Below are positions 1 to 63,773 of a DNA stretch of 63,773 bases, one piece after another. Made by a program: the position numbers and the translations under genes. The DNA is from Dehalococcoidales bacterium. GTDB lineage: Bacteria > Chloroflexota > Dehalococcoidia > Dehalococcoidales > UBA2162. Under the pieces are notes generated by a model. It was given only the letters and a program-made list of their open reading frames with translations. It searched no databases and was not told where the DNA came from. Position 1 is the first letter of the stretch; every line of letters begins with the position of its first letter. Where the stretch lies: positions 1 to 63,773 of the forward strand of contig JAFGCW010000004.1 of assembly GCA_016932435.1 (NCBI GenBank), written 5' to 3'.

Positions 1-88
1 CATCAAGGCTGGTCAACTCATAGCAAAGATGGTCTTCATTCATGGTTAATAACAGTATCAAATCTCTTATTTTCTCTGTGCTGTCCAT
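1..88 (-). CDS. 5' end of an unidentified gene cut by the window edge
   Basis: An ATG at 88 read leftward opens a frame that stays open to the window edge, giving 29 codons that begin MDSTEKIRDLILLL. A GGTGG sequence lies about seven bases upstream and can serve as a ribosome binding site. The visible peptide is charged then hydrophobic, like the first helix of a small cytoplasmic or regulatory protein, but it is too short to assign. No function is proposed. Confidence 0.4.
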   Translation of the reverse strand, partial: MDSTEKIRDLILLLTMNEDHLCYELTSLD

Positions 89-485
89 TTTTATACCACC
101 GTTTTCATTACTCTACTTACAATAGCACACAAGATATTAAAAACAGCTTAAAAACGACAGTAATGTATTAAAGAAATATTACAAAAGACTTACAAATTGC
201 TACATATGGACTGTGTGGTTATCCTTTTGTCTCAATAATAATCAGGCACAACAGGTGTATTATTAAAGGGTAAAACATATATCTCACATTCGCTACAGGT
301 AATTAAGAGCGTTCGAATAAGATTTTTTCACAGACCATGTAATAGTTAAAAATACCGGTATATAATTGAGTCAATTACGCAGTATGGATATAAATAGAGA
401 TAATCCAATCAGTTTTTTAGCTTGAAATTCCTTCACCGGATGTAGTATTTTACTTATATTCAATGATATACAGGAGAACTGAAAA
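89..485. other. AT-rich intergenic region with no gene seen
   Basis: About 400 AT-rich bases lie between two divergently read genes. I see no open frame with a ribosome binding site and no strong hairpin. It probably carries the promoters of both flanking genes, but no hexamer pair is good enough to mark. Confidence 0.5.
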
Positions 486-791
486 ATGGAGCATGCAGCA
501 CTAACTTGTATTCAGTGTGGTCATGTCTGGCATCCGCATTATCCTCATCGAAAACCGAGAATCTGTCCGAATTGTAAATCTCAGCACTGGGAAAAGCCTA
601 AAGAAATACAAACCCCACCCGTTGTTGAAGTCATTGATCCGCCAACGGCTATACCCAGTGAGCCGGGAATATCTAATGAAGAACTGATCGAAGAGATAAA
701 AGATTTAAGAAAACAGATAGAGTTATTGAAAAAGAAAATGGAAGAGATAGAAAAACTGTGTAATTCCGGTTTATATATCAAGACGCTTTAG
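486..791 (+). CDS. Small zinc-ribbon protein with C-terminal coiled coil
   Basis: This 101-residue protein has two CxxC knuckles (C8-C11 and C27-C30) that should bind one zinc ion. A proline-rich linker follows (about residues 40-62), then a strongly charged helix with heptad-like Leu/Ile spacing (about 66-92) that probably forms a coiled coil. AGGAGA six to eight bases before the ATG supports the start. The arrangement suggests a small protein- or nucleic-acid-binding adaptor. I do not recognise a named family and propose no specific role. Confidence 0.7.
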   Translation: MEHAALTCIQCGHVWHPHYPHRKPRICPNCKSQHWEKPKEIQTPPVVEVIDPPTAIPSEPGISNEELIEEIKDLRKQIELLKKKMEEIEKLCNSGLYIKTL

Positions 792-1020
792 CAAATGAAT
801 AACAGGAACCATCGAGGATATTTTCTTACCTCATGCATTACAAACCAAACTTGAATTCCGCATATTCAGCCTAGTCGACAACAGCAGATATAACTATCGA
901 GAAATCAAACCGATGTATTTATAAAATCCGGATTTACTACGAAAACCATTAATCTGATCTACCTTATGCTTCCTAACCTGTAAAATTGGTGAATGATATT
1001 ATCTGTGATAGAATATTGCT

Positions 1021-1356
1021 GTGGAATTTCCTAAGCGTTCATGTATAGATTGTGCCCATATTTGCATGTTAAGAGGGACTCTTACCATGTCAGAACGTAC
1101 AGAGATCTTCCAAAAAGAACCAATAGGGATTGCCAGGCTGATCTACCTTAAGTGCGCGAAAGAAAAATTCTCCCCATCTTCTTTTACTCATGACAGTTAT
1201 GACGAAATCTATGATAGAATCACCAGACCTACAAGGTGTTTAAGGTTTCTAAAATACGGAATATCCAGGAACATTTTTTTACAGATAATAAAGAGAAAAG
1301 AGCGAAACCAGGTCCAGAATATGAGGGACAAATCTGGTGCCGAGGGAGAGATTTGA
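1021..1356 (+). CDS. Hypothetical cysteine-containing protein, GTG start, end overlaps tRNA-Leu antisense
   Basis: This 111-codon frame starts at GTG without a convincing ribosome binding site. The N-terminus carries C8, C11 and C15 and further cysteines lie near residues 45 and 73, so metal binding is possible. Its last seven codons run into the 3' part of the oppositely read tRNA-Leu gene, so the true end is either coincidental or the gene is spurious. The composition up to about residue 90 looks protein-like. Function unknown. Confidence 0.4.
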   Translation: MEFPKRSCIDCAHICMLRGTLTMSERTEIFQKEPIGIARLIYLKCAKEKFSPSSFTHDSYDEIYDRITRPTRCLRFLKYGISRNIFLQIIKRKERNQVQNMRDKSGAEGEI

Positions 1357-1421
1357 ACTCTCACGGGCTCTCGCCCACTACCCCCTCAAGATAGCGTGTC
1401 TACCGATTCCACCACCTCGGC
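1335..1421 (-). tRNA. tRNA-Leu (anticodon GAG), CCA encoded
   Basis: Read leftward, the 87-base gene begins with the acceptor strand GCCGAGG and ends CCTCGGC-A-CCA. The anticodon stem CTATC/GGTAG encloses the loop TTGAGGG, so the anticodon is GAG. The long variable arm between anticodon and T stems is expected for a class II leucine tRNA. TTCAAATC marks the T loop. It lies four bases downstream of tRNA-Trp and is probably co-transcribed with it. Confidence 0.95.
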
Positions 1422-1425
1422 ATTA

Positions 1426-1502
1426 TGGCAGGAGTGGAAGGATTCGAACCCTCGACCGGCGGTTTTGGAGACCGCTGCTCTACCAGACTGAGCTACACTC
1501 CT
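1426..1502 (-). tRNA. tRNA-Trp (anticodon CCA), CCA encoded
   Basis: Read leftward, the 77-base gene starts with AGGAGTG and ends CACTCCT-G-CCA. The anticodon stem GCGGT/ACCGC encloses CTCCAAA, giving anticodon CCA for tryptophan. The T loop GGTTCGAATCC is canonical. It is the first gene of a two-tRNA unit with tRNA-Leu. This tRNA reads UGG only, which is relevant to the in-frame UGA codons elsewhere in the window. Confidence 0.95.
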
Positions 1503-1761
1503 ATCATTCGCAGGATTTTAGGGTTTTGACGTTCATCTGCCGTTCATAGTTTCCCTGCCAACAGCAGCGTCATCGTGTCCTCCCGCACCCCAGCTATTAT
1601 ATGAGAATACATATTTGTTGTAAAGTCCGTTGAGATATCCATATGCTTGACTCATCGAAACACGCCGGATCTCTTTCCAGGCATACGAAAAGCGAATGCA
1701 TATCATTTGAGTTCATTGTATCAGTGCAAAGGAAGGATTTTTTTAAACGCTGGTTTTCCCT

Positions 1762-2940
1762 CTATGAATCAAACCATTGAGAATAACTCTCACTAACGCA
1801 ATAATCTCCCATTACAACCTGGACAATTAATCTTGTGTGGTTACCCGCAGGAGGCGGCTGGATAATCAGGGTAGTGCTTGATTCCACACCCGGTTCCAAA
1901 TCAATAGCGTTACTTTTTTGAGCATTCCAGATTTGATTGTTCCCGGCATCAAATCCTGTATATACATAAATACCATCTGCGGTTGCTGATCCAAGATTGG
2001 TAATGGTAACGATCAACTCTGTAAAATATACTTTATTTTCCGCAGACCACTCATGAGTAATAACAGGTGTGGGTATCATCGGGAATATAAAGGCAGACAC
2101 ATTCCTGTAAACATTGGGCAATTCTCCTATTCCCCAACCGGAATTAGTAATCTCGATATAGAAGTATTTTTCACCATCATATTCCCAATAGGTAGCGTGA
2201 AGGGTATCTCCACCCAATACGCCGACCGCACAGTAGTCGGATAACTCTATCAGGACAACACCGTATTCCAGGCTGCGAAGTATCGAAGCCAGTAATATCG
2301 ATGTATCTTCGCAATCTCCGCCTTTATTAAAAAGTGTTTCTATAGGATATCTTGGATACTCATCATACGTAGAAGTTACCGAATCATTGGTGTACTCAAG
2401 ATTTTGAACAAATGCGGTAGCGAACTCGACAGTCTGAAATTCATCATATCCTTTTAATTCGGCTGCTTGTTTGATTTTGGTACTCAAGGAATCTATATAT
2501 TCGTCGTCATATGGATGGGTGATATACACCGAATAATCCATCGTCGGAGACCGGGGGATTGACCGGTATAATTCATAGATAGATCGCGGAATATCCAACT
2601 CCCAGGTCCAGTCGCTATTGCCATATACCCAGGTATATGTAGTAGTGACTATCTCCTCGGATAGCGGTAATTCACTAATTTCCTCTGGCAGTTCAAGAGT
2701 TTGATGCACCGCTGGAGATGAAAGTTCGGAAGAAGTTGTCTCTGATGGTGATGTTTCATTAATGACGGAAGGAGAGGTATCCGGCATTGAAAGAGAGATG
2801 GAATCATCATCGTATAGACCGGGGAAAAGGTAAGGGGATAAGTAATAAATGAAAAAACCGAGAGCTCCGACGAGTAGTAAGATGACAAGCTGTCCGATTA
2901 CACTATGACCTTTACTTTTCTTTATATCTTTCGAAGTCAA
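1762..2940 (-). CDS. Membrane-anchored transglutaminase-like cysteine protein
   Basis: A 392-residue protein with one N-terminal membrane segment (about 14-38), a Ser/Thr/Pro-rich linker (45-80) and a transglutaminase-like domain (about 140-285). The domain shows the expected triad: C210 in GGDCEDTS, H248 in DTLHATYW and E263 in YFYIE. The C-terminal part (300-390) looks like a beta-sandwich of the CARDB/DUF11 type. The catalytic part should sit outside the membrane, where such domains act as proteases, peptidoglycan hydrolases or cross-linkers; substrate is unknown. The start is a TTG with a weak ribosome site. It lies 46 bases after the zinc-ribbon gene on the same strand and may form an operon with it. 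Confidence 0.75.
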   Translation of the reverse strand: MTSKDIKKSKGHSVIGQLVILLLVGALGFFIYYLSPYLFPGLYDDDSISLSMPDTSPSVINETSPSETTSSELSSPAVHQTLELPEEISELPLSEEIVTTTYTWVYGNSDWTWELDIPRSIYELYRSIPRSPTMDYSVYITHPYDDEYIDSLSTKIKQAAELKGYDEFQTVEFATAFVQNLEYTNDSVTSTYDEYPRYPIETLFNKGGDCEDTSILLASILRSLEYGVVLIELSDYCAVGVLGGDTLHATYWEYDGEKYFYIEITNSGWGIGELPNVYRNVSAFIFPMIPTPVITHEWSAENKVYFTELIVTITNLGSATADGIYVYTGFDAGNNQIWNAQKSNAIDLEPGVESSTTLIIQPPPAGNHTRLIVQVVMGDYCVSESYSQWFDS

Positions 2941-2986
2941 TCCAGGTACCTATATGAAATCCATCATGTCATCTAATAGCGGATGA

Positions 2987-3205
2987 TTACACTTCAAGCA
3001 TATACTCGGTCATCCAATCTTCGACCAGATCAGAAATGACCTCTTCATCTTCAAAGGATAGATATTGCGGAACATCATCTTTCTTTTCATTGATATAATG
3101 ATGATAACCACACTGCAAGCAATCTTCGTAATAACCATCCTCATCTTGAAGTAAATTTAGATCACCCGAACATCTTGGACATCCTTTAAGTATCCACCTA
3201 GTCAT
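2987..3205 (-). CDS. Small zinc-ribbon protein with acidic tail
   Basis: This 72-residue protein starts at an ATG preceded by GAGGGTG. It has C9-x2-C12 and C29-x2-C32, which fits a single zinc-ribbon fold, followed by an acidic tail of about 30 residues. It is the first gene of a probable two-gene unit with the transglutaminase-like protein. No named family is recognised. Small ribbons of this type usually bind nucleic acid or a partner protein, but nothing here shows which. Confidence 0.7.
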   Translation of the reverse strand: MTRWILKGCPRCSGDLNLLQDEDGYYEDCLQCGYHHYINEKKDDVPQYLSFEDEEVISDLVEDWMTEYMLEV

Positions 3206-3484
3206 GATTCACCCTCAAACTTATATTTTAATAAGTAGAAATTAACACACAAGAATAAAGCGTAGAATAAAGAACATAAATATCGTGTAAACTATTTATA
3301 AATTTTTCATAATGAATATTTTGATTGTAACTGGCCAAACTACCTGCTGCCTATACGAATGATAGCAACATAACCTGTTTTCTCTAAACTTGACATCTCT
3401 TCAACCTGACGATAGACTATACACACTCAATAAATATAAGTATGTATAGACTAAGGTACCTACTTAGTAAACAGAGGATGTGAT

Positions 3485-3718
3485 ATGGCTTTCACTAAAG
3501 ACATTATAGAAAGAGCATGGGATCTATCCAAAGGTCAATGTCAATGCGAACGAAGCTTTCATGACCATGGAGGCAGATGCCCAAAACAGTTGCTTTGGGA
3601 ACATCGCGGCGATCATGATAAGGCAACCGGCTGGGAGGCTCATAGTAAAAGCAGCGCCTTCCGTGGGCTGAGCGACTGCGAGATTCTCTGCCTTGAGTGC
3701 TATGATAGCATCTGGTGA
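3485..3718 (+). CDS. Small HNH-like (treble-clef) protein, possibly degenerate
   Basis: A 77-residue protein preceded by GAGGATG. The pattern SKGQCQCERSFHDHGGRCPK, then GWEAHS, then CEILCLEC resembles short HNH-type proteins in which several Cys bind a structural zinc and a GWEAHH motif supplies catalytic histidines. Here one expected His is Ser (GWEAHS) and the C-terminal CxxCH is CxxCY. It may therefore be non-catalytic or a DNA-binding derivative. It stands alone, with opposite-strand genes to the right. Confidence 0.6.
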   Translation: MAFTKDIIERAWDLSKGQCQCERSFHDHGGRCPKQLLWEHRGDHDKATGWEAHSKSSAFRGLSDCEILCLECYDSIW

Positions 3719-3960
3719 ATGAAGGCAGAGTTTTTTCAAAGACATGTGAATCAGTTTAACGAAACTTTAACCTTCGGTTTAGTCACTCGTCAGATAAAAC
3801 CTGTGTGCATTATGACAACTTAGCAGAATCTGCTATCGTATTTGTCTTATTTCTGAAGATTGTAAACTTCGCCACGACGGGCAGAAATAACCCGCCGTCA
3901 GCGTGTACGTGATGAAAGACTTTTGCTCCAACGGTTGTACCGTATCTAATTATTCTGTTT

Positions 3961-5187
3961 CTATCCCTGATATTTTCGAGCCACGTCACCGGGCACAATG
4001 AAGTGTGCACCCATCATCGCCATCATCCGGTCTTCGCTTTTTTCACAGACACTTTTTAAGTTCAGGAGTACTTTGCCTGCTACCGTCTCATCCCAGAACC
4101 ATTCTGTTAGCTTCTGACTCGATATTCCGGACTGTCCCGGCTGGGCAGTTATGCCTTCAACGTAGTACGATCTCAAATCTTCGACGGCCAGCTTGAGTGT
4201 ATAGGGAAGAGAAATATCATCCCTGGGATTTTCAGGTTCCTCACCCTTGACGAATGAATAAATAAAATCACCGATTTTATCGATATCCAATCCGCTTACA
4301 CCTACCGTAGTGCGGTTTCTCTTGCTTACCGCCATATCATACCAGGAACGCATCCCTGAAATTTCCATGTTCAGGGCTTTCAGCTGGCTGTCGGCTTCAC
4401 CCATCTCTTTATAATAGTCCGAATAATTGACTGGACAGGCGAGGACAACCTCGACATCCGATTCCGGTTCGTCATCGGGAAAATCCTCGAGAACAGGACC
4501 GGACGGTCTGTCGAATAGGCTTAATAAATCCATCAACACCCTTCTCTGGAAATCAGGATTATCCGGAGCGCCAAGTGGGTGACCAAGTTCGAATGGTACC
4601 CATAAAGCCCTCGGAGGTTTTATCTTTTCGGTATGTGGTCGTATCAGGCTGATACTTGCTGTCGGTATTCCGTTTTCCTCGATAAAGTGACCGATTGCGC
4701 CGACGGCGCTGGTACAGCCCGGTCATACCGGCGTCAGGATTACCGCGTTTATATTATCTTTTTTTAGGAGACTGCCAACTTCTTTCATCGGCGCTTCGAA
4801 CTCGGAACCCTGGTGGGCGCTACTGACCGAATAATGAAAATCCGCCAGGCTGCCGATTATACCTTCGTCAACCAGTTCTCTCAGCCTGTCGATTGGGAAA
4901 ACGACATTACAGTCTCGTTGAAATCCGCTGCGGTCGAAACTTGCCGCACCGTGAGACATGACCAGGTCGTTGACACCGACATTACCCGGAATGACTCTAT
5001 AAAAATCATCGGGACTGATGGTGAAAGGACGGTCGTTTCTGCAGTGCACCCCGGAAGTCGTGACTATTGCCACCCGCCTTTCATTCAGCGGAGGTCCACC
5101 GACAAAAGGATTAGAGTCGAATTCGGGACAGGGCAGGCTGAGAAGTAGTTCTCTTTCTTTCTCACTCACTTTTTCGAGTCTGACCAT
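3961..5187 (-). CDS. GrdB/PrdB-family reductase-like selenoprotein with in-frame UGA (Sec155)
   Basis: Two adjacent frames separated only by TGA at 4723-4725 read as one 408-residue protein of the glycine/sarcosine/betaine/D-proline reductase selenoprotein B type. Residue 155 is the UGA in VILTPV-U-PGC, giving a UxxC redox motif with C158. Family landmarks lie on both sides: GGPPLNERRVAIVTTSGVH, FPIDRLREL and GSLADFHYS before it; IRPHTEKIKPPRALWVPFE and GPVLEDFP after it. AAGGAGG precedes the ATG. A hairpin suited to a bacterial SECIS follows the UGA. The family reduces C-N or similar bonds with thiol chemistry, or has unassigned redox roles; substrate unknown. It lies 112 bases after the alcohol dehydrogenase genes on the same strand. 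A chain-terminating reading would leave two non-functional fragments. Confidence 0.85.
4690..4713 (-). promoter_or_regulatory. Candidate SECIS hairpin downstream of UGA in the GrdB-like gene
   Basis: Reading leftward from the UGA at 4725, a stem GCGCC/GGCGC (4709-4705 with 4701-4697) closes a GUC loop. An outer ACC/GGU stem lies at 4713-4711 with 4692-4690. The loop centre is about 20 bases after the UGA, inside the distance used by bacterial SECIS elements, and a G sits in the loop. Seen by eye only; no folding was run. Confidence 0.5.
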
Positions 5188-5215
5188 GTGTCATCCTCCT
5201 TGTTCTCATTAATCA

Positions 5216-5265
5216 ACCGGGTCTCAACCAGTGTGCCTTTTTCGGCTAGACGGTTGGGACCCGGT
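5216..5265 (-). terminator. Stem-loop between GrdB-like gene and alcohol dehydrogenase
   Basis: A 14-base stem with one mismatch (ACCGGGTCTCAACC with GGTTGGGACCCGGT) encloses about 22 bases. It sits just downstream of the leftward alcohol dehydrogenase gene and upstream of the GrdB-like start. It could end the dehydrogenase transcript or act as a 5' leader structure. There is no strong T run. Confidence 0.45.
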
Positions 5266-5299
5266 TTGTTTCCTCCAGTATTGTAACAAATAGTATGGA

Positions 5300-6334
5300 T
5301 TAAGGCTTTATCAATACTTTCATTCCCTTGCCGGCAAGAAGATCACGGAAAGCCTGGTCTATCTCCTCGATCGGTCTGATGGATATCAGAGGTTCCAGGT
5401 CGAGTTCGTTCAGGAGATTTATAGATCTCGGGAATGAGTACGGAGAGATGAATACACCTTTAATGGTTAGTTCCTTGATATACATGTCCGAAGGCGGAAC
5501 GCCAACTTCTACCCCGGTAGGATACATTGCCGCCCAGACGACTGTTGCACCGCGCCCGGCGATTTCGATACACTGCTTGGCAACGGCGATTTTACCGCTG
5601 GCATCGATAACACGATCGAATCCACGGCCTTCGGTCATTTTTTCCTTAACTTCCTCAATATTTTCATTCAAAGGGTCGATTGTTACCGTCGCTCCAAGTT
5701 GCTCCGCCAGTTTCCTTCGGCTTTCCACCGGCTCTGACATGAGTATCTTGGCCGCTCCGGCAATTTTCGCCACCTCGAGTATCAGCATGCCTATCGGACC
5801 GCCGCCCATAATAGCCAGAGTACAACCCGGATGGATATCGGCAATATCTACCGTGTGAACGGCAACCGTCACCGGTTCGAGTAAAGCCCCTACCTCCAGG
5901 CTAACATCATCCGGCAGCTTGTACACAGCGTTGGGATGATACATGGCATATTCCGCATACGATCCAGATGCCGGAATTATCCTTTCGCAGAAGTGCTCCT
6001 GCATGTTCCGGCAATAATAGCAGGTACCGCAGGGAGTACGGAAGTTCATTCCTACTCTGTCACCTACCTCGATTCCCTGGACATTCGGACCAACCGCTAC
6101 GACGGTTCCGGAAGCTTCATGGCCGCCGATCCTCGGCCCCATGGGACCACCACCCGGAGGTTTCCCGAACACGGACGGTCGGGAAGTATAATCAGGATCC
6201 AGGCTATGCAGCTCGCTGCCGCAGATGCCGCAATACGCTATCTTTACTTTAACCTGATCCGGTCCCGGTTCCGGCGGTTCGGGCATGTCACGGACTTCCA
6301 GGCCGCCACCTTCTACCATTACAGCTGCTTTCAT
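5300..6334 (-). CDS. Zinc-dependent medium-chain alcohol dehydrogenase
   Basis: A 344-residue MDR-family NAD(P)-dependent dehydrogenase of the threonine/sorbitol/butanediol dehydrogenase type. Catalytic zinc ligands are visible as C35 (YCGICGSE), H72-E73 (GGHE) and a downstream glutamate near 153. Four cysteines at 102, 105, 108 and 116 form the structural zinc lobe. GGGPIG (177-182) binds the dinucleotide. It should oxidise a secondary or primary alcohol in the cytoplasm; substrate is unknown. GGAGG precedes the ATG. It follows a second alcohol dehydrogenase by 42 bases in the same operon, and the GrdB-like gene is further downstream. Confidence 0.88.
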   Translation of the reverse strand: MKAAVMVEGGGLEVRDMPEPPEPGPDQVKVKIAYCGICGSELHSLDPDYTSRPSVFGKPPGGGPMGPRIGGHEASGTVVAVGPNVQGIEVGDRVGMNFRTPCGTCYYCRNMQEHFCERIIPASGSYAEYAMYHPNAVYKLPDDVSLEVGALLEPVTVAVHTVDIADIHPGCTLAIMGGGPIGMLILEVAKIAGAAKILMSEPVESRRKLAEQLGATVTIDPLNENIEEVKEKMTEGRGFDRVIDASGKIAVAKQCIEIAGRGATVVWAAMYPTGVEVGVPPSDMYIKELTIKGVFISPYSFPRSINLLNELDLEPLISIRPIEEIDQAFRDLLAGKGMKVLIKP

Positions 6335-6376
6335 TACTTAAATACCTCCAATTGTATTTCTACTTTCTTTAACAAC

Positions 6377-7375
6377 TTATTTCCAGGGCATAACGACACC
6401 CTTGATATAGCCGGGTGTCCTGCCGAGGTTATCATTAAATGCTTCGTTCATCTCATCCAGAGAATAGGTATGAGTAACAAGCTTGTCCATTGGGAAAATA
6501 CCTTTTTCTATCGCCCATAAAGCTCGGGTCAGTTCGCTCTGGAAATCGGTAGACATACCGATACCCTGGGGGCTGTAAATTATCGGCGATTTAATCCATG
6601 ACTGGAGTTCATAGGTATCCGGTGCCTGGTGCCAGCCTACAGCAATTATCTTGCCACGGTTGGTTTTCAGGACATCGCCCACCATCTTCATCGTCGGCGG
6701 GTGGCCTACCACCTCGATGGATATATCCACACCCCTGCCGCCAGTTAACTCCATTACTTTTTCGACAACATTTTCCTTGCTGGGATTGATAGTTACGGTA
6801 GCGCCCAGTTCTTTCGCCAGGTCGAGTCTCCAGTCTTCAAGATCGGCAACGATATATTCCTTCAGGAGAGGGCTGGCAACCGCAGCGATTACACCCAGCC
6901 CCATAAATCCGGCGCCTGCCTGGAATATAGTATCACCGAATTCAGGTTGAGTAGTCCTGGCAATAGAGGTAAGACACATCATCGGTTCGCCTATGGCGTG
7001 CTCGATAGGTATTCCATCGGGAATCTTATCAACGATTACTCCATGCCCACGCATAGTCTTGTCATTCGGCTCACACACCTCATATTCGGCAAAGCAACCG
7101 CCACCAAAAATTCCGGTGACTCTGTCACCAACCTTGAATTCCTTAATATTTTTACCTACTTCAACAACAGTACCGGCTGGTTCATGACCTACCCTTCTCG
7201 GCAAGGGCATGCGTTTCTTGACTTCTTCGCTGTAGGAATTCAGGTATCCTGCCATATCACTGGTGCATACGCCACAGGCTTCTATCTTCACCAGCATCTG
7301 GTCGTCATTGATCTTGGGAGTTTCAACCTCCCTGATTTCAATTTTCTTTGTGTCAACGATAAACGCTGCTTTCAT
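6377..7375 (-). CDS. Zinc-type alcohol dehydrogenase lacking the structural zinc lobe
   Basis: A 332-residue MDR protein with catalytic-zinc residues C34 (EACGVCTSD) and H64-E65 (GHE) and a Rossmann glycine motif near GAGFMGLG. The segment that carries four structural-zinc cysteines in its neighbour is replaced by GIFGGGCFAEYEV, so the structural zinc is absent. The family oxidises alcohols or reduces aldehydes/ketones with NAD(P). AAGGAGGG lies before the ATG and a consensus leftward promoter is present at 7427-7455. It is the first gene of the leftward operon and is divergent from the SDR pair, suggesting a shared oxidation pathway. Substrate unknown. Confidence 0.85.
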   Translation of the reverse strand: MKAAFIVDTKKIEIREVETPKINDDQMLVKIEACGVCTSDMAGYLNSYSEEVKKRMPLPRRVGHEPAGTVVEVGKNIKEFKVGDRVTGIFGGGCFAEYEVCEPNDKTMRGHGVIVDKIPDGIPIEHAIGEPMMCLTSIARTTQPEFGDTIFQAGAGFMGLGVIAAVASPLLKEYIVADLEDWRLDLAKELGATVTINPSKENVVEKVMELTGGRGVDISIEVVGHPPTMKMVGDVLKTNRGKIIAVGWHQAPDTYELQSWIKSPIIYSPQGIGMSTDFQSELTRALWAIEKGIFPMDKLVTHTYSLDEMNEAFNDNLGRTPGYIKGVVMPWK

Positions 7376-7426
7376 AATAACCCTCCTTTATCCTGTTAAT
7401 ATGTGTTTTATTATCGGACTGCCTGT

Positions 7427-7455
7427 AATATAAAATTTACTATTTATATTGTCAA
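7427..7455 (-). promoter_or_regulatory. Sigma-70 promoter for the alcohol dehydrogenase operon
   Basis: Read leftward: TTGACA (7455-7450), 17-base spacer, TATATT (7432-7427). It lies about 55 bases upstream of the start codon at 7375 and faces the SDR promoter about 30 bases away. Confidence 0.7.
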
Positions 7456-7486
7456 ATAATTTATTAGAATCTCCCCCCATAAGTTA

Positions 7487-7515
7487 TTGACATTGGGTAT
7501 GCCTGTCATTAGAAT
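7487..7515 (+). promoter_or_regulatory. Sigma-70 promoter for the SDR genes
   Basis: TTGACA (7487-7492), 17-base spacer, TAGAAT (7510-7515), about 65 bases before the first SDR start. Back to back with the dehydrogenase promoter, so one regulator could control both. Confidence 0.7.
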
Positions 7516-7579
7516 CTTACATACATTCAGAGAATACTTGACCGGAATTAGTGATGTCCTGAAATAAAAAGGAGGAAAA

Positions 7580-8329
7580 ATGGACCTTGGATTAAAAGAT
7601 AAGGTAGCCCTGGTAACCGGCGCAGGCAGCCAGATCGGTTTCGGCAGAGCGATAGCCGTAACTCTGGCTAAAGAAGGCTGCAACATCATATCTGCTGACA
7701 TGGACATTGAAGGCGCAAAAAAAACAGCCGAAGAAGTAAAAGGACTGGGCGTCAAAGCTATCGCCGTGAAGGTGGATATCAGCAAGAATGACGAAGTACA
7801 GGAGATGGTAAAGGCGTCGATAGCGGAGTTCGGTAAGATAGATATCCTGGTAAATAACGCCGGTACTCCCGGAGGAGGTGCCCCGAATACTGAAGAACAG
7901 TGGGATATTACGGTAAATGTTAACTTCAAGGGGACATGGTATGTTACCAATGCGGTAGCCCCTTATATGGTCGAACAGAAAAGCGGCAAGATAGTTAACT
8001 TCTCTTCAGCGGTCTCCCGCAGTGGTATCGGTGGTCTTTACGCCGCCGCCAAGGAAGCGGTTATCGGCTTGACCAAGGCCTGGGCAAGACAATTCGGTCC
8101 GCAGGGAATCAATGTAAACGCAATCGCTCCCGGAATGGGTGATACTAACTTCCAGGTGCTGGCGCATGCGACCCCAGAACAGCAGGAGATGTTTATCAAC
8201 AGCGTGCCGATGCGCAGGCTTACCACGCAGCAGGATATTGCCAATACCGTCGTCTTCCTTGTCTCCGATATCTCGAGTGATATTACCGGCCAGACGATAG
8301 AGGTTGACGGCGGCGACTTCATGATCTAA
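7580..8329 (+). CDS. Short-chain dehydrogenase/reductase (SDR), copy 1 of a tandem pair
   Basis: A 249-residue classical SDR. The cofactor loop TGAGSQIGFG spans 13-22, NNAG is at 92-95, the catalytic serine is S142 or S143, and Y154-x3-K158 (YAAAK) completes the active site. The acidic D40 after the second strand favours NAD over NADP. These enzymes interconvert hydroxy and keto groups, often 3-hydroxyacyl or cyclic alcohols. A strong AAGGAGG precedes the ATG. The next gene is a close paralogue 36 bases downstream, so the pair arose by duplication. Substrate not determinable. Confidence 0.9.
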   Translation: MDLGLKDKVALVTGAGSQIGFGRAIAVTLAKEGCNIISADMDIEGAKKTAEEVKGLGVKAIAVKVDISKNDEVQEMVKASIAEFGKIDILVNNAGTPGGGAPNTEEQWDITVNVNFKGTWYVTNAVAPYMVEQKSGKIVNFSSAVSRSGIGGLYAAAKEAVIGLTKAWARQFGPQGINVNAIAPGMGDTNFQVLAHATPEQQEMFINSVPMRRLTTQQDIANTVVFLVSDISSDITGQTIEVDGGDFMI

Positions 8330-8365
8330 ACAGATTACGAGTTATTATTTCTTAAGGAGGAAATA

Positions 8366-9127
8366 ATGGATTACGGGTTAGAGGACAAGGTAGCGGTAGT
8401 CACCGGAGCCGGCAGCCAGATTGGATTCGGCAAAGCAATTGCGGTGACACTGGCAAAAGAAGGCTGCAGTGTGGTCGCCTGCGACATCGACCTGGAAGGA
8501 GCGGAGCAGACGGCTGCTGAGATAGAAGCATCCGGCGGAAAAGCGATGGCTGCAAAGACCGATGTTACAAACGGTGACGAGGTAAACGACCTGGTAAAAG
8601 CCACTATCGAGAAATACGGGAAGATAGATATCATGGTTGCCAATGCCGGGCACGCGTTCGCCAGCGGGCCGTTCGCTGACCAGAAAGAGGAAGACTGGGA
8701 CAAGGACATCGCTTTAAATTTGAAAGGCGTCATGCTCTGTGCCAGGGCTGCTTTGCCGAATATGCTCGAAAGAAAATACGGTAAGATAATCGCCACATCT
8801 TCCGGCGCAGCAAAACGTGGTGGCCCCGGAGTGGAGGCCTATGGCGCTTCCAAGGCAGGAGTCGGAGGGTTTTGTAAGAGCCTTGCTCTGTCCGTAGCCG
8901 CCCAGGGAGTAAACGTCAACTGCATATCGCCGGCTATCGCGGTAACAAATTTCATCGGAGGAAAGATGAATCCCGGAGTAGAAATGATGATTAACGAAAT
9001 ACCCCAGAACAGAGCAACCGTTCCCCAGGACGTCGCCAACCTGGTAGCCTTCCTGGCATCCGATGTTTCGTCTCATATTACCGCCCAGATGATAAGTGTC
9101 GACGGCGGCTCGACAACAACGCAATAA
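8366..9127 (+). CDS. Short-chain dehydrogenase/reductase (SDR), copy 2 of a tandem pair
   Basis: A 253-residue SDR closely similar to the preceding one through the first 95 residues. TGAGSQIGFG is at 13-22, NAG at 93-95, and the catalytic Y159-x3-K163 (YGASK). TTAAGGAGG precedes the ATG. The C-terminal substrate-binding region differs clearly from copy 1 (PAIAVTNFIGG against PGMGDTNFQVL), so the two probably act on different substrates or successive steps. Co-transcribed with copy 1. Confidence 0.9.
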   Translation: MDYGLEDKVAVVTGAGSQIGFGKAIAVTLAKEGCSVVACDIDLEGAEQTAAEIEASGGKAMAAKTDVTNGDEVNDLVKATIEKYGKIDIMVANAGHAFASGPFADQKEEDWDKDIALNLKGVMLCARAALPNMLERKYGKIIATSSGAAKRGGPGVEAYGASKAGVGGFCKSLALSVAAQGVNVNCISPAIAVTNFIGGKMNPGVEMMINEIPQNRATVPQDVANLVAFLASDVSSHITAQMISVDGGSTTTQ

Positions 9128-9154
9128 TTAAATAGAGAGGTATACTATGGTTTC

Positions 9155-9244
9155 CTTGTCATTGCGAGTCTCGACGAAGTCGATGACGTAGCAATCTATA
9201 CTAATTTTAAAGATTGCCAGGAGCTTCGCCCTCGCAATGACAAG
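9155..9244. repeat. Palindromic interspersed repeat (MITE/REP-like)
   Basis: A 90-base element ends in perfect 14-base inverted repeats, CTTGTCATTGCGAG at 9155-9168 and its complement at 9231-9244. An inner pair GCAATCT (9191-9197) / AGATTGC (9211-9217) is also present. It codes for nothing and lies between SDR copy 2 and the SnoaL-like gene. The TTGTCATTGCGAG end is typical of short palindromic repeats scattered in many bacterial genomes. A related degenerate copy lies near 12824. Confidence 0.8.
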
Positions 9245-9334
9245 CAGAAAAGATTACTAAATAGTAATCCAAGATAAACCGAATCTAATACTATCCTATC
9301 GAATACCGGCACATAACGCCGACAGGAGGGAAAA

Positions 9335-9799
9335 ATGACATTGGACGAAATGGAAAAACGCCTTACCTACCTGGAGGACCTCCAGGCAATAAGAGATATG
9401 CACCACGAGTACCTTTTCCGGCTCAATAACAAGCAGTGGGATGATATCATAGATTCTTTTACCGAAGACGGTTCGGCTAATATCGGTCACCACGGGCTTA
9501 GAGAAGGTAAAGCAGAAGTAGCCAGGCTGTTCAAGGAACGTATCTCCCAGATGAACGTCGGAGGAGAAATACGGGATGCCCACAATGCCATTGACCCGGT
9601 GATAGAGCTGAACGGGAACAAGGCAAAAGGTCACTGGCTGATGTACATATTCCTTACTGAACCTGATACTGGCAATGTACGTTTCACCCAGGGTCGTCAC
9701 GACTGTGAATATGAGAAAATCGACGGCAAATGGTACTTCAAGTCGGTCAAATACACCCGTCCCTGGCCGCCGACCAAGGACACCATGCCAAAGGATTAG
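9335..9799 (+). CDS. SnoaL-like / NTF2-fold protein
   Basis: A 154-residue protein with the features of the SnoaL_4 / nuclear transport factor 2-like group. A helical N-terminus (LEDLQAIRDMHHEYLFRLNNKQWDDIIDSF) is followed by FTEDGSANIG, a hydrophobic cone of strands and the C-terminal DGKWYFKSVKYTRPW. Members are small cyclases, isomerases, dehydratases or non-catalytic binding proteins, often beside SDRs in degradation clusters, as here. GGAGGG precedes the ATG. The specific reaction is unknown. Confidence 0.8.
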   Translation: MTLDEMEKRLTYLEDLQAIRDMHHEYLFRLNNKQWDDIIDSFTEDGSANIGHHGLREGKAEVARLFKERISQMNVGGEIRDAHNAIDPVIELNGNKAKGHWLMYIFLTEPDTGNVRFTQGRHDCEYEKIDGKWYFKSVKYTRPWPPTKDTMPKD

Positions 9800-9887
9800 T
9801 AAGCAATTTTTTATACCCTTAACTATGAACTGAAGAGAATAAAGGGCATTTTAACGTCCAGGCAGATATCCCGATGTTGAGCGAAGT

Positions 9888-10574
9888 CTAGTCTATTAGT
9901 TCTACTGACTTAGCTATTTTTATCAATTGGTTTTCACTTATCCAAGTTGAGGAAGTACGTGTTGTTCCTAATTGAATACCTATGGTGTAATTATCGGAAA
10001 GATCAATGGCGAATTGTACAATCAATATAGAGTCATAATCCCATTCAGTCTCTATGTTTACTGAACCAGTTTCAGAACGTTCTATCCACATCTCTTGAGG
10101 CCAACTACCTTTAATTAAATAAGCTTCTCTCTCATTAATCGTAATTTCCTTTATTGCATCCTCAGGTACAATTAAACCCTGAGGAGCACTCCTGACATTA
10201 AGAGGCCATTCAGTAGGATACATGAGCATGAGAGAATTGGATAGTTCCTCATCGATATACATCAGAGTGATTAACGGATTAATTATTGAATAAGGTACTT
10301 CCTGCATAGAAATTCGAGAAAATTTCATACCTTTAAGTAAATATGTTGGAGCAGGCACGAAGCCTAAAGCTTCTTTTATACCTTCCATGGCATACGATGG
10401 TAATGCGGGAACGTTTTATGTTACTTGAGAGTCTTCGGTATTATTACCCAATTCCTTGTTTGTATCAGAGTTACATGCCAATGTAAAAATATTAGATAAG
10501 GTAAAGATAAATAATGCATAGTAAATAATAGTGCTATGTCTTTTTTTTATCACTTTACTGCTGTTTTTATGCAT
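9888..10574 (-). pseudogene. DUF4367-like lipoprotein interrupted by an in-frame TAA
   Basis: An ATG at 10574 opens a lipoprotein-like leader (KK-RH then a hydrophobic stretch ending FTLAC at C34). After 52 codons an ochre TAA lies at 10416-10418. The same frame continues without another stop through a 166-residue segment beginning at ATG 10388, with ALGFVPAPTYLLKGMKF resembling the DUF4367 N-terminus. The two halves together make a normal exported lipoprotein, so the gene looks recently inactivated. TAA cannot be selenocysteine. Sequencing error or a separate 166-residue cytoplasmic product are alternatives; the latter would lack the export signal. A relative with intact leader is at 17336-18631. 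Confidence 0.6.
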
Positions 10575-10716
10575 TTGATTATATCGGATCTGCCAGGAAA
10601 TCCTTAAGCTATTCCTCTATAATACAAAGAAATGGAAATAATAGATAGTTAAAATCTATCTGCTTATCGATATAATCACCTATTAAAAGTTTATCTCTAT
10701 CACTGGAAATTGATGG

Positions 10717-10869
10717 TTAATTAACTTCTTCCAAGTGGACATGTTCGCCGACCATCGGATTACCACATACCGGACAACTGGCAACCAGGGGTTCTTTACA
10801 TTTTGGACAGACTCCCGGTTCTTTTTGTTCGTACAGGCATTTCTGGCAGACATATTTGGTGTTTTCCAT
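10717..10869 (-). CDS. 50-residue triple-CxxC zinc-ribbon protein
   Basis: A perfect GGAGGTGAC lies just before ATG 10869. The 50-residue product begins MENTKYVCQKC and carries CxxC pairs at 8/11, 21/24 and 32/35, ending in a short acidic tail. This is a rubrerythrin/rubredoxin-like or zinc-ribbon cysteine arrangement and probably binds zinc. It lies about 100 bases downstream of the thioredoxin gene on the same strand and may be co-transcribed with it. A longer overlapping frame on the same strand lacks this logic and is rejected. Confidence 0.75.
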   Translation of the reverse strand: MENTKYVCQKCLYEQKEPGVCPKCKEPLVASCPVCGNPMVGEHVHLEEVN

Positions 10870-10969
10870 ATGTCACCTCCATTTTCACAAACAGAATCAT
10901 CTCTTCGTATCACCCGTTCAGTGAAGATGCGGTCATTCGTGCCTATTACATTTTTTCTTCTATATTGTT

Positions 10970-11293
10970 CTAAAGTAGGCCATCTACTACCCTGCGGATA
11001 TTTTGCTCCGGGGTCGCACCGAGTATCGAGTCCACCTGTTGACCTTTGGTAAAGAATATCTGCATCGGTATACTCATTATCTGATATTTAGTTGCTGTAT
11101 TCGGGTTTTCATCAACATTAAGCTTGCAGAATTTAAACTTTCCATCGTACTCTTCAGAAAGTTTATCGTATATAGGAGCAACCATTTTACATGGTCCGCA
11201 CCAGGGTGCCCAGAAGTCTACCTCCGTAGGTATATCGGACCTGAGAACCTCATCTTCAAAATTCTGATCCGAGATTTCTACAACTTTACTCAT
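10970..11293 (-). CDS. trxA: Thioredoxin
   Basis: A 107-residue thioredoxin with the active-site WCGPC (in VDFWAPWCGPCKMVAP) and the cis-proline loop SIPMQIFF. The ATG at 11293 is chosen because AAAGGAGATT lies directly upstream and the product then has standard length; the frame remains open for 36 more codons upstream without family similarity. Thioredoxin passes electrons from a thioredoxin reductase to cytoplasmic disulfides; a TrxB-like gene lies at 37629-38555. Thiol electrons may also serve the UGA-containing reductase-like proteins, which is an inference. Confidence 0.92.
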   Translation of the reverse strand: MSKVVEISDQNFEDEVLRSDIPTEVDFWAPWCGPCKMVAPIYDKLSEEYDGKFKFCKLNVDENPNTATKYQIMSIPMQIFFTKGQQVDSILGATPEQNIRRVVDGLL

Positions 11294-11622
11294 ATAATCT
11301 CCTTTCATTTCGCCCGTTACATCATCACAACCTGTCATCTTTACGATTACATCATCCGGTCTTTCTTTCCATTCTTGCAATGTTGTATGAATTACAGACA
11401 TCAAAACAAATAATTTCTGTTATTGCATCCAGCGTATGTATATCGATAAAAAATCTACATAGGCTGTATTAATTCCGGTCTATTTACGCCGAAGAAAGTT
11501 TAATCGATATAATATTGCCTTTATTAATATTATAGAGATGGAAATACCAGCAAGACTCGATTGACTATATCAGTATCGTATCCACCGGGCTCTCATATAG
11601 ACACAGGTAAAACTGGAATTAT
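11294..11622. other. Intergenic region, no gene supported
   Basis: About 330 AT-rich bases between thioredoxin and the HNH-like gene. The thioredoxin frame extends upstream to 11404 but without family similarity. I see no other structure. Confidence 0.4.
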
Positions 11623-11916
11623 CTATTTTTCACAGGTTTCCTTTTTTTCTGCTGAAACCAGATTGAAGTTATCTGATACTTCTAATGGTAAAATGCTTTT
11701 TGAGTTGCAGTGAGTATTACACAATGGATAGATATACCATTTGTCATCAGGATCGTCGACTTTCTGTACGTGAGCGCCAACCAGATCTATCTTCATACAT
11801 CCCTTGGCCGGACAAAATTCGGGCTTCCTCTGACCACTGAAATTTTCCCAATGGTTCAGCCACGAGCCGCAAGTCCCTGTTGCTTGAGAAATTCCGTTGA
11901 TATTCTTTAGTTTCAT
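11623..11916 (-). CDS. HNH/treble-clef-like small protein
   Basis: A 97-residue protein; GGAGGTGT precedes ATG 11916, which is preferred to a start 27 bases upstream. It contains CGSWLNHWENFSG, FCPAKGC, VGAHVQK, and WYIYPLCNTHCNSK, the layout of a compact Cys/His zinc fold like HNH-type treble clefs. The family is known to me only as small hypothetical proteins; nuclease activity is not established. It sits behind a near-perfect sigma-70 promoter and a CsoR-like palindrome, so metal- or thiol-responsive control is possible. Confidence 0.65.
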   Translation of the reverse strand: MKLKNINGISQATGTCGSWLNHWENFSGQRKPEFCPAKGCMKIDLVGAHVQKVDDPDDKWYIYPLCNTHCNSKSILPLEVSDNFNLVSAEKKETCEK

Positions 11917-11948
11917 CAGTGACACCTCCAGTGATTTACCCACTAGAA

Positions 11949-11976
11949 ATTATACTCCTACCAGCAATAATGTCAA
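11949..11976 (-). promoter_or_regulatory. Consensus sigma-70 promoter for the HNH-like gene
   Basis: Read leftward: TTGACA (11976-11971), 16-base spacer, TATAAT (11954-11949), 33 bases before the start codon. Both hexamers are perfect, the strongest promoter seen in the window. Confidence 0.75.
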
Positions 11977-11978
11977 CC

Positions 11979-11995
11979 ATACCCCCGTAGGGTAT
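11979..11995. promoter_or_regulatory. CsoR-like operator palindrome
   Basis: ATACCCCCGTAGGGTAT is an interrupted palindrome abutting the -35 box of the HNH-like gene. AT-flanked C/G runs of this type are typical of sites for CsoR/RcnR/FrmR (DUF156) metal or sulfur sensors. No such regulator is encoded in the window. Confidence 0.45.
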
Positions 11996-12045
11996 ATATC
12001 CACATCGGTACGTTGAGAGTAATTAAATTAATGGAAGTGTTGAGT

Positions 12046-12687
12046 TTACATGATCTGATCACTGATAAAGCCGAAATCCGACTCCAGAATATAAGCATGA
12101 TTTCTTATTTGAGTTCGTTCTTTCGGTTCTTTTAATTGACTCCAGACTTGCTGGTATTTGTCCAGTAGTGCTCTATCGCGGCTTAAATCAAGACAGTATA
12201 TATCTATAGCATCGAGAAGGTCTTTATAGAACAAAATTACACAAAAATTCAGCCTTAATTCATCATCCGATTGCGTGACTGACAGGTGCTTCTGTTGCTC
12301 TTGAGCATTGGAGTACTCGAACCTCAGCATACCGCCATTGCCCGTATTGAAACTCCCGGGGTAAGTTCTATGAATCAGACCATTTCCCAGCATATAGTAA
12401 ATGAATCCTCCTGCCATGGCATATCTCTCATCGACCTTACCGAGATACGTTCTGATAAATGTAACTGCCCACTTTGCCTGGTTCGCTCTTGAAGAGTCTC
12501 CGGAAAGTAAACTCCCCAGTAAATCGATATGATTAAACAGTAATATAAGTATCGCATCCCACGCGTATTCATCCGAGCCTAAACCAGCTATAAACCTGGA
12601 TATAGTTCTTTCGAACGGCTCTTTGATATCTATCCCCGGGTCAGGACTTAACGTATCTGCATCGACGTGATTTTCATTACCAGCCAT
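12046..12687 (-). CDS. Hypothetical cytoplasmic protein
   Basis: A 213-residue acidic, mainly helical protein. The start at ATG 12687 is chosen because GTGGAGGAT lies five bases upstream; the upstream GTG would overlap that site. There is no signal peptide and no membrane segment. Repeated aromatic helices (DEYAWDAILILLFNHIDLLGSLL; YAMAGGFIYYMLGNGLIHRTYPG) suggest an all-alpha fold. I do not recognise a family. It is a single gene, divergent from iorA. Confidence 0.6.
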   Translation of the reverse strand: MAGNENHVDADTLSPDPGIDIKEPFERTISRFIAGLGSDEYAWDAILILLFNHIDLLGSLLSGDSSRANQAKWAVTFIRTYLGKVDERYAMAGGFIYYMLGNGLIHRTYPGSFNTGNGGMLRFEYSNAQEQQKHLSVTQSDDELRLNFCVILFYKDLLDAIDIYCLDLSRDRALLDKYQQVWSQLKEPKERTQIRNHAYILESDFGFISDQIM

Positions 12688-13050
12688 ATTATCCTCCACG
12701 TTCGATGTTAATTATAAATGACTGATTACATTATGGGTAGTCCGAAGATGGTAGCAAATTTATTCATGTGTTCGCGGGAAGATTTGATATTTCCCACTGC
12801 CATTTCAATGTTCACTTATCAACGGAGAATCTCGCAATGACATTGTGGGGAGATTTCCACGGACTTTGTCCTCGTATGACACTGCTGTGTACTTGTCCGC
12901 TCTATTCAAATAATGGTATCCTAACTCTTGGCAGGAGATATCGTTTTTACGTGTCTTTTCGCCTTTTTTATAGTGTGAGTTAATGCCCCTGTAAAGTATG
13001 AAATATATCCATCTGCCGAATGGCGGATGATATACAAAAGGAGGTAAGCA
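12688..13050. other. Divergent intergenic region with a degenerate repeat
   Basis: About 360 bases between the hypothetical gene and iorA. It contains the repeat copy at 12824-12881 and otherwise presumably the promoters. No coding frame is convincing. Confidence 0.4.
12824..12881. repeat. Degenerate copy of the CATTGCGAG palindromic repeat
   Basis: AATCTCGCAATGACATTGTG followed by GGGAGATTTCCACGG and CCTCGTATGACA shares its ends and centre with the 9155-9244 element but is shorter and imperfect. It lies in the leader of iorA. Confidence 0.5.
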
Positions 13051-14949
13051 TTGAGTGATCTGACCTTCGCTTCCGATGCCCCCGGTAACAAGATGTTCAT
13101 GCTTGGAAACGAGGCGATAGCCAGAGGGGCGATCGAAGCCGGCGTCCAGTTTACCGCCGCCTATCCCGGAACACCATCCAGCGAGGTAACCGAGACCCTG
13201 GCAGAACTGGCCAAAGAAGTGGGTATGTACGTAGAGTGGTCAGTTAATGAAAAGGTCGCCTTCGAAGGCGCTCTGGCCGGCTCGATCTGCGGTCTACGTT
13301 CTCTGGCCTGCATGAAGCACGTCGGAGTCAATGTCGCCCACGATCCGATAATGACCGCCAGTTATATCGGCGCTAAGGGAGGTTTCGTTCTCCTTTCCGC
13401 CGAAGATCCGTGGATGTGGAGTTCACAGAACGAACAGGACAACCGATACATCGCCGAACAGGCGCACATTCCTGTCCTGGAACCATCATCTATCCAGGAA
13501 GCCAAGGACATGATGGCCGACGCGTTCCGCCTTTCCGAAGAATTCAAGCACCTGTTTATACTACGAACAGTCACCAGGATTAATCACGGTCGGAGTGACG
13601 TCACCCTTGGAGAGATTAACAAAGAAAGAAGAAAAGGTAAGTTCGAGAAAAACCGGCAGTGGTTAAACTACACTCCCGCTGAAGCAAGACTGAACAAGCC
13701 GAAAATGCTGGAAAGACTCGAAAAGATAAAAGAAGCCGCGAATAAGATGCCTTATAACAGGCTGGAAGCGGTTAAAGGCGCCAAACTCGGTATCATCGCC
13801 TGCGGCCTGTCCTACAGCTATACGAAGGAAGCGCTCAACTGGATGGGTATTGCCGATAAGGTATCAGTGCTCAAGATCGGTACACCTTATCCCCTGCCTG
13901 AAAAACTGGTCAGGGACATGCTGAACTCTCATGACGAAGTCCTTGTAGCCGAAGAACTCGAACCATTTGTCGAAACCCACGTAAAGGCGATTGCCGGTGA
14001 AGACAACATCAGGGTCAGGATACACGGCAAGGATGTCCTGCCAAGTATTGGCGAGTTATCTACCAGGAAGATAAGCGAAGCGATCGCTGAAATAACCGGT
14101 GAAAAACTCCCGGCTGATTTCAAGAAGATAGACGACCTGAGCCAGAATACGGCTCCGCTGCTGCCGTGGCGGCCGCCTGCTTTGTGTTCCGGCTGTCCGC
14201 ACCGGGCGTCCCATTACGCGATAAACGTCGCGGCGAAAAAGGTAGCCAGGGATTACGGTAAGGACGTCCTGCCTATCTATCCCGGAGATATCGGCTGCTA
14301 CAATTTGGCATACAATCCGCCGCAGGAAGCGGTCGATACCACCATCTGTATGGGGGCCAGTTTCGGCATCGCCAACGGACTGGCACACATCGTGGACGTT
14401 CCTATCGTAGCCCACATGGGAGACTCGACCTTCTTCCACAGCGGTATTGCTCCGATGGTGAACGCGGTATACAACCAGGCCAATATCACAATGGTCATAA
14501 TGGATAACTCCGCCACAGCAATGACCGGCTTCCAGCCCCATCCTGGGACCGGACAGACCGCTACCGGCGACGAAGCCCCTGTCGTCAAGATAGAGGATGT
14601 CGCCAGAGCGTGCGGAGTCAAGTTCGTCGAGATAGTAGATCCCTTCGATATGAAGAACGCCGCCGATGTCTTTGAAAAAGCTATCAGGTTCGATGGTCCT
14701 TCGGTGGTCGTTTCGAGAAGACTCTGCGCGATGATAGAGCAGAGACAGAAACGCGCCCGTGGCGAAAAGACAGTACCTTACACCGTAAATCCGGAAAAGT
14801 GCAATGACAAGTGCAATGTCTGTATAGAACTTCTCGGCTGCCCGGCGTTGATCAAAGAAGGCACGAAAACGGTAGTGGACATCACATTATGCAACGGCTG
14901 CGGAGTCTGCGCCCAGATATGCCCATACAAGGCAATAACACAGGAGTAA
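13051..14949 (+). CDS. iorA: Indolepyruvate ferredoxin oxidoreductase, alpha subunit
   Basis: A 632-residue protein with the full IorA layout. A pyruvate-ferredoxin-oxidoreductase-type N-terminus carries YPGTPSSEVTE (38-48). The TPP-binding half carries CSGCPHRASHY (about 379-389), GDIGCY (about 411) and GDSTFFHSG with NSATAMTGFQPHPG (about 457-500). A C-terminal eight-cysteine ferredoxin domain (about 584-630) ends CNGCGVCAQICPYKA. It decarboxylates aryl-2-oxoacids from Trp, Phe and Tyr to arylacetyl-CoA and reduces ferredoxin. The start is TTG with AAAAGGAGGT upstream. iorB follows after five bases. Oxygen-sensitive enzyme, consistent with an anaerobe. Confidence 0.95.
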   Translation: MSDLTFASDAPGNKMFMLGNEAIARGAIEAGVQFTAAYPGTPSSEVTETLAELAKEVGMYVEWSVNEKVAFEGALAGSICGLRSLACMKHVGVNVAHDPIMTASYIGAKGGFVLLSAEDPWMWSSQNEQDNRYIAEQAHIPVLEPSSIQEAKDMMADAFRLSEEFKHLFILRTVTRINHGRSDVTLGEINKERRKGKFEKNRQWLNYTPAEARLNKPKMLERLEKIKEAANKMPYNRLEAVKGAKLGIIACGLSYSYTKEALNWMGIADKVSVLKIGTPYPLPEKLVRDMLNSHDEVLVAEELEPFVETHVKAIAGEDNIRVRIHGKDVLPSIGELSTRKISEAIAEITGEKLPADFKKIDDLSQNTAPLLPWRPPALCSGCPHRASHYAINVAAKKVARDYGKDVLPIYPGDIGCYNLAYNPPQEAVDTTICMGASFGIANGLAHIVDVPIVAHMGDSTFFHSGIAPMVNAVYNQANITMVIMDNSATAMTGFQPHPGTGQTATGDEAPVVKIEDVARACGVKFVEIVDPFDMKNAADVFEKAIRFDGPSVVVSRRLCAMIEQRQKRARGEKTVPYTVNPEKCNDKCNVCIELLGCPALIKEGTKTVVDITLCNGCGVCAQICPYKAITQE

Positions 14950-14954
14950 CGAGA

Positions 14955-15560
14955 ATGACGAATGAATTTAACATCGTAATTGCCGGAGTTGGCGGACAGG
15001 GCGTAATCCTGATGTCGGAACTGCTGGGAAACGCTGCCGTCGCTGACGGCTTGAATGTAAGGGGTTCTGAAGTACTCGGCATGGCGGTCAGGGGCGGTTC
15101 GGTCTCCAGCACTATCAGGCTTGGAGATGAAGCTCTGGCGCCGCTGGCACCGGCAGGAAAAGCCGATGTGCTGGTAGGCATGGAACCGGCCGAAACGCTG
15201 AGGAATATTAACAATATCTCCGAAAAAACCCTGGTAATAATGAACATGGAAAAGGTCGTGCCTTTCACCGTATCATCGCTTGGGTCCACCTATCCGGAAC
15301 TCGATATCATCATCGAGAATATTCAAAAAGCTTCGGACAAGATAATCCGGATGAACGCGACTAAAATTGCCGCTGAAGCCGGAAGCACTCAGTCGGCAAA
15401 CGTTGTAATGCTGGGAGCCCTGTTCGGCCAGGGACAGTTACCGATAAAGATTGATACGGTCAAGAATGAGATAAATGCGCGCTTTAACGAAAGAGTCGCC
15501 CCGATAAATATCAAGGCGTTCGACCTTGGTTACGCAGAGGTACAGAAAGCGCTGGCATAA
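14955..15560 (+). CDS. iorB: Indolepyruvate ferredoxin oxidoreductase, beta subunit
   Basis: A 201-residue gamma-type domain of 2-oxoacid oxidoreductases, beginning MTNEFNIVIAGVGGQGVI with the GVGGQG loop and SEVLGMAVRGGSVSS typical of IorB. ATG 14955 is five bases after the iorA stop and GAG-rich sequence precedes it; a longer upstream frame would run inside iorA and is rejected. It completes the IorAB complex. The acyl-CoA ligase gene about 195 bases downstream may act on the same acids. Confidence 0.93.
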   Translation: MTNEFNIVIAGVGGQGVILMSELLGNAAVADGLNVRGSEVLGMAVRGGSVSSTIRLGDEALAPLAPAGKADVLVGMEPAETLRNINNISEKTLVIMNMEKVVPFTVSSLGSTYPELDIIIENIQKASDKIIRMNATKIAAEAGSTQSANVVMLGALFGQGQLPIKIDTVKNEINARFNERVAPINIKAFDLGYAEVQKALA

Positions 15561-15634
15561 ACCTTCGATATCGCCATCGCTTTATTTTATAGCAATATAG
15601 ATGTATAAGATTGATAAGCTGATATTTCAGAAAA

Positions 15635-15674
15635 AAATCCCCCTTTGGTAAAGGGGGATTAAGGGGGATTTTTC
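15635..15674. repeat. AATCCCCCTT-type interspersed palindrome, copy 1
   Basis: AATCCCCCTTTGGTAAAGG is followed by GGGATTAAGGGGGATTTTT. The first half forms a hairpin and the AAGGGGGATT unit is repeated. Related copies are at 35641 and 38597. It lies between iorB and the acyl-CoA ligase gene and could also slow transcription. Confidence 0.7.
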
Positions 15675-15755
15675 GAATACACACGTTGATAGATTCTTCC
15701 CGAAGTCAGTCTAATACCAAGGTCAAGTCAAGAAACACGAAGAGGAATACAACCA

Positions 15756-17324
15756 ATGAAAGTAACGGATATGCTGGCCGAGAATGCCGTGAAATACCCG
15801 GACGAAACGGCGTTGATAGAACTCAGACCGGACAGCAATATACGAAAAGAGATAACCTGGAAAGAGTTCGATGAAGCAGCGAACCGGGTAGCCAACGCGC
15901 TCATATCCAGGGAGATAAAGAAAGACGATAAGGTTCTCCTCTGGATGATGAACTGTGTCGAGTGGTTGGAGATCTACTTCGGTATACTCAGGACAGGCGC
16001 CTGGGCGGTGCCCCTGAACTTCCGTTTTACCAGCGCCGACCTTGAATACTGCGCCGATATCGCTGAAGCGAAGATAATGTTCCTCGGCAAGGAATTCATC
16101 GAGAGAGTAGAATCTGTCAAATCGAAGTTGACCACCATCTCCGCATTTATCTGTGTGGGCAATAAAACACCCGAAGGAATGATAAGCCTGGATGAATTTT
16201 TGATAGACGCGTCCTCCGAAAAGTCGGATATCGTTATGGCAGATGACGATCCCTGCGGTCTGTATTTTACCTCCGGAACCACCGGTTCACCGAAACCGAT
16301 ACTTCTGACACATAACAACCTTTCTTCAGCCGCCGAAGCGGAGAATATCCATCACCAGTTGAAGCACGAGGATAATTTCGTCCTGATACCACCGCTGTAC
16401 CATACCGGAGCCAAGATACACTGGTTCGGCAGCCTTGTGGTTGGCGGGAAAGCTACCCTGCTGCCTGAGATGAGCAACAAGAACCTGCTTGAGACAGTGC
16501 ACCGGGAGAGGGGAACAGTAGTCTTCCTGCTCGTCCCATGGGCGCAGGACGTGCTCGGAGCCCTCGACAGGGGTGAGTTAAAGAAAGAGGATTACGATCT
16601 CAGTTGCTGGCGGATGCTGCATATGGGCGCCCAGCCGATACCACCCACCGTCGTCAGGCACTGGAAAGAGTATTTTCCAGACATGGAGTACGACACCACC
16701 TACGGACTCAGCGAGTCGACCGGACCCGGCTGCGTTCACCTTGGCATGGAGAACGAACACAAGGTAGGAGCAATAGGCAGGGCTGGTCACGGCTGGGAGA
16801 TCCGGATCATCGGCGAAGACGGTAATGATGTACCTCAGGGCGAGGTGGGCGAGTTGATCGCCAGGGGCGGCGGCGTGATGAAGGAGTATTATAAAAATCC
16901 CGAACAGACCGCCGAGACGCTCATCGACGGCTGGCTCCACACCGGCGATATGGCCAGGATCGATGAAGAAGGCTTCATCTACCTGGTGGACAGGAAAAAG
17001 GATATAGTGATAACCGGGGGAGAGAATATTTTCCCAGTCGAGGTAGAGAACGTAATCCTTAGAATTTCTAAAGTGTATGACTGCGCCGTTATCGGCATTC
17101 CCGATGAACGGCTGGGAGAGCTGGTTACCGCTATAATCGATCCCCATCCGGGCGAGATAATAACCGAAGAAGAGATAATACAGTTCTGCACGGAGAACCT
17201 GCCGCGTTACAAACGACCCCGCAAAATAATTTTCGACAAGGTTCCCCGCAATCCCACCGGCAAGATAGAAAAGCCCAAGATAAGAGAAAAACACGCCGGC
17301 TACAAAGAGAGTTTCAGGTTATAG
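15756..17324 (+). CDS. AMP-forming acyl-CoA synthetase
   Basis: A 522-residue member of the ANL adenylate-forming family. The AMP loop YFTSGTTGSPKP lies at about 169-180, the A5 motif as TTYGLSESTG, A7 as WLHTGDMARIDEEG, A8 as DRKKDIVITGGENIFP, and the catalytic lysine in NPTGKIEKP (about 504). It activates a carboxylic acid with ATP and CoA. GAGGAA lies upstream of the ATG. Position after iorAB suggests an aryl or branched organic acid, but chain specificity cannot be read from sequence. Confidence 0.9.
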   Translation: MKVTDMLAENAVKYPDETALIELRPDSNIRKEITWKEFDEAANRVANALISREIKKDDKVLLWMMNCVEWLEIYFGILRTGAWAVPLNFRFTSADLEYCADIAEAKIMFLGKEFIERVESVKSKLTTISAFICVGNKTPEGMISLDEFLIDASSEKSDIVMADDDPCGLYFTSGTTGSPKPILLTHNNLSSAAEAENIHHQLKHEDNFVLIPPLYHTGAKIHWFGSLVVGGKATLLPEMSNKNLLETVHRERGTVVFLLVPWAQDVLGALDRGELKKEDYDLSCWRMLHMGAQPIPPTVVRHWKEYFPDMEYDTTYGLSESTGPGCVHLGMENEHKVGAIGRAGHGWEIRIIGEDGNDVPQGEVGELIARGGGVMKEYYKNPEQTAETLIDGWLHTGDMARIDEEGFIYLVDRKKDIVITGGENIFPVEVENVILRISKVYDCAVIGIPDERLGELVTAIIDPHPGEIITEEEIIQFCTENLPRYKRPRKIIFDKVPRNPTGKIEKPKIREKHAGYKESFRL

Positions 17325-17335
17325 GGAAGAAGAAC

Positions 17336-18631
17336 TCACTGGCCAAAACCCAGCCAACTCCTGGTATGAGGATCTATCGTCATCATTGATTCTGCGATCA
17401 TTTTCAGTTCATCCATGGATACTGTCTCGCTGATCAGGGTGTAGTGTATGTCATATACCCACCAGTCGATCCTGTTGTCACTGATTATTACCGTTTTATT
17501 GCGTATGATGGTTCTTTCACCGGTATAGCCGGCGGTAGGTTCGGTAATTCCCGGTTCCGGGTTTAAAATAACATCAAGACCTTTATAATACGCGGTAACA
17601 GAGCGCGGTATCTCGTCACCAAGCTCATAACCGATCGGAGGAGGATCGATGCTCTCAGGTAAATATTGAGGCAGCAGGATATGCAGCAGGAAATCCGATG
17701 CATTCTCGGCTTCACGGTAAGACACCATCCCGACAGGAAGGATCTCCTCCGGATCTATATAAAAACCCATGGATACCCTTTCATGACGAGAACTCACTCC
17801 GAATATCTCATAATTACAATCGATTGACAGACTATAGCGTGGTTCATCTACCAGAGCATGATACGGCCAGGCTGTTTCTCCCGGTCTCGGGGCAACTTCG
17901 GAGAATGAGCGGCGAAGCAATTCCGGCGACGGTGCATCCTGACCAACCTTAATTTCTACCTTGATATCCCTAGCTCTCCCCGGTTTCAACGAAAAAGCAT
18001 CATCCACGATCTCGACCTGGATGTCTTCCGGTAACTCGCCATATTGAACGAGCGATACACGTATGGTTTCTAAGGAATTATTCTGTATATGGAGCGTAAA
18101 TTTTCTCGACTCGCCACGCAGTATCCGCAGGTCTTTCACCGATTCAAGACTGACTTCCAGCACCTTCCTTGGCGGTGATGTTACCGATCCGGCGATTCTA
18201 ACCAGTTCGTCAAGTTCTACTTCTTTATCAGCCGTCAAGGTTAACTGGCGACTTTCTCTATCGTACCATACGAGGTTATTATAATCAGTTCCACGAAAAA
18301 CGTGTATAGTTGTATTACCAACAGCAATTTTTTCAGTTTTAGTTTTAAAAGTATGAGCATCCCAATCGATACCCAGTGAAATCGGGTGCTGGGATGTATT
18401 GTCTGAATCTTTTACGTCTCCGATCTCGATTTCAATATTCCAGAAAGAGTACTCGATATCGCCTTCCACATCGATCGATTTAATCTCGTAGCCTTCCGGC
18501 AGGTACTCCGGGAGAGGTACGGGAAGTCCCATGATATTCTCCGCCTTCTCGATAATTGTCATTTCTTTACCGCAGGATACGGGTGAAACCAAAGCTAATA
18601 TCAGGCAAACAATCATCAACCTTGAACTCAT
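17336..18631 (-). CDS. Lipoprotein with two DUF4367-like domains
   Basis: A 431-residue exported protein. The leader (residues 1-19) ends in SPVSC, so C20 is the likely lipidated residue. PVPLPEYLPEGYEIKSIDVEGD (about 36-57) and LLPQYLPESIDPPPIGYELG (about 318-337) look like two DUF4367 starts, separated by a beta-sandwich of about 130 residues. DUF4367 domains occur in extracytoplasmic and anti-sigma-type proteins; the role here is unknown. The ribosome site is weak. It converges on the acyl-CoA ligase gene with 11 bases between stops. Confidence 0.7.
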   Translation of the reverse strand: MSSRLMIVCLILALVSPVSCGKEMTIIEKAENIMGLPVPLPEYLPEGYEIKSIDVEGDIEYSFWNIEIEIGDVKDSDNTSQHPISLGIDWDAHTFKTKTEKIAVGNTTIHVFRGTDYNNLVWYDRESRQLTLTADKEVELDELVRIAGSVTSPPRKVLEVSLESVKDLRILRGESRKFTLHIQNNSLETIRVSLVQYGELPEDIQVEIVDDAFSLKPGRARDIKVEIKVGQDAPSPELLRRSFSEVAPRPGETAWPYHALVDEPRYSLSIDCNYEIFGVSSRHERVSMGFYIDPEEILPVGMVSYREAENASDFLLHILLPQYLPESIDPPPIGYELGDEIPRSVTAYYKGLDVILNPEPGITEPTAGYTGERTIIRNKTVIISDNRIDWWVYDIHYTLISETVSMDELKMIAESMMTIDPHTRSWLGFGQ

Positions 18632-18827
18632 CTTTTAACCAGATCCCCTGTCATAATATGTCCATCATTGTCAGTTTATTTAATTCGCTACCGAATATTA
18701 AGTTTACCTTTCCTGAAAATCTGTGTCAATAAATGATTATTAGTGAATAATATTTGGCAATTGTAACAATTTGAACTCCCTCATCACTTGTATTATCCTT
18801 AGGGAAATAGGTTAGGAGATAGAGCTG

Positions 18828-19790
18828 ATGAAAGATTTTCAGGGAAAAGTTGCGTTTATAACCGGAGGAGCTTCCGGCGCCGGGCTCGGACAGGCCAAGG
18901 TATTCTCCGAAGCCGGCTGTAAAATAGTTATCGCGGATATCCGGCAGGACCACTTGGACGAAGCAAAAGCCTACTTCAAGGACAAGAATGTTAATATCCA
19001 TACCATTCAACTGGATATCACGGACCGCAAGGCTTACGCGGAAGCTGCCGACGAGGTAGAGAAGGTCTTCGGCGAACCTCCACAGTTAGTATTCAATACT
19101 GCCGGCGTGAATACCTTCGGGCCGGTCGAAGCGTCCACTTTCGAGGATTTCGACTGGGTACTGGGTGTCTGCCTGGGTGGTGTCATTAATGGCATGATAA
19201 CATTCGTCCCGCGAATGATACAGGCTGGTAAAGGCGGGCATATCACCACAGTCTCTTCGTGGGGAGGATTCATGGGCTTCGCCAATACCGCTCCATATGC
19301 CTGTGCCAAAGCCGCGGTGAATAACCTGATGGAGAGTTACTACATGGGCTTGAAACCTTATGGAATAGGCGTCTCTTGCCTCTGTCCTATAGGGATCAAC
19401 TCGAATATTCACGAATCCACGCTGACCCGGCCGGAACACCTGAAAGCTACCGGCTATAACGTCTCAGAGGAAACGATGCAGTTCGAATACGACGCCTTCT
19501 ACTGCACCGGTATCGACCCGGTTGACCTGGCAAAAATAGTGAAAAAGGGCATAGAGGACGAGCAGTTTTATATCTTCCAGTTCGATAATCCTGAACAGAT
19601 GCTGAGGGACAATTTCGAGCGTGTTATCAACCTTTCTTCCGCAGAAGGAATAAAGAAGATGGAAGAACAGCAGAAGAAACGCATGGAGGAAATGGCCGGA
19701 CAATCAGGTCCGCCCAGTCCGATGGCACGCGGTGCCGAAGTAGGTTGGGGAAAAGCCCGTGAAGACATTACCTGGGTAAAAGACCGGTAA
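18828..19790 (+). CDS. SDR-family oxidoreductase with C-terminal extension
   Basis: A 320-residue SDR. TGGASGAGLG (12-21), NTAG (90-93), S143/S144 and Y157-x3-K161 (YACAK) are intact. D37 suggests NAD specificity. The protein is about 60 residues longer than classical SDRs, ending in a charged EEQQKKRMEEMAG helix and a Pro/Gly tail. TTAGGAG precedes the ATG. It is not close to the tandem SDR pair. Substrate unknown. Confidence 0.88.
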   Translation: MKDFQGKVAFITGGASGAGLGQAKVFSEAGCKIVIADIRQDHLDEAKAYFKDKNVNIHTIQLDITDRKAYAEAADEVEKVFGEPPQLVFNTAGVNTFGPVEASTFEDFDWVLGVCLGGVINGMITFVPRMIQAGKGGHITTVSSWGGFMGFANTAPYACAKAAVNNLMESYYMGLKPYGIGVSCLCPIGINSNIHESTLTRPEHLKATGYNVSEETMQFEYDAFYCTGIDPVDLAKIVKKGIEDEQFYIFQFDNPEQMLRDNFERVINLSSAEGIKKMEEQQKKRMEEMAGQSGPPSPMARGAEVGWGKAREDITWVKDR

Positions 19791-19877
19791 AATATTCATA
19801 ACAATATAAAAAACCTATTGACAAGTCATGGGTAAATGGTCTATTGTCCAGTCACCAGAATAAAGGGAGGTACACCA

Positions 19878-20018
19878 ATGCAAGCTTACTGTGTAAAATG
19901 CCGGTCAAAACAGGAAATGAAAGACGCGAAAGCAATAACGATGAAGAACGGAAAACCAGCAACGCAGGGAGTATGTCCCAAATGCGGAACCAAGATGTTT
20001 AGAATCGGCAAAAGCTAG
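19878..20018 (+). CDS. DUF5679 zinc-ribbon protein
   Basis: A 46-residue protein starting MQAYCVKCRSKQEMKDAK, with C5-x2-C8 and a second CPKC pair, ending GTKMFRIGKS. This matches the DUF5679 family, a single zinc ribbon often found alone or at topoisomerase tails in Chloroflexota. AAAGGGAGGT lies before ATG 19878; an upstream frame to 19836 is not part of the family. Confidence 0.88.
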   Translation: MQAYCVKCRSKQEMKDAKAITMKNGKPATQGVCPKCGTKMFRIGKS

Positions 20019-20405
20019 GCATCATCCGGACGAGTAATAACACCGCTTAATAATCCCTTTATAGAAATTACAATACGCTGGCATCATCGGCAAGCAGAGC
20101 TGCTCCGAGAACATTCACGAACTGCGGTTTTTCAGCGAGAAGGATACGTGTGTCCGGAAATACTGGTATCCCGTCTCGTAAACACCTTTAATGATACACT
20201 CATCCTTCGACGGGCTCAGGACGAGTGGTATCATACTATCCTGTCCGCTCATGGTTCGATAAACTTACCATGAGTAAATCCAGAAGAATTCCCATGAATT
20301 ATCCAGTGAACATATGAGACAGTACACTAGAAAAACGGCTGAAAATGGGTATTTGTACCTCTCCTGTCAGTGAGAAGTACTTTTTTCGTTCTCTTTTTCA
20401 ATACC
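20019..20405. other. Intergenic region carrying two palindromic repeats
   Basis: About 390 bases without a gene between convergent units. Its main content is the tandem repeat pair at 20199-20274; the remainder shows nothing clear. Confidence 0.5.
20199..20274. repeat. Two tandem copies of a TTCGAC-type palindromic repeat
   Basis: CTCATCCTTCGACGGGCTCAGGACGAG spans 20199-20225 (key elements CTCATCC, TTCGAC, GCTCAGG). A diverged copy with CTCATGG, TTCGAT and CCATGAG spans 20248-20274. Each can form a hairpin. This kind of TTCGACAAGCTCA palindrome is widespread as short interspersed repeats. Confidence 0.7.
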
Positions 20406-21734
20406 TTAGCCATTCTTAACAGATTCGAGGATCTCGATGAAGGAATCTATCCTGGCATGAGTATCGACCTCTGAATATGAGCTGATATCCACGATGTCAC
20501 TCTCAAGAACGAGTGAAGGAATATCCCGGTATACTTTTTTCAACTGGTTAAGCTGCCAGATAAGACCGGGATGCCAGGTACGGCATGAAAATGCTTCGTG
20601 CATTACCACGCCGTCTATATCATAGTCCTCTATATACTGGATCAGTCTTTCCACGTCAGGATGCGAACCGGGTCGTTTCCGTGCCGCGTCATACCAGAAG
20701 GTCCAGTACTTGATCCAGCGCCAGGCGATATGCTCGAGGGGATCACTGATCTTAGTTAGGTCGATGTCAAAGCGACGGGTATTTTCAAAAGTACGATAGG
20801 TCGTTTCAGCCGGAAATACCGCGCCTTTGCTGTTAAAATAATTAAAGTCGGAAAGAGCAAACCAGGAAGGTAAACCACCTCCCCAGAGAAGACGGTATTT
20901 TTCGTCCGGAATTACTCCCTCACCATTCGCTACCTTCTGCTTGAGTTCAGCGTTCAACTCCAGGAAGAAATCATATGCCTCCTGCATACCCATCATAAAA
21001 GCGATCGGAACCATTGTGTTCATCGCATCGCCGGTGTCCATTGGACAGGGCTTTGCCTTTCGAAGTTCGTACGTATCCCATATCAGGTCCCAGGTTCTAT
21101 CTGTTATGTCAACCATTTCGGTGAGTCTGTCCCAGTCCATCTTGTGGCCGGTATGTTTTTCCATGAACTCGACCAGGCCGCGTAACTGCTCGACGATGTA
21201 CTTCACGTAGTACTCCTGCACTTCCCGGTAATCATAATCGGATTCATACTGAGGCCATGGCATACCGACTTCGTAGACCGGCACATCCGGCATATAGTGC
21301 TGGGCTGCCTGGTACCATTTATTTCTCGGGTCGCAGACAAGCTGTCCGCTACCAAGCATCATGTCCGGCCTGACCATACCCCTCCATGGAGCGTCGGGCG
21401 GCATTTCACCGAGCTCGGCACGCCAGATGTCGAATCCCAGGTCACAGAGCGCGTAAGTACACAGAGAACGAGAGAAATTCTCTGCTTCAGCTTTTTCCAG
21501 GAAGCGCTGAGCGTCCCGCTTGGCAGCGCATACCCCGGCATAATTCTCCGTCCATACCGGCACCACGTCCATCGCATGAATAATCTCATCATACGCGCAG
21601 ACAATGAAGCTGTATGCCACGGGTTTTCCTTCTTCTTTCGCCTGCTGTGCTTTTATCGTCAGTTCGCGACTCAGCCTGCCGGCTTTTCCGGCTGCTTCTG
21701 TGGTGTGAGTTCTCTGTTTTCTTTCCTCGGTCAT
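20406..21734 (-). CDS. 2-hydroxyacyl-CoA dehydratase / benzoyl-CoA reductase-like subunit (1)
   Basis: A 442-residue member of the HgdA/HgdB-BcrB/BcrC superfamily. Candidate cluster cysteines include C46 (SFIVCAYDE), C92 (SLCTYALCD) and a later FSCRTW; the ending LVLESDIVDISSYSEVDTHARIDSF is family-typical. Such subunits pair as heterodimers holding [4Fe-4S] clusters and drive ketyl-radical dehydration or ring reduction with an ATP-dependent activator. ATG 21734 is chosen because AGAGG precedes it; it follows the partner's stop by 10 bases. No activator gene (HgdC/BadF type) is in the window. Exact substrate unknown. Confidence 0.85.
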   Translation of the reverse strand: MTEERKQRTHTTEAAGKAGRLSRELTIKAQQAKEEGKPVAYSFIVCAYDEIIHAMDVVPVWTENYAGVCAAKRDAQRFLEKAEAENFSRSLCTYALCDLGFDIWRAELGEMPPDAPWRGMVRPDMMLGSGQLVCDPRNKWYQAAQHYMPDVPVYEVGMPWPQYESDYDYREVQEYYVKYIVEQLRGLVEFMEKHTGHKMDWDRLTEMVDITDRTWDLIWDTYELRKAKPCPMDTGDAMNTMVPIAFMMGMQEAYDFFLELNAELKQKVANGEGVIPDEKYRLLWGGGLPSWFALSDFNYFNSKGAVFPAETTYRTFENTRRFDIDLTKISDPLEHIAWRWIKYWTFWYDAARKRPGSHPDVERLIQYIEDYDIDGVVMHEAFSCRTWHPGLIWQLNQLKKVYRDIPSLVLESDIVDISSYSEVDTHARIDSFIEILESVKNG

Positions 21735-21744
21735 ATTAAACCTC

Positions 21745-22893
21745 TCATCCAATCATCTCCAGGAACGCCTGTACTCTTGTCCTGAGCCGGCTGATAGTCG
21801 ATTGCGAATACTGGTCCTCGATATAGAGTACCGGAGTTCCTTTCGACTCGATATAGTCTTTCATTGCCGGTACCTCAAAACCATACGGATCACAGTACAT
21901 GTAAATATAAAGGATCACTCCGTTAACACTATATTCGTCGACAGCACGGATAATATGCCCGAACCTGTCATCCAGCGATTCATCGTATGTTCCCTGTACT
22001 TCCCGATAGGTTCTGCCGCACTTGATCCTTCTCAGGTACCGTTCGGCAATACCGTCTACCGGATTGGCGGTGACTTCCGCCATCGGGAAATATTCGCGTG
22101 TTCCGGGGCAAAGGTCGTCGACGACCACGCTGGCACCGGAATCCTCGACAACATCGATAAGCGCCGTATCGTCCACCTCGGCACCGACTATCATTATACG
22201 GTGAGGTTGCTGGACCAGAACGGTTTCCCTGTTCTTTATCTCTTCAATGACTCCGGAGAGTAATTCGATGCTCTCTTCCGGGGGTATACCCATTATCCCA
22301 ACCAGGATTTTCGTCATTTCACTGCCGGTCAGCAGCGGCGGATCGGACTTCCTCAGTTCATACAGCTCCCTGACCAGCGTTCTGATGCTGTTATGGAGTT
22401 CAACAGCCTGTGCAAGATCTTCGTCAGTAATGTCTTTTCCGGCGTAGTTCCCGATACTTTTCCTGAAGGTGTTCAGTTCGTTTTTATAGAATTCCAGCGA
22501 AGAATCGTCTATCGAATGCGGCAGGTTGACCAGGTGCGAGTATGGAACGTCCAGGCTGTATTTCCATATATCATAGGTCCGGCTGATGCTGTCGCAGGCA
22601 TGAGGAATGACCAGTCCGTCCAGAAATTCGTACCTGCCTTTTAGCGTCACGTCGTAGGCGCTACGTACCACCGGGCAAATGATGGTCTCCATCTGAGTAT
22701 CGGCACGTGTTATCGGTTCATTCACGTCGCCTTTTATCCTGAAAGGAATAAATCCCGCCGCTGTGATTATCTCAACCGGCGTGAACGCACACAGGTATCC
22801 GATCACCTTTCTGCCCTGCTCGTGCAATTCACGGGCATGAGAACCGTAATCAGAATATAGTCTATCAATCCGTTCCAAACTGTTATCAGCCAT
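21745..22893 (-). CDS. 2-hydroxyacyl-CoA dehydratase / benzoyl-CoA reductase-like subunit (2)
   Basis: A 382-residue protein of the same superfamily. Candidate [4Fe-4S] ligands are C35 (GYLCAFTPVE), C73 (IICPVVRS) and C100 (IPHACDSISRTYDIW). The C-terminal VLYIEDQYSQSTISRLRTRVQAFLEM is the usual family ending. It probably forms the second half of a heterodimer with the next gene. Its ATG overlaps the stop of the upstream gene by eight bases, showing translational coupling of all three cluster genes. Confidence 0.87.
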   Translation of the reverse strand: MADNSLERIDRLYSDYGSHARELHEQGRKVIGYLCAFTPVEIITAAGFIPFRIKGDVNEPITRADTQMETIICPVVRSAYDVTLKGRYEFLDGLVIPHACDSISRTYDIWKYSLDVPYSHLVNLPHSIDDSSLEFYKNELNTFRKSIGNYAGKDITDEDLAQAVELHNSIRTLVRELYELRKSDPPLLTGSEMTKILVGIMGIPPEESIELLSGVIEEIKNRETVLVQQPHRIMIVGAEVDDTALIDVVEDSGASVVVDDLCPGTREYFPMAEVTANPVDGIAERYLRRIKCGRTYREVQGTYDESLDDRFGHIIRAVDEYSVNGVILYIYMYCDPYGFEVPAMKDYIESKGTPVLYIEDQYSQSTISRLRTRVQAFLEMIG

Positions 22894-23491
22894 TAAGATC
22901 CTCTATCTTAATTCTCCTGAAGGCGGCATCCGTGACCGTACCGACAAAGAAACCAGGTCGTCCTTCCATGAAATAATAGGTTATCTTCTTGGTAAAGACA
23001 GGATTATCCTCAACATAAACGGTGAATTCATCGCCAATAACGTCAACGGATGCTTTGAACCATTCATTCACCGGTATATAAGGATTTCCTTTTTCCTGTT
23101 TGGCATACGCTTCCGTCCACCAGGGAACGATGCCGTGAGCGACCGGAACATAGGCGGCGGAAACACCGGCTTCCGCTTTCGGCATAAACCAGACAATCTC
23201 ATAATTAAGAGCGTCCTGCGCCCTGATCGCAAATCCAAACCATCCGGCATTATCTCTATAAGATTTCAGAAATCGCATCTCAGCCTGCATCCGGTAGTTC
23301 TGCCTGGGTTCTCCGATCAAGGCAACTTTACCGGCATGATCCTCATCACGATAAGCCGCAGTGCCGGTTTTTACGGTTGTAGGCACATTATTTGTCAGTT
23401 GAAGCACAGACTCTTCATCCATCTGAGATACTTCCCAGAGAGGTGAATTCATTTCAAGAGAAACACTGTTAAGATCGATAATCGTACTCAT
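22886..23491 (-). CDS. LamG/DUF1080-like beta-sandwich protein coupled to dehydratase genes
   Basis: A 201-residue protein, mostly beta-strands, with WFGFAIRAQDALNYEIVWF and PVNEWFKASVDVIGDEFTVYVED, a pattern like concanavalin-type (LamG, DUF1080) binding domains. No signal peptide is present when the MSTIIDLN start at 23491 is used, so it should be cytoplasmic. Its last eight bases overlap the next gene's start. A cytoplasmic lectin-fold partner of a dehydratase is unusual; it may be a structural or substrate-binding subunit, which is inference. Confidence 0.65.
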   Translation of the reverse strand: MSTIIDLNSVSLEMNSPLWEVSQMDEESVLQLTNNVPTTVKTGTAAYRDEDHAGKVALIGEPRQNYRMQAEMRFLKSYRDNAGWFGFAIRAQDALNYEIVWFMPKAEAGVSAAYVPVAHGIVPWWTEAYAKQEKGNPYIPVNEWFKASVDVIGDEFTVYVEDNPVFTKKITYYFMEGRPGFFVGTVTDAAFRRIKIEDLNG

Positions 23492-23817
23492 TACTCTACA
23501 AACAGAACCGGTAATCACCTACGTAACTTGATTAACAAACATCCATCTAAAGGATTCCTCAAGTTCTTCTGTATTAATTCAATCTTACAATAAACTCGAA
23601 CATAATAAAAAGACCGGGAAATTAGCCAGCCGAGTAAATACTGAATCGCAGATTAGTATATGAAGCTATATAGAATTATGAAGTTTTTGTGTCCACGGAA
23701 ACAACTCTATGATTTATTAAGATAACAAAATAGTGGATAATAATTTTTCGAAATATCATCGAATATCTATTAAGAGAAGGAGATAAAACTCTAAAAGCGA
23801 TAACCTGCCTGGCATTA
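23492..23817. other. Intergenic region, nothing recognised
   Basis: About 325 AT-rich bases upstream of the dehydratase-like cluster and downstream of the membrane protein gene. No open frame with a ribosome site and no strong hairpin. Confidence 0.5.
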
Positions 23818-24375
23818 TCACTCTGTATTTTCATCTATCAATTCTTCTATAATTTTCGGTATTTCCTCTTCCATAACTTCTGGTGTATTTCTCCCCAACG
23901 AAACGGTGATACTATAAAGCTCTCGATAAGAGATATTCACAGCTATTACATTTTCTTCTTCAGCAAACACTATTGGGAGACCACTCCAGGGAAAAGGAGA
24001 ATATGGAGAAAAAAGTACATACAATGTCTGCGTACTTCCGTCAGCTTTTTTAAATCTTACTTTAGAAATTATCGCTGCAAGGAAGTAGGTCCCAGGACTG
24101 ATTATAATAAAGGCCCCATGACTCTTCTCAATTCCCTTTCTTTTGAAAAGCACCCCGAAAGGTATAAGACCGGCTACGAAGATAAATATAATGATGATAA
24201 TGACCGTCAGTATTACTATTAGATAATCTTCATCTATACCGAGGGTCGATTTGATAACAGGACGGAATATGCCAACCAGGAAATCATAGATTACAACTTT
24301 CCCGAAGAAGAAAATAACTCCAACGAGGAAGACAGATAAAAAGCCTTTATAGAAAATATTCCTCATTTTTCTCAC
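23818..24375 (-). CDS. DUF502-like two-span membrane protein
   Basis: A 185-residue protein with membrane segments at about 10-38 and 51-76 and a cytoplasmic C-terminal domain of about 100 residues. The order FFGKVVIYDFL, a second long hydrophobic helix, then SPFPWSGLPIVFAEEENVIAVNISYRE and a late GRNTPEV resembles the DUF502 family, though distantly. Function unknown. Single gene; the start is supported by AGGTGAG a few bases upstream. Confidence 0.6.
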   Translation of the reverse strand: MRKMRNIFYKGFLSVFLVGVIFFFGKVVIYDFLVGIFRPVIKSTLGIDEDYLIVILTVIIIIIFIFVAGLIPFGVLFKRKGIEKSHGAFIIISPGTYFLAAIISKVRFKKADGSTQTLYVLFSPYSPFPWSGLPIVFAEEENVIAVNISYRELYSITVSLGRNTPEVMEEEIPKIIEELIDENTE

Positions 24376-24682
24376 CTGCTTTTTCGGCTATATTGTCTCG
24401 TTTTCTTTTACATTTTACTAGTTTCGATAATTATATCACTTTGGATTGGTGTTTTCGGAATAATTATTGGTTGACCGGAATATCATTATAAGTATTTATA
24501 AAGTAATTAATATAGTTGTCAGCAAATGTTAAATTTAGACGGTAAGCTATTTTCACCGAGTTCACGAAATAGCATTTTGCTACTATATCTCTAAGATAAA
24601 GTGATAATAATCATTTTAGTCTGAGTAATAATACTCTTAAAATATGCTATCATCGGAATTTGGATGATATAGAGGCCAAAAA
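24376..24682. other. Divergent intergenic region, no gene
   Basis: About 300 very AT-rich bases between the DUF502-like gene and the interrupted DUF6174 gene. It probably holds both promoters. I could not assign hexamers with confidence. Confidence 0.4.
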
Positions 24683-25174
24683 ATGGGGAAACGTATATTG
24701 GGGAATTATTCATTATGATCATTAATCGCGGTAACGGTATTTCTTACGTTATTGACAGTAACCTCATGTACAAGTCCGGTTCCTCGAGAACTCACCGATA
24801 ATGAAAATTTGTGGAAAGACCAGGAACTCGAGAACTATGACTTTACTCTTGAGCGTCATTGCTTTTGTCCAGAAGACTGGCGCGGTCCTGTTAATATTAA
24901 AGTTCGTAATGGGACTTCTGTTTCTGTCACCTATTTGTCCGATGGTTCGACTGTCACAGAGGGGAAGTTCGAGAACGTAGATACGATCGATAAACTGTTT
25001 ACGCTGCTGAATAACGCGTTTGCAGGACAAGGCGATTTCGATCAAAAAGCGGATTCAGTTGATGTGACCTACGATGAACAGATGGGTTACCCGGTTACCT
25101 TATATATCGATGTCTCACAGCAGATGGCTGATGAAGAACAGGGATATACAGTTACAAATCTCGTTACCAGATAG
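24683..25174 (+). pseudogene. DUF6174-like lipoprotein with in-frame TGA in the signal peptide
   Basis: ATG 24683, preceded by AGAGG, begins MGKRILGNYSL and meets TGA at 24716-24718. The frame continues SLIAVTVFLTLLTVTSC, a typical lipoprotein signal ending at the lipid-acceptor cysteine, then a DUF6174-like domain (LENYDFTLERHCFCPEDWRGP with VTVTYL-type strands) to 25174. Without the leader the protein has no export signal, so the most likely reading is a recent nonsense mutation, perhaps TGG to TGA. Selenocysteine in a signal peptide is improbable. A TTG at 24752 could start a leaderless remnant. Confidence 0.6.
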
Positions 25175-25295
25175 GTCTTTATAAATCGAGATAAATACTA
25201 ACGATAAACAATAACCCATTTTGTTAATTGGCGCTTAACCTAAAAGGGCTCATTAGGTTTATATATCCACATCGACAATTTGCGTCTGTATAAAT

Positions 25296-25856
<561 letters not shown>

Positions 25857-26062
25857 AGTTTCTCCATTTCTAAATGCTACTTTCTGGCTTTATTTCAAAA
25901 TACATCGACTTGAGGATTTATTCAAACGGTAATTAATTACTATACTCTTAATCTGACAAACACCACTATTTATTTACTGAAAGAAGAGAGCCGGAAACCA
26001 TCATCCTGCTCTCATCCAATGGCATTGTTTGTAATCCTTGATTTAGGAAAAACGTCACAAAG

Positions 26063-26093
26063 ACTGCCTGCCGATACAGTATCGGCAGGCAGT
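26063..26093. terminator. Perfect 15-bp palindrome downstream of the FdnI-like gene
   Basis: ACTGCCTGCCGATAC and its complement are separated by one base. It lies just after the leftward cytochrome gene and could end that operon. A weak T-rich stretch follows on that strand. It may instead be a short repeat element. Confidence 0.55.
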
Positions 26094-26120
26094 AAACCAC
26101 ACTCTTATTATAATGACCTG

Positions 26121-26759
26121 CTATTTACCGTTCTTTACGGTCTCATCGTACCATAAACCATGATGAGATTTTGCGTATTCTGCCGAAACTTTACCGTCTA
26201 CTATTGAAAGCAGTCCCTCGTCCATCTTGGGATGAAGAACAGCAAGCTGAATATGGATGAACAGGAAACATATGGAGAGTATGAAAGCAATGTCATGTAA
26301 TAACAGGCTGTACTGAATTACTTCCGGCGGTACCGTTCCCTTGAAAAACCATAGAATTAAGCCCGTGATAATAAATATTGCCATACCCAATAAAATACAG
26401 AGTCTGAAGAGTTTCATACCCGTATTGATATATCCCTGTGGAGGCATTTTTGTCTTGTCATTGCCGAAGTAATAACCCGGGGCTGCCTTGACCCATTCCA
26501 GGTCAACTTTTCCCCATGTAAAGGCTTCCTTGATAAAACTCCATGATTTCCTGATGTGAAGGATTGCGTATAACAGAGGTGCTCCAAGCAGCAACACGGC
26601 TCCAACCCGGTGGATGATACGAATCCAGATACCGACCGGAGTGAAACCAAACCATGATCCGAAGAGTAGCAGGCCTGATAAAGCCAACCATAAAAATGCG
26701 ACTACATGAACCCAGTGAAACCATCTTGCCGAGGATGTATAGCGTTCTATTTGCTGCAT
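26121..26759 (-). CDS. Formate dehydrogenase gamma-type cytochrome b subunit
   Basis: A 212-residue protein with four predicted membrane helices (about 17-37, 51-70, 113-137, 147-172). Histidines H15/H18, H50 and two in the last helices (LLHDIAF, LFIHIQL) can ligate two b hemes as in FdnI/HybB-like subunits. The family takes electrons from an iron-sulfur subunit and reduces quinone. It starts one base after the beta gene, whose end supplies the GGAGGT ribosome site. No catalytic molybdopterin subunit is encoded nearby. Confidence 0.85.
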   Translation of the reverse strand: MQQIERYTSSARWFHWVHVVAFLWLALSGLLLFGSWFGFTPVGIWIRIIHRVGAVLLLGAPLLYAILHIRKSWSFIKEAFTWGKVDLEWVKAAPGYYFGNDKTKMPPQGYINTGMKLFRLCILLGMAIFIITGLILWFFKGTVPPEVIQYSLLLHDIAFILSICFLFIHIQLAVLHPKMDEGLLSIVDGKVSAEYAKSHHGLWYDETVKNGK

Positions 26760-26760
26760 A

Positions 26761-27636
26761 TTAACCTCCCTCTTTCTTCTTCAACTGTCTGGCTCTCACA
26801 ACGAGTAGGTTTACCGCAAGTCCGGCTGCGATTACTCCCCATGATATCCAGGCTAACGGATGAAAAATATCTTTTTGAACGATTAATGAAGCCGGCGATA
26901 TGGGCATTTCGGGCAACGAGTATACAGAAGGTTTGTCAGGCAGGACGTAAAGAACATGCAGCCCTCCCATTTCATATTCACCGTAAAGACAGGCATTACG
27001 ATTCTTCTTCGATAACTCCTTCACTCTCTCTTTAGCTTCTTCAAGCAGTTCTTGACGTTTTCCGAACTTGAGAGCGCCGGTGGGGCACGCTTCTACACAA
27101 GCAGGCTGCTGACCGTTTTCAATACGTTCTTTGCAAAACGTGCATTTACTCATCGTATCGATGCCGGTTATCTTATTATTCTCAAGTTTCGGTATCTCAT
27201 AAGGACAGAATTCTGCACAATAACCGCATCCGATACATTTATCTCTGTCATACAGTACATATCCTTCCTCGGTATAATTTAGAGCTCCTGCCGGGCAGAC
27301 TTTTACACAGGCAGCGTCGGTACAATGCATGCAGGCGTGTTTCCTGTAAACCCACCTGTTGTTTATATTTACGGTTGATAACGTTGTCCACGTCTTTGAA
27401 GATAATTCAGGGGGAGATTCAGATTCAGGTTTTATTTCTTCAGGGAGGTTATTATAATTTTTACAGGCTGCGAAGCACCACCAGCAACCAACACACTTGC
27501 TTACATCCACAAGAATTGCATATTCTGAGACTGATGACGTTGATTGAGAAGTAGCTTTAATCGCAGGTTTGCGTAACAGCATCAGACCGGTGGCTCCCAT
27601 TAGTGTTTTAATAAAATCCCCTCTACTGATATCCAT
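26761..27636 (-). CDS. Formate dehydrogenase beta-type [4Fe-4S] protein with C-terminal anchor
   Basis: A 291-residue four-cluster ferredoxin subunit. Sixteen cysteines fall in four sets near residues 48-58, 102-114, 134-144 and 165-184 (CVGCWWCFAAC, CMHCTDAACVKVC, CIGCGYCAEFC, CTFCK with ACVEAC). A membrane helix lies near 257-277. The N-terminus SRGDFIKTLMGATGLMLL looks like a Tat signal remnant with one arginine. It resembles FdnH and should wire an alpha subunit to the cytochrome. ATG 27636 is used; a TTG three bases upstream is possible. The alpha subunit is missing here. Confidence 0.85.
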   Translation of the reverse strand: MDISRGDFIKTLMGATGLMLLRKPAIKATSQSTSSVSEYAILVDVSKCVGCWWCFAACKNYNNLPEEIKPESESPPELSSKTWTTLSTVNINNRWVYRKHACMHCTDAACVKVCPAGALNYTEEGYVLYDRDKCIGCGYCAEFCPYEIPKLENNKITGIDTMSKCTFCKERIENGQQPACVEACPTGALKFGKRQELLEEAKERVKELSKKNRNACLYGEYEMGGLHVLYVLPDKPSVYSLPEMPISPASLIVQKDIFHPLAWISWGVIAAGLAVNLLVVRARQLKKKEGG

Positions 27637-27708
27637 CAAGACTTATCCTTTCCGGCCATTGTTATTCTCTGTATTTTCCTGCAGCCGTTCATGTTATTGA
27701 TATTCCAG

Positions 27709-27894
27709 TTATTTGATTTTTCCCGTTTCGACAAGTTCCGGTATTTTTTTCGTGCTCTCGGTAGTTTCGATACGCTCTTTTCTGCGTATACGTCGCTGAC
27801 TTCCGAAATATATGCCAATCACAGTTAAACCTACCAGCACCGGAACACCAACGAATATTCCTATTGCCATTAATACCGCCAGTACCGTTTCCAT
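27709..27894 (-). CDS. Small single-span membrane protein upstream of the FdnH-like gene
   Basis: A 61-residue protein with one membrane helix (about 4-30) followed by a basic stretch RRIRRKERI. GGAGGATAAA precedes the ATG. It is 72 bases upstream of the iron-sulfur gene on the same strand and is probably the first gene of that operon. No family recognised; an assembly or structural role is only a guess. Confidence 0.6.
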   Translation of the reverse strand: METVLAVLMAIGIFVGVPVLVGLTVIGIYFGSQRRIRRKERIETTESTKKIPELVETGKIK

Positions 27895-28264
27895 TTTTTA
27901 TCCTCCTTCTTGACCTGAGTATTAACCTTTCACATTCACCACTATTAATTTACAACGATTAAAACGATATTGCCGTCCGATTTACTGCCGAATTAATACC
28001 TGAAAAATGCTTAAATGGAAGAGGATTATCTATGAATAATTTCCTGTATTCAGGAAAATAAAACACTAAGTGGAAATACTTAATGACATACAGGAATCAT
28101 GCACTGGTAAACAGGATGGGAAAAGTAAACTTAAATACCATTTTTACTGTAACATCCGGGGCAGTCTGTTTTGCAGAAAGATCAGTTCAAAGCACTTTCT
28201 CCAACCGGTCCGGTCTTGAACTGGCTGGTAAACAGCGTAGCATAGACAATCAGCTACCGATAAT
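27895..28264. other. Intergenic region containing a gene remnant
   Basis: About 370 bases between two leftward units. The part near 28182-28253 looks like the end of a lost ABC transporter gene; the rest, including the probable promoter of the small membrane protein operon, shows no other feature. Confidence 0.4.
28182..28253 (-). pseudogene. Short C-terminal remnant of an ABC-transporter gene
   Basis: Read leftward after a TAG, the frame gives LIVYATLFTSQFKTGPVGES and stops shortly after. This parallels the end of the exporter at 29620-31575 (GFYTSLYNSQFEISPAES), so it looks like the tail of a deleted or duplicated exporter gene. Only about 23 codons remain. Confidence 0.35.
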
Positions 28265-29425
28265 TCATCTTTGTCGGAAAAAGACCAGGAATATCAGGGC
28301 AAGAGTGCCACTGGTCACCCCTATTACCAGGAAGACGGCGTTCAGTCCCGAAGCAGATGCCAGTGGATTAAGCATAATCGGCGACAGGAATTGTCCCAGG
28401 AGTCCGAACGATCCCAGGTACGAGGTAATTCGGCCTCTAAAGGAAGCAGGTACAAGTTCTCCCACCCATAATTGAGTGGTCGGCGCCAGCATTCCCTGCC
28501 CGGCGCCAAAAAATATAAGAGAAAGGCCAACAAGCCAGGTCGCAGATGCCTGCGACAGCATTATGAAACCGATTGTCCAAAGGATAAGAGTTATAGATAA
28601 TATCTTTTTATATGACAGTCTTATCCTGATTTTCCCGTAAAACAGGGCGACTATACCCGCCACAAGGCTCATTCCCGATATGAACAGACTGATATGGAAA
28701 GGACTTGTCAGGTCGAACCGTTCAAGGACCTGCGGCAGAAAGACCACCAGTGAGTAAAGAAAGACCATGCCCAGGAAGACAAGTCCGTACAGAATTAATA
28801 GGGTAGGAGTATCACGGAGAACTCTTAATACTGAAGTCGCTTGTTCATCAGCATTGACTTCCGACTCCGGTCGAGTGACCGGTATTAACAATATCGTCAA
28901 TAAACATAAGGGAATACCGACGAAATATATTACGAACGGGTAATGCCAGGAAAAGGTTCCCAGGAATCCACCAAGCAGCGGCCAGATGATACCACCGATA
29001 CTCTGGCTGCTGGCTCGATAACCCATAACCCGGTTTCTCTCAACTCCCTGCTTGTACAGGTTAAAGACCAGTACGGTGATCGAAGTTAATATTGCTGCCA
29101 CTCCGATACCGAGAAATGCCCTGCTGACAAGCATTCCCCAGTAAACATCGATAAATAATCCCGTTCCACCGGATACGCCGAACAGAGCCAGTCCCAGTAT
29201 CAACGGCTTCTTGGGACCGATTTTGTCGATGAGAATGCCGAAAAGAGGGCTGAAGAGTACGACGAAAAAACTGTGGGTGGTAATCAGAATTCTTGCCGGA
29301 CCCGGCTCTACGCCGAGTCCGTCTCCCATTAATGTAAGAACGGGAGCGATAATAGCCCCGGCCATTACCGTCAGGGTTGCCGAGGCCAGGATTACCCATA
29401 ATGTGGCATTTTTGTAAATACTCAT
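28265..29425 (-). CDS. Major facilitator superfamily transporter
   Basis: A 386-residue protein of about twelve membrane helices with the MFS loop-2/3 motif as GILIDKIGPKKPLILG and a second-half repeat. The N-half HSFFVVLFSPLFG and the Gly/Pro-rich helix near WPLLGGFLGTF resemble drug:proton antiporters. It should export or exchange a small molecule through the cytoplasmic membrane. No clear ribosome site precedes the ATG. It lies downstream of the ABC exporter pair on the same strand, so this stretch is rich in efflux genes. Confidence 0.85.
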   Translation of the reverse strand: MSIYKNATLWVILASATLTVMAGAIIAPVLTLMGDGLGVEPGPARILITTHSFFVVLFSPLFGILIDKIGPKKPLILGLALFGVSGGTGLFIDVYWGMLVSRAFLGIGVAAILTSITVLVFNLYKQGVERNRVMGYRASSQSIGGIIWPLLGGFLGTFSWHYPFVIYFVGIPLCLLTILLIPVTRPESEVNADEQATSVLRVLRDTPTLLILYGLVFLGMVFLYSLVVFLPQVLERFDLTSPFHISLFISGMSLVAGIVALFYGKIRIRLSYKKILSITLILWTIGFIMLSQASATWLVGLSLIFFGAGQGMLAPTTQLWVGELVPASFRGRITSYLGSFGLLGQFLSPIMLNPLASASGLNAVFLVIGVTSGTLALIFLVFFRQR

Positions 29426-29619
29426 TGCGGATTAGTGTCCAGAACCAGGATTATGGTAGCAATACTCTCGACTGAATGTCCAGCAAGAGATAACCGTCAT
29501 CAGTATTATTACAGGCAAATAGACAAATCTGAACAGAATCAAACTGTTAAACACACGACGCGACAAACATCAGGAGTAGTCGTTTCTGTCGGAAGGATTT
29601 AAGGTCAGATATATTACAA

Positions 29620-31575
29620 TCAATTTTGAGTACCGCTTTCAGCCGGACTGATCTCGAACTGGCTGTTATACAGCGAGGTATAGAAACCGTTCGCCGCCAG
29701 CAGTGTCTTGTGATTCCCCTGCTCTACGATGTCTCCTTCATTCATCACCAGGATCAGATCGGCGTTGCGAATGGTTGACAGTCGATGAGCGATGATAAAA
29801 CTCGTTCGCTCCTTCATCAGTTCATCCATGGCTCTCTGGATCAGGATTTCGGTCCTCGTATCCACAGAACTCGTTGCTTCATCGAGAATCAGGATTTTCG
29901 GGTCGGAAAGGATAGCCCTGGCAATAGTCAGCAACTGCTTCTGCCCTTCCGAAATATTGGTGCTTTCTTCGTTCAGTTCCATATCATAACTGTACGGCAG
30001 GGTCCTGATAAAATGGTCGGCATTGGCTGTTTTGGCCGCCTCGACTACCTGGTCATCGGTAGCAGACAGGTCTCCGTACCTGATGTTTTCACGGATTGTC
30101 CCGTTAAACAGCCACGTATCCTGCAGCACCATGCCAAACATATCACGGAGATTATCGCGAGTCATCCGGGTTATATCGGTACCGTCTATGGAGATAGAAC
30201 CCGAGTTTAAGTCATAGAAACGCATCAGCAGTTTTACTATGGTCGTTTTCCCCGCGCCGGTCGGTCCGACAATAGCCACTTTCTGTCCCTGTTTGATATC
30301 AGCGGAGAAATCATTGATGATGATTTCCTCCGGTTTATATCCGAAACGCACATTGTTGAACGTTATGTTCCCGGTAACCGTGGACAGATGAACCGCGTCG
30401 GCAGAGTCCGGAATTTCTTCGTCTTCATCAAGAAACTCGAATACCCGTTCAGCCGCAGCGGCTGTCGCCTGGATAACATTCGCTATGTTGGCAACCTGTG
30501 CAATGGGTTGAGTAAATGACCGCACGTACTGGATAAAAGCCAGGATATCTCCTACTCCAATGCTCCCCCGTATCGCAAGGTATCCACCGAGAATGCTCAC
30601 CAGCACATAGGACAGGTTTCCCACAAAGGTCATTATCGGCATCATCATCGTTGAGAGAAACTGTGATTTCCAGCCGGCCACGTACAGTTCCTCGTTCAGT
30701 TCGTTAAACTTACGGATAGATTTTTCCTCGCCGTTAAAGGCTTTCATTACGATATGTCCGCCGTACATTTCCTCAACATGTCCGTTCACATGTCCCAGGT
30801 AGGCTTGCTGCCTTCTGAAATATTTTTGCGATTTTCTGACTATCAGGCTGACCAGTCCTGCCGATATTGGCAGGATCACAAGGGCTACCAGAGTCATCAG
30901 CCAGCTGATGGTCAGCATCATGATAAGGATACCGACAATAGTTGTTACAGATGTAACGATCTGCGTCATATTTTGTGTTAACGTCATACTGATGGTATCG
31001 ACATCGTTGGCCACGCGACTTTGTACTTCACCATGGGTTTTGGTATCGAAATATTTCAGCGGCATCCGTTTTATCTTCTCGGCAATGTTCCTCCTGAACT
31101 GGTAGGTTATCTTCATGGCTATCCCGGACATAATAAATCCCTGGATATAGTTAAAAGCGGCGCTGAGGAGATAAAGTACCAGGAGTAAAAGGGCTATCTG
31201 ACCGATATACTCGAAATCGATTGACGCTCCGGGTACATTCATCGCTTTTGCCACGGCTCCTTCGAAAAGCCGGGTCGTCGCGTTACCCAGGAGTTTCGGG
31301 CCGATTATCGCGAAAATCGTACTGGCTATGGCGAATATGAAGACAATGACAAGCGAGAATCGATAGGGTTTCAGGTAAGCCAGGAAAGTCCTGAATGTTT
31401 TCTTAAAACTTTTCGGTTTCTCACCACCCATCATCCCGGGGTGCATACCTCCACCCATCGGACCTCCTCCGGGAGGTGGTCCTCCCCCAGGGGGTGGCCC
31501 TCCGCCTTCCTGACCTCGCGGTCCTGGACCGGGCATACCACCATTTCCGGGTTGTCCGTTACCGCGCCGCATCAT
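29620..31575 (-). CDS. Heterodimeric ABC exporter half, catalytic-site subunit (YheH/BmrD type)
   Basis: A 651-residue half-transporter: a Gly/Pro/Met-rich cytoplasmic head (1-55), six membrane helices (about 70-365) and an ATPase. Walker A GPTGAGKTT, signature NISEGQKQ and Walker B ILILDEATSSVD are present, with the catalytic glutamate intact. The head with repeated GGGPPP units is unusual. Its ATG overlaps the partner's stop by four bases, so both are made together. Probably exports lipophilic compounds. The SEGQ signature instead of SGGQ is typical of this subunit type. Confidence 0.9.
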   Translation of the reverse strand: MMRRGNGQPGNGGMPGPGPRGQEGGGPPPGGGPPPGGGPMGGGMHPGMMGGEKPKSFKKTFRTFLAYLKPYRFSLVIVFIFAIASTIFAIIGPKLLGNATTRLFEGAVAKAMNVPGASIDFEYIGQIALLLLVLYLLSAAFNYIQGFIMSGIAMKITYQFRRNIAEKIKRMPLKYFDTKTHGEVQSRVANDVDTISMTLTQNMTQIVTSVTTIVGILIMMLTISWLMTLVALVILPISAGLVSLIVRKSQKYFRRQQAYLGHVNGHVEEMYGGHIVMKAFNGEEKSIRKFNELNEELYVAGWKSQFLSTMMMPIMTFVGNLSYVLVSILGGYLAIRGSIGVGDILAFIQYVRSFTQPIAQVANIANVIQATAAAAERVFEFLDEDEEIPDSADAVHLSTVTGNITFNNVRFGYKPEEIIINDFSADIKQGQKVAIVGPTGAGKTTIVKLLMRFYDLNSGSISIDGTDITRMTRDNLRDMFGMVLQDTWLFNGTIRENIRYGDLSATDDQVVEAAKTANADHFIRTLPYSYDMELNEESTNISEGQKQLLTIARAILSDPKILILDEATSSVDTRTEILIQRAMDELMKERTSFIIAHRLSTIRNADLILVMNEGDIVEQGNHKTLLAANGFYTSLYNSQFEISPAESGTQN

Positions 31576-33797
31576 TGTGACAACTCCTCGGCGGATAGTT
31601 GGGACAGGGCGATTTCCTGGTAAACTTCGCAGTCTTTCATAAGTTGTTTATGGGTACCTATACCGGCAACCTCTCCGTCATCCAGCACCAGTATCTGGTC
31701 TGCCGACATGACAGTGCTGACACGCTGGGTGACTATCAAAACGGTGGCATCGGCTGTTTCCTTTTTTAAAGCTTGCCGTAAAGCCTTATCAGTCCTGTAA
31801 TCGAGCGCTGACAGACTGTCATCGAATATATAAATTTCCGGTCCTTTAGCCAGGGCGCGGGCGATCGCCAGTCTCTGTTTCTGTCCCCCGGACAGGTTCG
31901 TCCCACCCTGGGCTATGTTAGTTGAATGGCTGTCTTCTTTCGACCTGATAAAGTCTTCAGCCTGTGCTGTTCTGATATATTTTTTTACTTCCTCGTCGGT
32001 AGCATCTTCATTGGCATACCTGATATTGCTTTCCACTGTGCCTGAAAAAAGTACCGCTTTCTGAGGAACGTATCCTATCCTGTCTCTCAAGTCGTGCTGA
32101 CTTGCCTTCCTGACATCGACACCATCAACGGATATCTCACCTCCGGTAACATCGTAAAACCGGGGGATCAGGTTTATCAGGGTAGACTTTCCGCTGCCGG
32201 TACTGCCGATAAATGCGGTCGTCTGACCGGGCATCGCAGTGAAAGTGATATGCTTCAGAACATCGTCTTCGGCGCCCGGGTAGCGGAAAGTAACATCTTT
32301 GAATTCCACCACTCCTTTTTTCTCCGGAAGTAATTCCTGCGGCTGCTTCGGATCAACGATAACAGGATCGGTCTCCAGTACTTCGCTTATTCTCACGGCA
32401 GAAACGATAGCACGCGGCAGCATGATAAACACCATGGACACCATCAGGAAAGCCATGATTATCTGCATCGCGTACTGCATAAACGCCATTATATCGCCGA
32501 CCTGAATAGAGCCGGCATCTATCTGTCGGGCGCCTACCCATATGATCAGGAGCATTACTCCGTTCATGATAAGCATCAGCGCCGGCATCAGGAATACCAG
32601 TACGCGGTTGATGAAAAGATTCACCTTTGTCAGGTCGGCATTGGCCACATCGAATCTTTTTTCTTCATGTTCCTGAGTATTGAATGCGCGGATAACCATC
32701 AATCCCGACAGTATCTCCCGGGTTACCAGGTTTAATTTATCGATAAAGGTCTGTATAGTCTGGAATTTCGGAACAGCGACTATGATTAGAATGATTATAA
32801 GCGTTAGTACCAGGCCGACAGCGGCAGCAATAATCCATATCATTGACTCATCAGCCCCTATCACCTTTATCACACCACCGACCCCCAGGATCGGCGCGTA
32901 AAATACAACCCGGAAAAGCATCACCATCAGCATCTGGATCTGGGTTATGTCATTGGTCGAACGGGTGATCAGTGAAGCAGTAGAAAGCCTGTCTAATTCG
33001 GCACTGGAAAAACTCTCGACCTTCTCAAATAACTGGCGTCGAACGTTTCTACCCATAGCGGCAGCAACCCGTGCCGACAGAAAGCCGACTGCCACCGAAG
33101 CGGCAGCGCTGCCAAGAGTGATAAGCAGCATCAGCAAACCGATTCTCAGTATATAACCTGTCTGAACACCGCCCGTGTCCAGTCCGATCGCTTCATACCG
33201 GGTCGCAATATAGGCTATCGTTGCCTGTTCCTTTAGACCTTCCGGCAGGTTTGATATCAGTTGAGTCGCAGTGGTACGGATTTCTTCAATCCGGTCCGCC
33301 GGCATTTGCGTAATCAGCGTAAACGGGTCTACGTCCTCCGGGATTTCCATATCGCCATCGCCATAGGCACCCAGTCCCTGCTGCTCGATACCGGACACGA
33401 TCGGTATTATAGTACTGAAGATTATATCCAATTCATCGATTTCTTCGGTTGTCTCTGCCGTTAATTCGTATACGGGAGTATCCGCTAAAGCAGGATATTC
33501 CTCCAGATATTCCTGATACTTACTTTCGTCAAGAGTTTGTCTTTCGAGCAACATGTAACCGGAGTCAACCGATGTTTTTTCTTGTTCTGTCATAAAAAGT
33601 GAAAGCTTTTCATATTCGACTGATTCGATAGCCTGGGGAACAGCATTATCAATACCGTTTTGCTGTATACCGATATTTACTATATCCGCCATGTATCCGG
33701 GTAATGACAGGTCAGCCATTGCCTGTGCATACAGGAGTATAAATATTACTAAGATCAGCCAGATAAACGGTTTCAGGGGTTTTATCAGTTTACGCAT
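31572..33797 (-). CDS. Heterodimeric ABC exporter half with degenerate ATP site (YheI/BmrC type)
   Basis: A 741-residue half-transporter. Between membrane helix 1 and 2 a large domain of about 170 residues (about 45-215) faces outward. The ATPase has Walker A GSTGSGKST, signature NLSGGQKQR and Walker B IYIFDDSLSALD, in which the catalytic glutamate is aspartate. This is the pattern of TM287/BmrC, where one of two ATP sites is non-hydrolytic. It is the first gene of the exporter pair. The ribosome site is weak. Confidence 0.9.
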   Translation of the reverse strand: MRKLIKPLKPFIWLILVIFILLYAQAMADLSLPGYMADIVNIGIQQNGIDNAVPQAIESVEYEKLSLFMTEQEKTSVDSGYMLLERQTLDESKYQEYLEEYPALADTPVYELTAETTEEIDELDIIFSTIIPIVSGIEQQGLGAYGDGDMEIPEDVDPFTLITQMPADRIEEIRTTATQLISNLPEGLKEQATIAYIATRYEAIGLDTGGVQTGYILRIGLLMLLITLGSAAASVAVGFLSARVAAAMGRNVRRQLFEKVESFSSAELDRLSTASLITRSTNDITQIQMLMVMLFRVVFYAPILGVGGVIKVIGADESMIWIIAAAVGLVLTLIIILIIVAVPKFQTIQTFIDKLNLVTREILSGLMVIRAFNTQEHEEKRFDVANADLTKVNLFINRVLVFLMPALMLIMNGVMLLIIWVGARQIDAGSIQVGDIMAFMQYAMQIIMAFLMVSMVFIMLPRAIVSAVRISEVLETDPVIVDPKQPQELLPEKKGVVEFKDVTFRYPGAEDDVLKHITFTAMPGQTTAFIGSTGSGKSTLINLIPRFYDVTGGEISVDGVDVRKASQHDLRDRIGYVPQKAVLFSGTVESNIRYANEDATDEEVKKYIRTAQAEDFIRSKEDSHSTNIAQGGTNLSGGQKQRLAIARALAKGPEIYIFDDSLSALDYRTDKALRQALKKETADATVLIVTQRVSTVMSADQILVLDDGEVAGIGTHKQLMKDCEVYQEIALSQLSAEELSQ

Positions 33798-34275
33798 TTA
33801 TAAAATAAGTACCTTTGTTGTGGTTTAGATATCGCATTCGTTAACGTATGCATCACTCGTTTGTTTTGAATGGATTACGTCTACAGATATATTTCATCAG
33901 GACTAGCGCTTCGTCCTGAACTCTTTTAATGTTCTTAGGGCAGACGATACTTCGGTAAGTTCCGTCACCGTCACGTCTTTTTCACTCAGTACCCCCGTAA
34001 TACCGATGCGAAGACGTAGCAGGTCACTCGAAACACCGCCATGATCTATCCTGACAAGTTTTCGATAATACAGGAAAGTACCTGAGCTATACGGTCCGGA
34101 ATATTGTTAATGATTCTGTTTTCTTTACCCATCTTTAACAAACCACTAAAGAATAGGTCATTAACAGAACAGTTCACTTAGTTAACTATTATACTATATA
34201 ATTTGTACGATATCAATATTTAAAAAGAGAGAGGATTATCTCCTCTCTCTGATCATTACTTAATAGTATTATTTA
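33798..34275. other. Intergenic region with a frameshifted coding remnant
   Basis: About 480 bases between two leftward genes. It holds the remnant at 33903-34132. The stretch near 34200-34260 is AT-rich and is likely the promoter-distal end of the CoA-transferase unit. Confidence 0.4.
33903..34132 (-). pseudogene. Possible frameshifted small gene upstream of the ABC exporter
   Basis: ATG 34132 begins MGKENRIINNIPDRIAQVL and closes at TAG after 28 codons. A second frame overlaps and continues YYRKLVRIDHGGVSSDLL to a stop at 33903, ending TLKEFRTKR. Joined by one frameshift near 34075 these give about 76 residues of protein-like sequence. A small regulator of the exporter is conceivable. The evidence is only composition, so confidence is low. 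Confidence 0.3.
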
Positions 34276-35484
34276 TTAGTTTATAACTTCCAAATCCTTT
34301 AGATTGGTTATATCTTCCCAGGTATAACCGAATTCCAGCAGGATTTCCTCGGTATGTTGACCGAGTTCCGGCGCTTCCCGTTGCACTGAAGCCGGTGTAT
34401 CGTGGAATTCCCAGGGGAATCCGATCATTTTTATCGGACCCCAGACGGGATGATCGACGTCAATCACATAGTTGTTCGCCTTCGCCTGTTCATCCTGGAA
34501 TACTTCCGACGGTGACTGGATCGGAGTGTAGATAATCTCCGCTTTCTTGAAGATATCCATCCACTCGTCGCGGTTTTTAGTAGCAAACCTTTCATCAAGT
34601 ATGGCAACCAGTTCTTTGCCGTGGTCATGCCTGGCTTCGATCGTGCTGAATCGCGGATCATTTTCCAGTTCATTCAGCTCCATCGACTTGCATACCTTGG
34701 GCCAGTACCTGTCCGGCTGAAGATGGGCGATAACTATCCACTTGCCGTCTTTACACTGGTAGTGGTTATATATCGGGTTACCGGCTTCGGACCTCTTCAA
34801 TCGCGGAAACTCCTGACCCAGCACTCCCGGTGCTGAGAAATTGACTCCGTTCAGGGCGATCAAGGCTCCCATCAGAGACGTATCGACAAGTTGTCCTTTA
34901 CCGGTTTTCTCCCTGGCGTAGAGAGCTGCCGTAACCGCCCAGGCGGTGATAAGTCCGCCCTGTTCGTCACCCATGCCAGGAATAAGTGTTCCCGGAGGAC
35001 CATCACGTTCACCGCACATCATCATCGTGCCGGAACGGGCAATCCCAGTATAATCGAATGACAGGGCATTTGCATCAGGTCCTTCTCTGCCCCAGCCCGA
35101 AGCATGAGTGTAGATAAGACGGGGATTAATCTTTGAGAGAACGTCATAGGTTATACCGAGTCGCTTGGGAGCGTTGATACTCAGGTTTGTCAGAAAAACA
35201 TCAGCTTGCTTAATCAATTCGAAAAAAACTTCCTTACCTTTTTCGGTACTAAGATCGAGGACAATACTGCGTTTGTTGCGATTGCAGCTTTCGAAGTAGA
35301 AATTTCTGCCTTTAATACCAGTATCGGCGCCGATGATCCTCATCATACCGCGTGCCGCATCACCTTCTTTCGATTCTATCTTGATAACCTTGGCTCCAAG
35401 ATCACCCAGTCTCATACCGGCTACGGGACCCTGCTGAAACTGCGTAAGTTCCACCACCCTGACTCCATCCAGCGGTCCAGCCAT
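34276..35484 (-). CDS. Class III (CaiB/BaiF-type) CoA-transferase
   Basis: A 402-residue family III CoA-transferase. MAGPLDGVRVVELTQFQQGP, GDLGAKVIKIE, NRNKRSIVLDL and SGWGREGP are standard; the catalytic aspartate is D173 in GMGDEQGG. The family moves CoA between carboxylic acids by an aspartyl-CoA thioester. ACAGGAGG lies before the ATG. It fits with the acyl-CoA ligase and dehydratase-like genes in a CoA-based acid degradation route. Donor and acceptor cannot be told. Confidence 0.92.
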   Translation of the reverse strand: MAGPLDGVRVVELTQFQQGPVAGMRLGDLGAKVIKIESKEGDAARGMMRIIGADTGIKGRNFYFESCNRNKRSIVLDLSTEKGKEVFFELIKQADVFLTNLSINAPKRLGITYDVLSKINPRLIYTHASGWGREGPDANALSFDYTGIARSGTMMMCGERDGPPGTLIPGMGDEQGGLITAWAVTAALYAREKTGKGQLVDTSLMGALIALNGVNFSAPGVLGQEFPRLKRSEAGNPIYNHYQCKDGKWIVIAHLQPDRYWPKVCKSMELNELENDPRFSTIEARHDHGKELVAILDERFATKNRDEWMDIFKKAEIIYTPIQSPSEVFQDEQAKANNYVIDVDHPVWGPIKMIGFPWEFHDTPASVQREAPELGQHTEEILLEFGYTWEDITNLKDLEVIN

Positions 35485-35640
35485 AACATACCTCCTGTAA
35501 TCGAAGCTAACCGGGATCCGGTCTGTTCATTACTTTTCGTTTTAAATGTGGACAAATATCAGCAACTCAAGGACAATTATACAGAATACGGCAGGAGAAT
35601 ATAAAGCCAACACTTGATAAATTCGGTAGGAATGTCATTT

Positions 35641-35710
35641 CCCCCTTTCGAAAAGGGGGAGTAAGGGGGATTTCAAAATCCCTCTCTATCTCCCTTTAAT
35701 AAAGGGAGAA
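35641..35710. repeat. AATCCCCCTT-type palindrome, copy 2 plus diverged half
   Basis: CCCCCTTTCGAAAAGGGGG with AGTAAGGGGGATTT matches the 15635 copy. A diverged inverted copy follows (AAATCCCTCTCTATCTCCCTT then AAAGGGAG). Confidence 0.65.
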
Positions 35711-35776
35711 GTTATGGTTCTATAAGCTACATGGTTTAAAGACAAAAACGGTATTTTTTTCAATAGACAATATTAC

Positions 35777-35805
35777 CTGAAATTTAAAATACGTTCTGGT
35801 ATAAT
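35777..35805 (+). promoter_or_regulatory. Likely sigma-70 promoter of the carboxylesterase gene
   Basis: CTGAAA (35777-35782), 17-base spacer, TATAAT (35800-35805), 30 bases before the ATG. Confidence 0.55.
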
Positions 35806-35835
35806 CTCTTGTACTTTAAGTGAGGGAGAGTTGCT

Positions 35836-37389
35836 ATGAGTACGGATAAACAGGCTGTTGTTACGACTAAAAGCGGAAAACTGGAAGGTATTTACCAGGA
35901 CGGGTTATGTGTTTTCAAAGGTATTCCCTATGCCGAACCGCCGGTAGGAACACTCCGGTGGATGCCGCCGCAACCGGTGAAAAAATGGGACGGAGTACGG
36001 CCAGCAAAAGAGTACGGAGCGATGGCCCCGCAGCTCGCAATGGCAGGGCCTAGTGATTCACCCGGAGCACCAAACTTCGGCAACGTACCACAGAGTGAGG
36101 ACTGTCTTTTTCTGAATATATGGACTCCGGGTCTGGACGATAAAAAACGACCGGTGATGTTCTGGATACACGGCGGAGCGTTCATCATCGGCGCAGGTTC
36201 GGAGACTTTTCTGGATAGTGGCGTACTGCCGAAACGCGGCGATATTGTCCTGGTCAGCATCAATTACCGGCTGGGAGTGCCGGGATTCCTGAACCTGAAC
36301 GAAATCACCGGAGGAAAGATACCGTCCACCGGAAATGAAGGGATTCTCGACCAGGTAGCGGCGCTGGAATGGGTTCAGGAAAATATAGCCGATTTCGGAG
36401 GTAATCCCGATAATATAACCATTTTCGGATTTTCCGCCGGGGGGATGAGTATTGGAACCCTGCTGGCGTTGCCGGCCGCAAAAGGGTTGTTCCACAAGGC
36501 CATGAACCGCAGCGGTGCGGCAAACGTGGTATCAACACTGGATAGCGCCGTAGACATCGCAGAACAGTATCTCAGCATCTATGGTCTTTCAGACAATGAT
36601 ACCGACGGTATCAGAAACCTTAGCACTCAGCAGCTTCTCGACGGACAGCAGAAACTCGGTGAAAGACTTCGCGAACAGGAAAATCGTGCGACTCCATTCC
36701 AGCCAGTTGTGGATGGTAAAGTACTACCTGAACTGCCGCTGATCGCTATCAGAAACGGCAGCGCCAGGAATATCACTCTCATGGCGGGAAACTCCCGCGA
36801 TGAACTCAAGTCTACCTACGGTATGAATCCGGCAATGAAAGACCTGGATGAGTCCGGAATTATCGAAAGGCTGAATGCTAACCTTCCTCCTGAAATAGTC
36901 CCGAGGCTGGTACAGGCATACCGTGAATCAATGAAGCGTGAAAATCCCACTGTCACGCCACTCGATATTTTCGGAAGTATCAATACCGATTTGATGTTCC
37001 GGATACCAACACTCCGGCTGGTCGAAGCCCAGCGTGAAAACGGCGTAAAATCATACAACTACCTGTGTGCCTATAAATCACCTGCTATGGGCGGAGTATT
37101 AGGAGCGATGCACGGCCTGGATAATCCATTCCTGTTCGGAACTCTTGATTCTCAGTTTACCGGCAACGGCATTGAACAGCAGAGTATGGCCATCAAGATG
37201 CAGGATTCCAGTGTCGCGTTTGCCCGTACCGGCAATCCCTCCTGTGAGAGCATCGGCACCTGGCTGGAGTATGGAACCGAACGGAATACCATGGTCTTCG
37301 ATATAAATACGCGGGTCGAAAAAGCACCTTACGAAGAAGAACGCCATGCCTGGGACAGCTATGATTATACGATCACGAAACCGATGTAA
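35836..37389 (+). CDS. Type B carboxylesterase
   Basis: A 517-residue alpha/beta-hydrolase of the carboxylesterase/p-nitrobenzyl esterase family. The oxyanion HGGAF lies at 112-116, the nucleophile S200 in GFSAGG, and the catalytic histidine probably in GAMHGLDNPF (about 418). FKGIPYAEPPVG and SEDCLFLNIW are family signatures. There is no signal peptide, so it hydrolyses esters in the cytoplasm. GAGGGAGAG precedes the ATG and a TATAAT promoter is upstream. Natural substrate unknown. Confidence 0.92.
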   Translation: MSTDKQAVVTTKSGKLEGIYQDGLCVFKGIPYAEPPVGTLRWMPPQPVKKWDGVRPAKEYGAMAPQLAMAGPSDSPGAPNFGNVPQSEDCLFLNIWTPGLDDKKRPVMFWIHGGAFIIGAGSETFLDSGVLPKRGDIVLVSINYRLGVPGFLNLNEITGGKIPSTGNEGILDQVAALEWVQENIADFGGNPDNITIFGFSAGGMSIGTLLALPAAKGLFHKAMNRSGAANVVSTLDSAVDIAEQYLSIYGLSDNDTDGIRNLSTQQLLDGQQKLGERLREQENRATPFQPVVDGKVLPELPLIAIRNGSARNITLMAGNSRDELKSTYGMNPAMKDLDESGIIERLNANLPPEIVPRLVQAYRESMKRENPTVTPLDIFGSINTDLMFRIPTLRLVEAQRENGVKSYNYLCAYKSPAMGGVLGAMHGLDNPFLFGTLDSQFTGNGIEQQSMAIKMQDSSVAFARTGNPSCESIGTWLEYGTERNTMVFDINTRVEKAPYEEERHAWDSYDYTITKPM

Positions 37390-37628
37390 TGACACAACTT
37401 CCCGTTTAGCCAGATTCGGTCACTTTGGGAATAACTCAGGAGGGGTGAAGCGCAGTATAAGGTATCAAAACACTAATATCTAAATACGAATTCCTAAACA
37501 ATATCGAATTTTAAAATATCAAATGGATCCTACTCCTAGTTTTTAGTCATTAGAGCTTTAGATTTGTTTAGAGCTTAGAAATTAGGATTTAGTATTTTCA
37601 AACCGTGTCCCTCTCGTTACAGCGAGAT

Positions 37629-38555
37629 TTACTGCTCCTGCTTCTGGAGATATCTCTGGGCTGCCATTCCTGCGGAGGCACCGTCACCGACCGCAGCCGA
37701 TACCTGCCTGGGTGAGTCACTCCTGATATCGCCGGCAGCAAAAATGCCCGGTAGTTCGGTCTCCATCCATTCGTTTACCTCAATCTGACCGTTCTCGGTA
37801 AGAGGAACGATCCCATCAAGATAGGCAGTATTCGGATCGAGGCCGATATGGACGAGTACGCCGTCAGTTTTAATGGTTTCTTCCGCGCTTTCACCATCGA
37901 GGACTATCCTGATACCTTCGACCTGTCCATTGCCGATGATCTCTTTTACCATTGCACTGGTATAGATATCCATTTTCGGATTTTCTTTCAACCTGTCCTG
38001 CAGGATCGCCGTCGCGTTTAATTGCGGCATGGCTTCGACGACGATCACTTTATCGGCTATTTTGGATAGGTAAAGCGCTTCGGTAATTCCTGAGTCACCA
38101 CCACCGCATACAACGATCGTCTTCCCGGCAAACTGGCCGCCATCGCAGAAAGCACAGCCGATTACGCCCTTATCTTTAAATTCTATCTCTCCGGGAACAC
38201 CAAGTTTTTTCGGCACCGAACCTCCAGTGAAAATAATCGCCCCGGTTGTAAATCCTTTGCCGTCGACACATCCAACCCATTTACTGCTGGAGAATATTTC
38301 TATCATCGATACTTCAGCTTGCTCGAACTTCAGGCCGTAATTCGTCGCCTGCTTTACCATCTCAGTAGCAAGCTGAGCTCCGGCAATACCCTCGGAAAAG
38401 CCGGGATAGTTCTCGATCAGATCTATGTTCTTGATATATCCGCCGGGGCTTTCTTTATCTATCAGCAACGTCCGCCAGTTTCCACGGCTCAGGTATAGAC
38501 CGGCAGTCAGTCCCGCCGGACCGCCACCGATTATCACTGCATCATAATCAAACAT
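37629..38555 (-). CDS. Thioredoxin-reductase-like flavoprotein
   Basis: A 308-residue TrxB-type FAD enzyme: GGGPAG (10-15) binds FAD, C134-A-F-C137 is the redox pair, GGGDSG (151-156) lies in the NAD(P) domain, and GIFAAGDIRS near 265-275 ends the FAD site. It reduces a thioredoxin or similar dithiol. The NADPH-specific HRRxxxR motif is not evident (VVEAMPQLNA), so NADH or another donor is possible. A strong GAGGGGGG is before the ATG. It lies about 240 bases after the UGSC genes on the same strand and is a candidate electron source for them. Confidence 0.88.
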   Translation of the reverse strand: MFDYDAVIIGGGPAGLTAGLYLSRGNWRTLLIDKESPGGYIKNIDLIENYPGFSEGIAGAQLATEMVKQATNYGLKFEQAEVSMIEIFSSSKWVGCVDGKGFTTGAIIFTGGSVPKKLGVPGEIEFKDKGVIGCAFCDGGQFAGKTIVVCGGGDSGITEALYLSKIADKVIVVEAMPQLNATAILQDRLKENPKMDIYTSAMVKEIIGNGQVEGIRIVLDGESAEETIKTDGVLVHIGLDPNTAYLDGIVPLTENGQIEVNEWMETELPGIFAAGDIRSDSPRQVSAAVGDGASAGMAAQRYLQKQEQ

Positions 38556-38596
38556 ATTCCCCCCTCACTTCCTTAATAAAGGTTCCGAACGCTTAC

Positions 38597-38634
38597 AAAT
38601 CCCCCTTAATCCCCCTTTACAAAGGGGGAGAGGG
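38597..38634. repeat. AATCCCCCTT-type palindrome, copy 3
   Basis: AAATCCCCCTTAATCCCCCT continues TTACAAAGGGGGAGAGGG, the inverted form of the 15635 element. It separates the TrxB-like gene from the UGSC genes. Confidence 0.7.
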
Positions 38635-38798
38635 TCAAAATACACATTCAATTCTACTGTTATAGTGGGGAGTTTCATAAAAAAAGTAATCCGCCAAAGT
38701 ATCCCCATCCACCATACCGACGAAAGTCGGTATCCAGAGAAACCTCCTAGATTCCGGTTTTCACTGGAATGGAGTTATATATTTCCTTAGTACTGTTA

Positions 38799-40454
38799 CT
38801 AATACTTGATATATTTCGGGATAACATTCTTATATTTCACAACCAGCTTATCCCAGTTCTCAGGAAACTCAATTTTCTCGGTATGCGGCATCCCGCCTGA
38901 CATGAGTGCAGTCCATGAGCCCCATCCCCCGCCGACGAATATCTGCACCGGTGCCGGCTGGCCGGGTCTTGCCGTTATCACCTGAACCTGTTCCTTCGGA
39001 TCTTTATTTTCGTTACCAGGCATATAGTACTGCGGAGTCCTCTCAAGGTCTGTCTTCGTATTCTCGACTATATATTGCGTGATCTTTTCCTTGTCCCAGC
39101 CCTTTTCGGCAAGTATCCTGGCATTGGGAGGAGTTATCATCACTGTCAGTGTTCCCATTGACCGGGGTGGAACATTGTAAATAATCGTCCTGAGGAGTCC
39201 CTGGTCATCGGTTGAGTACGAATGGGGTTGCAGGTAGCAGTTAGGAAAGCAGAGAGAAACAGCGCTGTCCTCCCCGCTCAGACCACGCTCTACATGAAGC
39301 GGTTCCCAGGGGCTGTCTTCTTCATTTTCACCGGTAACAAGACAGTATTTCATCGGATTTCCCATCACACCCATGTCTTCTATTTCACGGCGTACTCCGC
39401 GGATGTTCTTGGTTATCAGGGCAAGAGCACGTCCGATGGTTGCGTTACCGATCATACCCGGGCTTAAAGCTCCGAAGCCATCATTAACATTAAGGTCCTT
39501 TCTGACCGGTCCGTTCAATATCCAGAGCGGCGCCCATGACCCGGTACTGACTGCCCAGACATCCGCCATCGGTGCGTTACACAACGCTTTTACTCCGGCG
39601 ATTAGCACCGGCATGTAAGTCGGCAACGCTCCTGCCATAACAGCGGCAACGGCTATCTTTTCGATAGTAGCCTTTCCATTACGGGGTTCCAATTCGGCCA
39701 CGACCTGGTCCGGAGGCAGATCGGTACCTTCCAGCATTTTCGCCACAGCCTCTTCTGTGGGCGGTATCACCGGCAAGCCGTCTGTCCAGCCCCTCTGGTA
39801 AAAGAACCTGTTCACTTCCTCAAGGGTGCCTTTAAAGATAATCCTTGCCGCAGATTCCTGCTTCGGTGATCCGGGATTTCTCTCCTTGCCGGTAAGCGGC
39901 ATCGTCAATCCGACAATGATCTCATCAAATACTTCATCGACTCCGGCTTCTATCTCTTCCATCACGCTGCATTCGGATATTATAGATTCCGGAATAAACC
40001 GCACCGCAGGTAAGCCACGACTGGAAGCAGCCGACTTCGCATCGTTGAGGAAATATTTGTAGACGAGGGTCACCGAAGGTTTATTCCTTCTTTCAACATA
40101 CATCGAGTCGTACGCAAGGTACTTCATGCAGGACCCTCAGTCCCCTACGGCAAGAATGACCGTATCTACCTCGTCTATCCAGGCATTGAACGTATCAATG
40201 TTCTGCGGTTCCAGTTCGGATACGGAGAAAGCCTGTCCCCGGTAATAACTGAATTCGGCATCGGGGTATTTCTCCTTGATCCTGCGTTCAACTACCGGCA
40301 TTATCCGATGAGACGCCTGCTTAATATTGCAGAACATCCCGATCTTCTTCCCGTTGAGATCGTTTAATCTCGCTGCAGTTAGTCCCTTCGTCGGAACAGG
40401 ATCAGCTTCTGCCCAGGGGCTGAGAACTTCAAATGATGTGTCATCTCCACTCAT
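38799..40454 (-). CDS. UGSC-type selenoprotein A with in-frame UGA (Sec106)
   Basis: Two frames joined only by TGA at 40137-40139 give a 551-residue protein. The N-terminal part (SFEVLSPWAEADP, LNDLNGKKIGMF, then VDTVILAVGD) ends in U106-G-S-C109, the hallmark of UGSC (seleno)proteins, followed by MKYLAYDSMY. A C-terminal region of about 380 residues contains RGWTDGLPVIPPTEEAV and GALPTYMPVLIAG. GGAGGT lies before ATG 40454. A neighbouring paralogue has UGA at the same place. The family is presumed redox-active through the U/C pair; reaction unknown. The 3' frame has no ribosome site of its own. Confidence 0.88.
40110..40122 (-). promoter_or_regulatory. SECIS-like hairpin core after the UGA of UGSC gene A
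   Basis: Fourteen bases after the UGA, GUAC-CUUGC-GUAC forms a short stem with a five-base loop containing G. The identical 13 bases occur at the same distance in gene B. Protein conservation (K-Y-L-A-Y) could also explain this, and no folding was run. Confidence 0.4.
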
Positions 40455-40482
40455 AATGAATTACCTCCTTCATCATCTAACT

Positions 40483-42135
40483 TTAATATCTTTCGTACGT
40501 AGGAACAACATTCTTAAATTTTGCTACCAATTTACCCCAGTTTTTCGGCAGCTCTATCTTCTTTGTCACGAATTCATTACCGAACGTACTCATTGATCCA
40601 CCACCTGCGGTAGTAAGAATTCCGGTAAATACACCCGGACCTCCGACACAAACTATGATAATACAGGAAGTATCAGAAAACACCTTGCGAACCGCGTTTT
40701 CACTTTCAGCAATTGGTATTCCCGGTCCCGTATTCGTTATGGCATTCTCGACGATATATTCCATCGCTTTTTCGCGAGTCCAGCCTTCATTGGCCAGGTA
40801 TTTCGTGTGAGGTGGGTTGAGCAGAAATCCTGCCATACCACCGCCCCTGGCATTGTTTATCATTGCCTGGAGTATCCCCTTATCATCGGTCTGCATCGGT
40901 ATGGTCTGGCTGTAAGAGTTGGGGAAGAAAACCGTTACGGTATTATCTTCTTTATTGAAACCCCGACTGACATGGAGTGGTTCCCATGGACACTCCTCCT
41001 CGTTCTCGCCCATTACCAGCGAATACTTGGAGGGATTGCCCAGTACTCCCATATCTTCGACCGCTTTCCTGGCGCCACCGATATTCTTCACGATAAGTCC
41101 CATCGCCCTGCCGATAGTCGCGTTGGCGATATCCCCGGGACTGAGAGTTCCCGAACTGCAGTTAAGGTTGATATCTTTGCGGATCGAGCCGTTAAGGATG
41201 TAACAGGGTGCCCAGGATCCGGTACTTACTTCGAAAGTATCGAAACGGGTCTTCGGTTCCATAATTGCCTGGCAAGCAGCAATCAGCACCGGCATATAGG
41301 TCGGCAACGCTCCCGCCATCACTGCGTTAACGGCTATTTTTTCAACGGTGGCTTTGCCCATCCTGGGAATTATCTTTGTCACAACGCGGTCTGGCGGCAG
41401 ATCCGTACCGGTAAGCATCTCTGCCACCGCTTCTTCTGTAGGAGGAATCACCGGCATACCATCACCCCATCCCCGTCGATAGAAGAAACGGTTAACCTCC
41501 TCCAGACTGCCCTTGAAGACAATCCTCGACTTCTCTTCCGTATCCATCGGAGGAGGATTCTTTTCCTGTTCGGTCAGGGGCCTGGTCAGGGCATTGATTA
41601 TCAGGTCGATTACTTCGGTAACTCCAGCCTCGATATCTTCCTTAACCGTACTTTCGCAGGGAACGTTTTCGGAAATAGACCTTATCCCAGGCAAGCCCTT
41701 ACCGGACGCCGCAGAATATGAATCTGTAACAAATCCGTAGTTGGCAAGCAACGCTACCGGCTTTCCGTAATCTTCGATAGCTACTGTGTTGTACGCAAGG
41801 TACTTCGTGCAGGCCCCTCAGTCACCTACAGAGGTAACCGCAGCATCTATCGATCTCGCCCATTCCTCGAATTTCTTTTTGTTTTCTGTTTCCGTCTCGA
41901 GTACATTAGTTGCATTCGAATTGAACCAGACAAACTTGGCTGTAGGATATTTTGCCTGCAACTCTCTTTCTACAACTTCAAGGATCGGTCCGGCAGCTCT
42001 CTTGAAATTCTTGAAAAGACCGATAGTCTTGCCGTCCAGACTGTCCACTCTCGGTGCAGATCCTCTTAAGGGTATAGGATCTACCACCGCCCAGGGACTT
42101 AGCACTTCATACTGAACATCAGAATTTTCACTCAT
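40483..42135 (-). CDS. UGSC-type selenoprotein B with in-frame UGA (Sec106)
   Basis: Joined through TGA at 41818-41820 this reads as a 550-residue paralogue of protein A. QYEVLSPWAVVDPIP and LDGKTIGLFKN precede U106-G-A-C109 (Ser replaced by Ala in the motif) and TKYLAYNTVA. The long C-terminal part is colinear with A (RRGWGDGMPVIPPTEEAV, GALPTYMPVLIA, STGSWAP). GGAAAGGAG precedes ATG 42135. It is 28 bases upstream of gene A and likely in one operon. Both genes retaining UGA at residue 106 argues against random nonsense mutation. Confidence 0.88.
41791..41803 (-). promoter_or_regulatory. SECIS-like hairpin core after the UGA of UGSC gene B
   Basis: GUAC-CUUGC-GUAC, identical to the element in gene A and again 14 bases past the UGA. 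Confidence 0.4.
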
Positions 42136-42247
42136 AAGTAGCTCCTTTCCTATCTGTATTCAATAATAGTAACCGGATAAAATCATTATATACTCTCAGT
42201 TTGCAGAATGCGAAATAAATCAAATAATGACATAGAAGGTGCTTATC

Positions 42248-42276
42248 TTGACAGACCCGAATTCTTGGCCTATCAT
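42248..42276 (+). promoter_or_regulatory. Sigma-70 promoter of degV-plsY
   Basis: TTGACA (42248-42253), 17-base spacer, TATCAT (42271-42276), 26 bases before the DegV start codon. Confidence 0.7.
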
Positions 42277-42302
42277 ACCTAGAAGTACGAGGTATTTAGA
42301 CT

Positions 42303-43160
42303 ATGACTGAATCTGTTGCGGTGATTACAGACAGCATTTCCTGCCTCCCAAAGGACCTTATTGAAAAACACAAAATAGAGATAGTTCCGATAAGACTTAC
42401 TTTTCAGGGCGAAATATACCGCGATTCTGTGGATATCACTCCTTCCGAAGCCTACGAGATGCTGCTCAAGGATCCGGAGCGATTCAACACCTCGCCGTCA
42501 TCACCGGGGCATTTCATGGAAGCCTACCGAAAAGCCAGTGTCCGGGCTCAAAATATCATCTGTATTACCCTGTCATCCAAGCTCAGCACGGGTCTGGATA
42601 TGGCACGTATCGCAATGGAAGAGGCAAAAACAGAACTACCGGATGTCCGCATACACGTGATGGACTCCATGAGCGTTACCTCCGCCGAAGGTTTTATTGC
42701 CCTTGCTGCGGCAAGGGCAGCTGAAAAGGGAGAAGACCTTGAAGGAGTAATAAAAGCAGCTGAAGACGTGCGGGGGAAAGTCAGTTTCATCGCATTGCTG
42801 GAAACAATCAAGCATGTATACCGAACCGGGCGTATTCCGAAGATAGCCAGCCAGGTCGGCTCAATACTGAATATCAAACCCATGCTTACCAGCACTGAAG
42901 GAGCAATTAAGTTCAAGGGAATTGTAAAAAACAGGGAACGTGGATTAGATAAGCTGATCGAAATAGTACGTGAAGAGGTCGGTAACCATCCGGCGCACAT
43001 CGCCGTTATGCATGCCTATACACCCGACGAAGCCGAAGATTTAAAAAAACGCATTGAGAAAGAATTCAATTGCGCAGAATTATGGATCGCGGAATTCACA
43101 CCGGTCATGGGTTACGCAACAGGAACCGGAACCCTTGCCCTGGCATATTATAAGGACTGA
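42303..43160 (+). CDS. DegV family fatty-acid-binding protein
   Basis: A 285-residue DegV/FakB-like protein. AVITDSISCLPKDLI, VPIRLTFQGEIYRDSVD, TSPSSPGHF and the late MGYATGTGTLALAYY are family marks; T80-S82 (ITLSSKLSTG) would hold the lipid carboxylate. Such proteins bind fatty acids and, in Firmicutes, present them to the FakA kinase. plsY directly downstream supports a phospholipid role. GAGG lies upstream of the ATG behind a clear promoter. Confidence 0.92.
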   Translation: MTESVAVITDSISCLPKDLIEKHKIEIVPIRLTFQGEIYRDSVDITPSEAYEMLLKDPERFNTSPSSPGHFMEAYRKASVRAQNIICITLSSKLSTGLDMARIAMEEAKTELPDVRIHVMDSMSVTSAEGFIALAAARAAEKGEDLEGVIKAAEDVRGKVSFIALLETIKHVYRTGRIPKIASQVGSILNIKPMLTSTEGAIKFKGIVKNRERGLDKLIEIVREEVGNHPAHIAVMHAYTPDEAEDLKKRIEKEFNCAELWIAEFTPVMGYATGTGTLALAYYKD

Positions 43161-43180
43161 TATGAGACAAGGATATAAAC

Positions 43181-43828
43181 TTGATAATTAACGAACCCGT
43201 CACCGGTATTATCGTCATTGTAATCGGGTACCTTCTGGGATCGATCAATTCCGCCTATATCATCACCCGCCTGGTTAAAAAAGAAGATATCAGGAAACTT
43301 GGCGGAGGTAATGCGGGAGGACGTAACGTTTTCCGCTCAGTCGGTTTCTGGGCAGCCGTTCCCGTGGTCATCTGGGACCTGGGAAAAGGGGCAGGTTCGG
43401 TTGCTCTTGCTTACTGGCTGCTGGATGTCCCGATATACGAGGTTAATATCTTTGTTCTGCTTACAGGGATAGCTGCTATTGCCGGGCATATGTGGTCGGT
43501 ATACCTCAAATTCACCGGAGGGAACGGCCTTGCGGCAGCGATTGGTGCTATGGCTATGATAATACCCTGGTCGCTGCTTATCGTCTTGGGTATAATGGGC
43601 ATCCTTTCACTCCTGACGAAGAATCCCGTCCTTTCATTGAACATCGCCCTGCTTTCTCTTCCCATATCATCCTGGTTCCTTGAAAAAGAATGGTTGCTTG
43701 TTTACTTTTCACTCACTATAATCGTATTGATGATATTGAATTTCACCCCGACAGCTCTGGCAGCACTGGCAAACGCAGGAGGAATGAAGCACCTGGTACG
43801 TCAGCTTTTAAGACAGACTGACCGATAG
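43181..43828 (+). CDS. plsY: Acyl-phosphate:glycerol-3-phosphate acyltransferase
   Basis: A 215-residue membrane protein with five or more helices. GSINSAYIITRL, GGGNAGGRNVFRSVG and GHMWSVYLKFTGGNGLAAAIG correspond to the three conserved PlsY loops, though with GGRN where GATN is usual. The enzyme transfers an acyl group from acyl phosphate to glycerol 3-phosphate, the first step of phospholipid synthesis. TTG start with AAGGA upstream, 20 bases after degV, so one operon. Confidence 0.88.
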   Translation: MIINEPVTGIIVIVIGYLLGSINSAYIITRLVKKEDIRKLGGGNAGGRNVFRSVGFWAAVPVVIWDLGKGAGSVALAYWLLDVPIYEVNIFVLLTGIAAIAGHMWSVYLKFTGGNGLAAAIGAMAMIIPWSLLIVLGIMGILSLLTKNPVLSLNIALLSLPISSWFLEKEWLLVYFSLTIIVLMILNFTPTALAALANAGGMKHLVRQLLRQTDR

Positions 43829-43910
43829 ACCTGTTCGTTTATAAAAATCAAATCCACTCTATACACCACCGGGAATTTCCGGTATAAAATTTCGCCTGTA
43901 AGGTGGAATA

Positions 43911-45623
43911 ATGAGTAGTGAGTCGAATACAAAGATTGGATACGATCTCGTATCTGTCAAGCTGCCGATATTAAAGGGACTTATACTGCGGATTTTCACG
44001 TGGATAATGGAGAGTCCGCTGAGTTTCCTCGTAGAGTCGAGCCTTCTTGATAAATCGGGAATATCCGGATTCAGAAGATTACAAATCGATGAACCGCCGA
44101 CTCCTTACCCGGTTCATGAGGTATCCAGGCATGCCACAACCTCTGATATCGTACCGCCGGATAAGATACCGTTACCGGGTAAAGACAGAAGAAAAGGTTT
44201 TCATTTCAACGCCGTAAGTGATTATTACACGTTATATTCCGAAGGAAAGACGACTCCAAAAGAAGTAGCCCGAAAGTTTATCGAATCAATAATGGAAAGT
44301 GAAAAGGGCAATAAACCTCTCCGGGCATTTCTCGCCTATAACCCGGATGATATCATGAAGCAGGCTGAAGTGTCGGAAGACCGTTTCAGGAACGGGAAAC
44401 CTCTCAGCATTCTCGATGGTGTCCCTCTTACTATTAAAGATCAACTTGATGTAAAAGGTTATCCAACTGCGATCGGCACCAGTTTTCTGGGAAACTCACC
44501 GGCTGAGGAAGATTCTACCGTCGTAGCAAGATTACGGCAAGCCGGCGCAATTATTGCGGGAAAGACCAACATGCAGGAACTGGGAATTGGCGTGACGGGA
44601 CTCAATCCTCACCACGGTGTTGCCCGTAATCCGTATAATCCCGGTCATTATACCGGCGGCAGTTCCAGCGGTTCGGCGGCCGCTGTGGCAGCAGGGCTGG
44701 GAGTTGCATCGATCGGTGCCGACGGAGGAGGGTCTATCCGAATTCCGACTTCTCTGTGCGGAGTGGTTGGACTCAAGCCGACCTACGGAAGGATAAGTAT
44801 GCATGGTGATTCTCCTCTCTGCTGGTCGGTGGAACATATCGGACCGATAGCCACGACAGCGAACGATACTGCCATTCTCTTTTCGGTAATCGCCGGACCC
44901 GATCCGGCAGATGCGACAACTCTACGCCAACCTCCCCTTGTTCTTCCTGATCCGGATAACACTGATGTAAGCAATCTGACGGTTGGTATATATCCCGAAT
45001 GGTTTAATCACGCTAATTCAGAAATAGTATCAGTCTGCGAATCTCTGGTAAAACAGCTGGAGGGAATGGGAGTAAAAACCCGTAAAGTATCCATATCAGG
45101 GCTTGAATCCGGAAGGGTAGCCCACACGATAACCATAGCTTCAGAAATAGCCGGCGGTGTTGAAAAATACTACAAAAACCACCGCCGCGACTATGGACTG
45201 GACTCGAGACTCAACCTCGCTATGGTCAGGAAATTTTCATCATCTGACTATCTGAAATCACAGCGAGTGCGTACTCGTATGCTGGCTGAATTCAATCGTG
45301 TCTTTGAAGAGATAGATATTGTTATAACGCCAACTGCCGGTATCGTCGCACCGCCAATACCTGAGTCAACACTTCCGGAGGGTGAATCTAACCTGACAGA
45401 ACTGTTCGAATTAATGCGCTTTATATTTCCGGCCAACCTTACCGGTCTTCCGGCCATATCGTTCCCTGCGGGATATACGAGCACAGGACTTCCCATAGGA
45501 ATGCAGGCAATTGGGAAAGCCTGGCAGGAATATACACTGCTTCGCCTGGCTGCCGCTGCTGAAACCGTCGTTGAACGCAAAGCCCCGTCGATATACTTCG
45601 ATCTGCTGAAGGATTTCAGGTAA
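43911..45623 (+). CDS. Amidase (amidase-signature family) with long N-terminal extension
   Basis: A 570-residue amidase-signature enzyme. The Ser-cisSer-Lys triad is visible: K in LTIKDQLD (about 177) and the serine loop GGSSSGSAAAVAAG (about 248-261). The first 100 residues (hydrophobic helix then a Pro-rich segment) are not part of the core and may anchor or add a partner site. The C-terminus NLTGLPAISFPAGYTSTGLPIGMQ is typical. It cleaves amides, or it could be a GatA relative, but no gatB/gatC lies nearby. AAGGTGG precedes the ATG. Confidence 0.88.
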   Translation: MSSESNTKIGYDLVSVKLPILKGLILRIFTWIMESPLSFLVESSLLDKSGISGFRRLQIDEPPTPYPVHEVSRHATTSDIVPPDKIPLPGKDRRKGFHFNAVSDYYTLYSEGKTTPKEVARKFIESIMESEKGNKPLRAFLAYNPDDIMKQAEVSEDRFRNGKPLSILDGVPLTIKDQLDVKGYPTAIGTSFLGNSPAEEDSTVVARLRQAGAIIAGKTNMQELGIGVTGLNPHHGVARNPYNPGHYTGGSSSGSAAAVAAGLGVASIGADGGGSIRIPTSLCGVVGLKPTYGRISMHGDSPLCWSVEHIGPIATTANDTAILFSVIAGPDPADATTLRQPPLVLPDPDNTDVSNLTVGIYPEWFNHANSEIVSVCESLVKQLEGMGVKTRKVSISGLESGRVAHTITIASEIAGGVEKYYKNHRRDYGLDSRLNLAMVRKFSSSDYLKSQRVRTRMLAEFNRVFEEIDIVITPTAGIVAPPIPESTLPEGESNLTELFELMRFIFPANLTGLPAISFPAGYTSTGLPIGMQAIGKAWQEYTLLRLAAAAETVVERKAPSIYFDLLKDFR

Positions 45624-46027
45624 TAATCTTAGTGCCACATGGCAGGATGGCAATAATCCAGCTAATAGTATAAACGAGTTCTTACGGCTGGGATACAAAA
45701 AAATTTTCAGGCTTAAAACAAACATCTAATGTATTATTCTTAGGCGTGTTGTTGTTAGAATAGCCAACATAATGCCAGCATTTTCCTCCTAAGAATCTCA
45801 TCTCATATTTTTATTTTTCCTGTTTAGGTTATATTCAGGTTACTATGATACATTTATCATCTACGAATTAATACAAATAAGGCTAAATATGTTTGTATTG
45901 TTTTCTAGAATATATAAAGTCAGAATTCATTGCTTGTTTTGTGTAATTCAAGTGTATCTAGAAATGCCCTGCCAGAAATAGGTAGGGCTAAACAGTTACG
46001 AAAATAGTAATAATTCTGGAGGTTAAA
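45624..46027. other. Intergenic region with candidate regulator repeats
   Basis: About 400 AT-rich bases. A 9-base inverted pair ATTCTTAGG (45736-45744) / CCTAAGAAT (45788-45796) and the direct repeat at 45824-45842 are the only structured elements. Confidence 0.45.
45824..45842 (+). promoter_or_regulatory. 11-bp-period direct repeat resembling the repeat before the response regulator
   Basis: TTAGGTTA and TCAGGTTA start 11 bases apart, followed 12 bases later by TATCAT (45855-45860). The half-site TTCAGGTTA matches ATTCAGGTA at 48438-48446 in front of the response-regulator gene. Confidence 0.4.
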
Positions 46028-46177
46028 ATGAAATTCATAAAATTACTACTTATCATGTCAACCATTATTGTCTTTACAATTTTACCTGTTTCCTTAGTAA
46101 ATGCTGCTGATAGTCCCGATTTACATGAGTTAAACTGCGGTCAAATAGTTCTGACCGATTATCCGAATCATTTATAA
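46028..46177 (+). CDS. Small secreted peptide, 49 residues
   Basis: GGAGGTTAAA immediately precedes the ATG. The product begins MKFIKLLLIMSTIIVF, a standard Sec signal, with likely cleavage after VNA (residue 26). The mature part is about 23 residues and carries one cysteine (LNCGQ) and an acidic/aromatic tail. It faces the two-component operon across a short gap. It could be a signalling peptide, or the surviving N-terminus of a longer exported protein. A small opposite-strand frame overlaps it. Confidence 0.5.
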   Translation: MKFIKLLLIMSTIIVFTILPVSLVNAADSPDLHELNCGQIVLTDYPNHL

Positions 46178-46244
46178 CAATCAATAATATGATCAGTAGT
46201 AAAAATACTATTGTAACTGCATAGAGGAAAAAAGAATTCCGCAT
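46074..46244 (-). CDS. Possible small single-span membrane protein after the histidine kinase
   Basis: ATG 46244 lies 18 bases after the kinase stop, with TAGG six bases upstream. The 56-residue frame starts MRNSFFLYAVTIVFLLL, one membrane helix followed by a charged tail. It overlaps the secreted-peptide gene in antisense; their hydrophobic parts do not overlap. Ribosome site is weaker than for the peptide, so this is a candidate only. Confidence 0.3.
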   Translation of the reverse strand: MRNSFFLYAVTIVFLLLIILLIVINDSDNRSELFDRSLTHVNRDYQQHLLRKQVKL

Positions 46245-46262
46245 ATTATGCCTACAAAAGAA

Positions 46263-47723
46263 TTATGAAAAATTATTCAAAGGTAATTTTATTAGGAAAG
46301 TAGTGCCTGTCCCCAGTTGGCTGGTTACACTGATTTTTCCACCATGTGATTCAACTATGCTTTTACATATTGCGAGACCTAATCCGAATCCACTAGCGCC
46401 TGTATCCGATGTTTTATAAAAACGCTCGAAAATAAAATCAAGGCATTCCGACGGAATGCCAGTGCCAGTGTCCTGAATCTCTATGACCACATCGGTATCT
46501 AATTTTTTAGCAAATATCATTACTTGCCCTCCTGTAGGTGTATGCTTGAAAGCGTTGTCCAGTAGATTCGAAAGCAGTCGAAACAGTAGTTTGGAATCGG
46601 CTGTGATCATAATATCTGATTCCGACACGTTCTTAAGGATGACTCTTTTTTCTTCGAATAAATAAGCATAAGCTTCAGTCGCTTCGGAAATCACCTCCGA
46701 CAAGTTTACAGTTTTCTTTTCGATGTTCAGGTGGTATTCATCTGCCCGTGCCAGAAATAAAAGGTTATCTATTAGCCTTTCCTGAGTATCGATTCGTTCC
46801 GATAAAAAGGATAGCAAATACCTATACTCTTCGCTGGTTTTTTCTCCGTCGAGGGCTCCTGTAACAGACGTTTTCATCGAAGCCAGAGGAGTTTTCAGTT
46901 CGTGTGCTGCATCGGATATAAACCTCTTTTGTGCTGTAAACGCAGCCTGGATTTTATCAGCCATTCGGTTCAGTGAATTGGCAAGGCTACCAATTTCATC
47001 CTTGGATTTAGTTTGTACACGTTCGTCAAGATCCTGTTCACCCAGTCTTTTGGCAACTCGAGCGATATGTAATACGGGTGCCACCGTCCAGCGTGAAACG
47101 AACCAACCCAGGAGCAACGATAAAATAATAACGACAGGCAGTGTACCCCAAACGTCATGTACTATCTTTTTAACCCAGTAACTAAGGTAAGGTTTTGGCA
47201 TGAAATAAACGTCTAATGAAGCAAGGATTACTACATCATCATATCCTTTAATTGGCATATAATATAGTCTTCGTAAGCCATGTCCTTGATAGTCATTGAT
47301 AGTTTTAAAAAAAAAGTTTTCTGTTAGTAGAACAGGGCCAATCTCTGATGCGGACATATCGAGTAGATAAGTGAAAGGTACTTCAGGAATTGCTTCGAAC
47401 GAGTGGGAGTTAGATACACCTCCAAGTTTTGTGTGATTGACCACCTCGTGAAAGTTCTTCAGAACATAGGACGGCGTTATCTTCAAATCATTTATGTAGT
47501 TACTGATTATCTCATAAAAGTTTTCTCCTCTGTCCCAACCTTGTTTCTCAAAATCCTTTGGTGTTGCATTATTAATAAATGCCGGACCCGTTTCCATTTG
47601 GAGGGCTGCATTTCTTTCCTGATCACGATAGTTTCTATATTCAATGAATGAGAAGGCACATATGACTACCAGTAGTACTGATACAAAAAATAGGAGAACA
47701 AGTTTTACTCTAAGACTTTTCAT
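46263..47723 (-). CDS. Sensor histidine kinase with HAMP domain
   Basis: A 486-residue EnvZ-class kinase: membrane helices at about 7-27 and 188-208 flank an extracytoplasmic sensor domain of about 160 residues. A HAMP linker follows (about 210-262), then HisKA with the phosphorylated histidine in SDAAHELKTPLASMK (about 273) and an HATPase with NLLDNAFKHTPTGG, DTGTGIP and GLGLAI. It overlaps the response-regulator gene by 14 bases. The ligand is unknown. The secreted peptide gene convergent to it is one candidate source of signal. Confidence 0.92.
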   Translation of the reverse strand: MKSLRVKLVLLFFVSVLLVVICAFSFIEYRNYRDQERNAALQMETGPAFINNATPKDFEKQGWDRGENFYEIISNYINDLKITPSYVLKNFHEVVNHTKLGGVSNSHSFEAIPEVPFTYLLDMSASEIGPVLLTENFFFKTINDYQGHGLRRLYYMPIKGYDDVVILASLDVYFMPKPYLSYWVKKIVHDVWGTLPVVIILSLLLGWFVSRWTVAPVLHIARVAKRLGEQDLDERVQTKSKDEIGSLANSLNRMADKIQAAFTAQKRFISDAAHELKTPLASMKTSVTGALDGEKTSEEYRYLLSFLSERIDTQERLIDNLLFLARADEYHLNIEKKTVNLSEVISEATEAYAYLFEEKRVILKNVSESDIMITADSKLLFRLLSNLLDNAFKHTPTGGQVMIFAKKLDTDVVIEIQDTGTGIPSECLDFIFERFYKTSDTGASGFGLGLAICKSIVESHGGKISVTSQLGTGTTFLIKLPLNNFS

Positions 47724-48387
47724 CTTTAATTATATAGCCTAATCCTTTTACTGTTTGAATAACCGCGTCCCTGTTATCCGGGTCAATCTTCTTACGTATT
47801 CGGCTGATAATTACCTCCACCACATTGGAAAAAATGTTGTTGTTAGTGTCCCATATGTGTTCTTCAATCATTTCTTGAGTTACTACCCCATTTTTATTGA
47901 TAGCTAAATATTCGAGAATACCATACTCTTTTGAAGTTAAAGAAAGTCCTCGACCTCTATAATTCACAGTTTTCTTGGAGGTATTTAAACTCATATCCCC
48001 AATAATTATTTCATTGCCAGGATGCCCGTAAGATCTTCTTATCAAGGCACGAATCCGCGCGTGCAGTTCGGGAAAACTGAAAGGTTTTGATAAATAATCA
48101 TCGGCACCACAGTCCAGTCCACGAATCTTATCACCTTCCTGATAGCGAGCGGTAAGTATTAAAATCGGTGTTGTTGTTCTTCTTTTCCTGATATACTCGC
48201 AAACAGAAAAACCATCTGATTTTGGCAACAAGATATCAAGAATTATTAGATCATAGGAGAAACTAACAGCGCATTCCTGCCCTGTCAGCCCATCTATTTC
48301 ATAATCAACTGAATATCCATTTTTTTCTAGATTTGTTTTTATGGACCAGACAAGATGTTCATCATCTTCTATCAACAGAATTCGCAT
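47710..48387 (-). CDS. OmpR/PhoB-family response regulator
   Basis: A 225-residue regulator with a receiver domain (acidic pair E8-D9-D10, phosphorylated D51 in LIILDILLPKSDG, K102 region SKPFSFPEL) and a C-terminal winged helix ending in SRIRKKIDPDNRDAVIQTVKGLGY. Start ATG 48387 gives the family N-terminus MRILLIEDD; a frame extension to 48423 is not conserved. It is the first gene of the two-component operon. A direct repeat and a TATAAT box just upstream suggest autoregulation. Confidence 0.93.
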   Translation of the reverse strand: MRILLIEDDEHLVWSIKTNLEKNGYSVDYEIDGLTGQECAVSFSYDLIILDILLPKSDGFSVCEYIRKRRTTTPILILTARYQEGDKIRGLDCGADDYLSKPFSFPELHARIRALIRRSYGHPGNEIIIGDMSLNTSKKTVNYRGRGLSLTSKEYGILEYLAINKNGVVTQEMIEEHIWDTNNNIFSNVVEVIISRIRKKIDPDNRDAVIQTVKGLGYIIKDEKS

Positions 48388-48396
48388 ATGTATAAT

Positions 48397-48402
48397 ATTA
48401 TA
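48397..48402 (-). promoter_or_regulatory. -10 box of the two-component operon
   Basis: TATAAT read leftward, ten bases before ATG 48387. No good -35 box is present, which is usual for activator-dependent promoters; the repeat at 48426-48444 occupies that place. Confidence 0.5.
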
Positions 48403-48425
48403 TGGATAGGTACGATATGGCAATC

Positions 48426-48444
48426 GTATTCAGTTTGTATTCAG
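48426..48444. promoter_or_regulatory. Direct repeat GTATTCAG-N3-GTATTCAG, probable response-regulator site
   Basis: Two identical GTATTCAG units start 11 bases apart, the one-helical-turn spacing used by OmpR/PhoB proteins. The repeat ends about 24 bases from the -10 box of the response-regulator gene. Confidence 0.6.
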
Positions 48445-48606
48445 GTAACACATATACTACGCAGTGTTGTCATCATCCAACATGGTGTAAAAAAGTGGTA
48501 ATGAAATTTCTTTCAAAATGAATACAGCGGGAAATGAGTCAATAGACCATGCTTATAAAATGGAACCATACTTGAGATTAAGTTACAAAATGAAAATTCG
48601 TTACCG

Positions 48607-50007
48607 TTACTTCTTTGTCGTTTTGATACTGTCCATAAGCATGGACAGTCCGTTCAGATTTACCTTGATATCACCGGGAGAAGTGCAGGACAGCAGCCGC
48701 TGCCAGATATATGACGGTCGCAGGTAGAATTCCCTGTAGGCTTTACTCTCCCACCGGATGATATCATCGCGGCTCAACGAATCACTTTCGAAGACCGGCG
48801 CTGATCCCTCGGTGGAAGCGGCATATACATAGTCTTCCCAGGGAATATCAGGTCTACCGCCCCCTTCGAGATAGAGATCATATAATTTCGTTCCGGGGAA
48901 AGGCGTAGTGATGGAAAACTGGGCGAAGTCCACCTTCAATTTTTTGGCGAACCGGATGGTCTCCCTGATAGTATCAGGAGTCTCACCGGGAGAACCGATC
49001 ATAAAATAACCGATCACGTGAATTCCGGCTTCATGAGTATATCGAACCGCTTCTACGGCCTGCTGTATCGTGGTGCCTTTTTCTATCACGTCCAGTATCT
49101 CCTGGGAGCCGGATTCCAGCCCGTATGAGATGGAGTAACAGCCTGACTGTTTCATCTTTTTCAGAAGTTTTTCGTTAACCAGATTCACTCTTGTCTCACA
49201 TGACCAGATAATATTTAGTTTCCTGCGGATTATTTCTTCGCATATTTTATAGGCTCTTTCCATATCCAGTGAAAAAGAATCATCATAAAAAGCGATTTCC
49301 CTGACACCGTATCGTTCCTGCAGCCAGGCTATTTCATCGGCAATCCTGGCTGGACTCTGCCCCCTGAACCTTTTACCGAAAACCGGTTTCGAGCAGTAAC
49401 CGCAATTGTACGGGCATCCCCGGCTGGTTATAAGCACGGCAAACGGGAATGCCCTTCCGTGAGGTGGATGAGGTTTATATGATTTCAGAGGTAATAAATG
49501 ATATGCCAGGAACGGCAGAGAATCGAGATCCGATATTTCGGGTGACGGCGGATTGTCTACGACAACACCATCCTTGCGGTATGTTATTCCCTTAACCTTT
49601 TCAAGTGGTTTCTTGGCCTCAATGGCAGAGAGTAAATTAATAAACGATTCCTCTCCCTCACCGCGAACTATTATGTCAATTTCCGGCGCGATGGCCATTG
49701 TCTCTGCCGGAAGTAACGTGGCATGAGGACCTCCCATTATTATCGGCAGATCAGGCTTCTCTGATTTTACCTCCCGCGCAATGTCGATTGCCCGGCTGAC
49801 CGTCGGAGTCATCGCCGTAAGACCGAGGATATCCGTATCATCCAGCAGCGGAATTATATCCGTCGGTTTGAGGTTGAGAAAGTTGGCGTCCACCAGGGTA
49901 ACAGGATAACCTTTTGATTCCAGGACAGCAGCTAACAGAATTAACCCCATTGGAGGTTGAGGATAATCCAAAAACTGCGGAGGATTTACCAGAGTAACTT
50001 TTTGCAT
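48607..50007 (-). CDS. B12-binding radical SAM protein
   Basis: A 466-residue enzyme of the BchE/cobalamin-dependent radical SAM group. A cobalamin-binding Rossmann domain (about 1-130, with PPMGLILLAAVLE and MGGPHATLLP) precedes the radical SAM barrel with C198-x3-C202-x2-C205 (SRGCPYNCGYC) and GLESGSQEIL. The B12 domain lacks a DxHxxG motif, as in this class. These enzymes do methylations, ring closures or hopanoid and lipid tailoring; the reaction here is not defined. GGAG lies upstream of the ATG. Confidence 0.9.
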   Translation of the reverse strand: MQKVTLVNPPQFLDYPQPPMGLILLAAVLESKGYPVTLVDANFLNLKPTDIIPLLDDTDILGLTAMTPTVSRAIDIAREVKSEKPDLPIIMGGPHATLLPAETMAIAPEIDIIVRGEGEESFINLLSAIEAKKPLEKVKGITYRKDGVVVDNPPSPEISDLDSLPFLAYHLLPLKSYKPHPPHGRAFPFAVLITSRGCPYNCGYCSKPVFGKRFRGQSPARIADEIAWLQERYGVREIAFYDDSFSLDMERAYKICEEIIRRKLNIIWSCETRVNLVNEKLLKKMKQSGCYSISYGLESGSQEILDVIEKGTTIQQAVEAVRYTHEAGIHVIGYFMIGSPGETPDTIRETIRFAKKLKVDFAQFSITTPFPGTKLYDLYLEGGGRPDIPWEDYVYAASTEGSAPVFESDSLSRDDIIRWESKAYREFYLRPSYIWQRLLSCTSPGDIKVNLNGLSMLMDSIKTTKK

Positions 50008-50056
50008 ATTTCTCCGTGGGAGAAGTATTGATCCGAAACGAAACTAAAGTTTTCTA

Positions 50057-51343
50057 TCACTGTTTTACATACTCATTTATTATGACCAGACATGTGTCAT
50101 GAAGGTTACGCAGGATCTCCCGGTCCTTTCCCTCAACGGTAAGTCTTAGCTTTGGTTCGGTACCCGAAGGTCGTATCAGTGCCCAGCCATCATCAAATAT
50201 CAGCTTAATACCGTCCTTGTTATCTATCGAAACAGGCTTCAGGGACATCAGGATTTCTCCCAATCCGGTTATATTCAGTTTACTCACTGTTACGCTGCTT
50301 CGCTGTATCGGATATTCGGAAATATCATCGACAAGATCTGAAATCCTGGTTCGCCCGGCTATCGATGCTAACCTGGCAGCGGCGTATATACCATCGGGGC
50401 AAAGAGTATTCTCCGGAAACATCCAGCTCCCGGAAGGTTCGCCGCCGAATTCACCACCATTTTTCAACTCCACTGATACGAAACTATCGCCTATCTTTGT
50501 TCGGATAACTTCAGCCCCCGTCTCTTCAATAATCATCGATGCATCCATTGTAGTGATTACTTTCTTCGCACCGGCTTCACGCGTAAAAAGCACCAACAGT
50601 TTATCACCGGGAATGAACCTGCCCTTGTCATCCACCGCCATCATCCTGTCGGCGTCTCCGTCATGGGCAATGCCAAGGTCGGCACCGACTTCTCTGGTTA
50701 CCCGTATCAGTTCCTGCAGGTTCTCCTCTGTGGGTTCGGAAGGCCGTGGGAAATCCCCCCTGGGAGTGCAATTCAGTTCGATCACTTCACAACCCATTTT
50801 CCTGAGTAGAACTGGAGTTATCACGGAAGCTGCACCACCTCCACAATCAAGGACCACTTTTATATTAAACCGACCAGTGATGTTCGAAAGAATTCGTTCG
50901 ATATGGTTATTTACAGCACTTTCCGATGTCCTGACCTTCCCTAAAGCATCCCATTTTGCCGATGTAAACTCACCTGATGATATCATCTCCTCAATCTGCG
51001 ACTGCTGAGCAGCGTTAAAAGCCGAGCCGTCCGGATTGATGAACTTCAGACCGTTGTATTCAGGCGGATTATGAGAAGCGGTTATCATAACACCGGCTCG
51101 GGATTTTTCTGCAGCGATAGCTAAGGTTGGAGTAGGAACAAGCCCGATATCCGTACAGTCAGCTCCTGCAATCATGGCACCGGCTATGAATGCGTATTTC
51201 ACGGCTTCGGTAGATGTCCTTGTATCACCCGCAATCACGATATCCCCGTACAATTGCCCCGCTGTCATACCTGCCTTAAGTGTCAACTCAATAAGGCTGC
51301 TGTCAGCAATTCTTCTTATACCGGAGGTACCGAATAATTTCAT
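50057..51343 (-). CDS. glmM: Phosphoglucosamine mutase / phosphohexomutase
   Basis: A 428-residue alpha-D-phosphohexomutase. KLFGTSGIRR opens the protein, the phosphoserine loop is TASHNPP with S90, the metal loop is DGDADR (about 232), GGEPSGSW (about 315) binds sugar and RPSGTEPKLR binds phosphate. The N-terminal MKLFGTSGIR and the neighbouring glmS favour glucosamine-6-phosphate to glucosamine-1-phosphate. ATG 51343 is used because upstream codons are outside the family; the ribosome site (GAAGG) is unusually close. Divergent from glmS. Confidence 0.88.
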   Translation of the reverse strand: MKLFGTSGIRRIADSSLIELTLKAGMTAGQLYGDIVIAGDTRTSTEAVKYAFIAGAMIAGADCTDIGLVPTPTLAIAAEKSRAGVMITASHNPPEYNGLKFINPDGSAFNAAQQSQIEEMISSGEFTSAKWDALGKVRTSESAVNNHIERILSNITGRFNIKVVLDCGGGAASVITPVLLRKMGCEVIELNCTPRGDFPRPSEPTEENLQELIRVTREVGADLGIAHDGDADRMMAVDDKGRFIPGDKLLVLFTREAGAKKVITTMDASMIIEETGAEVIRTKIGDSFVSVELKNGGEFGGEPSGSWMFPENTLCPDGIYAAARLASIAGRTRISDLVDDISEYPIQRSSVTVSKLNITGLGEILMSLKPVSIDNKDGIKLIFDDGWALIRPSGTEPKLRLTVEGKDREILRNLHDTCLVIINEYVKQ

Positions 51344-51443
51344 CCTTCGTTGATTGTAAATGCCGTTCGACCGCCTGTCAATCCAACCAGCAGGTGATTG
51401 TAAATTTGGTCTATGTGGCTCACGAATTATACCCGAGCGTGTT

Positions 51444-51472
51444 TTGACTTGGAAAAGGCTGTATGCTATATT
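51444..51472 (+). promoter_or_regulatory. Sigma-70 promoter of glmS
   Basis: TTGACT (51444-51449), 17-base spacer, TATATT (51467-51472), 50 bases before the ATG. Confidence 0.7.
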
Positions 51473-51522
51473 TCGGTAAGAGTACACCTTGATTCCCCAG
51501 TGAACAGTAAGGAAATATATAT

Positions 51523-53349
51523 ATGTGCGGGATTATAGGCTATATCGGTAAAGACCTCACCGTTAAGTCCGTTGACCTCGGAATAGAAGCTTTAAAACGG
51601 CTCGAATATCGGGGTTACGATTCTTCCGGTTTTGCTTTCTGGAATGACCAGGAGGGAAAAATATGCAGCCAGAAAGCTGTCGGAAAAATTGCCAGTCTGG
51701 AAGATAAGCTGGAATACAGTAACACCAGTCATGCAAATCCAATCATTCTCCACACACGCTGGGCTACGCACGGCGGAGTTACCGAGGAGAACGCCCATCC
51801 TCACAGTGATTGCCAACAGAATATCTGGGTTATCCATAACGGTATAATCGAAAATTTTCGGCAGTTAAAGCGACAGCTTGAAAGTGAAGGTCACCGCTTT
51901 TCATCGGAGACGGATACTGAGGTTTTAGCCCATCTCATCGAAAAGTACTTCGTCGGTAACCTTGAAGACGCGGTAAGGGAAGCTTTAGTCCACATAGAAG
52001 GTACCTACGGTCTGGCGGTAATAGCCAGAGACGATCCCGATAAGATCGTAGCCGCCCGACTTTCCAGTCCTCTCTTGATAGGAATCGGCAATGACGAGTA
52101 TCTCCTGGCATCGGATCCGTCCGCTGTAATAGCCCGAACCAAGAAAGTTATTTACCTTGACGACGGCGAAGTTGCTGTAATCGGCAGGGATAAGTTCTCA
52201 ATAATCAGGGAGAAAAAGCCCCTGGAAATTGATTGGTCTCAGAGTGATTTCGACAAAGGTGACTACCCTCACTATATGATCAAGGAGATTATGGAGCAGC
52301 CAGAAACTCTTGAAAACGCCATAAAAGGTCGGTTATTACCTGAAGAAGGAAATGCCAGACTCGGAGGTCTTGATCTGGTCGAGAAAAAACTGAGGGCTGT
52401 GAATAAAGCCTATATTGTTGCCTGCGGAACGGCATATCACGCCGGTATCGTCGGCGAGTATATGTTAGAAGAATACGCAGAGATACTGACCAAGACCGAC
52501 GCCGCTTCGGAGTTCAGGTACAGAGATAATTTGTTGGACAGGCATTCGGTGGTTATTGCCATATCACAGTCGGGGGAGACGGCCGACACTCTTGCCGCGA
52601 TAAGTGAAGCGAAGTCACGAGGTGTGCTATCTCTCGGAATAACAAACGTAGTCGGTTCAACCCAGGCACGGGAGACAGACGCCGGAGTCTATACGCGTAC
52701 CGGTCCGGAAGTGGCTGTAGCATCCACCAAGGCTTTCACATCACAGTTGATGATCCTGGGACTTATGACTCTGGTGTTAGGCAGACAGCGAAATATGTCG
52801 CGGGTAACCGGGCAAAAACTGGCCGAAGCTTTACAGAGAATACCTGAACTTGCCGCTAGGACTTTGAAATCGTTCGATCAAATACAGGAACTTGCTCACA
52901 AGTACAAGGAATATGATAATTTATTATATCTCGGCAGGAAATACAGTTACCCTGTGGCCCGGGAAGGCGCTCTCAAGATAAAGGAAATCGCTTATGTCCA
53001 TGCCGAAGGCGGTCACGGTGGCGAAACGAAACACGGCCCCCTTGCCCTTATGTCCCCGGAATTCCCCTGTATCTGCATAGTACCGAATGACAGCGTCTAC
53101 AGTAAGATGATATCCAATATTCAGGAGATCAAAGCCAGGAAATCTCCAGTCATTGCCGTAGCCACGGAGGGCAACACTGAGATAAAAAACCTGGCTGACG
53201 ACGTGATATATATACCTGATACACTTGAACCACTGACGCCGATTCTGAGCATTATTCCCTTACAGATATTAGCCTATCATGTTGCCGCCATGCGGGGCTG
53301 TGATATAGATAAACCGAGGAACCTGGCAAAATCGGTTACCGTGGAGTAA
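51523..53349 (+). CDS. glmS: Glutamine-fructose-6-phosphate aminotransferase
   Basis: A 608-residue GlmS of full length. MCGIIGYIG gives the nucleophile C2 after Met removal; HTRWATHGG, NAHPH and the D-rich SETDTEVL loop are in the glutaminase half. Two SIS domains follow, with ISQSGETADT, STKAFTSQ and the terminal DKPRNLAKSVTVE. It makes glucosamine 6-phosphate for cell-envelope UDP-GlcNAc. glmM is divergent next door. AAGGAA lies before the ATG; a hairpin terminator follows. Confidence 0.96.
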   Translation: MCGIIGYIGKDLTVKSVDLGIEALKRLEYRGYDSSGFAFWNDQEGKICSQKAVGKIASLEDKLEYSNTSHANPIILHTRWATHGGVTEENAHPHSDCQQNIWVIHNGIIENFRQLKRQLESEGHRFSSETDTEVLAHLIEKYFVGNLEDAVREALVHIEGTYGLAVIARDDPDKIVAARLSSPLLIGIGNDEYLLASDPSAVIARTKKVIYLDDGEVAVIGRDKFSIIREKKPLEIDWSQSDFDKGDYPHYMIKEIMEQPETLENAIKGRLLPEEGNARLGGLDLVEKKLRAVNKAYIVACGTAYHAGIVGEYMLEEYAEILTKTDAASEFRYRDNLLDRHSVVIAISQSGETADTLAAISEAKSRGVLSLGITNVVGSTQARETDAGVYTRTGPEVAVASTKAFTSQLMILGLMTLVLGRQRNMSRVTGQKLAEALQRIPELAARTLKSFDQIQELAHKYKEYDNLLYLGRKYSYPVAREGALKIKEIAYVHAEGGHGGETKHGPLALMSPEFPCICIVPNDSVYSKMISNIQEIKARKSPVIAVATEGNTEIKNLADDVIYIPDTLEPLTPILSIIPLQILAYHVAAMRGCDIDKPRNLAKSVTVE

Positions 53350-53422
53350 TTACTGTATCTAACCTTGCAACTGTATAATCTCTTTATGCCCGATTACGGC
53401 AGCTTTTTATCAAGAATAAACT

Positions 53423-53467
53423 CGCCGGAGTCATACGTGGATAACCCCGTAATAACTCCGGCGTTTT
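53423..53467 (+). terminator. Rho-independent terminator after glmS
   Basis: CGCCGGAGT (53423-53431) pairs with ACTCCGGCG (53455-53463), with an inner TACG/CGTA pair, followed by TTTT. Confidence 0.75.
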
Positions 53468-53482
53468 CAGTTATCTGAGATA

Positions 53483-53827
53483 TTAGTCTGTTGATATCAT
53501 AGAGGCAAAGTGTTCATCCATCTCAAAGCCACCAAGGCCATTGCCGGCAGCGGCATAGACATGGACAATTGGATCATCCTCGATGCAAGCCAATACCATC
53601 TGTAGTAATTCCTGCCGCTCCTGGCATTCCTTCCATCCCTGCCATCCTTCGAGACGAGTCCAGGTGCCAACAACCATGTAGTGCGTTGGATTATTAACGT
53701 CGATGAGAGTCTCTCCGGACACATAAGTTGGCTGGCGCATACAACTCGACCTTAGATCTTTAAGCAGCCCTTCCAATCTCTTTTCTTCGCCTGGCTTGCA
53801 GTGTCGCTCTATTACTACCTTAACCAT
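53483..53827 (-). CDS. Antibiotic biosynthesis monooxygenase (ABM)-type protein
   Basis: A 114-residue ferredoxin-like dimeric alpha+beta barrel of the ABM superfamily: KVVIERHCKPGEEKRLEGLLKDL, SGETLIDVNNPTHYMVVGTW, then a Trp-rich EGWQGWKECQERQE helix. Members range from monooxygenases to heme-degrading and stress proteins, and the activity cannot be assigned. GGGAGGTGA precedes the ATG. Convergent with glmS. Confidence 0.82.
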   Translation of the reverse strand: MVKVVIERHCKPGEEKRLEGLLKDLRSSCMRQPTYVSGETLIDVNNPTHYMVVGTWTRLEGWQGWKECQERQELLQMVLACIEDDPIVHVYAAAGNGLGGFEMDEHFASMISTD

Positions 53828-54063
53828 TTTTCACCTCCCGCTTTCTATTCTTTCAGTGTCTGATAGTTCTCTCCGGTACTCTAACTATCTATCCGGTTAA
53901 GCGGTGGGAAGTTAATACAAGAGCCACCTGAGTGACCTATTTATATACCTGATTTCCAAACTTGTCAAGTTATTCCGAAAAAGAGTAACACTCAATAGTT
54001 ACAGGCTTAATCGAGAATAAATATCATTGTATTTCAAGCAGAGTTGGTATATTATGATTTGGT

Positions 54064-54486
54064 ATGAAAGAAAAAACAGTCACTGTTTCCGGAGGTTTCG
54101 ATCCCTTACATATCGGTCATATCCGGATGATCTGTGAAGCGAGTAAACTCGGGAAACTGATCGTTATACTAAATAACGATGCCTTTCTCATCAGGAAAAA
54201 AGGCCGTGCTTTCATGCCCATCGAGGAAAGAAAAGAAATCCTGGAAAATATCAAGGGAGTAGACAGTGTTTTCGTCAGCATCGATGAAGATGACAGTGTC
54301 TGCAAGAGTCTTGAAGCAATCAAACCCGATATTTTCGCCAATGGCGGTGACCGGAAAGACGAGTCGGAAATACGTGAAGCCGAAGTATGTAAGCGACTCG
54401 GTATTGAAATGGTCTTTAACGTGGGCGGGGGAAAAGTACAATCGAGTTCGTGGCTGACCAAACCAAACACACTGGATAAAGAGTAA
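54064..54486 (+). CDS. Cytidylyltransferase-like nucleotidyltransferase
   Basis: A 140-residue protein of the TagD/RfaE C-terminal group. GGFDPLHIGHIRMI (10-23) contains the HxGH nucleotide motif, and NGGDRKDESEIREAEVCKRL with late SSSWL match the family. It joins a nucleoside phosphate to a phosphorylated polyol or sugar, for envelope precursors such as CDP-glycerol or ADP-heptose. Substrate unclear. The ribosome site is weak. Confidence 0.85.
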   Translation: MKEKTVTVSGGFDPLHIGHIRMICEASKLGKLIVILNNDAFLIRKKGRAFMPIEERKEILENIKGVDSVFVSIDEDDSVCKSLEAIKPDIFANGGDRKDESEIREAEVCKRLGIEMVFNVGGGKVQSSSWLTKPNTLDKE

Positions 54487-54607
54487 GTCGACTTAGTAAA
54501 TTATAACCCTTATTACTACTTTCCCATATTGTTTTCCAATTACACTCAAAATAACCGTAACAAACCATGGCTCTGAAACGTATATACAGGTAAAAGGAGG
54601 TATGGTC

Positions 54608-54853
54608 TTGAAAAAGGTTCTTGCGATTTTAATAACAACCACAGTTATCTCGGTAGTACTCGTCACGTCTTTGGGAGTAACAGCATGTGCGGATGAAGAT
54701 GAAATTCCCGCATACGGTTACCAGGAACCCGCCCCTGAATCACACGACGGTGTTCCTGAAGGCAGTGGAACTGATGGTAGTGCAGGGCCTGATATCGGTC
54801 CCGGTCCAGCACCAAATTCCGGCGATGGAGATCCGGACGGCAGCGGTTTTTAG
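54608..54853 (+). CDS. Small exported acidic Gly/Pro-rich protein
   Basis: An 81-residue product with TTG start; AAAGGAGGT is seven bases upstream, which is better placed for this codon than for an ATG at 54602. The leader KKVLAILITTTVISVVLV ends near VTACA; C24 or the ACA site marks processing. The mature part is low-complexity, rich in Gly, Pro, Asp and Glu, without cysteine. Role unknown. A perfect terminator follows. Confidence 0.65.
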   Translation: MKKVLAILITTTVISVVLVTSLGVTACADEDEIPAYGYQEPAPESHDGVPEGSGTDGSAGPDIGPGPAPNSGDGDPDGSGF

Positions 54854-54874
54854 TAATAAAAGATAAACACGGAT

Positions 54875-54905
54875 AAAAAAAGGCGCGAATTCGCGCCTTT
54901 TTTCT
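54875..54905. terminator. Strong bidirectional terminator
   Basis: AAAAAAGGCGCGAA and TTCGCGCCTTTTTT form a perfect stem of 11 or more pairs with A and T runs on both sides, between the rightward secreted-protein gene and the leftward VIT1-like gene. Confidence 0.9.
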
Positions 54906-54940
54906 CTTCTACAAAGTAGGAGTATTAAAGGTCTTCTATA

Positions 54941-55453
54941 TTAGACTATGATCTCCTGCACAAAATACACGGCCACCGCCACCGAAATACTGTATATCGC
55001 CATTTTCAGACCCGAAATGATAAGGTTCCTCCTGGAAAGTTTTCCAAGGTAAATCCCGATAATGACAACAGAAAGGACAACCAGCCCGATCGATGTAAAC
55101 AACGCCTGGTTCCCTGAAAGAAATAACAGCGGCAGGATAGGAACGGCTCCTCCTACTATAGTAGCCAGTCCGTCCGCTATCCCGGCGAACATCGACTGCC
55201 TGCCTATTTTCTTGTCGATCACCGTACCGGTCAGGTCTTTACCGACCATTGCTTTCTCGACTTCTCTCAATTCACCATGATATTCTGCCTTCGCGGCGGA
55301 ACTGGCACTGAGCATATTGGCAATGCCGTTGGCAATAGTCCCTCCGACGGCTGCAGCCACAATAACCGGAGTCTCTGCTGACGAAGCCCCAACCACGATA
55401 CCGAGTGTGGAAAGAGAACCGTCGATATAGCCCCGGAGGATATTACCTATCAT
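54941..55453 (-). CDS. VIT1/CCC1-like (TIGR00267-type) membrane protein
   Basis: A 170-residue protein with five predicted helices. RGYIDGSLSTLGIVVGASS and a central SSAAKAEYHGELREVEKAM loop resemble the archaeal TIGR00267 branch of the VIT1/CCC1 iron/manganese transporter superfamily. Transport is not proven for this branch. It overlaps the upstream DUF211 gene by four bases; this pairing is known mainly from archaea. Confidence 0.8.
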   Translation of the reverse strand: MIGNILRGYIDGSLSTLGIVVGASSAETPVIVAAAVGGTIANGIANMLSASSAAKAEYHGELREVEKAMVGKDLTGTVIDKKIGRQSMFAGIADGLATIVGGAVPILPLLFLSGNQALFTSIGLVVLSVVIIGIYLGKLSRRNLIISGLKMAIYSISVAVAVYFVQEIIV

Positions 55454-55740
55454 TCTTCTTCACGCCTGGTCACCTGGGAATCAATCATCTTCTTTCCTGC
55501 TGATACCATATCGATCGAATGTATCGAACCACCGTAGCTTTCAATCACTTCTTCAATATCGATGTACGTAAGATCATGCCCCTCCACGGTTATCTCGATA
55601 GTCTTTGTCTTTTCATCGATCTCCAGGACATGGACCGTGACGCCATCGACACCGTGTATTTCGGCCAGACTCTCGGAAAACTCTATGATGTCAGGATCAT
55701 GGGGTATCAGGACGTCTATTACCAGCCTTTTAACAGCCAA
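55450..55740 (-). CDS. DUF211 family protein
   Basis: A 96-residue ferredoxin-like protein fitting DUF211 (COG1888): KRLVIDVLIPHDPDIIEFSE, HGVDGVTVHVLEIDEKTKTIEI and VIESYGGSIHSIDMV. The family is characteristic of archaea and its function is unknown; a metal-binding oligomer is suspected. TTG start with AAGGAGGGAG upstream. Translationally coupled to the VIT1-like gene, suggesting a regulator or accessory of it. Confidence 0.85.
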   Translation of the reverse strand: MAVKRLVIDVLIPHDPDIIEFSESLAEIHGVDGVTVHVLEIDEKTKTIEITVEGHDLTYIDIEEVIESYGGSIHSIDMVSAGKKMIDSQVTRREEE

Positions 55741-55923
55741 CTCTCCCTCCTTCTAATCGATATATACACTCGAAAGCATTTCCCTGATTATACTATCTCC
55801 TGTTGAAAAAAGAATAGTAGCTAGTTTCCAGTTAATCCGGTATATTTGTCTATCTTTAAAATCATGACCTGTATGGGAACGAGAGACTATAAATCGCCAA
55901 TAGCCTGAATCCACTCAGGTGAT

Positions 55924-57318
55924 CTAAGATTTACCAACATAGACAATTCTTAGATCCCTGACGTTATTTCCTGTATTTCCGGTTTGAATAGTATCGCCTA
56001 ACGCATCCAGAACAGCATGTGAATTATGGTGTCTCATCTCTACGTCCAGTTCAAATCCTGCTTGTTTGATTCTCGCAGTCGTCGATCCGTCGACGATACC
56101 ACCTGCAACATCAGTAGGCCCGTCTGTTCCATCGGAATCAACAGAACCGATAACAATATTTTCACTGTTCGCAATCCTACTCGAAGCAGCGAGTACGAGT
56201 TCCTGGTTTCTTCCTCCTGTTCCGGTCTCTCCATCGGTTCGTACTACCACCTCACCTCCACAAATGAAAACACATGGCGGTTCCAATGGTCTTCCCATTG
56301 CTTCGGCTTCCCGGGCAATAGAGGCGAGTATCTCACCGGTTGGGTGTGCTTCGATATCATTTAAACTGGTAGCCAGGACAGCCGTATTCAATCTTAGTTC
56401 CTTCGCCCGGGCTTCAGCGGCGTTCAACAGGTATTCCGGCCCCATCACTCTGAAAGGGAGATAAGGTCTCCGGGCAAAATCTTCGGGTGAGGGGTGTAGA
56501 TATTGAGGATCAGCTTTCTTCAAAAACTCCCTTACAGAAGCCGGAACAGTGTCCCATATTTCGTATTTTTTCAAGACGTATATAGCACGCTCATATTCGT
56601 TGTCAAAAGTCCGATCGAAGAATGTGTGCCCGTGCAGTTTCAAGGGTAACTCGGTAGCCTCCAGTTTTACCAGGGTAGCATCTTTAACATATTTAGCGTG
56701 CTTCATTCTGACAACGGCAAGCAGGTTCCTGACCGCATTTGCTTCCGGCATGCTGGCTCCGCAGCCGAAATATAGTATCCGGTAGATAACCTGAAGGTCA
56801 TCAAGTGAGATACCGGGAGCAGGCAGAGCTTTTAAAGCAGAACCTCCCCCGGATGTGACCCAGAAGACAATATCGCCTTTACCCGCCCTCTTTTCTATCT
56901 CCAGCATCCGTGCAGCACCTTTGACACTGTCTTCGTCGGGCATGGGATGCCCGGCGAGAGTCACGTTAACCCTGTGACAGACTACTTCGTCTCCTTTTTT
57001 TATATTTATCTGACCTTCGGTTATCAGGTCTCCAAGGACGTCTTCAAGGGCCAGAGCAATCTTCTGTACCGACTTTCCACCGCCAACGACGTAAATGTTA
57101 TTGACATCATCAAGATCATATTCGACCGGCTCCTGTCCGACCGGCTCCGAAAACTCAGGATTGCCAATGATTAACTTATTTCCTTCCAGCCTGACGACCT
57201 TTTTGGTGTTTTCATAGGGATCCGGCGCAGCGAGAGCGGTCTCCATGATATCCAGCACCACTCGTCTGTCCGTAGTGTTGCCGTGAGATAACAATTCATC
57301 AAGGTTCTTGATAATCAT
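55924..57318 (-). CDS. Glycerate 2-kinase (DUF4147/MOFRL)
   Basis: A 464-residue glycerate kinase of the GckA/TtuD class. The DUF4147 half shows VVGGGKSVQKIALALED, LAGHPMPDEDSVKGA and WVTSGGGSALKALP; the MOFRL half shows FICGGEVVVR, GTGGRNQELVL and SDGTDGPTDVAGG. It phosphorylates D-glycerate to 2-phosphoglycerate with ATP. The enolase-like gene immediately upstream (22 bases) would use that product if it were a true enolase. A moderate AGAGAAG precedes the ATG. Confidence 0.88.
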   Translation of the reverse strand: MIIKNLDELLSHGNTTDRRVVLDIMETALAAPDPYENTKKVVRLEGNKLIIGNPEFSEPVGQEPVEYDLDDVNNIYVVGGGKSVQKIALALEDVLGDLITEGQINIKKGDEVVCHRVNVTLAGHPMPDEDSVKGAARMLEIEKRAGKGDIVFWVTSGGGSALKALPAPGISLDDLQVIYRILYFGCGASMPEANAVRNLLAVVRMKHAKYVKDATLVKLEATELPLKLHGHTFFDRTFDNEYERAIYVLKKYEIWDTVPASVREFLKKADPQYLHPSPEDFARRPYLPFRVMGPEYLLNAAEARAKELRLNTAVLATSLNDIEAHPTGEILASIAREAEAMGRPLEPPCVFICGGEVVVRTDGETGTGGRNQELVLAASSRIANSENIVIGSVDSDGTDGPTDVAGGIVDGSTTARIKQAGFELDVEMRHHNSHAVLDALGDTIQTGNTGNNVRDLRIVYVGKS

Positions 57319-57340
57319 TGGACTTCTCTTTTCGTTTTTA

Positions 57341-58633
57341 TTACGGTTGTGGAATGGTCGTCCCGCATTTAAAAGCGTCTTTGCCCAGGAATCTTGCGTG
57401 ACTGCCTAATTCTTCTTCGATCTGCTGAAGTCTGTTTGCGGTAGGGCCCATGGAGCTTTCCCTGATGGTAGTGGCATTGATGCCCACTGAATAATCAGCG
57501 ATATCGGCTCCTTCCCCTCTGCTGGGACAGGGCATGACACCGTACCCTTTCTGATAAGCCATTTGTACCGTATCGAATGCCTCGCTTATGGAACCTACCT
57601 GATTGACTTTAAGCAGCACAGAGTTGCAGGCGCCGACCGCCATTCCCTGTTCAAGTCGTTCAGCATTCGTGCTGAAAAGGTCATCCCCGACAACCTGAAT
57701 ACCCAGTTCTTTTGTCAGGATGGCATGACCCTCGAAATCATCTTCATCAAGCGGGTCTTCAAGAATAACAAAGGGATAATTTTTCACCATATCATGATAA
57801 AGCCGGATAAGATCGTCTCTGGTCTTTTCTTCCCTGGAGAACAAGTATTCGAAAACATCCTTTTCCTTGTTGTAATAGGTTCCGGCAGCCACGTCTACCT
57901 GGATACCCATCCTGTCCGTGTATCCTGATTTTTCGATAGCCTCCGTCATAACGTCCCAAATTTCTCTTTCATGCTCAACGACGCCCTCGGGGATTATAAC
58001 TCTAAAGTTACCGATGACTTTCATGTTAAACCTGTCTTCTATCATCTTCAGGTACACTTTTTGTATTTCCCAGGTGGCATAGCAGGCTTCTTTAAAAGTA
58101 TCGAAGCCATAGGCCATAAAGGAATAGCTTGGTTTATCACCGTGAATCGGTTTACCACCATATCTTTCAAGGCTGTTTAGGATTCCTACTCCCGGAACGG
58201 GCAGTACGCAGGCATTCATTCCGCCGATATGCTGGTAAAGAGGAATACGCAGGCTGGCAGCGCCGGCTTTTAATGCCGCAGCCGAAACACTCGCAGTGGT
58301 ATTGCCACCCAGATTCGCCTTGTTCGGAGTCCCGTCTAATTCCAGCATAATCTCGTCGATCTTCCATTGTTTGGATGCATCGACTCCTTTGAGGGCAGGC
58401 GCAATAATGTCGGTGACATTTTTAACGGCTTTCAGTACTCCCAGTCCGTGGTATCGTTCTCCTCCGTCATAAGCGAATTGCACTTCGTGTTCGCCAACGG
58501 ACAGTCCTGCGGTAGCTTCGGCAACCCCGACCGCGCCGCTTTCCGTTATAACGGTCGCTTCAATGGAAGGATGACCCCTTCCGGACAATATCTCCCTGGC
58601 ATATACTTCCCTGATTATAGAACCTTCCGGCAT
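57341..58633 (-). CDS. Enolase-superfamily protein with altered active site
   Basis: A 430-residue protein with end-to-end similarity to enolase, including metal ligands D247 (VDVAAGTYY), E292 (LEDPLDEDD), D317 (VGDDLF) and the base lysine K342 (LLKVNQVGS). Several catalytic elements differ: the GASTG loop is ATAGLSVG, the GDEGG acid loop is replaced near GNFRVIIPEG, SHRSGE is CPSRGE (368-374), and the late KTGS lysine is arginine (TIRESS, R391). It may not convert 2-phosphoglycerate to PEP. TAGGAG precedes the ATG. Co-transcribed with the glycerate kinase. Confidence 0.8.
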   Translation of the reverse strand: MPEGSIIREVYAREILSGRGHPSIEATVITESGAVGVAEATAGLSVGEHEVQFAYDGGERYHGLGVLKAVKNVTDIIAPALKGVDASKQWKIDEIMLELDGTPNKANLGGNTTASVSAAALKAGAASLRIPLYQHIGGMNACVLPVPGVGILNSLERYGGKPIHGDKPSYSFMAYGFDTFKEACYATWEIQKVYLKMIEDRFNMKVIGNFRVIIPEGVVEHEREIWDVMTEAIEKSGYTDRMGIQVDVAAGTYYNKEKDVFEYLFSREEKTRDDLIRLYHDMVKNYPFVILEDPLDEDDFEGHAILTKELGIQVVGDDLFSTNAERLEQGMAVGACNSVLLKVNQVGSISEAFDTVQMAYQKGYGVMPCPSRGEGADIADYSVGINATTIRESSMGPTANRLQQIEEELGSHARFLGKDAFKCGTTIPQP

Positions 58634-58809
58634 TGTTCTACTCCTAAAAACATACTTGAGGTATAAGTGTTATTCAAAATGATATTTGAAGGAACACCGT
58701 TTTAGCAAGAATCGAAAATACTTTCCATGTTCTGGTATTTACATGTCCGATTATTAACACATATTATATATGATACTGAAAAAATAATATGGAAAGAAGG
58801 AGTACTCGC

Positions 58810-60021
58810 ATGAAGTTAACAAAGCTTGAGACATACATAGTTGAAGTTCCTCCACCCGGTTATGGAGGTAATTACTGGTTCTTTATCAAACTGCATACCG
58901 ATCAAGGTATATATGGATGGGGTGAAACAGCTACGCTGGGTGTCTTCTACCGATTGCAGAAAAGTTATGTGGCTCTTATGGAAGAAATATTTGAAACTCA
59001 TCTCAAAGGTGAAAACCCGTTAGATAGAGAACGTTTATCGAAAACGCTCTATGCCGCACTTTCATGTCGCCATTCGGAATACTTTACACAGGGACTTGTG
59101 AGCGCTATCGATGTGGCATTATGGGATATTGCCGGTAAAGTCAGTAATCAGCCGGTATATAACCTGCTTGGTGGTGTTTTCAGGGACAAAGTACGAAGCT
59201 ACACCTATATATACAACATTAAGACAGGAGGAGAGGTACGTTCCGACTGGTTTGATGCAGGCTGGATAGCTGAAAATGCTCAATACCTGGTTGAAGAAGG
59301 CTTTACAGGTTTAAAACTCGATCCGGTGCCCATGGTACACTTTGAACCCCCGTTAACACCCGAGGAAGCGAGTACTGGCGGATACGGCGTCATGTACCGC
59401 AATCCATTCAATATGACCCTGGAACACTATGAGAAAGTGGAAGAAACCATCGGGGCACTCCGTGATGCTGTCGGTAACAAGGCCGATATTTTAATAGGAA
59501 CTCACGGTCAAATGACGACTGCTTCAGCGATCAGGCTTGCCAGGGTGCTTGAGCCTTTTAAACCATTATGGTTCGAGGAACCGGTACCGCCCGAGAACAC
59601 CAAAGAAATGGCTAAAGTAGCTAGGAGTACGACCATTCCGATTGCTACGGGTGAAAGGCTTACTACCGTGTTTGACTTTACCAGATTACTGGAGGACGGT
59701 GCCGCTACTTACCTGCAGCCGGATCTCGGCTCCTGCGGAGGTATCAGCGAATGTAAGAAAATAGCGGCCATCGGGGAAGGTTACTATGCCCAGATGGCGC
59801 CTCATGTCTGGGGAGGGCCGGTTATCACCGCGGCAGCCTTGCAGATCGATGCCTGTATACCCAATTTCCTCATCCAGGAAAGTATTTACAAAGGTGGAGG
59901 ATACTTTGATGAGATTGTGGTAGAACCCTTTGTATGGGAAAAAGGCTATTATGGTCTGCCGACATCGCCGGGAATCGGTGTGGACCTGAACATGAAAGCT
60001 GTTGAGAAGTTTAAAGTATAA
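58810..60021 (+). CDS. Mandelate racemase/muconate lactonizing-family dehydratase
   Basis: A 403-residue MR-type enolase-superfamily enzyme like galactonate/arabinonate dehydratases. GWGETATLG, GLKLD (K169), LWFEEPVPPEN (E256/E257), TGER (E282), LQPDLGSCGG (D305) and APHVWGGP (H332) are present. The usual first metal ligand in the DFHG motif appears as GTHG (230-233), so Asp is missing there. Expected reaction is dehydration of a sugar acid. AGAAGGAG precedes ATG 58810, preferred to a codon 21 bases upstream. Divergent from the enolase-like gene, hinting at one sugar-acid route. Confidence 0.87.
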   Translation: MKLTKLETYIVEVPPPGYGGNYWFFIKLHTDQGIYGWGETATLGVFYRLQKSYVALMEEIFETHLKGENPLDRERLSKTLYAALSCRHSEYFTQGLVSAIDVALWDIAGKVSNQPVYNLLGGVFRDKVRSYTYIYNIKTGGEVRSDWFDAGWIAENAQYLVEEGFTGLKLDPVPMVHFEPPLTPEEASTGGYGVMYRNPFNMTLEHYEKVEETIGALRDAVGNKADILIGTHGQMTTASAIRLARVLEPFKPLWFEEPVPPENTKEMAKVARSTTIPIATGERLTTVFDFTRLLEDGAATYLQPDLGSCGGISECKKIAAIGEGYYAQMAPHVWGGPVITAAALQIDACIPNFLIQESIYKGGGYFDEIVVEPFVWEKGYYGLPTSPGIGVDLNMKAVEKFKV

Positions 60022-60459
60022 CGTGAAAGACTGGTGCTGAAGTGTTTTCAGCGCCAGTCTATTTTGGATAATTTACATAGTAATCATTATTCGATATTGT
60101 GGATTACACATACAAATCTAACAAACCGAGTTTTGTTGGATATCATTTAGAAAGACTGCAATATCTGTATTACACGAAGTTATATCGGAAGAAAAGCCTG
60201 TGCATAACTCACAATATAAAAAATCAAAATTAAGCTGGTCACTAACAGTAATTCATCTATAAATTTTTACTACATAAACAATACTTCATATAGTTCTCGG
60301 CATATATCCTGACGATTAGATTATCCTGTAGCAAGTTGAAGGATATTCAGTAGTGACTTTTAAATAAATGCTAGTGATTGTATTTACATTGGTAAATATG
60401 TGTTTTTAATTGTGGTATTATTAATAAACGAGATAAATAATATACGATGGAGTAAAATA
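60022..60459. other. AT-rich intergenic region, terminator then no gene
   Basis: About 440 bases. Apart from the terminator at 60028-60066 I see no coding frame or RNA structure I can support. Confidence 0.5.
60028..60066 (+). terminator. Terminator after the MR-family gene
   Basis: AGACTGGTGCTGAA and TTCAGCGCCAGTCT form a 14-base stem with one G-T pair around a short loop, followed by ATTTT. Confidence 0.8.
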
Positions 60460-60687
60460 ATGAACACTGGTGATAGAGTTAAAATACTATCTGGTGACTT
60501 TATGGGTAAATTCGGCAAAGTAAAAGTTCGTCATTTTAACATATTACCTGGTGAAATGAAAAAGATAAAAGCCGGAGTGATATTAACTGGCAAAGACAAT
60601 GAAACACTTTACAGTGTCCGTATTGACGGAGAAAAGGAAAGTGTGTATTTCCCAAAGAATTGTCTGGAACTAGTTTCGGATAAATAG
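60460..60687 (+). CDS. KOW-like small protein
   Basis: A 75-residue protein with TGDRVKILSGDFMGKFGKVKV, the pattern of a KOW/NusG-type beta-barrel, and a second barrel-like half ending SVYFPKNCLELV. ATG 60460 has GATGGAG upstream; the frame is open further upstream but without similarity. It probably binds RNA or ribosomal components, which is inferred only from the fold. Confidence 0.65.
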   Translation: MNTGDRVKILSGDFMGKFGKVKVRHFNILPGEMKKIKAGVILTGKDNETLYSVRIDGEKESVYFPKNCLELVSDK

Positions 60688-60982
60688 TTTTGATATAAAA
60701 ATTATAGTGAGATCAGTATTTATGCGATGAGTGGCAGAGGATATATCCTTTTCAATCAAAGATTTTTGCATAATAGAAGGAAAATGCTTTATATAGGTTA
60801 AAACATGTATAGTCGGAATTATCCTCTATGGTTTGTATAATATATTTTCTGTTCGTGGTACAATACAAACATAGAATAAGTTTAGGTTAATACAGACTTC
60901 TTTAAAGAATCCCCCATTCGATTCAAATCAAGATTGGATGACCCGAACTCTATCGGAAATCTCGAAGAGAGGAGGTCATTCA

Positions 60983-61171
60983 ATGAGCTTTCAAGACAAG
61001 TCGATCCAATGTTCCGATTGCGGGACTACGTTTACTTTCAGCGCTGGAGAACAAGAATTCTACCAGACCAAAGGATTTACCAATGAGCCAAAACGTTGTC
61101 CTTCGTGCCGTCAAGCTAATAAAAAACAACGTTATGGCAGTGGAAACGACAACTACAGTTCCAAATGGTAA
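60983..61171 (+). CDS. Zinc-ribbon protein (zf-trcl type)
   Basis: A 62-residue protein: CSDCGTTFTFSAGEQEFYQT, then GFTNEPKRCPSCRQANKK. This is the conserved probable zinc-ribbon domain with CxxC pairs at 10/13 and 39/42. GAGAGGAGGT precedes ATG 60983. The family is common in bacteria and of unknown role. The sigma factor gene follows about 240 bases downstream. Confidence 0.85.
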   Translation: MSFQDKSIQCSDCGTTFTFSAGEQEFYQTKGFTNEPKRCPSCRQANKKQRYGSGNDNYSSKW

Positions 61172-61220
61172 ATGTCTGGCAGAACTCCACCTGGACAAGC
61201 CTAGATAAACCAAGTACTCA

Positions 61221-61266
61221 GGGGACAGGGCGGCAACATTCTAATACTCTGTGACGCTGTGTCCCC
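61221..61266. terminator. Weak hairpin after the zinc-ribbon gene
   Basis: GGGGACA (61221-61227) pairs with TGTCCCC (61260-61266) around a 32-base loop; a C/T-rich tail follows. Possible terminator. Confidence 0.35.
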
Positions 61267-61408
61267 TTCCTCTCCTTATAAATACTTATAGGTAGATGTA
61301 AAGGGATCTCTGGGTAGATAACTCCGAGTGTCTTAATAATATTCCTCTATGGTATTAGATAAACCTCTAGCCTGATTCTCAAACATTAACCAGATAAAGG
61401 AGAAATGA

Positions 61409-62845
61409 ATGGATTTGGAACGTTTCAAGGATCCGGAGGAATACAGGGAATACGTCAACGTTGGGCAAGAAATATCTTCATCGAGAAATTTTACGGAAGA
61501 ATATGAAATAAAGGACCTGGGATTAAAGCCATCCTTGAAGATTTCGGAAAATGAAGAACTGGATATAGCCAATGACCCGGTCAAACAATATCTCCACGAA
61601 ATTGGCAGAGTGAACCTTCTTACTGCCCAAACTGAAAAAGACTTGGCTAAGAAGATAGAATTAGCAAAACGACTCAGGCAGATAAAGCAAGATTATATAA
61701 ACGAAAATGGGGAATTGCCTTCACCGACACAAATAGTTTTAACCTTACCTAGAGAAATCGGTCGGTCAGTGGCTATTCTCCGCCTTCTTAGAGAAGAACT
61801 TGGCCTTCCAGCTACTGAGAGTTTTCTCGAGAGTATTTCCGAGACCAGAATACGTAAGAGTATTGATGGAGTTTTAGACCAGCAGATGATAACTTCGATG
61901 GCGTTTAAATTTGGTAAATCGGTATTCGATACCGAGCACCTTTTAATAAACCTGTCTTTGAATTGGGATCTAATGCCAGATGTAATCTTGAATACTATTG
62001 ATCGACGTGTATCAACGGCTGATCTTGAACATTTATTGGCAGAAAAAGATGTAGCAAACTCAATGAGAGAATATGAAAAGCAAATCAAAGAGTTTATGGA
62101 CAATATTGAATTAGAAGCAAAAAAGGCGGGAAAGACTCTCATTGAAGCCAACCTGCGCCTGGTAGTCAGCGTAGCCAAGAAACACCTCGGCCATGGGATG
62201 TCTTTACTCGATCTCATTCAAGAAGGGAATATTGGTCTGATCAGAGCAGTTGATAAATTTAATCTACACCGGGGCTTTAAATTCAGTACTTATGCCACCT
62301 GGTGGATTCGTCAAGGAATCACTCGAGCTATCTCTGACCAGGCACGAACTATCCGCGTCCCTGTCCATATGGTTGATGCCATCAGGAGGCTATTGAAGAT
62401 AAGACGTAATCTAGTACAGGAATATGGTCGCGATCCAACCCTGGAGGAAATAAGTAAAAAAATAGAACTATCGGTTGAAAAGATCGGTGAGATATTTAAG
62501 GCAGCCCAATTCCCGATATCCCTGGAGACACCAATCGGTGATGAAGGTGATACTCAATTAAGTGATTTTATCGAGGATCAGGACTCGGTAACACCGCTTG
62601 ATGCAACCTCCAAACAATTACTCAAAGAAAAGGTCGACGAAGTATTATCTGAACTTACTCCACGTGAACAGAGAGTACTTGTACTGAGATTCGGTCTTGA
62701 AGATGGGCGTGGTCGGACTCTTGAAGAAGTAGGGTATGAATTCAACGTAACACGAGAACGTATTCGTCAGATAGAAGCGAAAGCCCTCCGTAAACTTCGA
62801 CATCCCAGCCGCAGTCGTAAACTTAGAGGTTATCTGGAAGAATGA
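61409..62845 (+). CDS. rpoD: RNA polymerase sigma factor, RpoD type
   Basis: A 478-residue group 1/2 sigma-70. Region 1.2 is [19 protein letters not shown] (about 56-74), a non-conserved insert spans about 95-220, region 2 is [16 protein letters not shown] through [17 protein letters not shown] with [17 protein letters not shown], region 3 [14 protein letters not shown], and region 4 [15 protein letters not shown] with [19 protein letters not shown]. The intact 2.4 QGITRA and 4.2 helices fit the TTGACA/TATAAT promoters seen here. Region 1.1 is short and acidic. AAAGGAGAA precedes the ATG. Whether it is the housekeeping copy is not certain. Confidence 0.92.
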
Positions 62846-62896
62846 TCTGGTAAACTTAGCTCTCAAGTTGTACCGGTGCATTGAGAAGAAGAAGAC

Positions 62897-63078
62897 ATGT
62901 TTGAGTATTCTACAGCCGTAAAAAATATCCGATTTACTATTATGGTAGGTAATGAAGCAGAGGAACTTGATGCCCTAACCGATAATTGGCTTAACACCAT
63001 CAATAAGTCCAGATATATAAAATTACATTAAATAATATCGAACAGCCTACCGTAGTGGTTATTCACAAACCGAATTAA
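62897..63078 (+). pseudogene. Frameshifted DUF2758/Cse60-like gene
   Basis: ATG 62897 gives KNIRFTIMVGNEAEELDALT and TDNWLNTINKS, then stops at 63029. One base shift near 63011 continues IYKITLNNIEQPTVVVIHKP to a stop at 63078. The combined product has the same strand-helix-strand plan as the gene at 63299 (VKFFKASDFDEVEELVNKWI, YDIQYN, VSVMIVYG). It looks like a broken paralogue. A polyA run at the junction also allows sequencing error. Confidence 0.5.
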
Positions 63079-63298
63079 TGCGGTAAAGAGGAAAAATATT
63101 ATTGAAAAGTTATCGTCGTGATCAAAGTAGTGCGTATAGTTGGGAAACTCACAATACAAGCGGACATTACCTAGACACAGCGTCGATACTGAAATCTTGT
63201 GTTTGAGTCATAACCATAAGGCAACACTATAAATAAACCGTAATAAATAGTCGTCAATCTCCTATAAAAAAACAAGGCATAGAATGGGGTGAGTTACG

Positions 63299-63532
63299 AT
63301 GGATAAAATTCAACCGATTACAGGAACAAAAGTTAAATTTTTCAAAGCCTCGGATTTCGATGAAGTGGAAGAATTAGTTAATAAATGGATTGATGAAAAT
63401 GACAGTCGTTACAAGTATATCTACGATATTCAATACAATCATAATATGGTACTCGAGGAGCAGGATGCCATCTACGAGCATACTCTCTATGGGCATAACG
63501 TTTCCGTCATGATAGTGTACGGGATTAAGTAA
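63299..63532 (+). CDS. DUF2758/Cse60-like small protein
   Basis: A 77-residue protein: TKVKFFKASDFDEVEELVNK, a Trp-containing helix end, IYDIQYN and a final VSVMIVYG strand. The order resembles the Cse60/DUF2758 family of small alpha/beta proteins, first named in sporulation but broadly distributed. No spore genes are seen here. GGGGTGAG precedes the ATG. Its broken paralogue lies just upstream. Confidence 0.6.
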   Translation: MDKIQPITGTKVKFFKASDFDEVEELVNKWIDENDSRYKYIYDIQYNHNMVLEEQDAIYEHTLYGHNVSVMIVYGIK

Positions 63533-63693
63533 ATCTGAAACAGCCGAAGTTTAAGCATTTTCTCTTGAGAAGTTTTGGATTATTTTTCTTTGTAATTCAT
63601 TTAAAACGTTCGGTTTTACCTTTGGAGAACTACACCTGACGGCAAGGCATGAATTATGGTGGACGTTTTTACATGTTTTCCCGCATTTGAGTA

Positions 63694-63773
63694 TTCCGGA
63701 CTAAATTGAGCCACAGTTCCGGAGTTTGAGAGCCACCGTTCCGGTAAAAGAGAGCCAGGGTTCCGGCGATAGA
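63694..63773. mobile_element. Probable end of an IS21-type insertion sequence (multiple terminal repeats)
   Basis: GAGCCACAGTTCCGG (63708-63722), GAGCCACCGTTCCGG (63730-63744) and GAGCCAGGGTTCCGG (63752-63766) recur every 22 bases, with a further TTCCGG at 63694. Periodic terminal repeats of this kind mark the ends of IS21/IstA-IstB elements. No transposase is visible, as the window ends here. Confidence 0.5.

Follow-up and report, generated by a model that had tools for sequence, protein, structure and literature searches.

Glycine- and proline-type reductases use selenocysteine (Sec) to break C-N bonds, and thioredoxin reductase is the reductant in glycine reductase systems. GrdB and PrdB (PF07355), the Sec subunit of glycine, sarcosine, betaine, and D-proline reductases, are among the closest described counterparts of the proteins analyzed here. 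A further system is FarB/FarE, a proposed means of monofluoroacetate reduction in Cloacibacillus (PMC10838667). FarB parallels the proposal made below, in that a GrdB-like Sec protein would carry out the reductive cleavage of an unusual bond, but it differs in having a GrdE-like partner, and the accessible part of that report mentions no UGSC domain (PMC10838667).

Marine surveys rank UGSC proteins with the most numerous selenoproteins (PMC2398784, PMC9402790), with 255 sequences counted in a 2008 survey (PMC2398784) and a share of 8.2% of selenoprotein genes given elsewhere (PMC9402790). A fusion of the UGSC domain to a region named "Unknown_1" was reported in 2008 by Zhang and Gladyshev (PMC2398784). 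The open-access literature on UGSC proteins, as far as its text is accessible, gives no reaction for them, so the statement in a preliminary description of this locus that their reaction is undescribed stands; within the same limits, no link to GrdB/PrdB was found in the open-access selenoprotein literature that names UGSC. The present locus lies in a window of 63,773 nucleotides from a Dehalococcoidales bacterium and holds two such fusions. Like the fusion of 2008, each carries Sec in a UGxC motif and a long extra domain in one chain, but gene 2 has UGAC in place of UGSC, and the present analysis does not support the thioredoxin-like fold put forward at that time; Unknown_1 may correspond to the C-terminal domain of the window genes (PMC2398784). 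What is new in this analysis is the profile link to GrdB/PrdB, the predicted fold, and the pairing of the two domains.

Two adjacent UGSC-domain selenoprotein genes

Gene 1 (38799..40454; 551 codons plus stop) and gene 2 (40483..42135; 550 codons plus stop) are both encoded on the minus strand, in head-to-tail order and separated by 28 bp, and their products are 52% identical. The preliminary description had the two adjacent genes, their lengths, and the outer coordinates (38799..42135) right, and the strand is minus. With TGA read as Sec, each gene is open and contains exactly one TGA, at codon 106 (40137..40139 in gene 1 and 41818..41820 in gene 2, both minus strand); this translation confirmed the U-G-S-C and U-G-A-C motifs described earlier, in the contexts VGD-U-GSC and VGD-U-GAC, respectively. 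Both TGA codons are also TGA in the orthologues at locus L001. The plus strand over the gene 1 stretch contains many stops in the one frame tried, and an AGGAG that resembles a ribosome-binding site, as judged by eye, precedes both starts.

Both proteins score above the PF24696 cut-off of 25 (77.1 and 93.2 bits) over about residues 21-184 (39903..40394, minus strand, in gene 1), which bears out their earlier description as UGSC (seleno)proteins. Their scores against the NCBIfam equivalog NF041046 (64.1 and 70.9 bits) fall below the curated cut-off of 125, and the genes are therefore not filed as that equivalog. The motif is UGSC in gene 1 and UGAC in gene 2, and relatives carry Ser, Ala, Gly, or Thr at its third position. 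Judged from their sequences, the two genes are UGSC-family selenoproteins in a fused form already known since 2008. Their C-terminal domains, at about residues 199-551 in gene 1 (38799..39860, minus strand) and from about residue 200 onward in gene 2 (40483..41538, minus strand), are colinear, as had been described.

Recoding of the in-frame TGA codons

Conservation around codon 106 was followed in an alignment of 77 rows (A3), built mainly from open reading frames with [UC]GxC; it omits three motif-less full-length paralogues (L012:11654-13396, L050:17603-19282, and L079:14533-16287), as well as fragments and alphaproteobacterial rows that were nearly identical, and includes L044 and L049 as manual additions. 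Recounted from the DNA, codon 106 is TGA in 73/77 rows, Cys in two (P0068 and L072), and Ala in two (L044 and L049), a TGA fraction that is biased upward because most rows were chosen for the motif. The alternation between Sec and Cys at residue 106, proposed earlier as a check on recoding, is thus seen in the natural Cys versions. Cys109 is kept in all 77 rows, including the two Ala homologues (L044:3331-5040 and L049:10010-11713; codon GCC), which form a well-supported pair in the tree.

Comparison with the L001 orthologues (Dehalococcoidia W403; 89% and 92% identity) gave dN/dS values of 0.098 and 0.099 before the TGA, 0.044 and 0.078 for the rest of the UGSC domain after it, and 0.020 and 0.052 for the C-terminal domain (one value per gene), ratios that are approximate because synonymous distances are 0.8-1.5. 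In both genes dN/dS is lower downstream of the TGA than upstream. Both halves of both genes are under strong purifying selection, which together with the conservation of codon 106 marks the TGA as no chance feature. The dN/dS test across the UGA suggested at the outset, with values of 0.02-0.08 past the TGA and relatives that keep TGA or Cys, supports the earlier claim of selection for recoding.

Machinery for Sec insertion is present in genomes of relatives. G001, which contains L001 and belongs to the closest relative, has a tRNA-Sec match of 68.2 bits and a SelB match of 337 bits that spans the whole profile; across 20 relatives' genomes, tRNA-Sec reaches at least 67 bits in 15 and SelB is above its cut-off in 16. 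A threshold of 67 bits was used in place of the Rfam value of 47, which 18/20 genomes attain, since several strongly matching genomes contain a second match at 48-51 bits, probably another tRNA. At these thresholds G015, which encodes the Ala version at L049, has neither tRNA-Sec nor SelB, and the Acrocarpospora genome with the Cys version at L072 (G019) has a best tRNA-Sec match of 45.8 bits and no SelB above cut-off. G016, with a TGA version, has tRNA-Sec and no SelB above cut-off, and G002, G005, and G008 are without a strong tRNA-Sec match. Among 148 genomes of the class of G003, a UGSC match occurs in 45 (44 above cut-off), and SelB is above cut-off in 40/45 of these vs 55/103 of the others (Fisher P = 2.8e-5, with genomes counted regardless of kinship or completeness). 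All but two of the best-scoring UGSC matches listed for the 148 genomes carry exactly one TGA. A DsbA-family match with one in-frame TGA at L160 (G001) is likely a further selenoprotein.

Folding from the UGA onward produced no convincing SECIS hairpin in gene 2 and a weak one in gene 1 (47 bases from the UGA; z = +1.14 and -0.75, respectively). Across a set of 88 UGA sites, predicted folding of the 45 bases from the UGA onward was stronger than in codon-shuffled controls (mean z = -1.40, with 62.5% of sites below -1), and a consensus of 35 sites contains a four-pair hairpin in which two pairs are changed on both sides, in seven rows each; since this covariation partly follows Tyr/Trp and Tyr/His changes in the protein, it was counted as weak support. 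Overall, recoding of TGA as Sec is well supported in both genes.

The UGSC domain and its proposed relation to GrdB/PrdB

The AlphaFold2 model of the UGSC domain (pLDDT 92.9) comprises five alternating strand-helix units. It predicts a Rossmann-like, alternating strand/helix domain in which Sec106 sits at the start of a helix and Cys109 is a candidate resolving Cys. In profile comparison, the UGSC domain matched GrdB/PrdB (PF07355) at 94.7% (P = 6.3e-8, score 54.7), Sec aligned on Sec, over 72 columns only. With the motif masked on both sides the comparison still gave 76.2% in the same register. Thirty column shuffles gave at most 0.9%, reversing the GrdB profile left a match of 8.3% (score 25), and 22 unrelated profiles gave at most 1.1%, with the 19 neighbour-gene profiles among them at most 0.8%. 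The GrdE profile gave 22.8% against the UGSC domain and 13.4% against GrdB. Usable sequences came from 26/37 loci for GrdB/PrdB, 19/23 for thioredoxin (Trx), 12/15 for DsbA, and 15/16 for Peripla_BP_2.

Several differences accompany this likeness. A direct Pfam search at E 1 found no PF07355 match in either window protein, PF07355 is absent among the best 25 of 29 Pfam families for the 77 members, and the second domain is different. GrdE (PF09338), the usual partner of GrdB, has no match in the relatives' genomes G001 and G003, which are possibly incomplete. Four full-length GrdB sequences that were compared carry Ser, not Cys, at Sec+3, and Cys109 therefore has no counterpart in them. The profile evidence suggests that the UGSC domain is distantly related to the Sec-bearing part of GrdB/PrdB.

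Weak Pfam similarities to other families were also seen in the strand-Sec-helix region, with UGSC domains at L060, L066, and L069 resembling Peripla_BP_2 or GrdE (PF09338). Direct Peripla_BP_2 matches over the Sec region occur in 4/77 members (best E 7.5e-6, below cut-off), and the profile comparison with Peripla_BP_2 (15 sequences) gave only 1.0%; kinship with that family was rejected and the matches were read as chance or generic alpha/beta similarity. Separately, short PrdB-like selenoproteins (L081, L082, L096, L098, and others) match only the C-terminal part of PF07355, and a PF07355 match, short or full-length, occurs in 47/148 genomes of the class of G003.

A recurrent C-terminal partner domain

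Searches of the C-terminal domain of gene 1, from about residue 200 onward, against Pfam and NCBIfam families at E 1 returned nothing. Structure prediction for this domain, proposed earlier as a check, produced a model with pLDDT 91.1, and its structure comparison returned no clear match. In alignment A4, all 46 rows keep G226, P232, M273, G315, N350, G365, E376, G391, and G509, with no Cys or His among the residues kept in every row; in the 77 rows of A3, E376 is kept in 77, N337 in 75, R342 in 69, and N350 in 68. Weak PF09338 matches in 2/77 members (best E 0.066) led to a test of the C-terminal domain as a GrdE/PrdA-like domain, which was rejected: it scored 0.1% against GrdE, and the matches, at residues 89-140, coincide with the part of the UGSC domain around Sec.

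In many bacteria the C-terminal domain also occurs as a separate adjacent gene. Within 20 regions selected for a UGSC match, mostly from the top of the list, a C-terminal domain, either fused or in a gene of its own, lies on the same strand no more than 400 bp from 18/24 UGSC domains, and the other six have none; in loci found with the full-length query, a set selected for pairing, 104/106 UGSC domains are paired. At L060, L070, L071, L073, L074, L075, and L080, the gene next after the fused one encodes the C-terminal domain alone. This pattern of fusion and fission suggests that the UGSC and C-terminal parts work together, and the C-terminal domain most likely forms the substrate-specific part.

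Gene neighbourhood and paralogue expansion

Downstream of gene 1 by 243 bp, on the same strand, lies a thioredoxin-reductase-like flavoprotein with a CAFC motif (37629..38555, minus; PF07992, E 2.7e-46), the proposed reductant. A TrxB-like gene is found in 9/81 loci including the window (many loci are short), each time with CxxC; it is on the same strand within 250 bp in five (the window, L001, L026, L034, and L080), divergent at 14 bp in one, and further off in three. Beyond it in the window are a carboxylesterase-family gene (35836..37389, plus), with homologues in loci L001, L014, L022, and L047, and a CoA-transferase family III gene (34276..35484, minus), whose family recurs near UGSC genes elsewhere; an amidase is also present near the pair. 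Other recurrent neighbours of UGSC genes are oligopeptide-type and TRAP-type solute-binding proteins, short-chain dehydrogenase, amidohydrolase, M19 dipeptidase, and 2-hydroxyacid dehydrogenase. By eye, we take window positions 13051-14949 to resemble an indolepyruvate ferredoxin oxidoreductase subunit and 21745-22893 a 2-hydroxyacyl-CoA dehydratase subunit, resemblances that, if right, would point to an anaerobic degrader.

The number of UGSC matches per genome reaches at least 22 in G047, at least 22 in G048, 17 in G066, 15 in G065, and 12 in G041. Together with the recurrent neighbours, these many copies make the family look more like a catabolic enzyme that has diversified in its substrates than a redox protein with a housekeeping role.

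The family also contains unusual motifs. A UGSC-type paralogue (L050:11900-13624) has two TGA codons in its motif (U-G-T-U), a possible double-Sec active site, and further variants are USTC (L012:19260-20924 and L037:424-2058), USSC (L023:6796-8517), and UPGC (L037:2276-4036); UPGC is also the motif of some PrdB-like proteins, among them L082 and L083.

Origin of the pair and variation in the motif

The relationship of the two genes was examined in a tree of 55 of the 77 A3 rows, rooted at the midpoint and with several long rows flagged. Gene 1 joins L001:9992-11653 in a clade of 11 Chloroflexota rows (support 100/100), and gene 2 joins L001:8311-9969 in a 10-row clade (support 96/95) whose other eight members are Acidobacteriota and Myxococcota. 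Since the genes fall in two different well-supported clades, a recent local tandem duplication was rejected, and the tree shows the pair as two old lineages brought side by side, perhaps by transfer. The view that UGA was retained in both copies after duplication was therefore not borne out. More than one family segment occurs in 29/81 loci, some of them pieces of one gene; neighbouring family genes stand 4-97 bp apart in L004, L005, L012, and L026 and are adjacent in L001, with spacings that are approximate because they were measured between open frames.

The third motif residue is Ser in 57, Ala in 14, Gly in three, and Thr in three of the 77 A3 rows. Gene 2 has UGAC but its L001 orthologue has UGSC; in the clade of gene 1, UGSC is confined to gene 1 and the L001 gene orthologous to it, with UGAC in the nine other rows. 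Because the residue changes repeatedly among orthologues, a Ser/Ala functional switch was rejected, and the change does not mark the divergent active-site chemistry that had been read from it.

Discussion

On balance, we favour the reading that the two genes encode two-domain, Sec-dependent reductases for small organic substrates, related to GrdB/PrdB. By analogy with the glycine and proline reductases, the C-terminal domain would hold the substrate, the selenolate of Sec106 would attack an electrophilic centre of a small organic molecule, and a substrate bond would be cleaved reductively. Cys109 would then free the product, forming a selenenylsulfide that the neighbouring thioredoxin-reductase-like flavoprotein or another reductase may re-reduce. 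This cycle, with its substrate-holding domain and its reductant, is modelled on those enzymes, and beneath it stand the recoding evidence, the anatomy seen in the models, the Sec-on-Sec profile relation, and the gene pairing. As GrdE has no match in G001 or G003 and the C-terminal domain is unlike it, pyruvoyl-based substrate activation has no visible counterpart here, and with a GrdE/PrdA-type partner missing, activation must differ from that in the glycine and proline reductases.

The most basic objection is that TGA is a true stop, giving a 105-residue product per gene or splitting each gene in two. Most of 120 relatives in the protein database are listed at about 420-450 residues, covering about 79% of the query; those that were read begin just past the TGA, with 442-residue products for close relatives, which fits such a stop, as does the lack of a strong SECIS in the window genes. 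These products look like misannotation, and we regard a true stop as highly improbable, given Cys versions without any stop, purifying selection that spans the TGA, a TGA at the same codon across several phyla, and Sec machinery in the relatives' genomes. A thioredoxin-like fold for UGSC proteins is stated in the 2008 survey (PMC2398784), and a 2026 review lists UGSC alongside Trx-like-fold proteins (PMC13188914); the UxxC motif agrees with it, and an adjoining TrxB-like gene would fit too. The UGSC profile, however, gave 1.1% against Trx, with the CxxC unaligned, and 0.5% against DsbA, and the five alternating strand-helix units of the model do not follow the thioredoxin order, so that this fold appears quite doubtful. 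That order is beta-alpha-beta-alpha-beta-beta-alpha.

Two further readings concern what the proteins do. Sec could act as a nucleophile or ligand in non-reductive chemistry, such as group transfer, a lyase reaction, or organometal or iron-sulfur binding; we consider this unlikely next to a Sec-dependent reductase. The two Ala homologues and the three motif-less full-length paralogues count against the Sec-dependent reductase reading. A variant neutral as to the chemistry takes the two copies as one complex, a heterodimer, rather than two enzymes with different substrates. The neighbouring family genes at five other loci and the fusions followed by a stand-alone C-terminal-domain gene at seven would suit it, but a single fusion gene stands at many loci, and genomes with 12 to at least 22 UGSC matches suggest different substrates; a heterodimer seems to us a minority prospect.

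Extended to the family, the Sec-dependent reductase reading leads to a more tentative picture, in which the UGSC domain and its partner domain may constitute a second, unrecognised branch of GrdB-type enzymes that works without pyruvoyl partners and cleaves diverse organic compounds reductively. Such a branch would number at least 20 copies in certain genomes from the class that includes the Dehalococcoidia relatives and extend across many phyla, with the C-terminal domain tuning each copy. The profile link, the recurrent partner domain, and the candidate reductant together provide a testable hypothesis for a numerous selenoprotein family.
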